A DNA stretch of 64,000 nt from Lutjanus erythropterus (taxonomy: Eukaryota; Chordata; Actinopteri; Lutjaniformes; Lutjanidae). Below the pieces are notes generated by a model that was not told where the DNA came from, made no database searches, and was given only the letters and a program-made list of their open reading frames with translations. Shown here one piece after another: positions 1 to 64,000 of the stretch (position 1 is its first letter; every line of letters begins with the position of its first letter). The position numbers and the translations under genes are program-made. The stretch is taken from positions 15,278,483 to 15,342,482 of the forward strand of contig CM034598.1 in assembly GCA_020091685.1 (NCBI GenBank), given 5' to 3'.

Positions 1-1972
1 TACTGTTGGAGGAGAAGACGGGATGGATCAAAGACCTGCCTCAATCCTGATACAGTGGTGAAGATGTCTTAGATCATTTTAATGCTGTGATAGGAGGTTT
101 AAATAAGTCATGAAATGAAGATTAAAGCAAAAGATGGATTCAGATTTTAATTGAAAGTTGCAGCTAAAATCTTTAAAGTGATTACCTTCTTTTTAACCTT
201 TAAAGAGCAAATCCAAACTAGCAGAGCGTTCATTGGTTACTAATTGATTTAAACAGCTAATTTCCTGCAGCGGGTTGGTTTGTCACTGTATTTAAAGTGA
301 CTCTACACTGGAGACCTGAACCAAAATCAATATTTGACAACAGCTATTCTAATCTGCAGAGTCAATATCAATCTTAAGGTCTCTGTAGGTGTGGTCATTA
401 TTTGCAGCAGGCACAGCACAAGGTCACTAATCAGGGAGTGTCATTAAGTCAACAGGATAAGGTCGACAGATTCTGTTAGCAAGGTGCCACTTGAAAACCA
501 TCACCTTCAGCGTTTCATTGTAGACGGGGTTCAGTGTGTTTCTCTTGATGCTCGTCTTCCTTTTGCTCTGGCGAGATTTGTCAGGAAGTAGATAACATTT
601 GACATAACTGAAAGACAGAAACAGAAAGATATGTCAGGCAGTGTTTCCCCTCCCGGGCAGGGCGACTGGCCATTTGCTGCTTTTCCTGACTAAAAAATGC
701 TGAGAAAAATATGTGTTGACATTCAGTTTCCTGTGAAGCTCAAGTAATCACCACTGGGATGTGATTATAGAGACTTTGTAAACACAGTAACCTCTTATCT
801 ACACTGATCAAAGCTGTGTTAACATCACTGAGGGGGATGTGTGCAGTAGAAAAATGTGTGTGTTTCAGAGCCATAATCGTGTCCAAAAAGTTTAAGCAAA
901 CATCAAATGATGTGCTTCAACTAGTGGAGCTTTATGATAACAAATTATCTGATAAAAATGTTCACTAATGACTCTATATTTCATTAGCTTGAAGATATTT
1001 TGACTTTGAAAAATAAATGACACAATATATCATCATAATTATGTTGATATTATCCTGTCTGACTGCATTTCAAATAATAATAATTGCAAATTTTCTTATA
1101 AAGTCTATCGTCATTCATTCAATGATTAATTATTACCTACTGCCAGGTGTACTGGCTGTATATCTTCACATGCAGGTTTATGAAGTTGCTATTCTTCCTC
1201 ACGCAACATCCTCACTCTGTCTATGATGAAAACTTCCCCTTGAACCCCTCCTCCCGCTGCAGTTATCGACTGCCCTTTACTGCGACTGCAGCAAGTCCTT
1301 TCTTTCTTTCAAGTCATTTTTATATCGAGACATTTCTTCTTTATTTCAGTGACAGTCCGACCCTCAAGTAAAATCACATTAACAGCGCTCGCTTTTCCTG
1401 TTTCTTTTCTTTAGCGGGTCTTTTAATTCCACTGCTGATGCTGTTGAATTACAGATTTTCCCTTATGGATCTCTGAAAGCAGGACGTCAGACTCCAAACT
1501 CATTAAGTTGTTTTTGTTCTCTTTGATGCTCTTTTCATGAATAAACTTCCTGATATACGGGGCAGGAATCATAGGCTCATATGGTATTATTGGGGCGTTA
1601 ATTATGCTAATTTACAAGCCTCATGCATGTGCGCTCAAATACACACAGGCGGATCATTTACACAGTTATCTGAAGTTATGAGCGTTTGCTGAATCTGATG
1701 TGACATAGAAGTAAGAGAAATTTAAGAATACAAAAATGTTCTTGCATGATGCCCAATTATTCGCCATTTTCCTTGTCTTAAATTCATCATGAACAACACA
1801 AAACTGCCATTTATCATTTAAGACAGGGATCTAAAGCTCAAATTGGCTTGGGGCCACTTTACCATTCAAATACTGCAAGAAAGACAAAAGAGAAAAGAAA
1901 ATGTTTGTTTCTGTGACTAACATATTTTTGTAATACTTAACAATAAAAATGCAGCAGTTTCTAAAAGTTTTT

Positions 1973-2048
<76 letters not shown>

Positions 2049-5000
2049 CATTTTCATTTTTATCAATTAATTTTAGTTATCTGGACTCCTCATAAAGCTT
2101 CACATTACAATTATGCTAGTTTATGATATTTACGGGTTGGAAAGATGCCGTGAGATATCGCCGCAGGCCAGCCCTTGACACTCCTTGATGAAGACCTGGA
2201 GGCTCTGGGTGTTTTCGTCATAGGTCATAGAGAAGATGACGTCTCCGCTCACCTCCACACTGTCAAAGTCTCCTGCTTCACTGTAAATACTCATCATGCT
2301 GCCCAGTGTGCTCTGCAAAAACAGACATACACCTGAACTGAATAAATAATCATTAACAAGCCCTTTCTTTGTTTCATTAATACCAAATATTGACATTTAA
2401 GATATCCAAATGTCAGACATGCTCTAAAGGCTTAATGCTGCAGATCATAGATTAAAAAGTCATATCATACAAAATAAATATATACTGGAGGGTTAACAGA
2501 AAATATGAGAGGGAGAAAACAAACAATTTAGAGATCAGGATGCTTCTGTCTAAATCCAGAGTGACAGCATGAAAGTCATGTTGGCCTCAGCTTTGTTTCT
2601 CCCTGAGGCTTTGGTAACTATAGAAACATTTTGTTAGACTTTAGCACATCAGTTTCACACTTCTTAACTCGCTGGAGGATATCCTGAGGTCATAGATGCT
2701 CGTTCAGATTACTGAGCATCAGTTCCGTTCTGACTGAGAGACATAATGAGCTGCTCTTCAAAGCGTCTTTAGAGGACTAATATGAGACATGTCAATACTT
2801 TACCTTTGAGCTACGCAGGCTGGACGAGCTCGAAGCCATTGTCCTTTTATGAAAGCTAACCAAGCTGTCGATATCTTCCTCCTCCTCTGCGTCTTCCTGC
2901 AACATCAAAATAAATGTTTAGAAAGCTGATCAGAGACACACAGGAGGGCTTTTGTTGGTCAGCCATAATAAGGATTGTGTGATTAAAGAAATAAACAAAC
3001 AAATATGGTTTCCAAGAGATGGATCTCTTTGTGTAACAGTTAGATATTATGACTGAAAAAAATCTATCCTAAAACACCAACAGTGTCAAAAAGGCCACTG
3101 AGGACAGGCTTTGAAAGTCCCATAACTAGCCAATACAATTACAGTAAATTTAAAACAGCTACAGGGAACGTTCATACTCTGTTGATTTTGGAGGAACCCG
3201 TGAAGAAAAGTGTTCGTGTTTCCACGGCCATAAATACAAAATATAACCTTAAAAATAAAATCATTTAAAGAAAAATCTCCACTCAGATTTAGTCTATAAT
3301 TTAGTGTTTATCTTTCTGACAACTTTTTACTTTTAAATCCTATATTTTAACTCAAATATCTGTGCTTTCTGCTCCTTACATTTTCAAAACAGGCTTGTGA
3401 CCTATTTTTTATTTTTTATTTTTAATGCATTTGAGGGGAATTATTGAATATTTTTTATTTGCTGCCTTTCCAACATCAAGACTGATTTCAGCTTAAATGG
3501 ATGGGACAATAACAGAAAATGATTCCTTGGTTTTTCTATCAGTGTAAGTAAGTGTGTTCTTGTGTGGATCATAATGTTTCAGTGTATATTCTTTGTACGT
3601 ATATTGTAATATATATTGTGTTTTAATTTTTATATGAAGTTACAATGGTTTAAGTTTAATAGTTTTTGATTCATATTAATATGACATGAGGTTCAGTTAA
3701 CTTTGCACAGAGACAGCTGGTAGAAATGTCCTTCAGATGTCCAGTCCTACTTTTTACTCCACCTCCCCACCTTTTTTATGTACATTTCAGAGCCTATACG
3801 TTTTCACTTTCACTTGAGTAAAGAAGTTGAATTAGTACTTGTAGTTTTACCGCAGTCTTTTTTTTCTTTACACAAGTATCTGTACTTCTACTTGAGTAGA
3901 AAACGTGGGTACTTTTGCCACCTCTTTCACATTGAGACAGTTTCATAAACAGTTAAAAATTCGTTTAAATAGCAGAAACATTTTACGTAAATTGAAACAT
4001 CAACTGGATGGGCTTCTGTCTTGATTCATTTGACAGTAATGCTCAGCTAATGAGACAGGAAATAATCCACCACAGAGGAGGCAAAAATAGCTTGAAAATA
4101 GCCTCAGTGAGCCAGAATTAAATGTAGCCACTAAAGATGTTTCATTTTGAGCATGAGTCTCACTTTTTAACTGGTGCTCTGCTCCTTTTACTATTACTAC
4201 TGCTTGACATCTATATGTACTATCATTCTTGGACATGTAGAAAACCTCTGCCTGACATATACAGTAGTGTTGGAGCTGCTGAAAAGTTACAGCATCACAA
4301 AGAAAAGAAATGGGAGAAGGATTAGCTTTGTATCCCCACAATGAAGCCGATGTTAAACTAATATGGCAAAATCCACTTCCAGACATTTCAGTTTATTTAT
4401 TCAACATTAAAGGAACAGTTTGAAGTCGGGTGGTATGATGTAAAAACATATTATTATTTTAAGCTTATTTTTTGGGGGGCTTTTGCATTTTTATTTTAGA
4501 TAGGAACAGCTGAAGACATGACAGGAAAGGGGGTAGAGATTTAAAATACATTCTACTGCTGACCCTGTCCACAGCAACTTACTTATATTCCTCTACCAGT
4601 ACTCCTGCTTCTCCAAACTGGGATAGTGCCGACCGCGATCTACTTACGTCTATATCTAAGCCTGGTACAGAACGGCTCCTGTTGCCCATTGAGGCTTCTG
4701 ACGAGTCAGGTCCATCACGCAGGTCCAGTGTTGATACACACTCTGCTATAAACAGGCAGATCAGTAATTAGGCTGTGATGCACCCAATGTTTTCATTTGA
4801 TTCTGCAAGAAAACCAACAGCACAGCACATGTTAATACACAGAGACGAACCAGTAGGCCTTGGGTCTCGTTTGACACTCTTCTTAAAGAGTCTATCAACA
4901 TCCAGCTCTGGGCTCGAAGTCACTGGTTTTCCTTCTGGAGCCTGAAATAACAAAAACAAGGAGTTACAGTCAGAGAAAAGAAGGTAAAAATGGCTCAAGA

Positions 5001-8000
5001 CAGAAACATGATCATGTTACCTGAGAGCATCGTACATTGTCAGCTTCTGTGTTGGCTTCTGCTTTGACTGGGACGGTCATACTGGAATCAATGGATCCTG
5101 CTGGGTTGGGCTGACCTGAGTCATCCTCTCTCCTGTGAGATGACACAAATCATTATTAATCATGGCTACACCTTTTTAAATTCAAATACATATAAAATAG
5201 TGTTTTTCAAATGATGTGTGTGAACGGGCATCTAAATCCTCATCCTAATTAGCCTGAAACCGACAACAGGGACGTCACAGCAGGTTTTGTCTGACATCTG
5301 CGGATTTTACATTAACAGTACACACCACAAGCAGGACAGCAATTTAACAAAATTATTTATTCATGTATGGACATTTCAGGCAGATGACCTTCCTCAGCGT
5401 GCAAACAGGACACAGTGTTATAACAAGCCCAAAACGTCCTTGCATAAGCTAATAATTAAACTGGAGTAGTGCTACAATGATTAGTCTATTCATGGACTGA
5501 AAAAAAATTAGGTGCCAACTATTTTGATGATTGGTTAATTATTTCAGTCATTTCCAAATAAAAATATATATTAAAAATATAAGGATGTGCTCCATTTCTT
5601 TGTCATTTATGACAGTAAATGAAGAATTTTAGGTTTTGGAGTGTTGATTAGAGAAAAGAAACAACTTGAAGAAGCCGCTTTGGGCTCTGGAAAATTGTGA
5701 TGACCATTTTTTCATAGAATTTTTTGACATTTTAAAGAGTAAACAATAAATCATGAAAATAATAGACAGAGTAATCAATAATGAAAATAATCATCTAAAC
5801 TGGAGTGCTGTCCTGTTCATTATTTTGGATTTTTCTCTTTATTTCAGAGAATTCAGTAACCATTTATATATAATGACACTGACTGTGCTGATTAATTATT
5901 ATTCTCCATTACAACAATACAATTGCAAAGTAAAAGTTCACGTGAACAAGTAAGCACATCTCCCCATCACAGCTCCCATATCTTTATTAAAAACTACATA
6001 TTCTGCAACTCCAGTGCCATTTAAAAAGATGTGGGGGTATTTTTGCCTTTATTGGACAGTTTGACAGCTAAGAGACAGACAGGAGACATGTGGAGAAAGA
6101 GAGGGTATGATGTGCAACAACGGCCTGTGGCTTGAATTCAAATGGCGGTGTTGCATTATGTGGCACGTGCAGTAACCATTTGGCTACAAAGATGCTCCTA
6201 AATTATATATTTTTGACTTTTTAATTATGTCTCCACTATCACGCTTTTGTCTTTACTGGAATGACTGACATCTAGAATCGGAGGTCATCTAATCCAAATG
6301 TACAGTAACTCTAATTACACCTGTTATCATTATTTTTACCACTACCATTACTATTACTTTAAACATAAATGTAATAAACAATTAAACCCTTATGTGGAAC
6401 TTGCATTGGGCTACTGTATGTACTCTTTCCCTCTCCCTCTCTCAATCAAACCCGCCATGGTGGATGGCTGTCCACCATTAAGTCCAGTTCTACTCGAGGT
6501 TTCTGCCTGTTAAAAGTTTTTCCTTGCAAGTTGCCTTGGTGCTTTCTCTTAGTCTGAACTGTTGGCTCTCTGTAAATAATATTATAAAGATTAACGTGTA
6601 AACCTGCTCTATATGAGAAGTTCACTAACAAAAGAGTTATGATTTCTGTATAACTGAAATTGACAGACTACTAATTTATCTGGTAGTTAAAAGATTTTCA
6701 AGTCCACTAGTGCAATGTCCTGACCAGCTGTGGGGGAGGAGGGACAAACACCAGATTTACTGCTTCAAATGTTGCTTTGAAGTTAGCAGGCAGTGTTTGT
6801 ACCTTTAAAATAACTACAGGTGAGTTTACCTTGGTGTCTCTGGGGTCACACGGCCAGATTCAGTCTCAGCTTTACTGCTAATTATACTGGCGTTTTCTGC
6901 AGACTCTGTGTCGCTGCGTGTTGGCTTTGACCAAACATCCTCCTTTGATTCCAATGATTCCCTTGAAGTGATCGATCCTGAATTTTCGCTTGAATGACTG
7001 TCAAACAAAATATGACGACAGGTTAAAATAGCCTTAACCTGTGTTCAGGAAATTCAGAAATGAACAAATGACTAAAACTGACAAACCGATGTGAAGAATG
7101 ACCACACACCCTTTGTTATTTGTCGTCTGATTTTTCTGCCTGGTCCGAGGTACAGGAGTGGGGAGATCTGGGCTCGGTTCAGTACTTCTCAACAGCACTT
7201 CTCCTGTCGTCTCACGTTTATTCACTATATACACAGAACAAAAGTTGAATCACACTTCCATTCCAGTTGAACAGAACTCTATCAAGTTAGTGATGTTTTT
7301 AACATTGCTCTACTTCTACTGCTGAACTGGAAAACATTCCTGTGTGGGCATTTCATTCGGCCAGGCTGAGAGCTGTTTACATTCCTGGCTGAACGGCCGA
7401 TACCCACTTCCTCTTCCTGTACTCACACAGAGGCCTCTTTCTCAGGGAGACTCTCACAAGGTCGTGTCCAGGATTTGTGGAGAAACGGTTGACCCTTTGA
7501 TCGTAGAACCAGTCACCTGTCCTCTTCTTTAGATCCCTACAAGCCAGTACAAATACTTTTTAAAGGTCTAAATTGAACAGCATTTATACTAAATCATTGA
7601 TTAAATGAGAAACTTAAAAAAGATTATTGGTTACCCATCATACTGCGAGCTGACTAATATTTTGCAACTTATTTTAAACTGATGTTTCGATTGTTGTATA
7701 GATACATAGTTTAAATTAAAGGGACAGTTCACCCCAAAATAAAAAACACATATTTTCCCCCTGGCCTATAGTTTTTGGAAATAAGAATCATGACCCCGTT
7801 AGTCATGATAATCCACAGAGCTTTCTGTGAACAGTTTCATGCCAGAAATGCTTTCTTTCAGCAGTAAAATCTACCGGAACTACTTTGTTTTAATATCATA
7901 TCCACAGCATACAAAAGCATATCCAAATCCATAATGTGTAAAAATGGGTGCATTTCTACCTACAACCAGAAATGTGGGTGATTCTTTTGTGAATGCAACT

Positions 8001-11000
8001 TTACACCAGCCTTACAAACTGACAGTTAGTTGGTTTGTTTAAAATGCAAAGAGCTGACAGTAAAAACTCTAAATAGGACGCATATTCCAAATACATAGCA
8101 TGTATATGTCCAAAGGACTAATATCAGCATTTCCAAAATGACTTCAACAGAAAATGTTACACTGTGAATAAGGCCTAATTAGGAATATCCAAAACGAACA
8201 TGCCGTTTACATGACCTGCATCAAATTCTGAATGTTTTCATATTCAGAATAATAGTGAAAAATGACTATTAAGCTGAGTGTCATGTTCCTTTATTACCAT
8301 GAACATGGGCACTGTAATTTATTTTGACTCCATGGGTAATGACCCACTGATTTGATCCAGACATAATATTTGCAAAAATACAATTCTTATGGCAAGTTAA
8401 AGAAACAAAACTCTCTTACGACTCTTTGGCACACACACTGCACAGCCAGGATCCTTCGGGGAGGACTGTTCGGCAGTTGCGACACACGTGGTGGTTGCAC
8501 ATCTTACACTGGCTGGAGAAAAGAGTGAGTCGACTCAGAGGCTCCTGGCATCTGGCACAACTGCGCTGACTGTATCTGCCACTGCCACGTTTGGCCCCTT
8601 TCCTCTTCACATCCAGTAACTCCGTCTTCAACTTCCTAAGATAAAACAAAACAAAAAACTCAGACGTTCTCATTTGAAAAGATACTTAAGTGACCTAGTG
8701 TCTGTAAGTTAGTTTAAATATAGTAGTTTTTTTCTGTAATTTGTCCTTTTTTGGTATAACCTTATGTCAAGTTCTGCTACTCCACCTAGTGATGACCTAA
8801 TTTCTACATTTCCCACTTAGATGAATGACATAAACCTCATTAATTTGGGGTTTTACATATATAGTAACTGGGAAAAACAGTGTCCAATCATCTAAAACAG
8901 TCGTTCCCAGTGACTGGGTCATGACCCACAGGTGGCTCACAGGTAATTTTGTTTGAAATAAATAAAAGACTATAGAACAAATTCTGCAAATTTAAGATTT
9001 ACAGTGCAGTATAGCTTTCATTACACCTAAATGCACTTATGTCTCATTTATGAAGTAGACTAAAGTGTCCAACATTTTTTTCCCTGAAGAGAGGAAATAA
9101 AAACAACGAGATGGCCTGTTAACTCAGCCTTATTGTATTATTTCTCATTTATAAAATATCCAACATATGTTTTTTTTTTCCAGTAATCAACATAATATAA
9201 GGTGAGACAGAAATACCAGTAAAAATGATCAGGAATGTTTATTTATGCACAAATTAACTCTTTCCAGGATTTATTGATCCTATAGAAGTCCTTTAGTGAA
9301 GAAGAAAACCGAGAAAACACTACCCCATTTCTAGTAGCTTATTTCTTATTTCCCCATTTTATTTCTGCTCAATTATTCACTGTATTTTACTGTTTAATCA
9401 TTACAACTACTGTAAAACTTTAATCTGCTCCTCTTGCTCTTTTCTTCAGTTCTCTTCTCCCACGACACACCTGCACCTCTCTCTTGCACTCACACTAGGG
9501 CTCGCCGTGCCTCTCTCTGTTTGTCTGTTACCTTCTCCTGCACTGTCTGTGTCTAATCTGTTGACTTTCTTCATCAGCAGGATGTTTTACAAAGTCATAA
9601 AACACGAACAACTTGTGTTTTAGGTTCTTTCACAATTCAGTTTACAGCAAACGTTGAGCTGCATGTAGAGCAGGCTCGTTGTTAATGATGTCGCCTAAAA
9701 CAATCTAAACCAATGTGGTAAAGAATGACATCTACACTTTCCAGGTGCACATACAGGCTTTTATAAGACAACTACACAAGCAGGCAAATACATTAAACAG
9801 GAGGCTCTATCTCTGTGCAGAAAATGTGCAATTAGACTCCTCTCACTCTCAATCATGGACGGTGGATCCATGACTCAAACAACATCATGCTGAAAGGTCC
9901 GCTGTCATGAATTTGAGAGTGAGACAGACAGAGATGGTCGTGTCTAGAAAGGAACCCCAGACCCACGAGAAATCACCAGAGAGTGATCATTTTAACAGAA
10001 ACAATCAGTACAAATCCTGCAAAAGTTTTGCAAATCAAAAGCTCCCTTCAGGACAAGATGAGACAGGCATGTGCACAGCTCTAAAAACAAAAAATCAATT
10101 TGTGGTGGCTGATGTTTTGATTGTGGCCGGTTGCCACAAATAAATGAATGTATGGTTAACACTGATCGTACATATTATGTGTTATAGGGCACATTTTAGG
10201 ATGCATGATACATTAGCTGAAATAATTACATGATTAATTAATTAACACAACATTATTTGCAGATAGAATTTATTTTTAAGGCAAAAATACCAAAAATTCA
10301 CTTGGTCGAGCTTCTGTTCGTGTTCTAAAAGTGAACAGTTGCTGTTTTTTTTTTTTTATAGTCTTCCTGGATATAAAATGTTTTGGATTTTTTTAAACAG
10401 ACAGCCAGTCAATAGCAACAGCAAGATGTCACTCTGGGCTCAGGGACACTAGGATGATTTTAAACTATTTAATGATATTTTATAGCACAAACAATTTATC
10501 AATTCATAGACAAAATAATCACCAGGTAAAGTGAGATTAATTGTACGCTGCAGCCCCAACATGCATCACAAAATGGCAAAGGTTCTCAGAAATCACAAAA
10601 ATAATAAAGTTGACATTGTTATACACTACATCAGACAAACCTCTTTTTCAAAAGCAAAGCAAATCATTCAAAAACTAATTTTGCCGGATTCTTGTAAAGG
10701 AAAACAGAATATGATCATACACAATTCTATCAATAATGATAATTTTCCCCCAGCTGTAATTCAGAGCAGTATATTGCAACACAAAAAAACTGTATATTAA
10801 GATAAGCTTTGCTGTATCTATGTAGTCCACTGCAGGGCCTCTAGTGTAAATTTGTCTTTGGCACCCAGGAACGAGGGCAGGGTATTGTTTGAATCTTTTG
10901 ATACCAGTGCCAATAAGATAAGTGGGTATCGCCACTGATACCAAAATTATGCTTATTTTCACTACCTTAGTGGTGTTCCCTTTTTTTCTACTTGGCAAAA

Positions 11001-11549
11001 TATGTCAAACTTCTCAATGCAATGTCTTAATACAAGCAGATATCTTGACCTTCATCCACAAATAAGTAAATAAGGCTAAAAATCTGACCAGGCTTCTGAT
11101 ACTTGACAGTTTTTTAATACTTGATTCTATAAACACATATTGGACAGTATTCAAAAAGTATTGAGGTTCAATAATGAGCCCTGCAAGCAACAAGAGCCTA
11201 AATCACACAATCTAAGTAACTGAAAAATAATACTTTCAAAAAACTTTTCATTTAAGAAGTTGGACCCAGCAAATGTTTGACATGTTTGCTTGAAAAATCA
11301 CTGAAACAATTACTTGATTATCAAAATAGCTGGTAATTAATTTTCTTTTGGTTGGCTAATTGTCACAGCTCTGATCTCTTAGTAAGATAAACATTTAGTA
11401 CAGTTCACACAGGGAGTGCTCTCTTCTCACCGCACACGCTGCTCCTCAGCTTTTCTCAGGTCCTCGTCCCGTCGCAGCACCTCCAGGATCAGCTCCTGCT
11501 CAGCCTCGGACAGAAAGCCCAGGTTGATCATGTCTGCAGCCTGGGGCAT
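1..11549 (-). CDS. sytl4: Synaptotagmin-like protein 4 (granuphilin), 3' end beyond window
   Basis: Rab27 effector that helps dock secretory granules at the plasma membrane. Eleven exons read in phase: 11549-11431, 8635-8420, 7536-7427, 7224-7110, 6997-6830, 5132-5021, 4941-4851, 4742-4648, 2896-2804, 2312-2134, 607-505 (1401 nt, 467 codons). The N-terminal helix ([15 protein letters not shown]) and the helix after the finger ([13 protein letters not shown], residues 118-130) form the Slp homology domain. Between them a FYVE-like finger has four CxxC pairs (C66/69, C83/86, C91/94, C105/108). A Ser-rich linker and an acidic run (about 343-352) follow, then C2A starts near residue 395. The rest of C2A and all of C2B are outside; human SYTL4 is about 670 aa. 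KRKGAKRGS and CARCQE before the finger, and [16 protein letters not shown] before C2A, favour SYTL4 over SYTL5. The start is ATG 11549 with an in-frame TGA upstream if that stretch is exonic; ATG 11531 (MINLGF) is the alternative. Confidence 0.93.
505..607 (-). CDS. sytl4: sytl4 exon, C2A polybasic strand
   Basis: A 103-nt exon (acceptor TTTCAG, donor GTGATG) encoding [18 protein letters not shown] then [16 protein letters not shown]. The Lys/Arg-rich strand and NPxYNE motif are hallmarks of C2 domains. Immediately left, positions 4-3 read AG after a pyrimidine-rich stretch on the minus strand and positions 2-1 read TA, so the next exon (Tyr codon) probably starts at the window edge. Confidence 0.94.
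608..2133. other. sytl4 intron between the two C2A exons
   Basis: An AT-rich 1.5-kb intron. It holds the (AC)n array at 1979-2046 and otherwise no feature I recognise. The frames at 1017-1371 have no family resemblance. Confidence 0.7.
1979..2046. repeat. (AC)n microsatellite, 68 bp
   Basis: An uninterrupted AC dinucleotide array, in sytl4 intron DNA about 90 bp past the donor of the C2A exon on the coding strand, preceded by a T tract. Cys-Val reading frames across it are artefacts. Confidence 0.98.
2134..2312 (-). CDS. sytl4: sytl4 exon, start of C2A
   Basis: A 179-nt exon (acceptor TTTTTGCAG, donor GTAAAT) encoding [16 protein letters not shown] and then the first C2A strands, [18 protein letters not shown] and [11 protein letters not shown]2 domains of Slp proteins bind phospholipids or SNARE partners. 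Confidence 0.95.
2804..2896 (-). CDS. sytl4: sytl4 exon, acidic run
   Basis: A 93-nt, phase-0 exon encoding [18 protein letters not shown] and then a Ser cluster. The acidic block followed by DIDxLV matches the stretch before C2A in SYTL4. Symmetric phase means this exon could be skipped without a frameshift. Confidence 0.92.
2897..4647. other. sytl4 intron with repeat fragments
   Basis: AT-rich. Around 3725-3925 lies a common fish repeat with CTTGAGTA-type motifs (ACTTGAGTAAAG, TACTTGAGTAGAAAA). A truncated family B element with an embedded reverse SINE fragment occupies 4411-4645. Nothing coding was seen, although this is the longest intron within the linker region. Confidence 0.6.
4411..4645 (+). 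mobile_element. Truncated family B MITE with inserted SINE fragment
   Basis: It starts after TTAA with AGGAACAGTTTGAAGT, like the family B ends at 15816 and 41890. At 4535-4645 it matches the 3' half of the 41.9-kb copy (CTGACCCTGTCCACAGCA; CTGCTTCTCCAAACTGGG against CTGCTTCTCTTAACTGGG). Positions 4480-4530 look like a reverse tRNA-SINE tail. The match runs to the sytl4 exon donor at 4648. Confidence 0.55.
4648..4742 (-). CDS. sytl4: sytl4 exon, SVPGLDID motif
   Basis: A 95-nt exon encoding [14 protein letters not shown] then [14 protein letters not shown], matching the RSKSVPGL stretch of SYTL4/SYTL5 linkers. The acceptor is TTATAGCAG and the donor GTAAGT. On the intron side, repeat-like sequence comes within a few bases of this donor. 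Confidence 0.9.
4851..4941 (-). CDS. sytl4: sytl4 linker exon with weak splice donor
   Basis: A 91-nt exon encoding [20 protein letters not shown] and then [10 protein letters not shown]. The acceptor TTATTTCAG is good. The donor reads CTG before GTTCGT and departs from consensus at +3 and +4, yet it is the only nearby GT that joins the next exon in frame (G+AG gives Glu). Because 91 is not a multiple of 3, skipping this exon would shift the frame. Confidence 0.82.
5021..5132 (-). CDS. sytl4: sytl4 linker exon
   Basis: A 112-nt exon (acceptor ATCTCACAG, donor GTAACA). It begins [10 protein letters not shown] and ends ADNVRCSQ. Linker sequence with little recognisable conservation; it is accepted because splice sites and phases close exactly with both neighbours. 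Confidence 0.8.
5133..6829. other. sytl4 intron
   Basis: It holds a degraded copy of the widespread fish repeat beginning GCTACAATGATTAGTC (about 5470-5700) and a reverse SINE at 6035-6190. The remainder is AT-rich and unremarkable. Confidence 0.6.
6035..6190 (-). mobile_element. tRNA-derived SINE, reverse, degraded
   Basis: It reads TTTTGCCTTTATTGGACAG, then GACAGACAGGAGACATG, then GCTTGAATTCAAA and GGCACGTGCAGTAACCA. This is the reverse complement of a common teleost tRNA-SINE whose forward copy lies at 46132-46335. Confidence 0.6.
6830..6997 (-). CDS. sytl4: sytl4 linker exon, Ser/Glu-rich
   Basis: A 168-nt exon (acceptor TTTGACAG, donor GTAAAC) encoding [20 protein letters not shown] and ending VTPETP. 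It is a low-complexity Ser/Glu linker, probably disordered. Phase 2 on both sides fits the neighbours. Confidence 0.85.
7110..7224 (-). CDS. sytl4: sytl4 linker exon
   Basis: A 115-nt exon encoding [11 protein letters not shown] then a Pro/Thr-rich stretch ending QKNQTTNNK. KRETxG matches human SYTL4 just after the SHD. Acceptor is TATATAG. The donor is taken as AAAGG before GTGTGT, which gives Gly across the junction and keeps phase 2. Confidence 0.85.
7427..7536 (-). CDS. sytl4: sytl4 exon: second SHD helix
   Basis: A 110-nt exon with acceptor TTGTAG and donor GTGAGT. It encodes [18 protein letters not shown] and ends RVSLRKRPL. This is the conserved helix with the GDWFY motif that contacts Rab27 in Slp proteins. 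Confidence 0.93.
7537..8419. other. sytl4 intron with fish repeat
   Basis: From 7718 to about 7960 lies a degraded common repeat starting GGGACAGTTCACCCCAAAAT. From 8140 to 8300 lies another AT-rich repeat with TTTACATG-type ends. No coding signal was seen. Confidence 0.5.
8420..8635 (-). CDS. sytl4: sytl4 exon: zinc finger of the Slp homology domain
   Basis: A 216-nt exon with acceptor TTATCTTAG and donor GTAAGA. It encodes [18 protein letters not shown] and then the FYVE-like finger with CARC, CKMC, CRNC and CSVC pairs. The KRKGAKRGS stretch before the finger is characteristic of SYTL4. Confidence 0.95.
8636..11430. other. sytl4 intron between helix exon and finger exon
   Basis: A 2.8-kb intron. 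A lone hAT-like end (TCGTTCCCAGTGACTGGG) lies near 8900 and degraded AT-rich repeats near 10240-10540 and 11200-11375. The reading frames at 9907-10143 and 10531-10998 show no recognisable domain. Confidence 0.5.
11431..11549 (-). CDS. sytl4: sytl4 first coding exon (SHD N-terminal helix)
   Basis: Encodes [20 protein letters not shown] and on to AEEQRV, the amphipathic Rab27-binding helix of the Slp homology domain. It ends CG before a GTGAGA donor (phase 2), and the next exon supplies G to make Arg. The exon probably extends upstream as 5'UTR to an acceptor near 11600-11620 (TTAG after pyrimidine-rich sequence). An acceptor at CCCCAG just after the first ATG is also possible and would leave only the second ATG. 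Confidence 0.85.
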
Positions 11550-13090
11550 GGAGCGTTTAACCAAAAACCCTCAGCGCAGATTAACTGACTCCGCTCTCTA
11601 ACACATAGAGAAGGTCTCCTAAAGATAAAACAGAACATAAAGAATTCACTGAGACTGTAATAACTCTGAGTCTGATTAAATACTGACAAAACTTGTATTT
11701 CAAAGAACGTCAGACTTAAACATCAAACACACCTACAGAGGTAAGCAGCACTCTTAACTACTGCAGAGCCTGTTTTTTTTCTACAACTTCATGTAAATCA
11801 ACCTGAGTAAAAAGAGGAACTTTGAGGATGCTCTGTGGTGATGAGATGCTGATAGGCAGAAAAAGTTGTGTGATCCTAATCAAATGAATTATAGACGACC
11901 GAGTGATGTGTCTGTCTTCCTGCTCGCCCCCATGCAACTTTGAGCAACTTTTTGAGCGATGGCTTTGGAGTTGTAGCCTCTTTGTTTGTGTGTCAAAAAT
12001 GATTGCCTGTGGGAATCCAGATAACCACAAAACCAACACAAACTTAAGCATGTTTTCCATTTCATGGGAGGACAAGAACTAGTGTACACTTCTGGAGGAA
12101 CCTTTTGGCCAAACCGTGCACTCCCAAAAATGATAAATGACTAATAGGAACCAGGATGCTGGAGGATTTTAAAATCCCACAGAAAGCCTGTGCCCGGGTG
12201 AAAGGTTGTTTTAAATGGGACAGGCAAAAACAACATGAACTTGGCCATTAAGTTGGTTGGTTCCCACCCTCTAAGGATACAGTGAACCGGGTGGAGTTGG
12301 GACGCTTAAACCATTTGTTAAAGGAGAACATCAAGCTTGTCCTCAGTGGTGTTCCCAGCTGAAACTCTACGCTCCAGCTGAATTGCCTCAAAGGAAATAG
12401 GAGTGAGGTGAAAACGTGTAGTGGTTAATCAGTGGGAAAGCCGCAATTCAACCCTGCATGCAAAACCTGCACCTTTCTTTCCTCATTGTTTAAATGCCGC
12501 AGGGATCGGATAATATACCTGCAAGGCAACTTGTCAAGTTAAACTAAACCTTCAAGGAAATGGCGCATGCGTCTGTACCAGATGACAGACATACTGCAAT
12601 AATCTTTTACAAACACTTAACAGTGAATAGGGAAATCGTGCACTAAAAACTAATTAAGCTGAAAAGGTGCCGTAGTTTACTTAAAGCATGGAGGCTTTTG
12701 TAAACTGCAAGTTACATTAACACAATTAAATGAACAAACACTTAATCCCACGATACCAGATAGTGTGTGAGATGACAGTTGTTAAAATCACCAATCCGCG
12801 GTGAGCTGTTGGATTAGTGATCAGTTTCTAACGGCTGCGACTCAGACGGTGGAATCGAACGTTGGCGCAAGTAACGTTCCAACTGAAAATTTAAATTAAT
12901 ACAATAATACGTTAATACGTTACTCCATATTCACTCCATGTTGTCTTTGACAAACAGTTTACTTTCAGGCGACTGTAAAGTAAAGGCGAAAGGTTTGGGA
13001 TAACTACTCAATCATTTTACTGCGTTGATAAAGTCTGAAATCCGGTTAACAATTAACAATACAAAATAACAGATAATTAAATACACACAC
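11550..13090. other. sytl4 first intron (predicted)
   Basis: If the leader exon near 13.1 kb is correct, this is intron 1. It includes the uncertain 5'UTR edge of the first coding exon (11550-11620). I see no repeat family and no coding signal beyond short frames. Confidence 0.45.
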
Positions 13091-13350
13091 CTGCTGTTAA
13101 AAGTCGACTTCTCCCTGCTAACGGCTTGCGTCACCACGGCGACAGCCAGATATTCCTGATAGAAACACAACAAAACGGTTAAAAGTAGCAGACTTGAAGT
13201 TAGCTAATTAAATTGACGCATGTTGCCTGTAAACTCACTTTCCTCGTCGGTTATGACCATAATATCCGCGCCACTTCTTTTTCTCCTTGCCTCCCGTCTT
13301 CAAAACTGGTGACTTGTGTTAGAGGAGTCCCGAGTACCGGAAGATAAGGA
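13091..13350 (-). promoter_or_regulatory. sytl4: Likely sytl4 5' leader exon and promoter
   Basis: On the minus strand a non-coding stretch ends AACAGCAG before GTGTGT at 13091, a plausible donor for a 5'UTR exon joining the first coding exon. The block is richer in CpG than the flanking AT-rich DNA, and an ACCGGAAG (ETS-type core promoter motif) lies at 13336-13343, upstream for a minus-strand gene. No TATA box is evident. The exact start cannot be fixed from sequence. Confidence 0.4.
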
Positions 13351-14729
13351 AAGTTTGCAGCAGGCTGACAGACAGAGAGGAGCGCCTCTCCACATTTTCC
13401 ATGACAGGTGCATTTCCTTAGTCAGCTCTATTTACCGGATAATGGCTGGATGTGGAAAATTTAACCCACTGAAACAGTCCAATAAGCAGCCCAGTTCCCC
13501 TTTTCCCACGCAAACAAACAGGTGAGCTTCTTTTAAATGTAATGAGAGCAGAAATTTGAACAACGGGAAGTGAAGGGCTTTTACTTTGTCTTGCCTCTGA
13601 AGAAAAATAGTAAATATTAGAAATACAACACAAATACAATGGACCATTTAATGCTGTTGAGAAAAACAAAATAAAACAAACAAACAAAAAACACACTACA
13701 GATGGTTTCTCTGTGTAGTTCCCTCACTGACTATACCATTGTTTATTGTCAGGGTGTATGCAAAGTGATGTGGATCCATGCATTGTAAAACAAATAAACT
13801 ACTCTCATAGAAAGTGCTTGCAAGTCTTCCTGAGGTGGTGCTAATTTACAACAAATCTCAGGTATCTTAAAAAGTCACTGAGGTCTTTTATTTCATAACC
13901 TTTTTCCAGATGCTCTCTTCTCTCGAGGTCTATATGGACAAAAGCAAATGTCAAAAACAATATTTTTGACCAAATGCCTCAATATTGATTTTTATTGATA
14001 TTGCAACAATATTGTTTGGGATGACTATTGGTGCTTTCACAAAATATTAAAAGTACATGCAGCTTTTAAAAGCAGAGAAAGACAGCACTTATTGAATATA
14101 ATATAACAATATCCAGACTCTAAGACTAGGCCTCCCATATGACCTAAAATGCTGGCATCAGTAAGGCAAGTGTGCAAAAACTATGCAGCACTATGCTACC
14201 CTACTACTTCACAGCAGCGTCTTTTATGCCATCTTTTCTCCCAGGATGATGAAGTTCTATGGAATTCATTCTCTGTATTTGTTCATTTTAATCTGAGCCA
14301 GGCCATACAAGAATGACAACAATTATATCACATCCATACAAGGTTAGTAGTATGCAGCTGTACATATAAAATATATATAATCACATCAGAACTCGTTTTT
14401 AGTAAAAGAAAAAGAAAAATTAATGTGCATTTAGCCTACAGCTCCAACCAGGTGCTTCCAGGAATTAACAGATTGAGGTGTCAAGCTTGACTGGGAACGG
14501 ATAAGAGGTGATTCTGGATGGTTCTGCTGACTTTGTATTTCAGATGATTAATACTACACTTAAGAGGAAACCTTAAAGTATTATTGACCATCAAGAACAT
14601 CCAGCCGAGTCTGTTGAAAATGGCTCTTTTGGCAACTGGCGCTAAGGCAGATTTTGTGCTTTCACCACCTCCCCAGCGGACACAGATGGGTGACAAAGGG
14701 AAAAAACAAACACATTAACTGTCTTAGTA

Positions 14730-15020
14730 ACGTGTTGTTCCACCACCAGCCACCAGAACAGCTTCAGTGCTCCTTGGCATGGATTTCTCCTGGAAGGATA
14801 AACACCATCCATCTAGAAGATATTCCCTTATTAGGGTCCAAACTCTCCCATAGCTGTTCACCTGATGACTGTGAAGGCCATATCATATGATTCACATAAC
14901 TTCCATACTCATGAAACCATTCAGTGAGATCCTTGTATGGAAGCATCTGCATTCTGTTTTTCCACTCATTTATTAAGCCTTTTTCCTTTCTTTTGTCAGC
15001 AGTCATGTAGTATGTAGCAT
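14730..15020 (-). mobile_element. Degraded DNA-transposon-derived repeat
   Basis: Segments GTGTTGTTCCACCACC, GAACAGCTTCAGTGC, TCCTTGGCATGGATT and AAACCATTCAGTGAG belong to a repeat I recognise from many fish and frog genomes. The minus-strand frame contains SLTEWF-like and WPSQS words reminiscent of transposase termini, but it is broken. The superfamily was not assigned. Confidence 0.4.
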
Positions 15021-15540
15021 GTGTTTTTGCAAAAAAACAGTCGTTCGCCCTCTCAAGCTCCAAAGATATATTGTAAAGGCAGAGTAGAACTGTATGTTTA
15101 TAGGATTTCTGTTCAAATTTCTTGTAGATATTACAGCAGTGATACTCATGCAGGTCATTTTCTAATTCACAATGAAAATACACTGATTCATACTGGGAAT
15201 TTTTTTGTTTGTTTACACCAAATTACAAATGTTCACTGACATCCCTTGGCTGTAACCCATTAGCCTACACATTCACTAACAGCCTAATTAATGTTTGTTT
15301 ATTAACTGGCCCCTGGCATCCTGTCATTTAGTAAAAGTGGCCCTCGGGCAAAGCAAGTTGAGCATCTCTGCCTCATGGCCATGCCAAATATATGGATCCT
15401 GTAGCATATCAAGTCATAATATTGGTTTTAGAAGTTACCAGCACACTGATGTGAGAGTCGGGAGCAGTAGGTGTGATTCATATCTCCAGTCTTCAGCTTT
15501 TCATTTCAGTGAGCAACAAGGGGTCTAGAGATTAAATACA

Positions 15541-15735
15541 GGGGGGGGGGGGGGGTACTGAGCATATAGGGTTGAGCAAGGCACCTAAACCACAGCTGTA
15601 CAGTGGCCAACAGATAAGGCTTTGGATGTGGTATGGCTTGGCAGCTTCCACATGTGATTATAACTACATTAGTGTGAGGCAGCAGGGCGTTTGTGCTCAG
15701 TGAACCTGCCCTGGATAAATAAAGGTTTATAAAAA
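15541..15735 (+). mobile_element. 3' half of a tRNA-type SINE, with poly-G run
   Basis: TTGAGCAAGGCACCTAAACC, CAGATAAGGCTTTGG, GGCAGCTTCCACATGTG and a terminal ATAAATAAAGGTTTATAAAAA match the second half of the fuller SINE at 39843-40160. A run of 15 G opens the segment. Confidence 0.55.
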
Positions 15736-15815
15736 CTGGTGTAACAGCTGGTGTAGGCTTTGGTTACAATGGAAACTTCTGGAGCGTACAGTCTTTCTCT
15801 AGAGTGTCACATTAA

Positions 15816-16838
15816 AGGGGTAGTTTGGATTATTTGACAGGGGGTTGTATGAGGTACTTCTCCATAGTCTGTGTTATATCTGTAGTACCGGCCGGTCAGT
15901 ACACCAAAAGTTTGGAGAAGCAGGGAACAGTACTACCACAGAAGATAAGCAATATACTGCTATGGACTGGGTCAGCAGCAAACATATTTTAGACACTTAA
16001 AAAAGGCCCATCTAAAAAAAAAAAATCAATGTCAGTTTAAGTGTACTCTATCTTTAGAACATTTTCACTGCTTTACCTTGCTTGCCTTTTTCTAATGAGG
16101 AAACATCCATTATATAAGCTAATATCATTCTCTCTTTCTCAACCTCAGTCCTTTACTTTGTAGTAAGGAAGAACAAAATTGAAAAATATCTAGTTGTGAT
16201 TATTCTGACTGATATTGTAGTATGATGATAGTTCAGCAAATGACAGTTTTTACATCATTATTCTCATTTTCACTGACAAACATATTAAAATGATTATTGT
16301 GTGATTTTTGTGGGGACACCAAACAAACATGTTTTCTTAAAGCTGCTACAAGTGATTCTGGGTTGGTGGTGAGTAACCAGTCCAAAGTGTCTGTATCTGA
16401 TGACCTGGAAATGAGATTCAAGAATCAAGTATCTTTCAGGAATCTCTTGTAGCACCTTTAAGTCTGTAGAATATTATGTGTGGGCCAGGGCATCTCTGAA
16501 GCATGACAATATTTTATATTTGCCTTTACCCCTCCTGTGATGAAAACTGCAGCGGGCCGTATTGCGATTTCAATAAAATTTTAAACTATTAAGCCATAAT
16601 TTATCGATGCAGATCACGGCAGCAACTCCTGTGTTCTGCAAGGTAAAATTACTGATTTCACCTATGGAGTTTGATGGATTTGGAGAGAGTGATATTTGGC
16701 TTTTATAACAGACATTTCCTATTAGGAAAAGCGAGTTAAAGCTGCAAAATATTATATCAGTATATCAGTAAATATTATATCAGAGTATCACCAATTATAC
16801 CATACAACCCCACTTCAAATAATCCAAACCATCCCCCT
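15816..16838. mobile_element. Family B MITE, about 1 kb, probably composite
   Basis: The left end AGTTTGGATTATTTGA with GGGGTTGTATGAGG is matched in reverse at the right end by CATACAACCCCACTTCAAAT and AATCCAAACC, giving imperfect terminal inverted repeats of about 35 bp. TTAA flanks the left end. The middle (about 16180-16580) looks like a second inserted repeat. A related copy is at 41890-42630. Confidence 0.65.
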
Positions 16839-16890
16839 AAAATCTTGATTGCCATAGTGTCCACTCAGTATCTGTGTTTGTCTCTTCAGC

Positions 16891-17268
16891 TCAGGACGGT
16901 CTGCACTCCAAGTCCAGCACAATATGGTGAACATGAGGTGCATATGACTTCACATGTTCGATGTGCTGGATGTTTGTTATCCACGCTGCACCAGTGATGT
17001 CCTTTAAAAGAGAGGTGATGCGTTTTGCTGTGTCACTGGCCCAGGCTCGCCACACTTCCCTGTCAGCAGTCTTCCCAGAAACCCTCTGGGTGGCATCATC
17101 GATTGCTGGAATGGCTGCTGTGTCTGGTAATGGTGAGGTAACGTTCTGGTGAATGTGCAAAATGCCACCAGTTGTTCTCTTCAGCAGGCGACAGGCGACC
17201 CGCCAGCCGTCCTCAGAGCTCGGTATCAGACCCAGGTTCACTCTGTCAGCAATGTCACACAGCTGGAG
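16891..17268 (-). CDS. trmt12: trmt12 exon 7 (terminal)
   Basis: A 378-nt coding part preceded by an acceptor with an eleven-base T tract. It begins LQLCDIADRVNLGLIPSSED and ends SYAPHVHHIVLDLECRPS with TGA at 16893-16891. Repeat-derived sequence begins about 50 bp past the stop. Confidence 0.95.
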   Translation of the reverse strand, partial: LQLCDIADRVNLGLIPSSEDGWRVACRLLKRTTGGILHIHQNVTSPLPDTAAIPAIDDATQRVSGKTADREVWRAWASDTAKRITSLLKDITGAAWITNIQHIEHVKSYAPHVHHIVLDLECRPS

Positions 17269-20200
17269 CTGAAAAAAAAAAGTAAAAATGTGCTTCAGTA
17301 TAATTTCTTTGTAATGGAGCCGATTAAACTTTTAAAGCTACAGTTAGTGCACAAAATATCAAGGCATATTGACTTTGTGACTCTTGCTAAAGGCCATGAT
17401 TTACATTGATATTACCTGTGAAATATTTTGTATGCTGGAAAGAAGATGCAGATCAAAGTATGGCCGATAGGCTTTTGAAACTAATAAACTTGTACTGTGC
17501 AAAATGAGATGATACAGAATGTTGAATTGCCTCTAATGCAGTGGTTCTCAAACTTTTTCTGGCATGCGCCCCTTCAGAAGCCAAAAAAGGTTCATGCCTC
17601 CCACTGCACATTTTTATCAATCATTAACAGTGATGGGAGAAGAAATTAATAAAAAAAAAAGGATCCAATTTGAATTTTAGTGAAATAAAGGTCAGCGTGG
17701 AAGCATCAGCAAAATCATATTCAATCAACTTAGTTTAATTCCATATTATTCCCTCTGTCCTCCCTGCAGTGACTCGAGGCCCCACAGTTTGAGAAGCACT
17801 GCTCCAACGTGGTGCACTCTGTGGACGTTTCAGAAAATAGCAATTCGATTGTTTTCCACCACTGTAATGACAGAAATGTGCTTGCAATTATCCTGGAATT
17901 TACAAAGAGAAAGAACAAAACAACCAGACTGCACTTGGAACATGTCCAATTTCAAGTGTACTCTTGATTCTGCAAAAAAATATCTCTAGGCTTTGAAATC
18001 AAGTCTGTCTCTGTCACATAAATAGTTTTGGAAGAAAATAACTGGCATAAATGACAGAAATACTAAATATACACATACAAATCTGAAAAAAGGGTTGAAA
18101 TGCAAACTCTTGACAGAAGTTATAAGTGATCTCTTTACCAGATTAAGGCATTAATGTCACAGAGAAATAAACAAAACAATTCAATATTCATCACGCTGGA
18201 AATAAGTGTGATGTCAAAAATGTACAAGGTATATTTCGAATATATCTTAAAGGTCCGGTGTGTAATATGAAGGGGCATTTATTGGCAGATTATGGCAGAA
18301 ATGTAAAAGAATATTCGCATGTATGTTTTCATCTGCGTGTGATCACCTTAAAATAAGAATCATTGTGTTTTCGTTACCTTAGAATCTTATTGTACAGAGA
18401 TACAGAGGGTGCAGGTCCTCTTTCATGGAGGCTGCCATGTTGTACTCTCATGTTCCTACAGTGGCCAGAATGGACAAACCAAACACTGGCTCTAGACACA
18501 GTCTTCGGCATTTTTTGCAAGTTTCGCAGCACCTGTAGGTTCTCCTACATGCTTTGGAAGAGGAGAATGAGGCAAGGTGTTTCAAAGCGGAAAAATCACC
18601 GCCAGATGCCACTACATCCTACACATGGGATATTTAAAATAATGTTTCATAGATCAATTTGTTAGTGTTTTCAAATAAAATGTGATTATCAATTTAAAAG
18701 GTAGAATTGTGCATTAAGATATTGAATGATTGTATCATATGGTTTCACTGAAATATGAGAAAAAAGGATTCATTGCAAACCTTCTACAGAGGTGACTAAG
18801 TGATATGACAATAGTGATAGACACACTGTAATAGCTGAGTTTCTCTAATCTAACATTATAATATTTAATTACTGTAATATTATCGCAATACCATTATATC
18901 TGAGTGAACCTTTATTGGTTCTCTTTTCTGTGCAGTTACAGATAACTAGGAAAAATCCTGGAGGCACCAAATAATTGATTTTCAGTGGAGAAGGGAACTA
19001 AAAAAGCCACTAAAGGACACAAGTCAATGCTTTCATCCCGGTGGCGAAGTACTGAATTAATATTGAGCTAATATTGTTGTTGTGTGCAAACAATCCATGT
19101 CCTACCAACAGAATGGGATCCATATTAAAAGACATTACTTGTCGGTTGTCTCCTTGGTGAACAGTGCAGCGGTCAGACACCCCGTTTGCCACGAGGTTTT
19201 TCCGTAAAGCCTCAACAGCATCGAGGTTCCATTCACAGGCGTGAACATGACTGGCCCCCGCATGTACCAGGTATGGGAGAGTGAAGTATCCAATACCTGA
19301 AGCAAGATACAGTTTTTATAATTACACATAAACAAACCTGTCATGATTGAAACTATGTTTGATTACTACTGAAGAGTACATGGGTTAGACACAATAACAA
19401 TACATGACAATTATATGATATGGGACATTTGTTTTATTGTTTATTCTTTGATAATGTTTAAATAAAAAATAATTATATACCATATCTTTAGCAATGTAAA
19501 AAAATCTGTCACACATTGTCACAGCTATCTTACCTGCATACAAATCCACCACAGTCTCCCCCCTGCAGTCAAATTCGGCCACCCGGAGCTTCTCTGTTAT
19601 GTTGCCAGCTGAGAACATGCATTTGGTGACATCAAACTCATAACTGAAACAACAAGTGAAGACATGTTTCAGTCATACTCCAATGTAATCCTTCACAGGT
19701 CAAAGACATCTTCAGTAGGGCTGCAACTAATGATTATTTTCATTCAGTCATGTTTTCATTATTGATTAATGTTTCTACTATTTTCTTGATTAACAGATTG
19801 TTTGGTCCATAAACTGTCAGAAAATATTGAACACTGATTCCCAAAGCCCAATGTAACATCTTCAAATGTCCTGTTTTGTCCAAAATCCACAGATATTCTG
19901 TTAACTGTCATAGAGGAGTAAAGGAAATATTCACATTTCAGAAGCTAAAATCAGATAATTTGAACTTTATTTTTTTAATTTTATTAAAAAAAAGACTAAA
20001 TAAAATGATTAATTGAATATCAACATACAAATATTTAAGAAATATGAAGTATATTCTACTTCAAACTTATCAACTTGACTTTTCTTTGGCATCTGATAGT
20101 ATAATAGGTATTTTTCACTGCTTTTGATTATCAAGATAGCTGGAAATGAATTTAATAGCTGATGACTAATAGATCAATCTACAAATAATTGCAGCTCTAC

Positions 20201-21203
20201 TATTCAGTGAGCAAATCATCTGCAAATAAATGACTCTGAGTGATGAGGGCTGTAACTTACCTTATCTTATTGTCCACATGTTTGACCCAGCTGTGCTCTC
20301 CTAACAGCATTGTCACCACAGGTGACCTAAATCCATCCCTGGATATTCGACTCATCTTTGCCAGGCGCTTTGCCCCCAGTCCTTTGGCTACTGCACTCCA
20401 TAGCTGTTGAACTGAAAATGTAAAAAGCAATAAACAAATTAATTCATTAATTATTTTGTACACTTTGTACTAAAGGTGGGGTTGAGTTCAAGAGCAGTAC
20501 CCATTTTCTTCCATACTGGCGAGGAGAAACAACTGTCTGGCAACAGGACAAGGTCTTCATGTCTCTGGAAACTGCGAGGGAGGTCCCCTCTCAGCTCCTC
20601 TGCCCATCTTTCACCATGAGATTGCAACAGCTCCTGGAGAATTTTCTCTAGTTTGTTACCACGTGTCTGTCCTCTCCCTTTCTTTAACTGCAGAGGAGAC
20701 TGTGGTGAAAACAGGACAGACAACACTTTGAATCTGCAGTACAGTACTATATTTTAATAGTATTTGTGATGAAACTCAGCTTTAATTACCTGACTCCAGA
20801 CTATTTCACAGGCACTGTCTGAGGCCACCATGGTTCTGAGAGACAGCAAATCAAGTTGCGACAGACAGGATGGTAAAATGGGTAGGAGGACCGTCTCATC
20901 TGTGTCTTTCAGTAAACACAAACTCGGGTCCAGTGCTCCTTGCGAATGTAGATATTTCCTGCAAGATAACACATTTAAAAAACGATATAACAATAGTACA
21001 GACAGACACGGTAAACATAACTAGCCTAACCTGTTAATCAAAGAATCTTTCTATGTTCAATGCTTAGTTCTTGCCAGAGTCTAAGAACTTAAGGTTCCCA
21101 TGCTAACTGCTAGCTTAGCTTATATATTCACTCACTTAATGACTGATTACCTGAACTTCTGTGCCTGACACTGCGACACACGAAGGCAAGGCACTCCGTC
21201 CAT
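16891..21203 (-). CDS. trmt12: tRNA wybutosine-synthesizing protein 2 (acp transferase)
   Basis: Transfers the 3-amino-3-carboxypropyl group of S-adenosylmethionine to the tricyclic base at position 37 of tRNA-Phe, converting yW-86 to yW-72 in wybutosine synthesis; expected cytosolic. Seven exons: 21203-21151, 20958-20790, 20687-20501, 20411-20261, 19643-19534, 19296-19139, 17268-16891. They sum to 1206 nt (401 aa plus TGA) with every phase matched. The SAM-binding motif is VVDLYAGIGYFTLP (about 218-231), with acidic-loop ACEWN (243-247). Class-specific NLGLIPSSE starts near 287, GGILHIHQN follows, and the C-terminus has SYAPHVHHIVLDLEC. An in-frame TAA directly precedes the ATG, so the start is fixed. 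The protein is shorter than human TRMT12 (about 448 aa), mainly in a loop after HIHQN. trmt12 lies tandem to sytl4 and divergent from zdhhc9. Confidence 0.95.
17539..17801. mobile_element. hAT-like MITE with near-perfect 8-bp target duplication
   Basis: The ends CAGTGGTTCTCAAAC and GTTTGAGAAGCACTG are inverted. The flanks are CTCTAATG (17531-17538) and CTCCAACG (17802-17809), agreeing at 6 of 8 bases, the size of a hAT duplication. The element is 263 bp and cannot code for a transposase. Confidence 0.75.
18251..18632 (-). mobile_element. Family A MITE (TTAA-flanked), reverse copy
   Basis: It lies between TTAA at 18247-18250 and TTAA at 18633-18636. Internal words GGACAAACCAAACACTGG, AGGCTGCCATGTTG and CCAGATGCCACTACATCC recur in the other copies. 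It lies in trmt12 intron 6, in the gene's sense direction. Confidence 0.75.
19139..19296 (-). CDS. trmt12: trmt12 exon 6
   Basis: A 158-nt exon encoding GIGYFTLPYLVHAGASHVHA then CEWNLDAVEALRKNL and CTVHQGDNRQ. It holds the second half of the glycine-rich SAM loop and the acidic residue (CEWN) expected to bind the ribose. Confidence 0.95.
19534..19643 (-). CDS. trmt12: trmt12 exon 5
   Basis: A 110-nt exon encoding YEFDVTKCMFSAGNITEK then LRVAEFDCRGETVVDLYA. It carries the FDVTxCMFSxGNITEK signature of the Trm5/TYW2 family and the first half of the SAM motif, which is split by the following intron. Confidence 0.95.
19644..20260. other. trmt12 intron 4, mostly a common fish repeat
   Basis: From 19717 to 20202 it is a copy of a very common teleost repeat, starting AGGGCTGCAACTAATGATTA and ending AATTGCAGCTCTA in inverted form. 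The internal words TTTGGTCCATAAACTGTCAG and GTCATAGAGGAGTAAAG are typical. Nothing else was seen. Confidence 0.7.
20261..20411 (-). CDS. trmt12: trmt12 exon 4
   Basis: A 151-nt exon encoding LWSAVAKGLGAKRLAKMS then RISRDGFRSPVVTMLLGEH and WVKHVDNKI. LGAxRLAK and the HVDNxI motif lead into the methyltransferase-like fold. Ser, rather than the usual Arg, precedes the next Tyr at the junction. Confidence 0.93.
20501..20687 (-). CDS. trmt12: trmt12 exon 3
   Basis: A 187-nt exon (acceptor CTCTGCAG, donor GTACTG) encoding LKKGRGQTRGNKLEK, then RWAEELRGDLPRSFQRHEDL, then SPVWKKM. The DLPRSxQRHxxLxLL pattern is characteristic of TYW2. Confidence 0.92.
20790..20958 (-). CDS. trmt12: trmt12 exon 2
   Basis: A 169-nt exon (acceptor ATCTTGCAG, donor GTAATT). 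It encodes KYLHSQGALDPSLCLLKD, then a Leu-rich stretch ending ACEIVWSQ. It resembles the N-terminal REYLxxQxLFD region of human TRMT12. Confidence 0.9.
21151..21203 (-). CDS. trmt12: trmt12 exon 1
   Basis: A 53-nt coding exon encoding MDGVPCLRVSQCQAQKF and ending AG before GTAATC; the next exon adds G to make Arg, giving FRKYL. TAA lies in frame immediately before the ATG. Confidence 0.88.
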
Positions 21204-22091
21204 TTACAAACACACAAACTAATCCACTTTACTGATGTTTGACAGCTCAAGAGTGCTAATTTAGCGAAATGAAAACGACAGGTAACGTTAACCGGTAACT
21301 GCTCCTAAACAAAACACAGCGCGTGTTTCTAGTCGGACTATTATTCAGGACGGACGATTCAAAATACAAAACTTTATTGTAACAAACTGGTCCGGTTACC
21401 GCCACAGTTTAAAGTTTCCTGACGCTGAAGAAGAGTAATGTATTATTAAAAGGTGATTGTCACACTTTATTGGTGTTACATATTTGTTAGATACCGACAG
21501 CTTTCGCTAAATCACAAGGAGGTGTAAACCTATTTACAAGTTACCCACCAGTGTCGATAGATGGAGACAAACAGCTCAAAACCCACGAGGACAGGTTAAC
21601 GCTTTTAGAAAAAATGAAGGTTAATATACAATGACGAAGCTCTATCAGTTGATCCGCGCAATAAAACAGGAAAACATTTGTCATTAAAGTTATAATCAGG
21701 TATATCATACCACTGAGTTAAATTGGCAGTTTGTGACTGCTGTCAAGCTGAAAGATATTCTGTGGTGAAGGACATCACAGATTTTCATAAATTCATACTA
21801 AAGTTCATGAAGACAATCCGATGGGACAAGTAAAATAATTTAGGTACAGCAGTATGTATTAATTTTGTATGTATTTTAGGATTTGTATTATATCAAAACC
21901 CAAATCGCTCTGCTGCTGTGTAGAGGAACTTACACACTGTGCGATCACAATTTGTGCTCTACTGTTGATAAAGTACTTTTGTGATATACAGAGATTTTAA
22001 GTCAGCTAGGTATTCACTCTGTTAAAGCTGGGGAAGGCAGTTTACTTTCTGACATCATTGGGCAAAGGCTCTAGAATAGTAATGACAATAA

Positions 22092-22440
22092 CCCCTGTGT
22101 AGGATTTAGTGGCATCCAGCGGTGAGCTTGCATATTGCAAACACCTTGTCTCTCCCTCGCCTTCCAAGCATGTAGGAGAACCTACAGTGGCTGAAAACTT
22201 ATGAAATGTCTTGTAGAGCCAGTGTTTGGTTTGTCTGTTCTGGGCTACTGTAGACACCTGGCTGTGCACCATGAAGGCCTCCATAGATGAGGGCCCACCC
22301 CGTCTCTGGATATAAACAGCTCATTGTAAGGTAACAAAAGCACAACAATTCTTATTTTCAGGTGATAATACACTAATGAAAGCATACTTATGAATATATT
22401 TCTGGCATATTCTGCCAATAAATCCCTGTAAATCTTGTGG
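22092..22440 (+). mobile_element. Family A MITE, forward copy
   Basis: TGTGTAGGATTTAGTGGC, GGAGAACCTACAGTGGC, AGCCAGTGTTTGGTTTG, TCTGGGCTACTGTAGA and TTCTGCCAATAAATCCC occur in the same order as in the other forward copies. Both tips are eroded. Confidence 0.7.
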
Positions 22441-24029
22441 TCTGGGAGAAAGCTACACTTCTTCTCCTCATCTTGGCTCTATTATCAGGCTTTAGAAAAT
22501 CTAGTCCCCAATAAAATGATTATTTAAAAAAGAAAATTTAGGTTGTGGCAGGAGACTTTGGCCAATCACAGGTCGGTAAGATAGTTGATTGTTGAGTCTC
22601 ATTGAGAGGCGAAGTCCCTCTGCTTCCAGTATGCCCCATGGGACCTTATGTAGGAAAAATATTAACTGTACTCAACAGTGAGAAACAAATAATTTCTAAA
22701 TCCTGTTTGAATTATGCCATGAATTATGATGTTTGAAGGATAATTTTACAAGTCAAAAAGGTCGGAGTTTGCGGTACGTTTGTTGGCATTTAGCTTAGTT
22801 TTGTGTGAAACCCCTTAGTGAACTACGTCTCTTGTTTTGCACAATATACTTCATCAATACCAACCTCACTCCTCCTTGTAACATCAACAAAAAATGATCT
22901 TTCTTCAGAATCAGTTAATGCACCTGACTCCTGAGCTATGCTAATGTGTTCTTGGAATATCTGTTAATTTAAGGTTACTATGGTAAACGTATACCAGTAC
23001 ATCTTTTCATATGTCAAATCGTTTTCATTTTTGGGGATAAATTGATCTATCTGCTGCACTGATCAGTCATAAGCTTTCTGCTCTGCGATCAAACAACGTC
23101 ATCCTCCCTGATCAGTAATTATTTAATGAAAAGGGGCACCAAATTTTGAATTCTGACTTTTAGCTGTCATGCAGTCGTGAGTATATTTGAATCTGAGTTG
23201 GCAGGTTAGTCAAAGCAACATCTGACAGGTCATGTATTAATAATGACTTCCTCTGAATAGATACAACGCAGCAGGGATCCTGACTGATGGAGGCGTACAG
23301 TAACTTGTCCACCTCTGGTCTATAACTTCAGGACTGACTGAGAGAGAAGGATGTTTGGTTCACTCTCTGGCTCGTTTATCGTCTGGTCCTCCCCTGTGCG
23401 TCTGATAAAGTGCCATCTCCTCTCCTCTGTGTAGCAACAGGGAGCCTATAATGGCTGTATGACTGCTGAGCTAAAATGAAACCATTATAATCACTTTTTA
23501 TGTCTTTACCCAAAGAGACTTGGCAGGATGGGCTCTTATATAGCTTGTGTGACCAGTGTAGATATCATTATTAGTATTCATCATGAACACATAACCACCC
23601 AGATTGTAAATTATAATCCCAAAAATGGCTAAGGCTGAGATACATACTATTTCTTTGGTGGCTGCAGTGTGGCTTTCTGAAAGATAGACTAGTGTTTGCT
23701 AAATGAAACACAACACGAGGGACTTCTTGCTTAAGAACAGATATCGTTAATACAAGATCAATAACAATAACCTTCTCTTAACGATTATCTCAACTCTGAA
23801 ATATGGAAGCAACAATGTTCATAATTCATCCTAGATTCAAACCCCCCAACATATCTGTTAAATGGCTTTATGTCAGTTTTAGGTAAAATATGTTAAATTA
23901 TAATCCAAGACTTAAATTTTCTACTAAATAATAATATGAACGCAAAAACCAACAACTATTAATTGAGAAAATAATCAGCGATTAATCAACTATGAAAATA
24001 ATTGTTAGTTGCAGTCCTACTTGACACAG

Positions 24030-24812
24030 CCTTTTGCATTTTTTGCACGTTTCATGGCCACCACAGCTTCTCTTACACACTTGGGAAGGGAGGGGCTGAA
24101 CAGTCAAGGAGGTGGCACAATATGTGTTAAAGTGTAAAATGTGTGTCAAATACCATTTTAAATGCAGTATAGTCGTGCTGTAGAGATGTCCTGGCAAACA
24201 CATCACATTCTACAGATTTAAGAAAACATCTTTGTTTTGTACAGATCTCAACAAAAATGACAACAGAATCATTTTAATGTTTTTCAATGAAAATTACAAT
24301 AACGATGTAAAAATGTTCATCAATTATTGCAATATCAGCCAAATACTCTCAATTAGATATTTTTTTAAAAAAAACTGTTAAACCATATGTGAGTTGTTTG
24401 CAAGCTTGTTTGTAATTTCACCTTGAGATCAGCTGTTCTCAACCACTGGGCCATGGCCCACAGGAGGGCCTCTGAGCACCATCTTGTGGGCCTCAGAGGC
24501 AGTGGTATGGCCAAAGGGTTAGAATAAAATTAAAAAACATTTTTGTTTCATTTACAAAATTAGTTCACAACTTGTTTTTATATCCAAATGTCCAAAAATG
24601 CTCAATAAATTTGCATAATTTAAGTGACCAGTTTTAATGTCATCACACCAATGAGACACATCATCAGGTAGAAACAAGCTTGTTAACATTCCCTCAGATG
24701 CAGTGCCACAAAATGGATCGGTTTTTGGATCTTAATGTCAGCGGCGGGACTCAAATAACAAAAGGTTAAGAGCCCCTGCTCGAGATGACACTATATCCTA
24801 CACACTGGTCCT
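24030..24812 (-). mobile_element. Family A MITE interrupted by a hAT-like insertion
   Basis: The reverse-orientation words TTTTGCACGTTTCATGG near 24040 and ATATCCTACACACTGGTCCT ending at TTAA (24813-24816) are family A. Its 3' end is split by the hAT-like element 24430-24778. The central part is highly diverged. Confidence 0.5.
24430..24778. mobile_element. hAT-like MITE with 8-bp target duplication
   Basis: The ends are CAGCTGTTCTCAACC and GGTTAAGAGCCCCTG (inverted, imperfect). The flanking octamers CTTGAGAT (24422-24429) and CTCGAGAT (24779-24786) match at 7 of 8. Removing it rejoins a family A end, so it is the younger insertion. Confidence 0.75.
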
Positions 24813-25399
24813 TTAAACGCACTAAATCAATAACCTCTAAATAGAACGAAACACAAGAAATACATTATGCATAAAACTGAAGGTCGATGCAGAGTAAAAA
24901 CTCCAAAGGTGAGCACATTATTTTAGTCCTGGTCTTCTAGTAAGAAGTGATTTCCTGTGAGGAGCTCTGCAGTGTTTACCTCTGCTCTCTGGAGCCTTTA
25001 AACTACACATGGAGCAACACAGGAGGGATTAATGCATCAGCTCTCTATAACCAATTATCTTCATTAATACACTCCTCCACACCCTCCTCCCAGAGGAAAT
25101 AATACCACAGGCTGGAGATTTAGCATATTAATGTGATCTTAAATAGGACCTTTATCTGTATCCTTTGTTCCTTCTTCTTTTACCTGCCCTGCCCCTTTAA
25201 GATTAGACATTTCAATCTAGGCGTGTTTCCTGCTGCCATTGACTAAAACCGAGAGCTGGCATCCTGCAGGAAAAAAAAACACATCAAACAGCTTTACACG
25301 TTTGCCTCCATATAGGCGATTATTTCTCATTTCTGAAGGATTTTTCTTTATTTAAATGAAGGCATAGTGACCATGCCTAACAGCCTGGTCACAGTATAA

Positions 25400-25916
25400 T
25401 GTGTGTGGACACGGAGCAGCTCGCCTCTACGATCATTTATGATTTATCGAGATGATATGAATGTCAATCGGTCAAGGTCCGCTCCTCTGCCGATGTCACA
25501 GCCTCGGCCGGACCGTCGAGCTGCTTCTGCTGGGAAACATATGCCGCAAGCGTTTGGATGAATTTCTGATCATTTCCCGATATCGATAAGGACGGCGAGA
25601 GGACCGAGAGATTGTTTGAGCAGCGTGGGAGCCTCACTGTAGGATGACATGCTGCGGTAAAGAGCAGAAACTGGACACGGTATGGATTAGAAAGCATCGA
25701 TGATGTGACTGCGACACTTTTAAAACCAAGATAAAAAATGATCCACAGCCGTCAACATGTGCAGAAATCTTTAATGTATCTGAGTAAGTCGTTTGTTTTT
25801 TTGCCAAAGGACTGTGTCACACTGACTGAGCAGCATTTATCCCACCGTTTTGTTGTGTGAGTCGTTTATAACAGCTGACTTTAACCCAAAGAAGCGCCGA
25901 GGACTGATCTGGCACC
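25400..25916 (+). promoter_or_regulatory. zdhhc9: CpG-rich promoter and 5'UTR of zdhhc9
   Basis: CpG dinucleotides are frequent from about 25410 through the first exon (for example around 25490-25620), while the surrounding DNA is AT-rich and CpG-poor. No TATA box is obvious, as is usual for CpG-type promoters. The ATG at 25917 has A at -3 and is preceded in frame by TGA at 25905-25907, so translation cannot start further upstream in this exon. The transcription start is not determinable. Confidence 0.55.
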
Positions 25917-26080
25917 ATGTCGGCCGTGATGATAACACGAAAGGTGCGAAAATGGGAGAAGCTCCCGGGTAAAAACACTTTCTGCTGCGACGGTCGGGTG
26001 ATGATGGCCCGACAGAAAGGAGTCTTCTACCTGACCCTGTTCCTCATCGTCGGGACCTGCGCCCTCTTCTTCGCTTTCGA
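25917..26080 (+). CDS. zdhhc9: zdhhc9 exon 1
   Basis: A 164-nt coding part encoding [20 protein letters not shown] then [19 protein letters not shown] and TM1. The donor is GTAAGT. It is followed by a 17.8-kb first intron. Confidence 0.95.
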
Positions 26081-29000
26081 GTAAGTCTTTTCCATTTCCT
26101 CCGTCTGGATCATCATGAACCACGATGATCTGCTCCAGACAGGGTTCAGAAGTCAGTGGTCCGGCTCCCAGAATCCCTATTAGTGGTGTAAGAAAGTATC
26201 GATACACTTGAACATCACGATATCAAGTTTGGTTTTTATGATATGAAGTCTCAGAAACACTGTATCGTGATAAATGTTTTTATGGCAGTGGTTCATTTTG
26301 TGTTGTTTTTAATCTGATGCCTAGGTTGCAGTGTTTTTTGTCTATTTTTCACTGTTCTGATTCCATGCAAAAGTAAACTTTATAAACTCAGATTTAGGGC
26401 TGTGCAATACGTTTTAAAAAAGTAGTTTTGATTCTTTTGACTGAAACTGCGACATGAAAGGTGATGAAAGGGAATGATCATCTTCATCTCTGATCATTTT
26501 GACTGATTTTTTTTTTTCTTTCATCCAGAGAACAAGATCAGCCCTAGTCTGATTTGATGCATATGTGGTGTCGTGTTCTTAATACTGTGACAGTTTTCCT
26601 GAAATTAGATTTAAAAGCAATAGATCATGCTACTTACAATATCACAATATATCGCAATATACTAAATCCTAACCCTATAGGGCTGGGTGTCAGTACTAGA
26701 TAGTTTGAGTGTCGCGATATTCAAAATCTACGTTTTGATTTGACAATTGATTTTACATTCACGATTCAAATTTATTTTTTTTCCAACCTTTTTTAAAATT
26801 AAAGATGACCATGCCATTGTAAGACTATCCTGTCTTGATCTGTGAATATCAACAGATTATTGGTTTTATGCCCTGACAACTGTTGAACATTTACAGTTAC
26901 GGTACAGTACATCATTTTCTTTACAAAGATCATCTATACAGTAGAGCTGGGCCGATGGCTGACAGTCATCAACCACTGAGTCCTCTACCATCATAACACT
27001 GTGAATTAAAAGTCCTCTGTGTTTGAGATAGTGTGTCCCCTCAGAGTTGTTGCCTAAGTTCAGTTTTTGTCAAGTGGGAGAGAAAACCAGAAAAGCTGTT
27101 GCTGGTTTTCATTACACTTTGTCTCAATCTTCTGTTTATTATTTTCTTTTTAAACACAACTAAGTTACGGACATGCGGTGCTGAGATAAAGACCCTTGTA
27201 GACCCAGCAATGATATCCTTGTCCATTGTGATGTTTCAGTGTGGACATTGTTTTAATCCAATTTGGTAGCCATCACCCAGCCCTACTATCATGTGTGATA
27301 TAATGGTTCGTAAGGTACACTGTGTTGTCTTTCAAGAGTTGTTTTTTTTCTTTGGACGTGCGTCAGAATTCGCAAGTAGGCGGAGGTGGAGAGGAAAAAC
27401 AAATACTAGGAGGGTTGTTGATTCTGCCTTTGATTTCGATTACTGAAATTGAAAGTTAATTTTGATTGATTTTTGAGTCAGTATTGGATTTTAACACTCT
27501 TTGTATCAGATCCTTTGAAGTCATTGACCATTGACTTTGTCAGTCAAGCAATACCTGCATTTGATCCTTTTTATACCCAGATCTAGAGAAAAATTACTAT
27601 TTTTATGGTTTTGCTCATAGCCAATCATCACAAGCTGTCATTTTTTAATGCCATGTGTGACAGGCCCACTACCACCCTGTACACCAATACAGTATATAGT
27701 GATGCATTGAAATTGCTTGTTTTGTCCAAATACTATCCACAACCTAAAAATATTCATGTTCCTACCTACCTATATGACAAAAAATGGTAAAAGCCTCACA
27801 TGTAACAAGCTTGAACCAGCAAATATTTGGTATTTTGCGCAAAAAAATCCCTGGAAGTAGTAATCATTTACCAAAATAGTTGGTTTTAGTTGCTTCTAGT
27901 TGTTCCAACTCCAAGTTTTAGTCTCATCTCAACCATTTCTGTCGTATGTATGATCTACCTGATGTGTGCAGAATATTATCAATCAGTGTCTGATGTTTGA
28001 AAGCTTTTAATTTGTACTTAAACATCATGTGACTCTTTGGATTAGTGTTTTCTTGTGTATATTTGTTTTGATAATCTCTAAGACATGTGGTGGATCCATG
28101 TCTTGTTGCTCAAAATTCGGTCCTCATCAGAGGAATGGTTGATGATTGACCACATACTGGGATGTTAAATATTTCATAACCCTCACTGTCCAGCTTCTCC
28201 TCTGCTTTAAGAAAGGAAAGCTGCCTGTTTCTGTTGTCTCAGCAGTTCTGTCTCAACCCACTACTCGCACAACCCGATGGACTCATTAGAACTGCAAACG
28301 CTGGCGGTCGGCACGGCTGCAGCATGTGAACCCAGATCCTGTCAGAGGAGGCTGCAGCGAGGATTGTTTTTAAAATGAAGAACATGAGTCAAAATGATAG
28401 TCATGAAGCGGTGCTGCTTCTCATTTAGACTGCGCTCATTTTCTGTTGTTGTCCCACATGTCTCCTCTTCCTTCTGTCTTCTCTTGCCTGAAAAATCAGG
28501 CACAATGATTTAGCAGAAAATGCTGCTCTGTAACACAGTAACCCCTCTTGACTGTGGGCGTGTATGCAGCAGCAGCTACCAGGCCAAATGGATTTGGAGC
28601 ATAGCAGAGAAGAGAAGTAGCTGCCCTTGCATAGTGCCAGGCCCTTCCCATCTCTAGTCTGCTGTGCACTTTAATGGCCTCCAGCTTTCCTCGGAGCCCG
28701 GACAGAAAGAGCTGTTGTCCAGCTCGGAGCAGAGAGGGAGAGATGATACTGCTCACACTGAGCATCCACAGCCCAGAGGAGGCATTGCGGTGACTAATGG
28801 CTGGAGGGTTGTTAGCGTACTATGTTCATATTACAGTGGAACATAATTATCTCTCGTGGGGGGGTGGATATTAACGTGGAGATTGGACCAAGACAACATG
28901 GGGGTAATTTTCCAAACTTGCCATTACACGGCATGCTGATATATATCTGATTTAAACCTCTGACAGAGTAATTGACTTCTGCACAAAAAGGTTTAATGCG

Positions 29001-30551
29001 TTCACAAACTGCCTATTTACAGCTATGTTTAATAGAAACATTAAACACTATAAGTCCAGTCTGTCTTGGTATGAATATTGTAGAATAGAATATCTTTACC
29101 CAGGATTAGGGCTGCAATTAACAATTATTAAATTAAAATATTATAATATATTTATATTATAAAATAGTATCATGTTTTAATCTGCTGATTATTTTACCAG
29201 CAGATTATTTTTGTTTTTAGAAATGACAGAAAATAGTGAAAAATGTCTGATTATAATATCCCACAGCTTTAGGTGATGTATTCAAATTGCTTGTTTTGTC
29301 GGAGCAGCAGTCTTAAAAAAGAAGAAATATTAAGTTTACAATCATAAAAATCATGGAAAGTAATGTTAGTCAGTCAGTCCACCACTTTGGCCCAGAAATA
29401 AATGTCTCAAAGGACCAGTGTTGAGGATTTTGTGGCATCTAGTGGTGAGCTTACCTCACTCCCCCTTTCCAAATGTGAAGGAGAACCTACGGTGACCGCA
29501 AAACTCTTGAAAAATGTGAAAGGCCGTATCTAGAGCCAGTGATTTGTTCGTCCATTTTGAGCTATTATAGAAACATGGTGGTCAAACATGGCGACGTCCG
29601 TGGAAGAGGATCTGCTCGCTCTGTAGATATAAACAGTTCTTATATTCGGGTGATTATACACCAATGAAAACATGCTTGAATGTATGTATGAATGTAATAT
29701 TTACATGAATATTATATTATATTCCCATCACATTCTGCCAATAAATCCCAGTAAATCTTACACACAGGACTTTTAGCAACTGTTAAATGGGCTGCCATGA
29801 AATTTGGGTAGAGAGAGATCCATGCCATCCATGCCCAGTTTGGCATTAACTGTAGTCACTTTGGTGAACCTCTGACTTTTCATCTAGTGACATTATGAGG
29901 TCAGAATTTTAATTGTCCTGTCCTGGTTTATGGCTAATTACCAGCAAAACTAATGACATCCCAATCAGCCTGAACGCTAAGCTACTTTCTGTTTAGTGCT
30001 AATTAGTAAATCTTAGCATGCTAACACACTTAAATAAGATTGTGAACTTGGTAAACATTATACCTGGTTAACATCATGTAACATTGACCAGTTACCTACA
30101 TTTCCACGCACGCTATTATTTTTGGTTTTCCATTCTGGATAGTGTGCTACCTGGTACTTTTTGTGGTATCACCTCCAAGGTGATTGGTTGTACAACATGG
30201 GACATCCTGCACAAGCCTGACATGTCAAAATTGCCAAGCTACAATCAATAGCGACTAGAATTTTTTTCCAAAATGGCAGCCTGCAGAACCCCGCAGTGAT
30301 CAACTGATGACGTGCAGATGTATTAAGAACATCATCCCTTCATATCCTCAGTTATAAGAGTAGTGTACAGTTGCTCCTATTAGTGTGAGTAGTAATTGTG
30401 TGGTGGAACAAGAGAGAGTGACTGCCACTCATTCTGAGTGATGATGAAAGCAGAGGAGCAGAGGAAAAGGTGAGCAGCGAAGTTGTCTATCTGGCAGTAA
30501 ATGTACAGTGTAGGTTACAGTTACCAAGGCTGCAGCCTCTCAAGACCAAAA

Positions 30552-30594
<43 letters not shown>

Positions 30595-33500
30595 TTTCCC
30601 AAATGCTGAAATGACATTGCCATGACAGTCAGCTCCGCCTATGTTTACAGAGTACCGAGCAGTGGAAAATTAAGTAGCATGTTAGCATGCCGACGTTAGC
30701 ATTTAGCTCACAGCACCAGCCTCACAGAGCTGTTAGCATGGCTGTAGACTCTAAGTCTTCTTAACTGGTTGCTTGTGTCAGCTAACACAGAGTGGATTAT
30801 TTCTTCTCTTTATCAAAATAGTTGCAAATTATTTTTCTGTCAATCAGCTAATCAATTAATTAACTAATTGTTACAGCTCTAGCTAATATGATTTACAGTA
30901 TCAGCACTGTGTTCCAAAACACAGTACAGTGTCCATAATTTATCAAAAACCTAATTTGTTAGACATAGGATTGATTAGAAACTGCACTACAATATATTGT
31001 ACACAAAATATGCATGACACAGCATCATTATAATCTAATTTTAAGAAGCAAAGCTTCTGTGTCAGATAATGCTGGTGCATTTTGCTGTAGTTCATCATTC
31101 TGCTGTCACATACACTGTCAGGTAGTTTCATTGTTTGAGAGGGTCCAGTCCTCACGTGTCGTCTTGAGTTTGAGCCGCACTGTGGCATTGATACGAGAAC
31201 AGAGAGGGCAGTGTCCTGGCGTGGGCTGGCTTGTATCCAGCACCAGCCGAGCAGACATCTCACTTTCATCACCAACCACCGGCAACCCGTGCAGGGAGTC
31301 CTCTCTGTGCTTTCATTTGTGCTAAATTGCGGAAACGAGCAGCCAAATACACAAATGGAAAGACCCATTAGGAACAACTAAACAAATTATTCACTGAGGA
31401 AGAGGGCCTGCCCTGTTTTTTCTTTTACAGGCTGCATCAGTTTTAGGACTGTGTGCTCTTACCCTGTTGGTTTTGTGCCCATTTAAAATGCACTGATCTC
31501 ATTTTTAAATGGGATTTTACATAATTACATTTACCCACGATGTATAAAAGGCTTTGGTAGTCGTCTGCCAAACATGTATCTGCACAAGGCTTCCTCACAG
31601 TTGGATGTTCACTGGTTTGGTTCCAGTTTGCATAAATGTGTATGTGGTGTGTGTGTATGCATGAATATGTGCATGTGGATAGACACCTATGGAGCTTGGC
31701 TGAAGGAACAAGAAACTGGAACACAAGGACAGTGTGTCATCTGTCTGTCCACCCCAGGATACTGATCCACGAGGCCAGAGAAGCATATGGGCATGTTACA
31801 AACTGACCTTCTCTATTTGCCTGTGCATGTGTGTTTGCACTCTCTCTATATCCGTATCAATGCTAAAAATGGTTAATAATTCAGATATTATTGCTAAAAA
31901 TCATAAAGAACCCCAACATCAAAGCTAAAAATGGTTAAGAACACAGATATCAATGCTAAGGACCCAGATATCTGTGCTAAAAATGGTTAAGAGCCTCAAT
32001 TTCAACGCTAAAAAGCAGAAATTACACAGCTATCAACATTAAAGTTGCTTAAGAACCCTATGTTTATGCAAAAAAAATGAAAGGAGCCAAATATCAATGC
32101 TAAAAATGATTAAGAGCCCACATATAAATGTTGAAAAGTCAGTGCTGAAAATGGTCAAGAACCCATATTCTGCAAAGTAGAGGCATTCAGTGTTTCCAGT
32201 CGACCTGCCTGTCCTCTAGTCGGCTCACATAAAATGTGAAAATGTATGGAGGAGAAGTACAGGGCTGATTCTGCAGACAGATCAGCTGCAGTTAGAGGAG
32301 ATCCTGTAACCGACCTCTGAGCCTCCCTCAGCATCTAACCCCACCCTGTCTCTCTGTTAGCCAATCAGAAAGCGGCTGCTGGGCCTGGCTAAATGAGCAA
32401 TAACATGATTTATGCTCTATTCAGAGTCCATGCCTCATTTACAGTAACAGTGATCTACAGGCTTTGTTCTCTGGAAGCTTCCCTGGCAGGAGGACAGGGC
32501 TGCTTCTTTGTGGAGGGTGAAGTGATATGTTTTTTGACCACATCGTGAACCGTACAGAAAGGCACATTTCACATCTCTTCTCACTTTGTCTTCATCTGTT
32601 TGATTTGAAAGATGCTGTCTTGGACGAAATGGCTGCTTGTTTTATTATGCTGTTAATTCACAAGCATCGTTTTTCATGTTGCTGAAATGAAATCATCATC
32701 ATTCTTAATTTCACTTAGTGAATTTTCTATGACGCAACATCTGTAATCCAAGCTTTAATCCCAGTAAAGGGACCATGACCTGGCTCTCATGTTTCATCTC
32801 TCTCATATGGTATTTAAGTGTTGCATAACAACGAAGACTGATTTAAACTGGAAAACAGATTATACCCTCTGGAGCTTTAGTGTAACCCCTTTTAAAATTC
32901 ACTTATACATCAACTTCCAAAGAGTTTTTAAAGGACATGTTTCTGGTCAGATATTTGGCGTGTTTTATATATTTCCTGAGAAGTAAAACTACCCGTCAGT
33001 CTTTGAAAAACCTAGAATGTCTTTTAACAACACTGACTGCTGTTCTGAAGATATTTTCAGACTCATCATAAACACACCATTAATCATCTGGATGAAAAAA
33101 TAATATTTTTTACACGCTGAAATAGGCTTTTGACCCATTTCCCAAGCTGCGACTGCATTTTCCAGTCAAGGTAGCCAAAACTCACATCCACTATGTCCTT
33201 GCTCTTTTTTAAAAACACATGGAGGAAAGGGGAAAAAAATGAATGTGGTATTTTGAATGAAAATATAAAATATAGCAAGGTAGTATTAATATTTATAATT
33301 ATAAGTCATGATATTTTTTAAATTTTGGTTGAAGTAGCACAAATTCATGTTACTCATATCCTATATTTTAAGGTCCACTAGGGTTATTGGAAGAATATGA
33401 CAGAAATTGAATAAAATATTCATAACCAAGTGTATATCATAGGCATATAACCACCTGAATATAAGATTTTTTATGTTTTTGTTATCTTTGAATGATCAGT

Positions 33501-36500
33501 TTATCTATGGAGCGTGTTGGTCCTCTTCCATGGAGGTCGCCATGTTGCACTACCATGTTTCTATAGTAGCCCAGAATGGACAAACCAAACACTGGCTCTA
33601 AAGAGGGCCTTTAGGGTTTTTCACATAGGAAGGGGAGGATGAGGCCAGCAGTATTCATGTGGTTGCAGATTGCACCACCAGATGCCACTAAATCCTACAT
33701 ACTGGTCCTTTAAGGAAAAGTACCAGACACAGCTGAGTAAAAACATGACATTTTAAAGGACCAGTGTGGAGGATGTAGTGGGATCTAGCAGTTGGCTTGC
33801 AGATTGCAAACATGCTGCCTTACCCTCCTTTTCTTAGCTTGTGGGAGAACCTATGGTGGCCTTGAAATTTGTGAAAAATGGGAAAGCCGTTATCTAGAGC
33901 CAGAGTTTAATTTGTCTGTTCTGGGCTACTGTAGAAATGTGGTGGTGCGGCATGGTGGACTGTTTAGGAAGGGCTCATTTTAAGGTAATGAAAACACAAC
34001 AAATCTAATTTCAGGTTATTATACACTAATGAAAAAAATACTTGAACATTACATACTATGAACATTAGGTTCCATTTCTGCCAGTAAATACCCCTAAATC
34101 TTACACACTGGGCCTTTAAGTAGAAATCCATCACTTGAAATCCCATTTATGTAAAAGCACAGAAGTAATATAAGCTAAATGTATTCACTGAAAATGGAAA
34201 ACTTTCCCCCACTGACTATTGTTTGGTAATCCTGACGCATCAGTGCAGAAACAACATTTTACTGTTGTAGTTGCTCCAGGTGAAGCTAGTTTTAACTACT
34301 TTATATACAGTCAGGTATTTTAGCCCAGTGGTTCACAGCCGAGGGACCGGTCTCCTCCAAAGGGTCACCGGGTACATCAAAGGAGTTGTGAGATGATTGA
34401 TGTGTAAGGAAATAAGGAACAATGAAATTTTATCTGATTTTTGGCTGTTTTTGTGAAATTGAGGATAATTTTACTACTTCGGGAAGAAAGAAAAATAATC
34501 AATCACTCAAAGCTTGGAGGTGAAATCTGTGTGGAGGAGTTGTTAACCACTCACAGACATCTGAAACATGGCAAATGGTCGCAAGTGAAGACAGATGTTT
34601 TGGAAGAGGCCTCAAGCAAAAAAAGTTGGGACTCACTGATTTAATTTTTAACAATGCATTTCATTTAAAATCTTATTCTTTAAATTAACCAACTGCCCCA
34701 TAAACGTAGTGGTGTGTATAAGCACAACCGATTCACCTATAACATGCCCATACTTTTCTGCAGTAGGTATACTATTACAATCAAAGATGGTAGCTAGACA
34801 TGACATATCTTCTTGCTCATATGGTTATTTGTCCGGACTGGCGAGGAAACACAGTCACAATTTGAGAAACAGGTTGAAAATCTTTTCTATTGTGCAGCAG
34901 ACTGAATCTTTTTTTTCATCCAGATGGTTAGAAAAGATTTCAAGGATTCTGTAAAAACCTTCTGATCAGTGAAAAATGTTGTTAAACAACCTTCTGGTGT
35001 TTATTTTACAGAGAAATAGCTCTGTGACTCAAATGTAATGGTAACACTTGAGAGGCCGGAGAAGCAGGATTACATCTGCAGAAAAGGGCTAAAAGTTGAG
35101 AAAGACCTCTTGAGAAAAAGATTTCTGCTGCAGAAGGACTGCAGAAGGACGAAATCGCCCTCAAATCAGAATATTTACTAAGTTCAGTCATGGAGTGGCT
35201 TTCTATCAGTGTGTGAAAAGGACATGAGAGGGCAAGTAGAGTTTGAGAGCTTTTGTTTTTTTTTTTCAGCAGCGCCCTAGAAACAGGCAGAGTGTACAGA
35301 TGTTTGTGTGATGGAGGACTGTTCCTGAGGCCCATCTGCCTGCACAGGCGGTGCATAATTCATTTGTAGTATGATTCACGCAGATCTGCAACAGCTTACA
35401 ACTGTTAAGTATTAATAAAGGAAGGATGTGAAATGTTCAACAAAGGTAGAATGTCATGACTCACCAAGACATGACATGGTGACATACTAATCCTGAGTTT
35501 AGTGGTTTTATTGCTGAGAAGTTGAAGTGATTTTAATTCACTCAATATACCCGACTTTACTTTAGAAGCTTCTCATCTTTGAGCTCGTGTCATCCTGAGT
35601 TAAGAGGGGAAATCCTCTGGATCAAAGTCTGCAGTAAAGTAGACACGCCCTAATGCATCTAATGCCCACATGCCCCAAACACACACACACACACACACAC
35701 ACACAATGCAAACACAATGCAAACACAGCTAAGTGAACTTCACACTGTTCATACAGAATAAGCAGTACTGCAGGGAGCTTATTTCGATCTCTAATGTGAC
35801 TATGTAATTGTTTTATATGTTTAATGCGATCATTGTCCTTGAAAGTTTTTCAGCTAATTTGATCCCACCATCAAACCATAAACAATCAATTTTCCTCCAT
35901 GAACTCGAGGCCGAATGATCACTCTTTAATGATCCTATGACAGTTGTCGGGGCACCTTTAGTAAACAAAACAGTGGACACCAGTAGCGGAGTGTAGCATA
36001 TGGCGGACGCACTTAATTTGCATTCTAAAGGCTCATTTATGCCTCCTTTACGACCAAAAATAGATACATCTGTTATAAATTATGTTACCATTACTGCCCA
36101 CTTTATGTTAGCATGGTTGTTAAGCAATTCATCCACCAGAGGGCACCACTCAGAGTCAAACGTTACTCCAAAGATGAAGAGTCAGAGTCAAGCTTGACAA
36201 CAACAAATGTGGTGACACTGGAGGAGACGGTTAATTATTTTTCCACTAATATTACCAATGAGAGAAATTGATCACGAATATTTTATTTTAAAAGAACTTC
36301 TTTGATGTGTCCTGTGGTAATGTTTCACTTGAACTAGCCTATTGGCTATACTGTTACACTGCCCCCCCTGGCTACCGATGGTACTGCACCTTTTTGTCCT
36401 TAACTGGAAGCTCTCAGAAAAAGTGCACAAATATGGGTGGGATGAAGACAGTGTACGGACAGAAGGTGCCATCCCTATCTGAATGCATATCTAATGCCAG

Positions 36501-38801
36501 ACATAAATGAGCCTTAAGTCTGAAGTGGACAACGATAATAAAAGATATTTTTGTTCCGTGGTTTTGAATTGATGGTCCAAACAACGATAAATGTAAAAAT
36601 CCCTTAAATATACTCTAAGCCCACTCTGTGCCAATCAGTAAATAGTATGAGTTGTTACTGAGTTGTACTTCTGGTGCTTAGTGTAATTTAGGCGTTTTTT
36701 TTCCAGGAAAAAAATCCAATCAGAAAGTTTTGCTCCAGATTTGTGGATGTGTGGGTGTTGAGCAGTAGCTCCCACCAGTCAGTGATGAAAGCCATATTTA
36801 GATCCTTTACTTGATGTGGCACTCCACTGAATTTACACAAGAAGATCAGTTTACTCATTGTGGTTGGTACGATGCGGCCTGTGAAGTTGTACAAGCTTTG
36901 TCAAGTCTGAAAAAATGACTAGAGTGACATCACCTGAGGCATTTCAGTTTTGAGACTACAAATGTATAACAGAAACCCTGCACTGCAAACTTTGGATGTC
37001 AAGTTTGAAAGATGTGAGCATATACGTAAGGTATAATGAAATAACATAAAACAACTGACTTGCATTATGGGAAATGTAGGATCCAGTGTTTTACCCATAC
37101 AGGAATTTAAAGTCAGAATATCTTGGTCTCTGCAACATCAAATTTTGCAATTATTTCTTTAATCTGTTTCAGTATAAGTAGCAATAAGACTATTTAAAAA
37201 TACTCCAGTACAAGTAAAACCTGTGTGTGATTATAGTAGTATTATCAGCAACATGTTCTTGAGAACGTGTAAAAGTAATAGTGCTACCAATGTAGGCAAA
37301 ATGGCCTCTGTCAGCTTTTTATTATTATAGACAGTATTATAAAGTATATTGATATTATAAAGTAAGTAAACCTGAAAGTTGTGACATTGTGTAAACATGT
37401 CTGTCAGTCATCCAGGTCTTGGTATCGTAGCAAAGGTTGTCATAGGCATATGAATATTTTACTATTTGTTCATTTTTTCACATAGACTATCAAGCAAAGC
37501 TTTTTTGAATTGCCAGATTTTTGAACAGGGGTCGGCTGTTCAGGTTCAGGCTGACAGGATTGTGTGCAATGCATCGTTGCTAAATAAAATAAATCAATTG
37601 AAATTTTGTGAAGTACAAGTACTAGTAGCATCAAGTTAAAACAAGTGAAGTTCATTACTTTAATAAATGCAGTTTTTAGCACTAGGCCTAGTGTTTGATG
37701 AGCCTCCATGGGGAAGCAGAAAGTTGAGTAGAAAGAGAGGGAATGTAGGAATGGGATGTCACTGTCGTTTGGTGGTCTGATTGATCGCCGCACAGATGAA
37801 AACATTTCTCCCGCATGGACACAGGGCCTGATTAAGTCCAGTTTTCTGCTGTCACTGTTGTGACTGATGAACACGGCGTGTCACAGTGCCAGCACCACCC
37901 TGCTCCTCAACAGCAGAGGAAATGGTCACATCCAGGAAGGACGCGGAGGCCTGATGGGAAGCGATGATAGAGCGCGCCTCGAATACCTACCAGTCATCAT
38001 TACGGGAATTACACTTCATCGACAGACTGCCTGCCCTCAGTCTGAATCCACTGGCTGCTCTCTCTGCATTGACAAATGGGCCAAACGTACTTCGCAGGCC
38101 TGGTCCAGTGGAAACTTCTATTGATTTGATCTCTGCTCCTGGTTTCCATTAGTATGGAAAAAAAACACTGCAGGGAAACTGCTCAGACCAGTCCGGCAGG
38201 TGTGTGTGTGTGTGTGTCAGTGTTGTCAGTGCTCAGGTATGCTGACGTACCTGGTTCATCTACATACTGAGACTGAACAGGTGAACTTTGTTCTCTGCCA
38301 TGTTGGACTGACCGGCAGTTTTTTTGTTTTTGTTTTTTTTAAACTCAGATACATGCCTTCCCTTTTAAACTTCCTGTCAGCTGTGTGTGCAGATGAAACG
38401 AGAAAACAAGACAGTATTATGGAAACTCATAAGTTCAACATTTTTTAGTTTTAAAAAATTAGAATTTAGTTTCTCAAATGTGAATATTTTATTTTATTTT
38501 ATTTATTTTTTGCTCCTCTGTGACATCAAACTGAATATCTCTGTGTCTTGGACAAAACAAGATCTTTGAAGATGTTGCCTTTGGCTTTAGAAAACACTGG
38601 TCAACATTTTCACCCATTTTGTGGATGAAAATAATTGACAGATTAATCAATAATTAAATATTCGTTCTTGCAGCTCCCAAACAAGCTGTGGTTCACTATG
38701 CTGTATAGAGTAAAACCACTACCTCTGCATAAAAACAATGTAAACATAATGATAGAGAGAGACAAGCCTCTCTGTATCAGTCCTGCCCCCACATGCTCTG
38801 T

Positions 38802-38846
<45 letters not shown>

Positions 38847-41800
38847 CATGCTCAGCTAGGGGGTTGTGTCCTGCCGAGTAGAGAGTGAAGAGTCGTCTGC
38901 AGTGTTTGACAAATATTAGTGAAATAATTGATGACAAAACACATTAGGAATTGCATTGATTGCACAGACGGCACATCCTCATTAGACGGGCTACTTCGGT
39001 AAACAGCAGAAAGCACTGGTGGCAGCGGCTTGATGATTATGCAGTAAAGATTAAAAAGTCCACTTAAACTGCTGAATTTTCTAAATAGGCCACACACGTT
39101 TATTGGCTTGATGAATAAACAAATAAATGAATTATCTTTATTTACACTGTGGTTTTTAAAGCAGAGCTGTATCTAAGACGCACTGGTGTCAAAGTAACGG
39201 GTCTGTGTCATAGGAGGAAAATGTAGGCTCTGCCTCACAAGTGATGGAAGAAAGTGGTGGAAAAAGTTTGAAAGAGAGGTGGGAGTCGCACATGTGCAAG
39301 TCTCAAGTCTTAACCTTCAAGTCTCAAGTTAGTGCGGTGAGAATCAAGCAAATCAAGTCTCTGCGATAAGTCGAGCAAGTTATCAGTCAGTTCACACTAA
39401 ATTCTGACGATCCCTGCTCTCAGTTTTCTTTTTCATCAGTAACGAAAGCTATTGCAGTCTGCTTACATCTTATAAATCTTTATCATTTTGGACATTTTGT
39501 GGCAATGAAGCTTCCAAAATGAAGGAATGGATGAATATTTAATTAAAAAAATGAAGTTCTTTCAAGTCATCTGTCTTAACTCTAAGTCAAGTCTCAAGTC
39601 ATGAATTCCAAGTCAAAGTCAAGTTGTGTCTTGTCAATTTTTTTCAAGCAAGTCTCATGTTTTAAAAATAAAATATGATGTAATGGAACTTCCTGCAGCG
39701 ATATACATTACATGATCAAACAAGACAAAAGCTAAAATTGAAGTAAAAACCGAAACACAAGCAAAAGACACCAAAGACAGAACATGAGAACAAGCAAAAC
39801 ATGTCAATAAGAGTAAATAAAAATAAAAACATATCATAACTAGGGGCAGTGGTGGCCTAAAGTTTAGAGAAGCGCGCTTCAGTTCAGTCTCCCGACCAGC
39901 AGGATAAATCTGGGTGGGGAAAGTGAAAGGCAGCACCTGCCCCTCCCTCATTACCACCACTGAGGTGCCCTTGAGCAAGGCCTTTTACCCCAGCTGCTCT
40001 AGTGGAGCTGCTCAGTGGCCGGCAGATAAGACTGTGGTTGTACTGGGCAGCTTCCACGTGTGATTGTGTAACTGTGTGAATGTGATCAGGGCGTTCCTGC
40101 AAAAGAGAGCATCACTTTCAGTGTACCTACCTGAATAAATAAAGCTTAAAAAAAAAAAAAGAAGAAATAAAAATGAAGGGAACAGAATGTCTAGGCGATG
40201 TAAACAAAGATGGAATGGATAATAAGATGACATCATGTAATGTCAATATAAATAAACAAATAAAAGGAGCAAAAGAATAAAACGATTTAAATTGTTTAAA
40301 ATACAAGATCACATAAAAGCAAGTCTATAAAAATGGGTTTTAAAAAGTGATTTAAAAGTTACTGATTCTGCAAGCCTTATCTCCTCGGGCAGGTTGTTCC
40401 AAAGTCCAGGGAATCGCACATCTTGTTTTGTTGGCGCTGTACTTTAGCACATTGGTTTTGGAATAAAAAATGCTATAAGTGTAAAAGTGCAAGTTCTAAC
40501 TAATCTAACAATGGTCATACATCCAGAACCAGTCATAGAGGGGCCACCAAGGTTGAATGCGCCGTCTCGCAATGTCAGCGAAAGTGATTCGTGATTCGAA
40601 CCTGCTCCAAAATTTGATGGGTTCCCTGTTGGCTCATGCTACATCCTTCCACCAAGTTTCATGAAAAATTGCTTTTTCATTATCCTGCTGACACACACAC
40701 AGACGAAGAAATGGTACAAAAAAAAATTTGCTTCCTTGGTGGAGGTAATGATATAAACACAATTGTGCATTAGTGCTGCTTTGAAGCACTTTTGTTCACC
40801 CAAAATCATTTATAGGTCACACTCATTTCTGTCACAGTATATCCAGTGTTGTGGCTGATATGTGATACAGAAAAATGGCTGCTGTCCATATTGGATATTA
40901 TATTCCATACGAATGCAGCTTACTTGTGCCTGATGACTTTTTTTTTTTTTAATCTATTGATTTGCTGATTTTTTTGTCTTGAGTTTCTCTTGACTGATCA
41001 ATCGGTCCCTTAAAGAAAAAGTGGAAAAATGTCAAAGGTGACTTTTGTTTTGTCCCGGACCCAAAGATGTTCAGTTAATTATCAATTCAAACGGGTTGAA
41101 TTTATCTTATTGATAAATCAACTAACTATTTCAGCTCTACTCGTACTAAATATGTGCAGTTCACTTCAGCAAAAAGAGGAAAAGTTTTGAACATTTGTTC
41201 TGTCCACACAGATTTTCATTGGGCCGAATTTACATCTTTAATAGACTGAAGGAGAAAGTATGTTGTCTGTGTGAGCAGACATTATCCATGAAAGTTAGTC
41301 CTGTACAGTATATGTATGGCACAGTACTTTTACGTTCCTGTACTGCAACACCCGTGTTGCATTATGAATATATGATCTTGGGCCACATGGGAGGGAGATG
41401 AGGCTGTGCAGTTAAACTATTAATAACTGCATGGAGCAGCCTTTGTGCTGCTGCTGCTGCTCTGTTCTGTCGCAGCACTTTGCTCTACAGCTCACATCTG
41501 TTATCACGCTGAGCAGCAGGCCTTTTTGGTGGAGCGGCCCTGCTGGCTCTAATCTCAGTGGCCTGGCTAAAGGAGTTATGCTAATGTGTCTCCACTCTTC
41601 CAGAAGGTGAGGGGAGCGTGGCACGGTGTTATTTATTCACGACCATGACTCCGGCACGGTCCAGAGAAAAGGCTGCTCTCACAGTTCGTGACCTTATGCT
41701 CAGAACACCAGTTCAGAATATGTATGTTGTCATGTCATGACCTCGCTGCACGTGGTCTTTTTGAGAGGGCCATTTCTGCTCAGGTTGGCGTCTGCAGTCG

Positions 41801-44800
41801 TCATGTTTTCTTGATTCTTTTGACATTAAATCTAGGGCTGCACCTAATAATTTGTTAAAAAATTTGAGTACTCGCCATCACATTTGCCCAGTTTGGGTTA
41901 TTTAATATGGGGTTGTATGAGGTGCATACCGATAGTCAGTGTATTAGCTGCTTACAGAAGATGGTGACACTCCCAGTTTGGAGAAACCGGGAGGAGTTCT
42001 AACATGAAAGCTAAGAAATGAACTCCTGTGGACAGCATCGGCAACAAAATGTTTTTTATGCACTTAAAAAAGGACCACCTAAAATAATCTATATGCTGTA
42101 TTTACAGTATTTTCACTGCGTTACCTTGACATCAGACAGCCTTTTCTGATGGAAAACTGTTATATAAGCCAAATATTGCTCTCTCCATGCCAACCAAATT
42201 CCATAGGCAAACTTGATAATTTTACCTCACAGAACACTGTAGCTTGTAGTTCAGATTTCCAGAAGTCACACAATATCACAAACAAACTGATTGAGGCAGC
42301 GGTGGACTCGCATCTCCTGTGTTCTGCAAAGTAAAATGACTGATTTTGCCGATGGAGTTTGGTTGGTTTGGACAGAGCAATATTTGGCCCGTATAAAGGC
42401 GGTTTCCTGTCAGAAAGGGCTGTCAGCTGATGGCAAAGTAAAGTGGAAATATCCAAAAAAAAAACAGGTTTTGTTGCTGACTCTGTCCGCAGCAGTACAT
42501 TGCTGAGCTTCCATGCTGGTTCCCCTCTCTGCTTCTCTTAACTGGGGATGTGCTGACAGCCATCTACTGTATGTAATACACTGACTATGGATAAGTACTT
42601 CATACAACCGCACTTCAATTAATCTTAAAAAAAAAAGAAAAAACTTAATTACATTGATTATGAAAAGCAAATTGAGGCAACAAACATGCTGGTGGCATGT
42701 GGCCATACAGATGCCTGTCATGAACATACTGTATTTTCTGGAGTTGTCCAAAAATAGAGTCATTTTGAGACAGAGTGAATCCAGTATTGAATGAGCTATT
42801 AGGATATATAATTGCCAAGAAGTGTCTCATTTAATTCCTGGGAAATATAACTGAAGTGATGCAGAAGAATGATAATCACTCCATCAAAATGCCGCTCACT
42901 GCTGGCAATGGGTGGCAGGGATGGGATTGATACAATTTTACTGATACCAGTGCCATCATGGATCCAATTTTTTATCGATTCCTTTATTGATTCCTGATCA
43001 ATTATGTGAAAACAATCTAGACCTACACAGGTGTTCAGTGCCAATGCAACCGTTTTATTATCTCTGAGTCTGAATGTTGTTGTTGCAAGTTTCCAGCAGC
43101 GTAAACATGAGTTTGATGTCATTGTTTGGAGGTATGTGGTTCAGATGGATCGAACAGTTTGGTTCTCATCTGGAACCGGTTCTTGATTTCCATCCCTAGA
43201 TAGTGGGAAGGCCATTACAGGAAACTGGCTAGAAATGGACCCACCCAGACATAGACAGCAGTTAGATATAATAAAGAAAATATGTTTGATGGTAAAGATG
43301 ACTCTTTCTCTAAGAAATGAGAGTTTAACAAAAAATGTGGACATGTTTACAAATAAAGACACTGACATGGTATAATTTTATTGACAATAATGTGAATTAT
43401 TGACAAAAAGTACCAAGCAAGTAAACCAAATAAATAGTTGTAAACTGTGCAGCTGTATGTTTTGATGTTATGTTTTTGTTTTACTTGTAAAGGCAATCAA
43501 ATGATGCAAAAATCAAAGAAAAGCAGCAAATTCTCACACTGGAGAATCTGGGACCAGAAAACGTTTTAAAAATTAATTTTATTATGTTGTAAAAACAAGT
43601 CCTGATTAATTTTCTTAGTCTAATGGAACAATCAATTAATTGATTAACCACGGGAACTGTGTTAAAATCATGACAAAGCAAGACACAAAAATGTTTCATT
43701 TGTAGTTCTATTACATCCTATGTAAAATAAGGCCAAACAGAATAACAAAAAAAAACAAAACTGTGGTTTGACAGCTCTCATTCAATGGAAAAAAAAAAGG
43801 TTTTCCCTCTTTACCTTCTTTTGGACTGAATCTTTTTTTTTTTTTTTTTTACAGATGTCCATACCTGGCTGTCCATCTGTCTCCTGCCATCCCAGTTTTC
43901 GCTGTCCTCCTCTTCCTCTTCGTCATGGCCATGTTACTGAGGACCAGCTTCAGTGACCCCGGGGTGCTGCCGCGGGCCCTTCCAGAGGAGGCCACGTTCA
44001 TCGAGATGGAAATCGGTGAGTCACAGTAATTTGTTTACAGGCAGTTTTAGAAATATTTGTCTTTAGTTTCAGTGTACTCATCTTCTGATCCACCTCTGCT
44101 CTGGTCTCTTCAATATTTCCCTTAAAACCTGGCTTCAGATCTTTCTCTTTTTTCAGACCAGTGTAAAGACAAACTGCTCTTGGCTTTATGGATCTTTACA
44201 GTGAGCTTCAGCTCATTGTTTAGCTGTGTTGCCTGCAACTTAACTGTTTTGATTCACTTTCATCACTCGCACATAAACTGTGTTTACATGGACCCTGATA
44301 TTCCACTAGTAATAATCATAATAATAATAGAAGAAGGAAGGAATGTTCAGTTGGGTTGAGAGGGTTGGTGTAATCCAGTAATCTATTCAACAGGAAAATA
44401 ATAACCATGTAAACAGTTAATCTGATTGTCTGTCCCTGGCTGGAGTAAATATATTCTTTCAATGCTTTATGTATAACAAACAAGTTTCCAGGAGGGACAG
44501 AAACAAAACAGAACTGGTCAGCAGTGGGTACAACTTTTCTGTTAGAAACCTTTAAAGATTTAAAGATGCTAATGAAATAAAGTGATCCAATAAAATGTGT
44601 TTTATTTACAAAAGTAGAGCTCTCCAAATGAATGAAAATCTTTCTCCGTGACCGCTGGATGTATAAATAAGCAACTAGTTCACCATATCAGCATAAGAGG
44701 TGTTAATGTCCATGTTGTGTTCACAACTTATTTTCGTTGCCCTCAAGTGCCCAAAAAAATCAGTTGAAATGTTCAAATCCATGATGACATTCCTTATGTC

Positions 44801-46407
44801 TGTACCATCTACACCACCATTACATCAAATGGAACATTTTAAAAAATATATAATATTTGTTTCTGTACAAAAGTTGGAATTTTGACAGGAGTAAGAAATA
44901 TACAATGCTTGTGTCAATCTGAATAATGCTTTTCTTAATCATACATGTGTATATGATAACATTTGTGATTGTGGATCTGCTAAAATGTCAGCTTATTGCT
45001 AATAATAATAGAAAAAGAGTAAAGCCAGGGCAGCAGGCATTCATGCACTTCAGCAATAATTCTCAGTTCCACTGTAGGTTTTTACCAAGTTCGAAGTCGT
45101 CTCACTTCTTCTAGTGTGATTACAGTCCAGCTCTTCACCTCGAAGCGTGCACAGCTATTATACGCCGCAATCAGCACTGATAATGCCACCAGGCACTAAT
45201 CCCTTATCTACATCCATTTAAATGTTAAGTCAACACGAGGACAAATGGTTATTTCAGTTCATGTGCTGTTACATCACCATCACCTTCTAGGCTGCAGTTT
45301 TATGTATGGAATAATGTCCAGCCAGAGATGTGGACTGAAACTTTGTGTTTTGGATGCATAAATACTTCAGTATATATGCAGACAGCCTCAGTCCTGTTTG
45401 GTTTATTCATGTTTGTTGTTCTTTATGTTGCTGAAGGTTGAGTGAGCTCTTCTGTGAAGGTAGAGCTCACATTCATTACAAGGGATCCTGTTGTCTCATT
45501 ACACAAAAACAAACTATACACTGTATAATGATGACAACAAAGCCTCTGCCAACTAAAAATAAACAAGCACCAAGCGGTTCGTTTTTGTCTTTTTTATGTT
45601 CTCTCCCCGGGCTGTCCAGACTGTCTTTGTATCTGGAGGAATAAGCTTTTAATTTGCAATATTTCTGCACCAGTCCTCCCTGCGTACATGCTTACACTCC
45701 TCCCTCCCTCCGTCTCTGTGTGGCCGCTCATCGGTGTTCGCTCTTTGTCTCTGTTAAAGATTCACAGTGTCCTTCAGCCATCGCTCGTGCTCTCTGTCCC
45801 TCCAGTCGAGAGACATGGGTGGGGACTGGTCCCAGCTCATGACAGAGGAGGGCTGTAATAAGAAAGCTGAGGCACTTGGTCCTCTGAGAATGGGTTGGCA
45901 GCCAGTGATTCTCTCATCATGACTGTGACTCATAACACTCGCTGGATGACAATAGCTCAGTGGTCTGACGGGCTCTGGTCACGTTTATATGAGGAAATCT
46001 CTGTGCAACTTATTTGAAAATACAGCAACTAATTATTATTTTATTTTCTTTTTTATCTATTCTTGATTTTTTTTTTTCCAATGATTGCTTAGTCTTTTAA
46101 TAGTCAGATAATTATAAGAAATGCCATTACAAGGGGTCCCTGGTGGCTCAGTTGTTGGAACATGGGCCCCATGTGCTGGGGCTGTGGGTCCTCTGTGGCA
46201 GCTGTGGGTTTGGTTCCAGCCTACGATCCATTGCTGTGTGTCATCCTCCTGCTCTCTCTCTCCGTTTCCTGACACACCTTCATCTGTCCTGTCAGTCATC
46301 ATGAAACCAAAGATAACAAACAAAGGAAAAAGGAGAGCCGTTGAATGCAAACAATTTATACTAAATCCTATGTTATGTATAGTTATAGATTAGGGAGTGA
46401 CTGATTT

Positions 46408-46446
<39 letters not shown>

Positions 46447-49400
46447 AATCTTATTGCCAATAAGATGCAGTCTGCTGTCTCACTCAATGTCCCGCCCAAA
46501 ACACAACAATCTGATTGGTTGAATGTTGAAAAGTTAGATTTGAATTAAACATAAAGGTATTTCAACCTAGTTTTGTGTTTGAGTTTTGATAGTTTTGATA
46601 ATGTATATCAATTAAAAAAATTGGTTATCTGTTTCCTTGATTACTAATGAATGGTGACAATATCGATATTAAACCTGAAAAAAAAACATACCAGTTGACT
46701 CTATTACAGATTGGACCCTGAATGCAGCTTTAGCTAAAGACACAATCTGTGATCCAGATGCCTCACCCAAAAAAATTAAGATGCAGGATTTAAGCCTGTT
46801 CTCCCAAATTCCCAAATTGATTTGTAGGGTGTTAAATGCAAACACTAACACAAAACAACTAGCAAATCTAACTTCCGAATGATTTCAGAGGCTTTCGAAG
46901 TTTTGTTTGCATCAGTAATGTAGTTAAACATGTTTTTAGATACGATCATCTAATGGACATCATGATTAGTTTTTTGTGCATCACAGTCAGTCCCTCAATT
47001 AAGATGTGTTGTTTATACATAATTCCTTTGGGTAAAAGGAGCATAATGATGTAACTCTTTGGACGGAGCCAGACTAGCTGTTTCCCTTTGTTTCCAGTCT
47101 ATTTCCAGACGGATATGAGAGTCGTATCAACATGTCAAACCTTTAAACCTTTAAAAAACCCAGGTCAGATTATGTGTTAAAAAAAAGTTTTCAGAAATGC
47201 TTGGGAAAATAGCATTTCGATGCTATAACATATATACTTAGACCCAGATTTGACTGTCCCATCCATTATCTGTAAATCCTTGAAGGGTCGCATTCAGATT
47301 TGAATTAATAAGAAACATTACTGTGGAGCTACAGAATTATACAAAAACCCAAAAATAAATAAATAATGGCCCCACCCTTTAAATCATGTTCTTTTTTTTA
47401 TTTAATTTTTTACATTCCACATCTCAGCAAATCTCCCATAATAACAGGAGCGTTATCACTCACAGTCAGTGCTAACATGGACCACATGTAAAGAATATCC
47501 ACTGCAACAGCTTAAACGAACCACTTAGCTCACACCCTCCATGCAACACTTACAGCTCTCATACAGTATGGTTTTCAATGTGTTAGAGTAGCTGTTTGCT
47601 GAACGTGGGCATTCTAATAGATAACAGCCAGTGGAGGAGGCAGGATGTTGGATGTTTGATCTCATTCTGAGGCTGAGGCAGGCATGTTGATGAAGCCGCC
47701 CGCCGCTGCCTCGATGCTCTGTCCCCTCAGCCTGTTAGCGACTGGTCCCGAGGGGGAATGCTAATACGAGGAGAGGCATCCTCTTGGAATATATAATGCC
47801 ACGAGCAGACAGGGCTCTGCTACCCGAGGGAGTGGCATCATTCCCCATGAGTGATGACTCATTAATTTATTCTCCACTGGTTTATCCTGAAAGCCACTAA
47901 TCCTAACATCCTGTAGATTCATAATGCAGGGCGGTTTGTGCTGTCAGATAAAATAAATCTCATGTCAGTTAATGTATTTTGGATGGTTTTGACACAGCCT
48001 TGTAAACCTGCTAGTTTGACTGATTTATTAATGCAGAAACTGTTTTGTTTTATTACATAATAGAGAATGGTCATTGAGACCTTTAAAGAAATGATAAATA
48101 TGCATTTTAGTTTATGTAGTATTCTTCCTTGATTCATCTCTTAATGCTCTCCCCAGTCCAGATAATTTAATTTCCACAAATACCACATTTTTCATCTTAA
48201 TTTATCCCCTGAAAGTCAAATGAGCATGCTTGCTCTTTTCCATTAACTCCACGTTCATGCCTCCCCTCGCTGCAGCATGTTAATGGTGGATTTTTTTTCC
48301 TAACAGTTTCTCTCCTGAGAGATTCCAGCCAGCAGCCCGCTGGTCATTAGCCAGCCTCCCCAACCTCTCGGCTCCTGCAGTGCAACATAATCAGAAAAAT
48401 CTGGATGTGCCAAGAAAAGTGAATGCATGAGAATTTCACTTGGTTGTTGGCTGCAGAAACAAAAGATGCGACTGTGAAATACGGTCGCTTCAGTGCGAGG
48501 AAGGTTAGTTCATGCCTCAATAGAGCAGCGGGACTCTACACTATAGTGTTGCTGATAAATAATATTAACAGCTCAGCAGTGATTACACATAAATCCAGCA
48601 TCATCAATACTGTATCGAGCCAACGTCGTCATTCACTGACATCCTCAAGGTTCAGCTGTCAGGATTTACGTCTTATTTTTTTCTTGTCCTTGTCACTGAA
48701 TCTCACATTTCTCACTGCCTGGTTGAGAAATATACAGCAGGTGAGCACAATACTGTGAACACCTTTATAGTGTAATCCAATTCAGTATAACAGGGCTGCA
48801 AGAAATGGTACCTTTGGTGAAGCTTATAGTGTTTGTTACGTGTGAACACACTATCAGAGGTGTTAATTTATGATTTTTGGAGACCTAGTTTTTGTGTTGT
48901 TGTATTGGATTGTGATTAGATAACAGGTTTTAGAATAATTTCCTCTGTGACCAAGATTGCACAATAGGGCTGCATGATATGGGGGAAAAAACTCATATCG
49001 CGATTATTTTGACAGTGGTGTGACATTTTTTGGGGGGGACTAAACAAACCTGTTTTCTTACATCTGGAGAACAGGACTTGTGGGCCAGGGCATCTCTGTA
49101 GCACAGTATGTCATTATAATTTTGTGTGGTCACACTTTTTACCTTCATTGAAAAAAAAAAAATTCTGCAATTTTGATATTGTACTTGGCCATATTGTGAT
49201 TTTGATCATATCGGCTTCATTGTGCAGCCCTCCTTTGTAGTCTAATGCAATCCATTGCAATACAGCTTCAAGAAATAGTTACTTTTGTAAAGCTTGTAAT
49301 ACTCATTAAAAAGCTGTTTATGATTTTTGAAGACTTCGTTTGCAGTGTTGTTGTATTTGATTGCATTGATCTCTTAAGCCGGGTACACACTGTACGATTT

Positions 49401-51399
49401 TGGGCTGTCCCAGAGAAAAGATGATCAGTGTGAAAGAAACATGGTGAAATCTTTGTTACAAACCCGGGGTCCTATGTCGCACTGTGAGAGCGGGTCAAAG
49501 ATGAGCCTGGGACAAAAGTACTTGATTGATTTATACTGTTACTACCAGAACAAATCTGAAATTTGTATCATAGCAGCTCTGTTTTCAAGAAACAAAATAC
49601 ATACATTTAATATGACATTAAGTCACAAAAATTAAGCTGAGATAAACAATATAATACATTTATCAATATAAACACAGAAGATGACATCCATGACCCTTTA
49701 AGATTTGATCTGGAATTGAGTTCCATATTTAATTTTAAGATTGACTGATGCACAAAAGGATTTTTCAGTCTAACCTCCAGTTCGATGGTAACAATCTGTA
49801 TTCACTGTTCAGGACATGGCTGGGATAATTACATGTCAAAAAAGAAAAACTAGAGTTTGCACACTGGCATTTGGGCAAAATGTCACATAGTGCTACATGG
49901 GAGAAATTTAGGATAACCATCTCACAATGTGACTGCTGTTATGACCTGCGTCTACCAACCAACCAACCAACAGGCATGCATGAACGTTTGTTTATGTAAG
50001 TCATTTTAGCATACTTAGCATACTACAGATGCTTAACATTACCTCAAGCTCTCTTTGCAAAATTGGCATCCCAAGTTGGCCTCTTTTCTCTCGCCATAAC
50101 CGGGTCCACATTCTCCTCCTCCTCGTCATCTTTTCTTTTGGATTATTTTTCCTTACACATAAATATCACTTTTGCAAACACTCTTGCTTAGCTATATTAT
50201 TTACCACTATAGCGGCACAGATGACTCTCATTGATGATGTTTTCAAAGTTTCAAAGGTATAAGTATATAAGGTAAGGTATAAGGTATATTCAAAGTCATC
50301 AGTGCAATAAAACTCTTAAGTCATGTCTTTCTACCTGGAGCCATTAATCATTCTATTTACAAATATAAAAATCTACAAGAAATGTAAGTTTAATAAAAAA
50401 TAGCGAAAGAAAGACAGACGAGATGACAGAGGACGACAAGGTGATAAACAATGTAAAAAGCTATATGTGCGGTAAAACCAGAATAAAAATAGTACAAAAG
50501 TCTGTACAAAAGGTGACTGAGGTAGACAAAGTGATAAACAGTTATGCTGAAGTTCACACACAACAGTGTATGCTGTATAAAAACATTATAGAACAGTATA
50601 AGCAAAAAAAAGACAAGTTGTGTATATTGTTCTATACTGACTTGTGATTCACTCCGTGTTATCGTTGCACATCGTTGTCTATTCATCAAACATGATGTTG
50701 TACCCAAGTTTATTAGATGTGTGTCCCAGCATGGCTGCAATAAACATATAAGAATGCTGAAATCTTACAGTCAGTAGGCATCATCAGGATAATTTCTTGT
50801 GTGACCACGATTACCAGCACCTACTAAAGAATTTCATGTTGTTTCTCTCTACAGAGGCCGCCAATGGGAACGTCCCTGCAGGGCAGCGACCTCCACCTCG
50901 GATCCGCAACGTTCAGATCAACAACCAGATCGTCAAACTCAAGTACTGTTACACCTGCAAGATCTTCCGACCACCTCGAGCTTCTCACTGCAGCATCTGT
51001 GACAACTGCGTCGGTGAGAAACCTGTTCTGCTGCGATCCGTCAGTTCTTACGATGCTCAAAACAAAAGGCTTCACAAAGTGAGAAGACGACAGCTCACTG
51101 AAGTCGGTTTATTTCAGTTTTTCAGAAATAGAAAGGTGAACAGTGGTCTATGGGGAAAAATAGCCTGCTGACGTGATGATTATTCCTGTAGCCTCGATTT
51201 TAATTACCTCTGCATTCTTTTGTCACAATGATTAAATAATATAAAAGTCAGAGCTTTATAAATAAATGCTGGACTGAGAAGACAAGGTGCAAAAAAGTTT
51301 TAGAAAACTGAAACAAATGGGACAAAAACTTAACAGGGTGTGATTTTCTTTTTCTTTTTTTTTTTAATGGAATGTGCTTTGAATTTTGAAGGCGGTTTG

Positions 51400-51452
<53 letters not shown>

Positions 51453-54400
51453 GTAGTGTGTGTGTGTGTGTGTAGCTGTGTCGTCTCTCAGCCCTGCTGA
51501 ATAACAGTGATTTGGCTTCTGATGATTGAGGAATGCGTCTGAGGGGAGCGTAGACTCACGGGCGATATGAGAGGAGACAGTGGAGGCTCAGTGAGGGAAT
51601 AAGCGCTCAGTCATTGTGAACACTGGTTCATCTGTGTCCACCTGCTGTACAAACACACACACACACACACACACAGTCCAGGCATGACACAGCAGCACGC
51701 CTCAGTCCCTCTTTTACTGCAGTCATATCTTTTCCTCCTCCACTGGATGTTGTTTATGGCGGTTAAAGTCTGTCACTGAATTTGCAGCAATAAAATAACA
51801 GCCAAACCATTTCACAAATTACATTCGTTTATACCTGGCGCCTTGTCTGTTTAATATATTATAAGACGTCTGATGCACACTATAGCCTGTGAGTATTTGG
51901 ATGGTAGTTTTAGCTCCATATGTAGCACATAGGAGTTGAAATAAAACAATAAGTACTGGGCTAAAGTGCTAGTCTGGTTCCAGGCTTCTGAATTACTCAT
52001 GTCTTTTTTCAGTGATTCAAAATGACCAAAAAGGCAATTTAGTTTGATTATGAAGCTTGCAAAGTGCTTTCAGCTGTAATTTGAGGGTTTTTACATCCAT
52101 ATTGAGTGAACTAGGTAGAGGATTACTGTCCTGTTGTACTCCGTATGAAATCTAAAAATAGGTGGAGGGACTGTGTAACAAGACAAAGAGTGTACAGCTG
52201 TAGCAGCTCTGTGAGGTTGTACTTTGTGGTGCTTTGAGCTAAATGCAAACGTCGGCATGACAACATGCTCACAGTGACAGTGCTAATGTTTAGCAGGTAT
52301 AATGTTTAGTCTAATCACCATCTTAGTTTAGCTTGTTAACATTTTCCAGGTATCCAGGGGTGAAAGTAGACTGAAGTTCATGCCAGTTCTACAACTCCAG
52401 TCTTTCTCGCTTCATATTAGTCTCCTACTGCTCACAGCGTCATGCATCCCTGAACACACACATTCATTTTTTTTTTAACGCCTGTATGGTGTAGAGAAAG
52501 CAGATCATGTGTAGTGAATGATTTATTTACATCGTGCCACACGATAATTTGTGAATGTTGACAAAACTTTCAAAATCATAACAGTTTGTTGTGTTTAAAT
52601 TAGAAGAGAATTACAACTAAATTATTATTGCTTACATAAATGAAAGAAGAGACGATGATAATAAAATGTCTCAAAATGTCCTTTACAACATATGGATTAA
52701 AATGAAAGATGACCTTTTTAGCATTTTTTTTAAACAAATCAAAACACTTTGGTGTTGGTTTGGTCTTAATGGTCTTAAAAAAATAGAAAGTGTAGGAACA
52801 ATAAATTAAACTCAATCTTCCAGGCTCTGTGTGTTTCAGAAATAAAGATGGACACCCATACTGTTATTATACTGGAGGTACAGAACGACCCATGGAAGAT
52901 ACATATTTGACCTGCTGTCCATGTTGTTGGAATAAAACCGAACATCATGAAACACGACTGCTTGCCAAAATCCCACAGCACTCGATATCAAACCATCAAC
53001 CTGCAACTGAAGCTGGTGTTAGTCAGCAGTAACTGATCAGTTGTGGAAAAGGAGCAGGGTTTCCTCCAGCATGGATTAAAAACCCGTAGGTCTATACAGG
53101 GCACAAACACACTGGAAAATTTATGATAAAACTAACTGTTGTTGTCTTTTTGGAAAGGTGATCATGGCAGGTCGTTGTGCTGGACCGTACCATCGTACTT
53201 TCACCCCGTAGGTTGGTCATTAGTTTCTCAGGTGTACACAGTGAAATTTTGATTCAGTTGTGCACTAGATGAAAGTCCAGAGTAATCCATCCAATTCATT
53301 GGAATGATGAATCGTTTGTGGACCCACCAGCCAACCGACAGACAGACACTGACATTCCTGGAGCGATGTTGCTAGCATGGCTTAGAAAATATTGTGAAAA
53401 CTATATTCTATAAAAAGGCTCCTTCTCAACTCCACTGTGAATATTAAAGTGACCCGTTTATTTTGACCTTAAATCTACAAGCCACTTCACATCTTGCGTT
53501 TCTGCATCAGTGTTTACTGTGTATTGTTGTGAAACTCCATCCAGGGAGAGCGGCGTTGTGTCTGCTGTACGGAAAAGTGCAAAGCTAGATGTTTACCTAG
53601 ATGTTGTTGTCCGTTTGACACTACCCTGTTTTCATCTGGCTCTTCAAATTATAGAAGAGGAAGTGATCACTATATTTAGACTGCAGGTTTACAGAAGTTG
53701 ATGCACAAAGCTGTCTTTGACTGAAACGCTGCAGCTGATACTGGTGTATTTTTAAAACTTGCTTGATTTTCAAAAGTGTCTGTTTCAGTCGCTGGTTCAA
53801 TTTACATATTTATACGGCGACCTTTTTTCTCTTTCGCAGACCGTTTTGATCACCACTGTCCATGGGTAGGCAACTGTGTGGGCAAGAGGAACTACCGCTA
53901 CTTCTACCTGTTCACCATGTCCCTCTCCCTCCTCACCATTTACATCTTCACCTTCGACATCGTCCACGTGGTCATGCGTGAGTATTCTGTCAGTCATTCA
54001 ACCAATTAGAAGGAACAGACAGGATGGATGATTTAAAAGAATCTGGCAAAACAGGAAGAACAACCGGTTATACAACCTCACTAGCATCGTCTAGTGTGGC
54101 TTCACATGTGCCGACACTATGACCTAATTCAGACCAGACTTTTCCTGGAGTGTGACATGACGCGCTACATCTACTGACAGCTTGACATGAGTCCTCTTTC
54201 ATCCTCACCCTCCTGCCTCCTAGTTCAGGCCAACGCAGACAGTGAGAAGACAGAGACGAGGAAACTGGAGTGTTTCTAGGCAGGATAATTAGCTCAGGGC
54301 TTGTTATCTTAATACTGTGATAATGTGCAAGAATAATGCCTTTTCAGCAGAGAAAAATATGAATAACTTAACTTCTTTCTGTCTTCACAGGTTCAGTGGA

Positions 54401-57400
54401 TAATGGTTTCTTGAATGCATTGAAGGAAACACCTGGGACATATCCTTTTAAGCTCTGACCACAGAATATACCACAAAAACAGCAGCTGTGTGAGTGCTCT
54501 GTTTGCCAGATTTCCGAGAATAGAAAATGAAAATCATCAGGATACTCTTCAAGTACGATACCCCAACAATGACCAAAACCTCTCCTTGAACAGTGACTTT
54601 CTAATAATAGCTTAGCATCCGTAACCAGGCGCGGTGGGGCTGTCAAGTTTTTCTCAGCATGATGAAGTGGAGTCCTTGCTTAGCCTTTCTAAAACCAAAA
54701 ACACAAGCGCAAAAGTGTGAGGAATGGATTAAACATTATGCTCATCTACAGTCTAAGATGCAGTCATTTGCATGTACAGCTAATTAGTACACAGTCCAAG
54801 GAGCACAGCTAACTACATTAATTTTAGGGGTTGTAGGCTGTTATGTTACAAGCTCAAACACTGTAGAATTTCACACTTTGTGGAAGGCGGTCCTGACTGC
54901 TGTTGGAGCTTAACATTAGTGACTCTGATCTGCTCTTACTGGTTTGGGGGAAATACAGTAACCCCAGCCAACATTACCCGACATGGTGCCATGCTGTTGT
55001 TCTAATGGCCCATTATTCTCAAACCCCAGTAGTCCAGAAAATATATATTGGAATGAAAGTCCATTTGTCTGACAGCTCGCTATCTCAAAAACAAGCACCC
55101 ATTGCTCCAAAAAAAAAGAAAAGAAAAGAAAAGAAAAGCACACTTCTGCCACTAGTTGTTAGTTCAATGACTGTCAGTTTTTTCCCTTATAACATCGAAA
55201 GAGAAAACATATTGTTTGAAAATGCAGTTACATAAACTATGCAGCCAGGCATAGTCCCATCTTAAAAATGTTCTTCGTCATATTGCATAATACTGGAGCA
55301 AACTGGCTCCGCACTGCAATGAAAGGACAAGCCTGTTTCTTTAGTGCCTAGATTCTCAAACTGTGGTTCCTGTCCCACTGGTTGTAAAAAAGCTCCCTCT
55401 AGTGGTACATGGAGGAATGTCAGGAGTATTTTTCAAAATGAAATAAATTAATTTAAAAACATAATGCTGTCAAAATACTAGAAGAGTCCCAATGAAGCTA
55501 CACACAATATAAATAATTTTAAAATAAGTTTTGTCTTTCCGCTATGTCAGCCTGCTACGTAATCACAGTCGCAGAGGCAGTGTGCATATAAGCCATCCAT
55601 GATTACCAGACGTTATGAGCTAAACTGTGATGGCAAGATAGTAAGTGGAGGTAAAATGTAAGGACTGGAGGTTAATGGTTCAAGAACACTGCAATCATGG
55701 CACCAAAGGAGCAGTAAGGAGGTACTGAGTTGCCTCAAGTTTGGATTCTGTTCGAGCAAGATCTGCAGATGAATACTTTAGGCCAGTGATAATGGTGGTA
55801 CTTAGAGAGCTCAGCATTTTCTGAGGTGGTACACAGTGTCAAAAGTTTGAGAAACACTGCTTTATTGTCTTCCTTAATAGCTGGTGATGATACTGACTTT
55901 TTGCGTGGTACATGTAGCTTTAGCATCAGTTGTTTAGCATGATAGCACATATATATAACCATCAGGTGTGTTATTTTAACAAATCAGCTGGACACATTAA
56001 AAAGTCAACTGGACAGTGTTGTCAACCAACTCATGGAGCTATTGTTAGCTTAATTAGCTGGCTAGCTAGATAAAATATGCTAGAGGCTAAATCAACAGCT
56101 AGAACTAAGAAGCTGCTTTTGTCTAAGAATTTTTATGGTGAATCAGATAAGTTGTCCTTTCACCAAGCAAAATCAAAAACTACAAAAAACGCATAGCAAC
56201 AGGAACTTAATGAATGAACTAAATTGTTTCATTTCTGCACAGTAAAAAAGGTAAAAACCTCCTGCCTTTGGATCTTACACCTTTTTTTAGACTTCATTAC
56301 CTTCTGCTGACGCTCACTTGCTGTAATCATGTTACACAATTGTCATTGTGCCATTTTGTCATCGCCTGCTGTCCACTGTTTAATCAGTGACCATGTGTCA
56401 GGCAGAAAACATCTGTTGCTGTTTTCTTAACTGGACTTCACTGTGCTGGAGGTGTTGGTGTGTTTCTTCACCCTGTGGTCAGTGGTGGGACTGACCGGCT
56501 TCCACACCTACCTGATCTCTCTCAACCAGACCACCAACGAGGACGTGAGTGCTTCTTTTTGCATGTTCAGTTAAATGTGTTCTATTTAAAGCCACTGAAG
56601 CTTTTTGTCCTTGAATCCATTCAAACTGCAGACAAATGCTGTTGTCATTTCTACGGTTTGATGTCTGAATCATGCTGTGAGGCTCTGCGCTGTACTTTGC
56701 ATCTAGTTTGTGTAGAGTTCACACTGTTTTCATGCAAATGATCCATGACATATGAACACACAGGCTAACAAGATTAACTCTTTCTTTGGTGGTTTTCTGT
56801 GACATTATTACCATCAAAGATCTTTGTTCCAGTGGCTGAAATTCTAAAAATGTTCTGTTGAACTGTATTCATATAGGCTATATTTGTCTTGGTGGTTCTG
56901 ATAGGTGTAGTAGTAATCCTGGAGAAAGATAGTTGATTTTTGAACTTCATTCTCAGGTTATCAAATTTACTGACTCTTTGGATTGTTGGCTTGAAGGTTG
57001 ATTGTTGAGTCCCATTCTCTGTTCAAGAAATGGTGACATTTTGGGAATGAGACTCAACAATCAAGTATTTTACCGACCTGTAAGCCGCCATATTCTCCTG
57101 TCACAAGGTCGATTATTCTAAAGCCTGAAAACGGAGCCGAAAGTAGGAGGAGATGTCTAGTTTTCTCTCAAGCCACTTGAATTTCATTATATTTAAAGGT
57201 TATTTTGAAACTTTTGCCCAATGACACCAAAAGCAAATAGTCTACCCCAGTTTTAAGACTTCAAGTTGGACTTTACATGCTGAGCTTTTCCAGTGTAAAC
57301 TAAAGCTCAGAGGGTGATGATAATGTACTATGATGCTGTTTGGGAACTGCCAAAAACACCAGAACAGCTCTGTAGTTTATAAATATTAATATATAGAGAA

Positions 57401-60400
57401 ACATGCATTTCAACTTTTCAACATCTGGCTAGAAGCACTGAAATGTTTCTTGGGTGCCTTTGCATTTGGCTTTTTTTTTTAAGTTATAGTTTATTGGATT
57501 ACACCAGACTAACAATATGGAGGTGTTTTATGGTTTTTTGTATTTGGTTGTTTTTTTATGTTTGAAAACTGGTTACCGTTCAGTTACATTGTTTGGGAGA
57601 TCCTGCAACTCTGTTTTCCTGGGAAACTCCAGCAGTGTTTTATGGACTAAAATACTAAACCCTACCCTCAATCAAGGTTGAGTAGATAAAGACTGAATTT
57701 TCATTTTTGGTAGAACTATTCAACAAGTTGCCCGGGGTATATGACGTGGCTAAGTGTAAATAGATGAGAACTGTGACCCAAATATTCAGGCACATTTGTC
57801 ACTGCTGATTGATGCTCACCTGAGTTTCCAACATTATTTCCACCTAAATGATCTAAACACAAGAAAGAAAATTATTCAATCTTAAATCCTATTTGGTTTA
57901 GGATTAGTATTAGTAGGGGACCCCATGTGATTTAGAAATTAACCCCCCATGTCTGTGTGTTGTGTGGTTCATTCAAACAGGTTAAGCAAAGTCAGCATGT
58001 GCTCTTCAGCAGCCACATTAATAAGATAGTTTAAAGTTGTTTTGCCCACTTTCTGCATTTGTTGCAAGGTTAAATACACATTTGCTGCTAACTTCCTCTG
58101 TCATCCTCACTCATTTTATCAGTGTCAGTACAGCTGATCTCATAGCTATTGACTGCTGTTCAGTATCTTATGATCTGCGATCTAATGTCATAATTGTTCA
58201 GTTGTCTGACAACAGAAACAGATGTTTAAAAAAATTCAAACCCCAAATCGCTGAGATGCCAATTCGCACAGGATTACTATTATGACAGGACAGCTGTGTT
58301 TGGTGAAATATGGCAATTAGTGGTGGAATTTTTACTTTACAAATTACAAACACATGATCAAACACAGCATTACGATCACAGACGACCTCCGTAATTATCA
58401 CACATTACTAGATGTCCTCAGGTAATACTAGTCCCATGCAAAGAGGGCTTTAATTGAACTAAACAGACAACTCATAAATGCACCTTAAATGCCATAATAG
58501 ACTCTGATCAATTACAGATAACATAAAGTGAAAAGATGAAGAAAATCCACCTAAGCGCAGATATTTAGTGCAGTAGTCCTCACAGATTTAAGGGTTGAGA
58601 TGAAGGGTGTGTTTAAGATGATTTGTTTTGAAATTAGATTTAGATTTAGATTAATGTAGCTGTCAAAGTTAGATACATAATGAAGATAAAGATTTAAGAA
58701 TATGTGTGTAAATATTGTGCTCAGGCAGCCCTGCCTCACACGAGTGGAAAGATAAACATACACCACAGAGGTGTAAACATTACAATTTATAAGACTACAG
58801 AGCTGTTTCCTTGACAACAGCACTGCCTGGTTCAGTACAGAAGGACAAAGGGCTGGTAAACTGTAGCTTGTTAAACAACACCATTATATTGTAAACTAAA
58901 GTAAAGCAAACACAGAAAAATGTGGTGAGCTCAAATAAAAAGAAACCAGAGAAAACAAAATCCTGACTGAGGCTAGGAAGTCTTTTTATAACCGCAGCGA
59001 AAACACGTTCGTTCCTTCTTTTTTTAATCAGACTTCGCATGAGACAGAACAGTATTGACTGGCCGTATTTTAAACTTTAATGTGTCCTCTCTTCATCCAG
59101 TTCAGCCACACTGAGACTAAACCCTCTTTACAAGGGGGATGTGGCCTATAATACAGCAGGAACAGTTTTCTGCTGCTCCGTCTGAGCCATATGACAAATT
59201 GGCTGGTAAACGCTTTGAATGCTAAAAGCAGCACTTGGACTCTCAGTCTCTGCTCACCAAGGCGACAGTCTAATGATCTAAAAATATGCATGAATTGCTG
59301 CTATTCTTAATAAACCGATGACAGAACTGAGCTGAAATAAGAACAAAACAGAGTAGCTGGTTTCTGGCTCTCGGACTTGTCAGCTACATTTAGAGGAAGC
59401 TTGAGAGGCTAAATGAGGAAAACAAGTATTGATTGCTTGATCTCATTACCATTGAGTCATTAATTAGTCACCACACACACACACACACACACATATTCAG
59501 GGTGATCTAAAGCAGAGGATGCAGGTGGTGTATATTTTGTCTGTGTACACCAGCATTAACAGTGTGTATACTTCACTGGAGGCTTTGTTAGCCCACATCT
59601 GACTGCAGAGGCTCTGATGGGAAGCAGAGAGCAGCAGCAGCAGCAGCAGCAGGGATGGTGGGAGGTTCTAGATGGCTGAAAGCAAGAGAGTGCACTCATA
59701 CTTTGTTGTAATGATTAATTTATAATTCCCCTTTTTCCTTCCTGTGGGACAGCTGGCCTCGTTTTTTTTTTTTCATTTCATCAGTAATGAAGCTCTGCAA
59801 TGTGCACCTACTGTGTGATGTTGCTCCAGGAGTTGAAACAATGGCTGTCAGCCCGGCCGTTTCAATATCTGTGATTGGCCTAATAATAGATGCATCGATA
59901 CCTGCAGGGGCTGGGCTCGCTGCCAGAAATACTGCTGCTGGGGGGGGGAGGTGGAGGAGGTGAGAGAGGGAGAGGGGGAGAGGAGGAGGGGTGGAGGAAA
60001 GGAGGATAAAGATGGCGGAATAAGGGCGAACAAGAGAAGGCACCTTGAGTGTTGTAGCTGCTCTGGTCTCCCTTAGGATGACACATGCTCTGTCAACTGT
60101 GCCTCCTGCACACTCACACTCGCTCACACATGCACAGATACACACAGTACACGTAGGCATGCAGCAGTACTGGAGTGCCTCATGGGCAGACTGTTGACCT
60201 ATATCTGCTGCAACTAAAAAAAACAAAACAAAAACAAAACACTCGTCTCTACTCACACAGTGCAGCCAAACTTTGCTTAGTTTTGGGGTCAGTTATATAA
60301 GTCAATCAATCAATCGACCTTTCCTTCTTCTGCATGTTTTTCTGGTAGATAAAAAATGTGAAATGTATTTTTAGTTACAGTTACACTTGAATTAATATAG

Positions 60401-62453
60401 CACGTAAAAAAATATGATTAAATAATTAGGTCTTGCATTTTCCATATTAATGGTACAATCTCTTTAGACAGATATCTGTAGATGAATGCAGTATCTGGTT
60501 TCGGACGAGTTCTGGTTTCTGTTTGTAGTCCAAAACGTATTGAGTGATGACCTTTGAGCGCGCTTTGGTTGCATCTGGGTAAACTGTCAGCGTGGAGGTT
60601 GAACACATTGGCTGAAATGCAAGCTAAGAATCCATCAGCCATCATTTGATGAGAATTAAGCTTTTATAAAATGTATCTGTCTTCATAGATAGATAATCCT
60701 TGGCATACTCTATAATATTAGATAAATAAATATCTGACATGACAGAAAATAAATACAAGAACAAACTATACTAAAATAAAAAGCAAGAATAATATACAAG
60801 GACACACTATACCAAATATAGAAATACAGATAGTATACAAACACTATACAAAAAAATATGAAAAATGTAAACATAATGTATATGTGTAAGTAAATGTATA
60901 TGCAGATATCTGTTGAGAGAGACTGGCCAAAATGTGGTCAGTCATCCATTAAAACCTCTCAAGTTACTGATCAGACGGTAAACAATGACTGAAGAGGAAG
61001 TCTTTGCACAAATATCCATTATTCTGATATAAATATTGAACTATATATATATTGAACTTTGGTTATGTTTAGGCACCAAAACTACTTAGATAAGGTTTAG
61101 GAAAAGATCATGGTGTAATAATGATAATAATCTTTATTTATAGAGCACTTTTCTAAATCCCCGTTACAAAGTGCTTTGCACAAGGCAGCAACTTCATAAC
61201 AAGCTGATCATAAAACAACTTTGTTAGAAGGGCTTTCTGGCATAAAGATTTCTGCCAGAAAGAGCCCTGTAGTTCAATGTCCTCCATGTGCAACAGGTAG
61301 TGTAACCTGTATGTAACCTGAGAGGTGAAGCCAGGGGCCAAACAAAAAAAATCTCTGAAAACTGCACTCAGTGCTGCTTCTTAAGCTCAATGATGAACAT
61401 CAGGGTTAAATGATAAAAAAAAAATGAGCAGGACAAAACACCGCTGGAGTGAAGATCTTAAAGTTTTAAAAGATACGAAATATGTCAGGCTGAAGTTTGT
61501 GGAACAAATGATGCACAAGACATTCAGAATATTCCCATCTGATGTAATTGTGCGACCATAAAAAGCAATGAATATTTCACTGACTGTAAACATCCTATGA
61601 ATATGAAACAAGCCAATACAGAATGTGAATATGGAAAACAAAATAGGAAAACCGGACTTTTAGGAGTTAAAATGTTCCTCTTGTTAGCTGCTAAATAATG
61701 CATACGACTGAGAGTTTATATACAGTACAGTGCAGTTTTTACTGCTGGGGAATCCTTTGTATGAATTCTCAGGTTTTTCAATGAATTATTAAAGTGGCTG
61801 TAATCTGTAGTTGCTGTGCTCGTTGGCGCCCGTTGGCACATAGAGTTCCCATTAAACCAGGAATCATTAAATCCCTGACAAGATCTTCTTTAGTAGGTCA
61901 AAGCCAAGCCTGTGGGAATAACATCTAAAAATGGAGCTCTGCTTTTGAATAAGGTATGAAGCAGAGGGAAAATCTTTGTGAAAAAGAGAACTAAGCGAGA
62001 TTGTAACCAAACCGGGGTGTGTTTGAGATGTTGGTTGAAGGTTTGTTGCTCCGGTGGTGAGTGTTGTGTCCGTTTTGTTTTGCTCAGATTAAAGGATCCT
62101 GGTCGGGAAAGAACAGAGTCCAGAACCCATACAGCCACAAGAACATCATCAAAAACTGCTGTGAGGTGCTCTGTGGGCCGACGTACCCGAGGTAAGCTCT
62201 CCCTACTGCTGTCAGCAAGTTCTGTATCGGTGCTTGTGATAAATGACACTTTTAGATCCCTCTCTTTCATGTTTGTTCGTTCTGGAGAGTAATGAGCAGG
62301 ATGCAGTTAGTGACTGATCGCCTTGTCTCGTCTTCCAGCGTCTTGGACAGACGAGGACTGATGCAGGACGATTTGTCTGTTCCCGCGATGCCTGCCACTG
62401 CACCTTCCTCCACCTCCTCCTCCAGCAGCAGCAACCCAGTGCCACAAACCACA
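25917..62453 (+). CDS. zdhhc9: Palmitoyltransferase ZDHHC9, 3' end beyond window
   Basis: Golgi/ER protein S-acyltransferase; the mammalian enzyme works with GOLGA7 to palmitoylate H-Ras and N-Ras. Eight exons read in phase: 25917-26080, 43855-44015, 50855-51013, 53840-53977, 54391-54439, 56442-56544, 62088-62191, 62339-62453 (993 nt, 331 codons). TM1 is about residues 36-54 and TM2 58-83. The cysteine-rich domain starts at [16 protein letters not shown] (139-154), with catalytic DHHC at 165-168 followed by [13 protein letters not shown]3 is about 182-207 and TM4 228-250; TTNE (254-257) follows TM4. The C-terminal NCCEVLCG cysteines and VLDRRG end the readable part. [20 protein letters not shown] at the N-terminus fits ZDHHC9 better than ZDHHC14 or ZDHHC18. 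Human ZDHHC9 has 364 aa, so roughly 30 residues should lie beyond 64000. Exons 5 and 6 are joined by an AT-AC intron. Confidence 0.95.
26681..27284. mobile_element. MITE with AGGGCTGGGTG inverted ends
   Basis: The left end AGGGCTGGGTGTC and the right end CATCACCCAGCCCT are inverted with 11 perfect bases. The interior includes a second partial repeat end (GAGCTGGGCCGATGG) near 26944. No clear target duplication was seen. Confidence 0.55.
29106..29340 (+). repeat. Copy of the AGGGCTGCAACTAA fish repeat
   Basis: It begins AGGGCTGCAATTAACAATTA and includes AAATGACAGAAAATAGTG and GCTTGTTTTGTC, as in the copy at 19717-20202. It is truncated on the right. Confidence 0.6.
29411..29771 (+). mobile_element. 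Family A MITE, forward copy
   Basis: AGGACCAGTGTTGAGGATT, GGCATCTAGTGGTGAGC, GGAGAACCTACGGTGACC and TCTGCCAATAAATCCC in order. It carries an AT-rich expansion (ATGTATGTATGAATG) before the right end. The TTAA flanks have decayed. Confidence 0.75.
29800..30760. repeat. GCTAAC-type fish repeat split by an insertion
   Basis: From 29800 to about 30075 and from 30640 to 30760 the sequence matches a common fish repeat (TTAGTGCTAATTAG, TTAGCATGCTAAC; then TAGCATGTTAGCATGC, TTAGCATTTAGCTCACAG). About 560 bp of unrelated DNA, including a (TG)n array, lies between. Related pieces occur at 52200-52330 and 53240-53390. Confidence 0.5.
30556..30590. repeat. (TG)n microsatellite
   Basis: An uninterrupted TG array of about 35 bp in zdhhc9 intron 1. 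Confidence 0.97.
31854..32170 (+). repeat. Degenerate minisatellite, unit about 31-50 bp
   Basis: About eight diverged copies of TATCAATGCTAAAAATGG followed by TTAAGAACCCA, with variable spacing. Copies begin near 31854, 31888, 31920, 31950, 31970, 32003, 32092 and 32140. The array is old, since units differ by point changes and indels. Confidence 0.8.
33372..33709 (-). mobile_element. Family A MITE, reverse copy (left arm of inverted pair)
   Basis: It is flanked by TTAA at 33368-33371 and 33710-33713. It includes GGAGGTCGCCATGTTGCA, GGACAAACCAAACACTGG and CCAGATGCCACTAAATCC. It faces the forward copy at 33757 across 39 bp. Confidence 0.8.
33757..34115 (+). mobile_element. Family A MITE, forward copy (right arm of inverted pair)
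   Basis: It is flanked by TTAA at 33753-33756 and 34116-34119. The ends AGGACCAGTGTGGAGGATGT and ATCTTACACACTGGGCCT form terminal inverted repeats. The internal order matches the other forward copies. Confidence 0.82.
34326..34638. mobile_element. hAT-like MITE, eroded
   Basis: The left end CAGTGGTTCACAGCC and right end GTTGGGACTCACTG follow the CAGTGGTTC...CACTG pattern of short hAT elements. The flanking octamers no longer match well. Confidence 0.5.
35679..35705. repeat. (AC)n microsatellite
   Basis: A short AC array of about 27 bp, followed by two copies of ATGCAAACACA. Confidence 0.95.
36029..36514. mobile_element. MITE with 13-bp perfect TIRs and TAA duplication
   Basis: The left end AGGCTCATTTATGCCTCC and right end CCAGACATAAATGAGCCT share a perfect 13-bp inverted repeat (AGGCTCATTTATG). 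TAA flanks both sides (36026-36028 and 36515-36517). A 3-bp TWA duplication is typical of PIF/Harbinger elements, so assignment to that group is inference. It is 486 bp with no transposase. Confidence 0.8.
38201..38217. repeat. (TG)n microsatellite, short
   Basis: A 17-bp TG run in zdhhc9 intron 1. Confidence 0.9.
38798..38844. repeat. (TG)n microsatellite with one interruption
   Basis: TG repeats with a single TA step near the start, about 47 bp long. Confidence 0.95.
39290..39660 (+). repeat. CAAGTCTCAAGTC-rich repeat
   Basis: Two clusters (39296-39370 and 39560-39660) of repeated CAAGTCTCAAGTC and AAGTCAAAGTCAAG motifs flank a less repetitive core with ATCTTATAAATCTTTATC. The arrangement resembles a dispersed fish repeat with internal short tandem motifs. 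Confidence 0.6.
39843..40160 (+). mobile_element. tRNA-derived SINE, nearly full length
   Basis: The head GGGGCAGTGGTGGCCTAAAG and GTTTAGAGAAGCGCGCTT resemble a tRNA-related promoter with A box-like bases; the B box is degraded. The body has CCCTTGAGCAAGGCC and GGCAGCTTCCACGTGTGA. The tail has AATAAATAAAGC then A13. A partial copy lies at 15541-15735. Confidence 0.7.
41890..42630. mobile_element. Family B MITE, second copy
   Basis: The left end AGTTTGGGTTATTTAATATG and GGGGTTGTATGAGGTGC mirror the right end TCATACAACCGCACTTCAAT. Internal words CACTTAAAAAAGG, TTTTCACTGCGTTACCTTG and TCCTGTGTTCTGCAAAG are shared with 15816-16838. Confidence 0.65.
42917..43197. mobile_element. MITE-like repeat with AGGGATGG ends
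   Basis: The left end AGGGATGGGATTGATAC and right end GAACCGGTTCTTGATTTCCATCCCT form imperfect inverted ends. The interior ATTTTTTATCGATTCC is typical of a widespread fish repeat. Confidence 0.55.
43855..44015 (+). CDS. zdhhc9: zdhhc9 exon 2
   Basis: A 161-nt exon preceded by an unusually long T tract and ACAG. It encodes [15 protein letters not shown] (TM2), then [20 protein letters not shown]. The DPG motif after TM2 is conserved in DHHC enzymes. The donor is GTGAGT. Confidence 0.96.
44279..44420. mobile_element. Short MITE with TGTTTACATG ends
   Basis: The left end TGTTTACATGGACC is inverted relative to the right end AACCATGTAAACAG. The 142-bp interior has an ATAATAATAG tract. No clear duplication was seen. 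Confidence 0.5.
46132..46335 (+). mobile_element. tRNA-derived SINE
   Basis: A head with TGGTGGCTCAGTTGTTGGAA is followed by GCCCCATGTGCTGGGGCTG, a B-box-like GGTTTGGTTCCAGCC, and the typical GCTGTGTGTCATCCTCCTGC then CTCTCTCTCCGTTTCCTG. It ends in AACAAAGGAAAAAGG. Confidence 0.75.
46412..46444. repeat. (TG)n microsatellite
   Basis: An uninterrupted TG array of about 33 bp in zdhhc9 intron 2. Confidence 0.97.
48966..49231. mobile_element. MITE with AGGGCTGCA inverted ends
   Basis: The left end AGGGCTGCATGATATGGG and right end TTCATTGTGCAGCCCT share nine inverted terminal bases. The interior ATATCGCGATTATTTTGAC and GGGCCAGGGCATCTCTG also appear inside the composite element near 16490. Confidence 0.6.
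50855..51013 (+). CDS. zdhhc9: zdhhc9 exon 3 (cysteine-rich domain)
   Basis: A 159-nt exon encoding [18 protein letters not shown], then [15 protein letters not shown] and [15 protein letters not shown]. Its Cys and His residues form the zinc-binding part of the DHHC-CRD. The acceptor is CTCTACAG and the donor GTGAGA. Confidence 0.96.
51403..51474. repeat. (TG)n microsatellite, interrupted
   Basis: About 49 bp of TG, then a TTGTAG interruption, then a further TG run. It is the longest dinucleotide array in the window. Confidence 0.97.
51653..51675. repeat. (AC)n microsatellite
   Basis: A 23-bp AC array about 180 bp downstream of the larger TG array. The two are of opposite sense and could pair in the transcript. 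Confidence 0.95.
53840..53977 (+). CDS. zdhhc9: zdhhc9 exon 4 (catalytic DHHC)
   Basis: A 138-nt exon encoding [20 protein letters not shown] then TM3. C168 is the predicted acyl-accepting nucleophile. The residue before RFDHHC is Asp, where human ZDHHC9 has Glu. The acceptor is TTTCGCAG and the donor GTGAGT. Confidence 0.97.
53978..54390 (+). other. zdhhc9 intron 4 (413 bp)
   Basis: A short GT-AG intron directly upstream of the 49-nt exon 5. No repeat or other feature was seen in it. Confidence 0.85.
54391..54439 (+). CDS. zdhhc9: zdhhc9 exon 5 (49 nt, ends at an AT-AC donor)
   Basis: A 49-nt exon after acceptor GTCTTCACAG, encoding [15 protein letters not shown]. It ends GGGAC directly before ATATCCTTTT. 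No GT follows before an in-frame TGA, so an ordinary GT donor cannot end this exon in frame. Splicing to exon 6 restores ETPGTVLEV as in human ZDHHC9. Confidence 0.92.
54440..56441 (+). other. zdhhc9: AT-AC (U12-type) intron of zdhhc9
   Basis: This 2002-bp, phase-2 intron begins ATATCCTTTT, the minor-spliceosome AT-AC 5' splice-site consensus. It ends TTTTCTTAACTGGACTTCAC: the branch-like TTCTTAAC lies about 11 nt before the terminal AC, and there is no AG or long pyrimidine tract at the boundary. Joining AC+T makes Thr and reproduces the conserved PGTVLEV. Inside are a hAT-like repeat (55348-55859) and an AAAAG run near 55117-55137. Confidence 0.9.
55348..55859. mobile_element. hAT-like repeat inside the AT-AC intron
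   Basis: The left end TAGATTCTCAAACTGTGG and right end AAAAGTTTGAGAAACACTG are inverted and fit the CAGTGTTTCTCAAAC pattern. The left terminus is eroded and no duplication was found. Confidence 0.5.
56442..56544 (+). CDS. zdhhc9: zdhhc9 exon 6 (TM4)
   Basis: A 103-nt exon that starts after GGACTTCAC, not after AG. It encodes [20 protein letters not shown] then [14 protein letters not shown], covering TM4 and the TTxE motif. The donor is GTGAGT. Confidence 0.94.
59472..59493. repeat. (AC)n microsatellite
   Basis: A 22-bp AC array in zdhhc9 intron 6. Confidence 0.95.
59632..59651. repeat. CAG trinucleotide run
   Basis: About seven consecutive CAG units in intron 6, followed by GGGATGG. Not coding in the zdhhc9 model. 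Confidence 0.9.
59941..60006 (+). repeat. Polypurine tract, G-rich
   Basis: About 65 bases nearly all purine, starting with nine or more G and continuing with GGAGG, GGGAG and GGGGG runs. It could adopt triplex or G-quadruplex structure. Confidence 0.8.
62088..62191 (+). CDS. zdhhc9: zdhhc9 exon 7
   Basis: A 104-nt exon (acceptor TTTTGCTCAG, donor GTAAGC) encoding [19 protein letters not shown] then [15 protein letters not shown]. The NCCEVLCG cysteines after TM4 are conserved in the ZDHHC9/14/18 group. Confidence 0.95.
62339..62453 (+). CDS. zdhhc9: zdhhc9 exon 8
   Basis: A 115-nt exon after a 147-bp intron (acceptor CGTCTTCCAG). It encodes [19 protein letters not shown] and a Thr/Ser-rich tail ending NPVPQTT. 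The donor GTGAGC runs straight into a (CA)n array. No later exon could be identified to 64000. Confidence 0.9.
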
Positions 62454-62456
62454 GTG

Positions 62457-62493
<37 letters not shown>

Positions 62494-64000
62494 TACCCTC
62501 CCCCCTCACACACTTCCATTAAAGTAGATTGAGGCTGCAGAATGGTGAATAGAGAGCAGACATAAAACAGAGTCTAAACCAATTACAGAGAGTGTTGGAG
62601 AGAAGAAAGGATGTGTGTGAGGAGAAGTGTGCTCTAAGTGCACAGCACTTTTCTTATCGATAATCCATCCTCTGACACATGGAGCCTTTTTGTGGCTCTT
62701 AACATAGCTGTGCTTGTTTATCTGTTTATAATAGTACAGTTATTGTGTTTTGTGCTTGTAGCTAGATCATTAGCCATGTTTGTGCTGTGCATACTTTAGC
62801 ATATTAAAATAAAAACACAGAGTCACCCTCCTCAGCATTGCTGTAAATCCTGTTGACATCAAAATGTTCCATTGCCACATAAACAGTGTTGGAGAGTCAT
62901 GAACTACATGTAATTGAACCATGGAGTCTAACTATATTTTGCAGTAGCTTGCTGGTAATTAAACTAAATTCATATTTGCATAGTGATAGTAGTCAAATTA
63001 CTTTTTGGGGATTTTTTGTGTTGGCGACTGTTTGAACCTCCTTTGATCAGTCATGCCCCTTTGCATGCGGTGGATGTGCAAAATATTTTGAATCTGAAGT
63101 TGTAAAATTTAACTTGCAAAGCTGACATTTTTCACACTTTCCTATCAGCAGCATTTCTTGCTGGCATTAGATATTTATTTTATTATATTTTGTTATATTT
63201 TTGAATCACATGATGCAATCTGACCTTTTTTTTTTACAAACTAGTTTGAACTACTTTTTCTAAACAGCTTTAGTTATAACCAAACCACATTTCTCCCAAG
63301 AATAGTTTTGCTTGAGTTCAGCGTCATCCACTGTGAAGTAATTGGCAGCTCTGCTTTTGAAGTAGCTTCCCCCCGCAAGGTTCATATGTTCCCCAGAATT
63401 TTAATGTTATTAAGAACTGCATGGCAGAAATCATAGCTTTAAACATTTTATATCTGCAGAATGTTTTTTTTCGGGAAAATCCAGTTGTTTTACCTGAGGT
63501 TGGTAAGAAAATAGTTTACTGCAATTAAGTAATCTTTTTGCCAATATGAACTACCTTCATTAAATGTTTAGACCAGGTTTTTGGTTTCAGGGTCTCATTA
63601 AATTAGTTCATACTGAAACAGTGTATTTCATTGAATTTTGAAAGTCTTCAATTCCTGGGTGTTCAGACCAAATCCAGCCCTGTGTTTTAAAAAGTAAGTA
63701 AAAGTAGTACGATTGTAATGTGGGACCACAAGGGACGCCGTGCATGGATGTTGTCACAATATTCTACTAGTAGTTGAGAACGTATGTTTGTGATACAAGT
63801 CATCAGAAATCATGACAGGCAGAAAGTAACATTAATAAAAACAATGCAGCATTTTTTTTTTTTTGCTGAATCCCTTTGCATCGAAGCAGTAGCCATACTG
63901 AAATTGATATCTTGTGGAGCTATTTATAGGAAGCAGTCAGTCAGCAAGGAAGAAAAGAGGAATCTAATTATACTTTTTGTAATTTTTACTCTTTATATAA
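62454..64000. other. zdhhc9 intron 8 (partial)
   Basis: From the donor at 62454 to the window end I see the (CA)n array, then AT-rich sequence. No acceptor followed by a zdhhc9-like C-terminal tail was found, so the last coding exon should lie to the right. Confidence 0.6.
62459..62491 (+). repeat. (CA)n microsatellite at the exon 8 donor
   Basis: A 33-bp CA array beginning five bases into intron 8, directly after the donor GTGAGC. It is on the transcribed sense strand, so the pre-mRNA carries (CA)16 beside the splice site. Confidence 0.97.

Follow-up and report, generated by a model that had tools for sequence, protein, structure and literature searches.

How is a palmitoyltransferase gene spliced at a junction where one coding exon ends in GGGAC, no GT precedes the in-frame stop, and the next exon nonetheless continues the conserved protein, and does such a junction belong to a single gene or to a family? 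The question is raised by a 64-kb stretch of Lutjanus erythropterus DNA (hereafter the window, G000:C8:15278483-15342482), which we analysed together with the genome of 937.6 Mb and 444 contigs in which it lies. We conclude that positions 54440-56441 of the window almost certainly constitute a U12-type AT-AC intron of zdhhc9 that would descend from one U12 intron predating the split between the zdhhc5/8 and zdhhc9/14/18 groups.

The + strand of the window carries a gene for a DHHC palmitoyltransferase (Pfam DHHC, 7e-39 on the joined protein), whose best match among PDB chains is human ZDHHC9 (8hf3_A) with 616.9 bits, followed at a distance by ZDHHC5 (190.6) and ERF2 (121.7) in a comparison that gave eight hits, with no ZDHHC14 or ZDHHC18 chain among them. 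Over 76 residues, the encoded protein is 86% identical to human ZDHHC9 and 62-78% identical to relatives found elsewhere in the genome (C14, C15, C5 and C17). Judging from these similarities, we identify the gene as zdhhc9, being nearest to ZDHHC9 among the palmitoyltransferases compared; the enzyme it specifies palmitoylates Ras.

Eight coding exons were placed, all on the + strand. Exon 1 (25917-26080), aligned to ZDHHC9, starts with an ATG at 25917 and is followed by GTAAGT, while exon 2 (43855-44015) is preceded by AG and followed by GTGAGT. The Cys-rich part of the DHHC domain lies in exon 3 (50855-51013; preceded by AG, followed by GTGAGA) and the DHHC active site with the RNYR motif in exon 4 (53840-53977; preceded by AG, followed by GTGAGT). 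Exon 5 (54391-54439) comprises 49 nt and ends on the AC of a split Thr codon, exon 6 (56442-56544) carries the last membrane span with the TTNE motif and is followed by GTGAGT, and exon 7 (62088-62191) begins with IKGSW. For exon 8 (62339-62453), the 3' end is tentative and was set by eye, with 62455 used in the junction analysis, and the gene probably runs on beyond the 3' edge of the window. Apart from the junction between exons 5 and 6, the other six of the seven junctions among these exons show GT...AG ends. Upstream of zdhhc9, a gene for a TYW2-like tRNA-modifying methyltransferase is represented by pieces on the - strand at 19010-19315 and 20451-20753 (Pfam TRM5-TYW2_MTfase, 2.7e-9; TYW2_N_2, 0.0011, which is below its cut-off). 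Rfam and tRNA scans of the 64-kb window gave no match, and no relative was found in the viral contigs searched.

At the exceptional junction, the 2002 nt from 54440 to 56441 on the + strand read ATATCCTTTT...TTTCTTAACTGGACTTCAC, with AT at 54440-54441 and AC at 56440-56441 as in the rare AT-AC subtype, and a base-level check agrees with these coordinates. Excision of this segment links the GGGAC at the 3' end of exon 5 to TGTGCTGG at the 5' end of exon 6, cuts a Thr codon after two bases (AC/T, phase 2) and gives back the PGTVLEV of human ZDHHC9, with the junction falling at PGT/VLEV. The joined protein aligns to human ZDHHC9 (8hf3_A) in phmmer with no gap at the junction. Reading through past exon 5 instead leads to an in-frame TGA at 54456 without passing a GT; the GTs within exon 5 are found at 54391, 54396 and 54406. 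The sequence and the reading frame of the junction are direct observations.

The putative 5' splice site ATATCCTTTT (54440-54449, + strand) fully matches the U12-type donor RTATCCTT. Branch sites of U12-type introns follow the consensus TTCCTTRAY or TTCCTTRAC at a distance of some 10-20 nt to the 3' splice site. A predicted branch site, TTTCTTAAC (56423-56431, + strand), matches TTCCTTRAY at eight of nine positions; its presumed branch A is 56430, which at 11 nt upstream of the 3' splice site falls within that range. The intron shares with U12-type AT-AC introns in general the consensus elements for which these are known. All of this bears out what a first-pass annotation of the same DNA had described, namely an exon 5 ending in GGGAC without a GT before the in-frame TGA, a branch-like site about 11 nt from the AC and a join that recreates the human PGTVLEV. 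AT-AC ends alone do not identify the spliceosome, and sodium channel genes contain U2-type AT-AC introns, which share their terminal dinucleotides with the zdhhc9 intron and are removed by the major spliceosome (PMC2831892, in the parts available to us). According to the same parts of that paper, however, such introns have G at +5, where the zdhhc9 intron has C, as do all nine related introns described below, and the full U12 octamer and the U12-like branch site 11 nt upstream of the intron end point the same way. We have rejected a U2-type AT-AC intron on these three features and regard removal by the major (U2) spliceosome as highly improbable.

The motifs alone do not carry this assignment. 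On the + strand of the window, the octamer ATATCCTT is found at 27213 and 54440, on the - strand nowhere. A scan for donor/branch/AC pairs gave four on the + strand, each with the donor at 54440, and not one on the - strand. Since about two (2.0) such pairs, along with 1.4 donors, are expected per 64-kb strand of random sequence (30 simulations of first-order random sequence with the same make-up), the motif pair by itself is not significant and lies within chance in 64 kb, and we have dropped motif rarity as evidence. The octamer at 27213, within intron 1 of zdhhc9, formed no donor/branch/AC pair in the scan and is taken as a chance occurrence, and of [AG]TATCCTT there are 12 further copies in the 287,320 sense bases searched. 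What is decisive is that the octamer stands exactly at an exon end and does so again in nine of nine related genes.

Given how often such pairs arise by chance, the AT-AC ends could in principle be coincidental, with the true junction being of the GT-AG type or with a short exon hidden inside 54440-56441. In-frame GT-AG pairs do exist, one of them formed by the donor at 54396 and an acceptor that lies 10 nt into exon 6. Such pairs were listed in all five 9/14/18-group genes, with donors taken as far as the first stop in frame and acceptors between 100 nt upstream and 60 nt downstream of the AC end, and the resulting proteins were compared over 45 residues. Every listed in-frame pair drops conserved residues or adds intron-derived ones in all five genes, and none restores the conserved join. 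A bridging exon is very unlikely as well, with no residue missing relative to human ZDHHC9 in the gap-free AT-AC join and with the homologous intron of the C17 relative measuring 106 nt. Both alternatives, which the first-pass annotation had itself singled out as competing with its reading, are rejected on these grounds, and we consider the chance that either is correct to be extremely small.

The U12-type reading of the zdhhc9 junction is strengthened by the relatives of this gene. A Pfam DHHC search of the genome gave 40 exon-level matches, among which 21 loci were read, six were second exons of genes already counted and 13 were further places outside the survey; zdhhc9 exons 6-7, used as query, picked out the closest relatives. 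The codon of interest was read in nine members of the branch and in four other DHHC genes, while in the remaining eight of the 21 loci, which contain scattered [AG]TATCCTT hits, the last-span exon was not located. A comparison with ZDHHC14 and ZDHHC18 had been proposed in the first-pass annotation, and when run on relatives within the same genome, it found AT-AC at the same junction. All five genes of the 9/14/18 group that were found (the window gene, C15, C14, C5 and C17) carry ATATCCTT...AC at the same codon and in the same phase, with CTTRA as branch motif at a distance of 11-15 nt to the intron end. This branch motif reads CTTGA ahead of the AC in C15 and C14, which we take to be zdhhc14-like, and in C5 and C17, which we take to be zdhhc18-like from their similarity; C14 and C15 are 97% identical to each other and C5 and C17 91%. 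In the four zdhhc5/8-like genes found (C3, C8, C18 and C9), the same codon is split in the same phase by an intron of the form GTATCCTT...AG, the AG ends having been picked as those that keep the frame and being preceded by CTTGAC or CTTAAC.

All nine introns are in phase 2 and split a codon located 16 residues before GLTG/GLSG, which is Thr in zdhhc9 and the zdhhc5/8-like genes and Ser in the zdhhc14- and zdhhc18-like ones. In an independent phmmer alignment, the Thr that is split in zdhhc9 falls opposite a Thr of human ZDHHC5, the one matching the 5/8-group splice site. Alignment column, phase and U12 type agree in nine of nine genes, and both the homologous position and its conservation are read directly from the genome. 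Because all nine related genes found have a U12-type intron at this one codon, we read the intron as old and inherited and not as a local oddity. The donor is 100% identical across the nine introns from +2 to +8, while positions +11 to +60 average 28%, which indicates that the donor has been kept by constraint and not by recent copying. Placement at the exon end and this conservation among paralogues make an AT-AC intron of U12 type, directly ahead of the last membrane span, by far the best reading of zdhhc9. That part of the first-pass annotation is supported; the annotation describes the intron in one gene, and in this genome it extends to the whole 5/8/9/14/18 branch as found.

The nine introns range from 106 to 2792 nt in length. 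The shortest, that of the zdhhc18-like gene on C17 (L014), differs strongly in size from the other four AT-AC copies, which measure 1411-2792 nt. Among the zdhhc5/8-like genes, the one on C9 (L045, G000:C9:32727500-32737400) has a U12 GT-AG intron of 161 nt with a perfect donor, and its best branch-like site, GAACTTGAC, agrees with only six of the nine consensus bases; this branch site is perhaps drifting.

Do the introns of the two groups go back to one ancestor, or were U12-type introns gained separately at the same codon by the 5/8 and 9/14/18 genes? Their termini differ by group (GT-AG versus AT-AC), and the groups are only 42-54% identical over the 76 residues of this region, an alignment on which the homology of the position rests. 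Against two gains stand the shared codon column, phase and type, and a donor whose first eight bases are the same apart from +1. In addition, the homologous codon lies 8-18 residues inside an exon in all four other DHHC genes with a located last-span exon (C9 at 12.09 Mb, C18 at 2.37 Mb, C20 at 10.70 Mb and C8 at 24.09 Mb), where the AG at the exon start was chosen by eye and the codon placed by ungapped counting. A change of subtype is moreover a documented event, with 36 intron clusters containing both U12 subtypes according to the parts of PMC2831892 at hand. Although possible, two gains at one codon make a less simple history than one origin, and we judge them unlikely. We infer instead that one U12 intron occupied this codon before zdhhc5/8 and zdhhc9/14/18 separated, and that a switch between AT-AC and GT-AG on one of the two stems would have left AT-AC in the five 9/14/18 genes and GT-AG in the four 5/8-like ones.

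The machinery for removing such introns is encoded in the same genome, where genes for U11, U12, U4atac and U6atac are directly observed. As only the best candidates were scored, the copy numbers are lower bounds: at least one gene each exceeds the Rfam cut-off for U12 (128.4 bits), U11 (119.9 bits) and U6atac (129.3 bits), and at least two do so for U4atac (96.6 and 94.3 bits). The two U4atac genes lie at G000:C24:1306002-1306131 on the + strand (L011) and G000:C6:11048457-11048583 on the - strand (L012). By eye, TCCTTT, which occupies +4 to +9 of the zdhhc9 donor, finds its full complement in the AAAGGA of U6atac, and U11 starts with AAAAAGGG, of which AAAAGG is complementary to CCTTTT at +5 to +10. 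The U12 segment GUAAGGAA pairs with TTTCTTAAC, also by eye, with one G-U pair and one bulged A. In minor splicing, the donor is recognised by U11 and U6atac and the branch site by U12. We infer from the sequence that splicing of zdhhc9 depends on this pathway, in which U11 and then U6atac would read the donor ATATCCTTTT, U12 would pair with TTTCTTAAC, and the minor spliceosome would join AC to T within the Thr codon of PGT/VLEV.

Parts of this picture have precedents. The ZDHHC8 gene, which belongs to the same branch of enzymes as zdhhc9, has a U12-type intron with GT-AG ends in both fly and human (PMC2831892, Table 2), identified by its intron number in the parts at hand, and Lin and colleagues report in the same paper that this intron has turned U2-type in D. 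ananassae and Anopheles. The fly orthologue of ZDHHC8 also appears as CG34449 in Table 1 of PMC2952598 and as CG32705 in Table 2 of PMC2831892, and the shared ZDHHC8 label suggests that these two are one gene. The zdhhc5/8-like genes of the present genome have their U12 GT-AG intron at the codon that matches the one split in zdhhc9, but the ZDHHC8 intron differs from that of zdhhc9 in its GT-AG ends, and the accessible parts of PMC2831892 and PMC2952598 contain neither ZDHHC9, ZDHHC14 or ZDHHC18 nor a comparison of positions across the groups. Subtype and termini are shared with the U12 AT-AC introns of PHB2, STX6 and KCMF1 (PMC2831892, Table 2, as far as available), which sit in other genes and show no difference in kind. 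As judged from the same source, the U12 introns of sodium and calcium channel genes are likewise old, spread by gene duplication and inherited by many paralogues; the paralogue groups of the zdhhc branch in this genome are split by subtype, with AT-AC in five genes and GT-AG in four.

Among the literature matches checked, and within the portions available, only the papers on fly and human ZDHHC8 tie a ZDHHC gene to a U12 intron, and the AT-AC intron of the 9/14/18 group is not named; supplements and U12 databases lay outside the scope of this search and may well list these introns. The retention of a ZDHHC8 intron reported in the part of PMC10705125 available to us concerns the final intron of that gene, a different one from the intron studied here. 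For the branch as such, a U12-type member in ZDHHC8 was already known (PMC2831892).

If the intron were retained, translation of zdhhc9 would end after PGT-YPFKL. The protein would then be missing what exons 6-8 encode, namely its last membrane span, TTNE motif and Cys-rich C-terminal segment, unless the mRNA were degraded instead. ZDHHC9 belongs to the X-linked genes behind intellectual disability. It is also listed among X-linked epilepsy genes (PMC13075117, in the part available to us). Regarding the branch as a whole, mouse Zdhhc5, 8, 9, 14, 18 and 19 fall on one branch, all of which except Zdhhc19 bind GOLGA7, and Zdhhc1, outside that branch, binds it too (PMC12528901, in the available portion). 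In the present genome, where zdhhc19 was not identified, the U12 intron would thus mark the GOLGA7-binding branch. Evidence on impaired minor splicing in fish comes from zebrafish zrsr2 mutants, which retain 218 of 662 U12 introns, for the most part shorter ones, longer introns being less often affected; palmitoylation is one of the processes in which the genes concerned take part, and the accessible text does not name these genes (PMC9501576).

The finding turns what looked like a curiosity of one gene into what may be a rule for a whole branch, in that the nine enzymes found appear, by their sequence, to rely on the minor spliceosome at one codon. Minor-spliceosome disease and protein palmitoylation are thereby joined by a link that can be tested directly. 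The genes also exemplify how the AT-AC and GT-AG subtypes can be divided between groups of paralogues. A single persisting U12 intron might even place the entire GOLGA7-binding branch under the minor spliceosome, such that lowered minor splicing would cut Ras and synaptic palmitoylation together, an extension that we put forward tentatively and with more doubt than conviction. If it is true, RNU4ATAC or RNPC3 disease and loss of ZRSR2 would lead to truncation of these enzymes before their last membrane span and to less palmitoylation.
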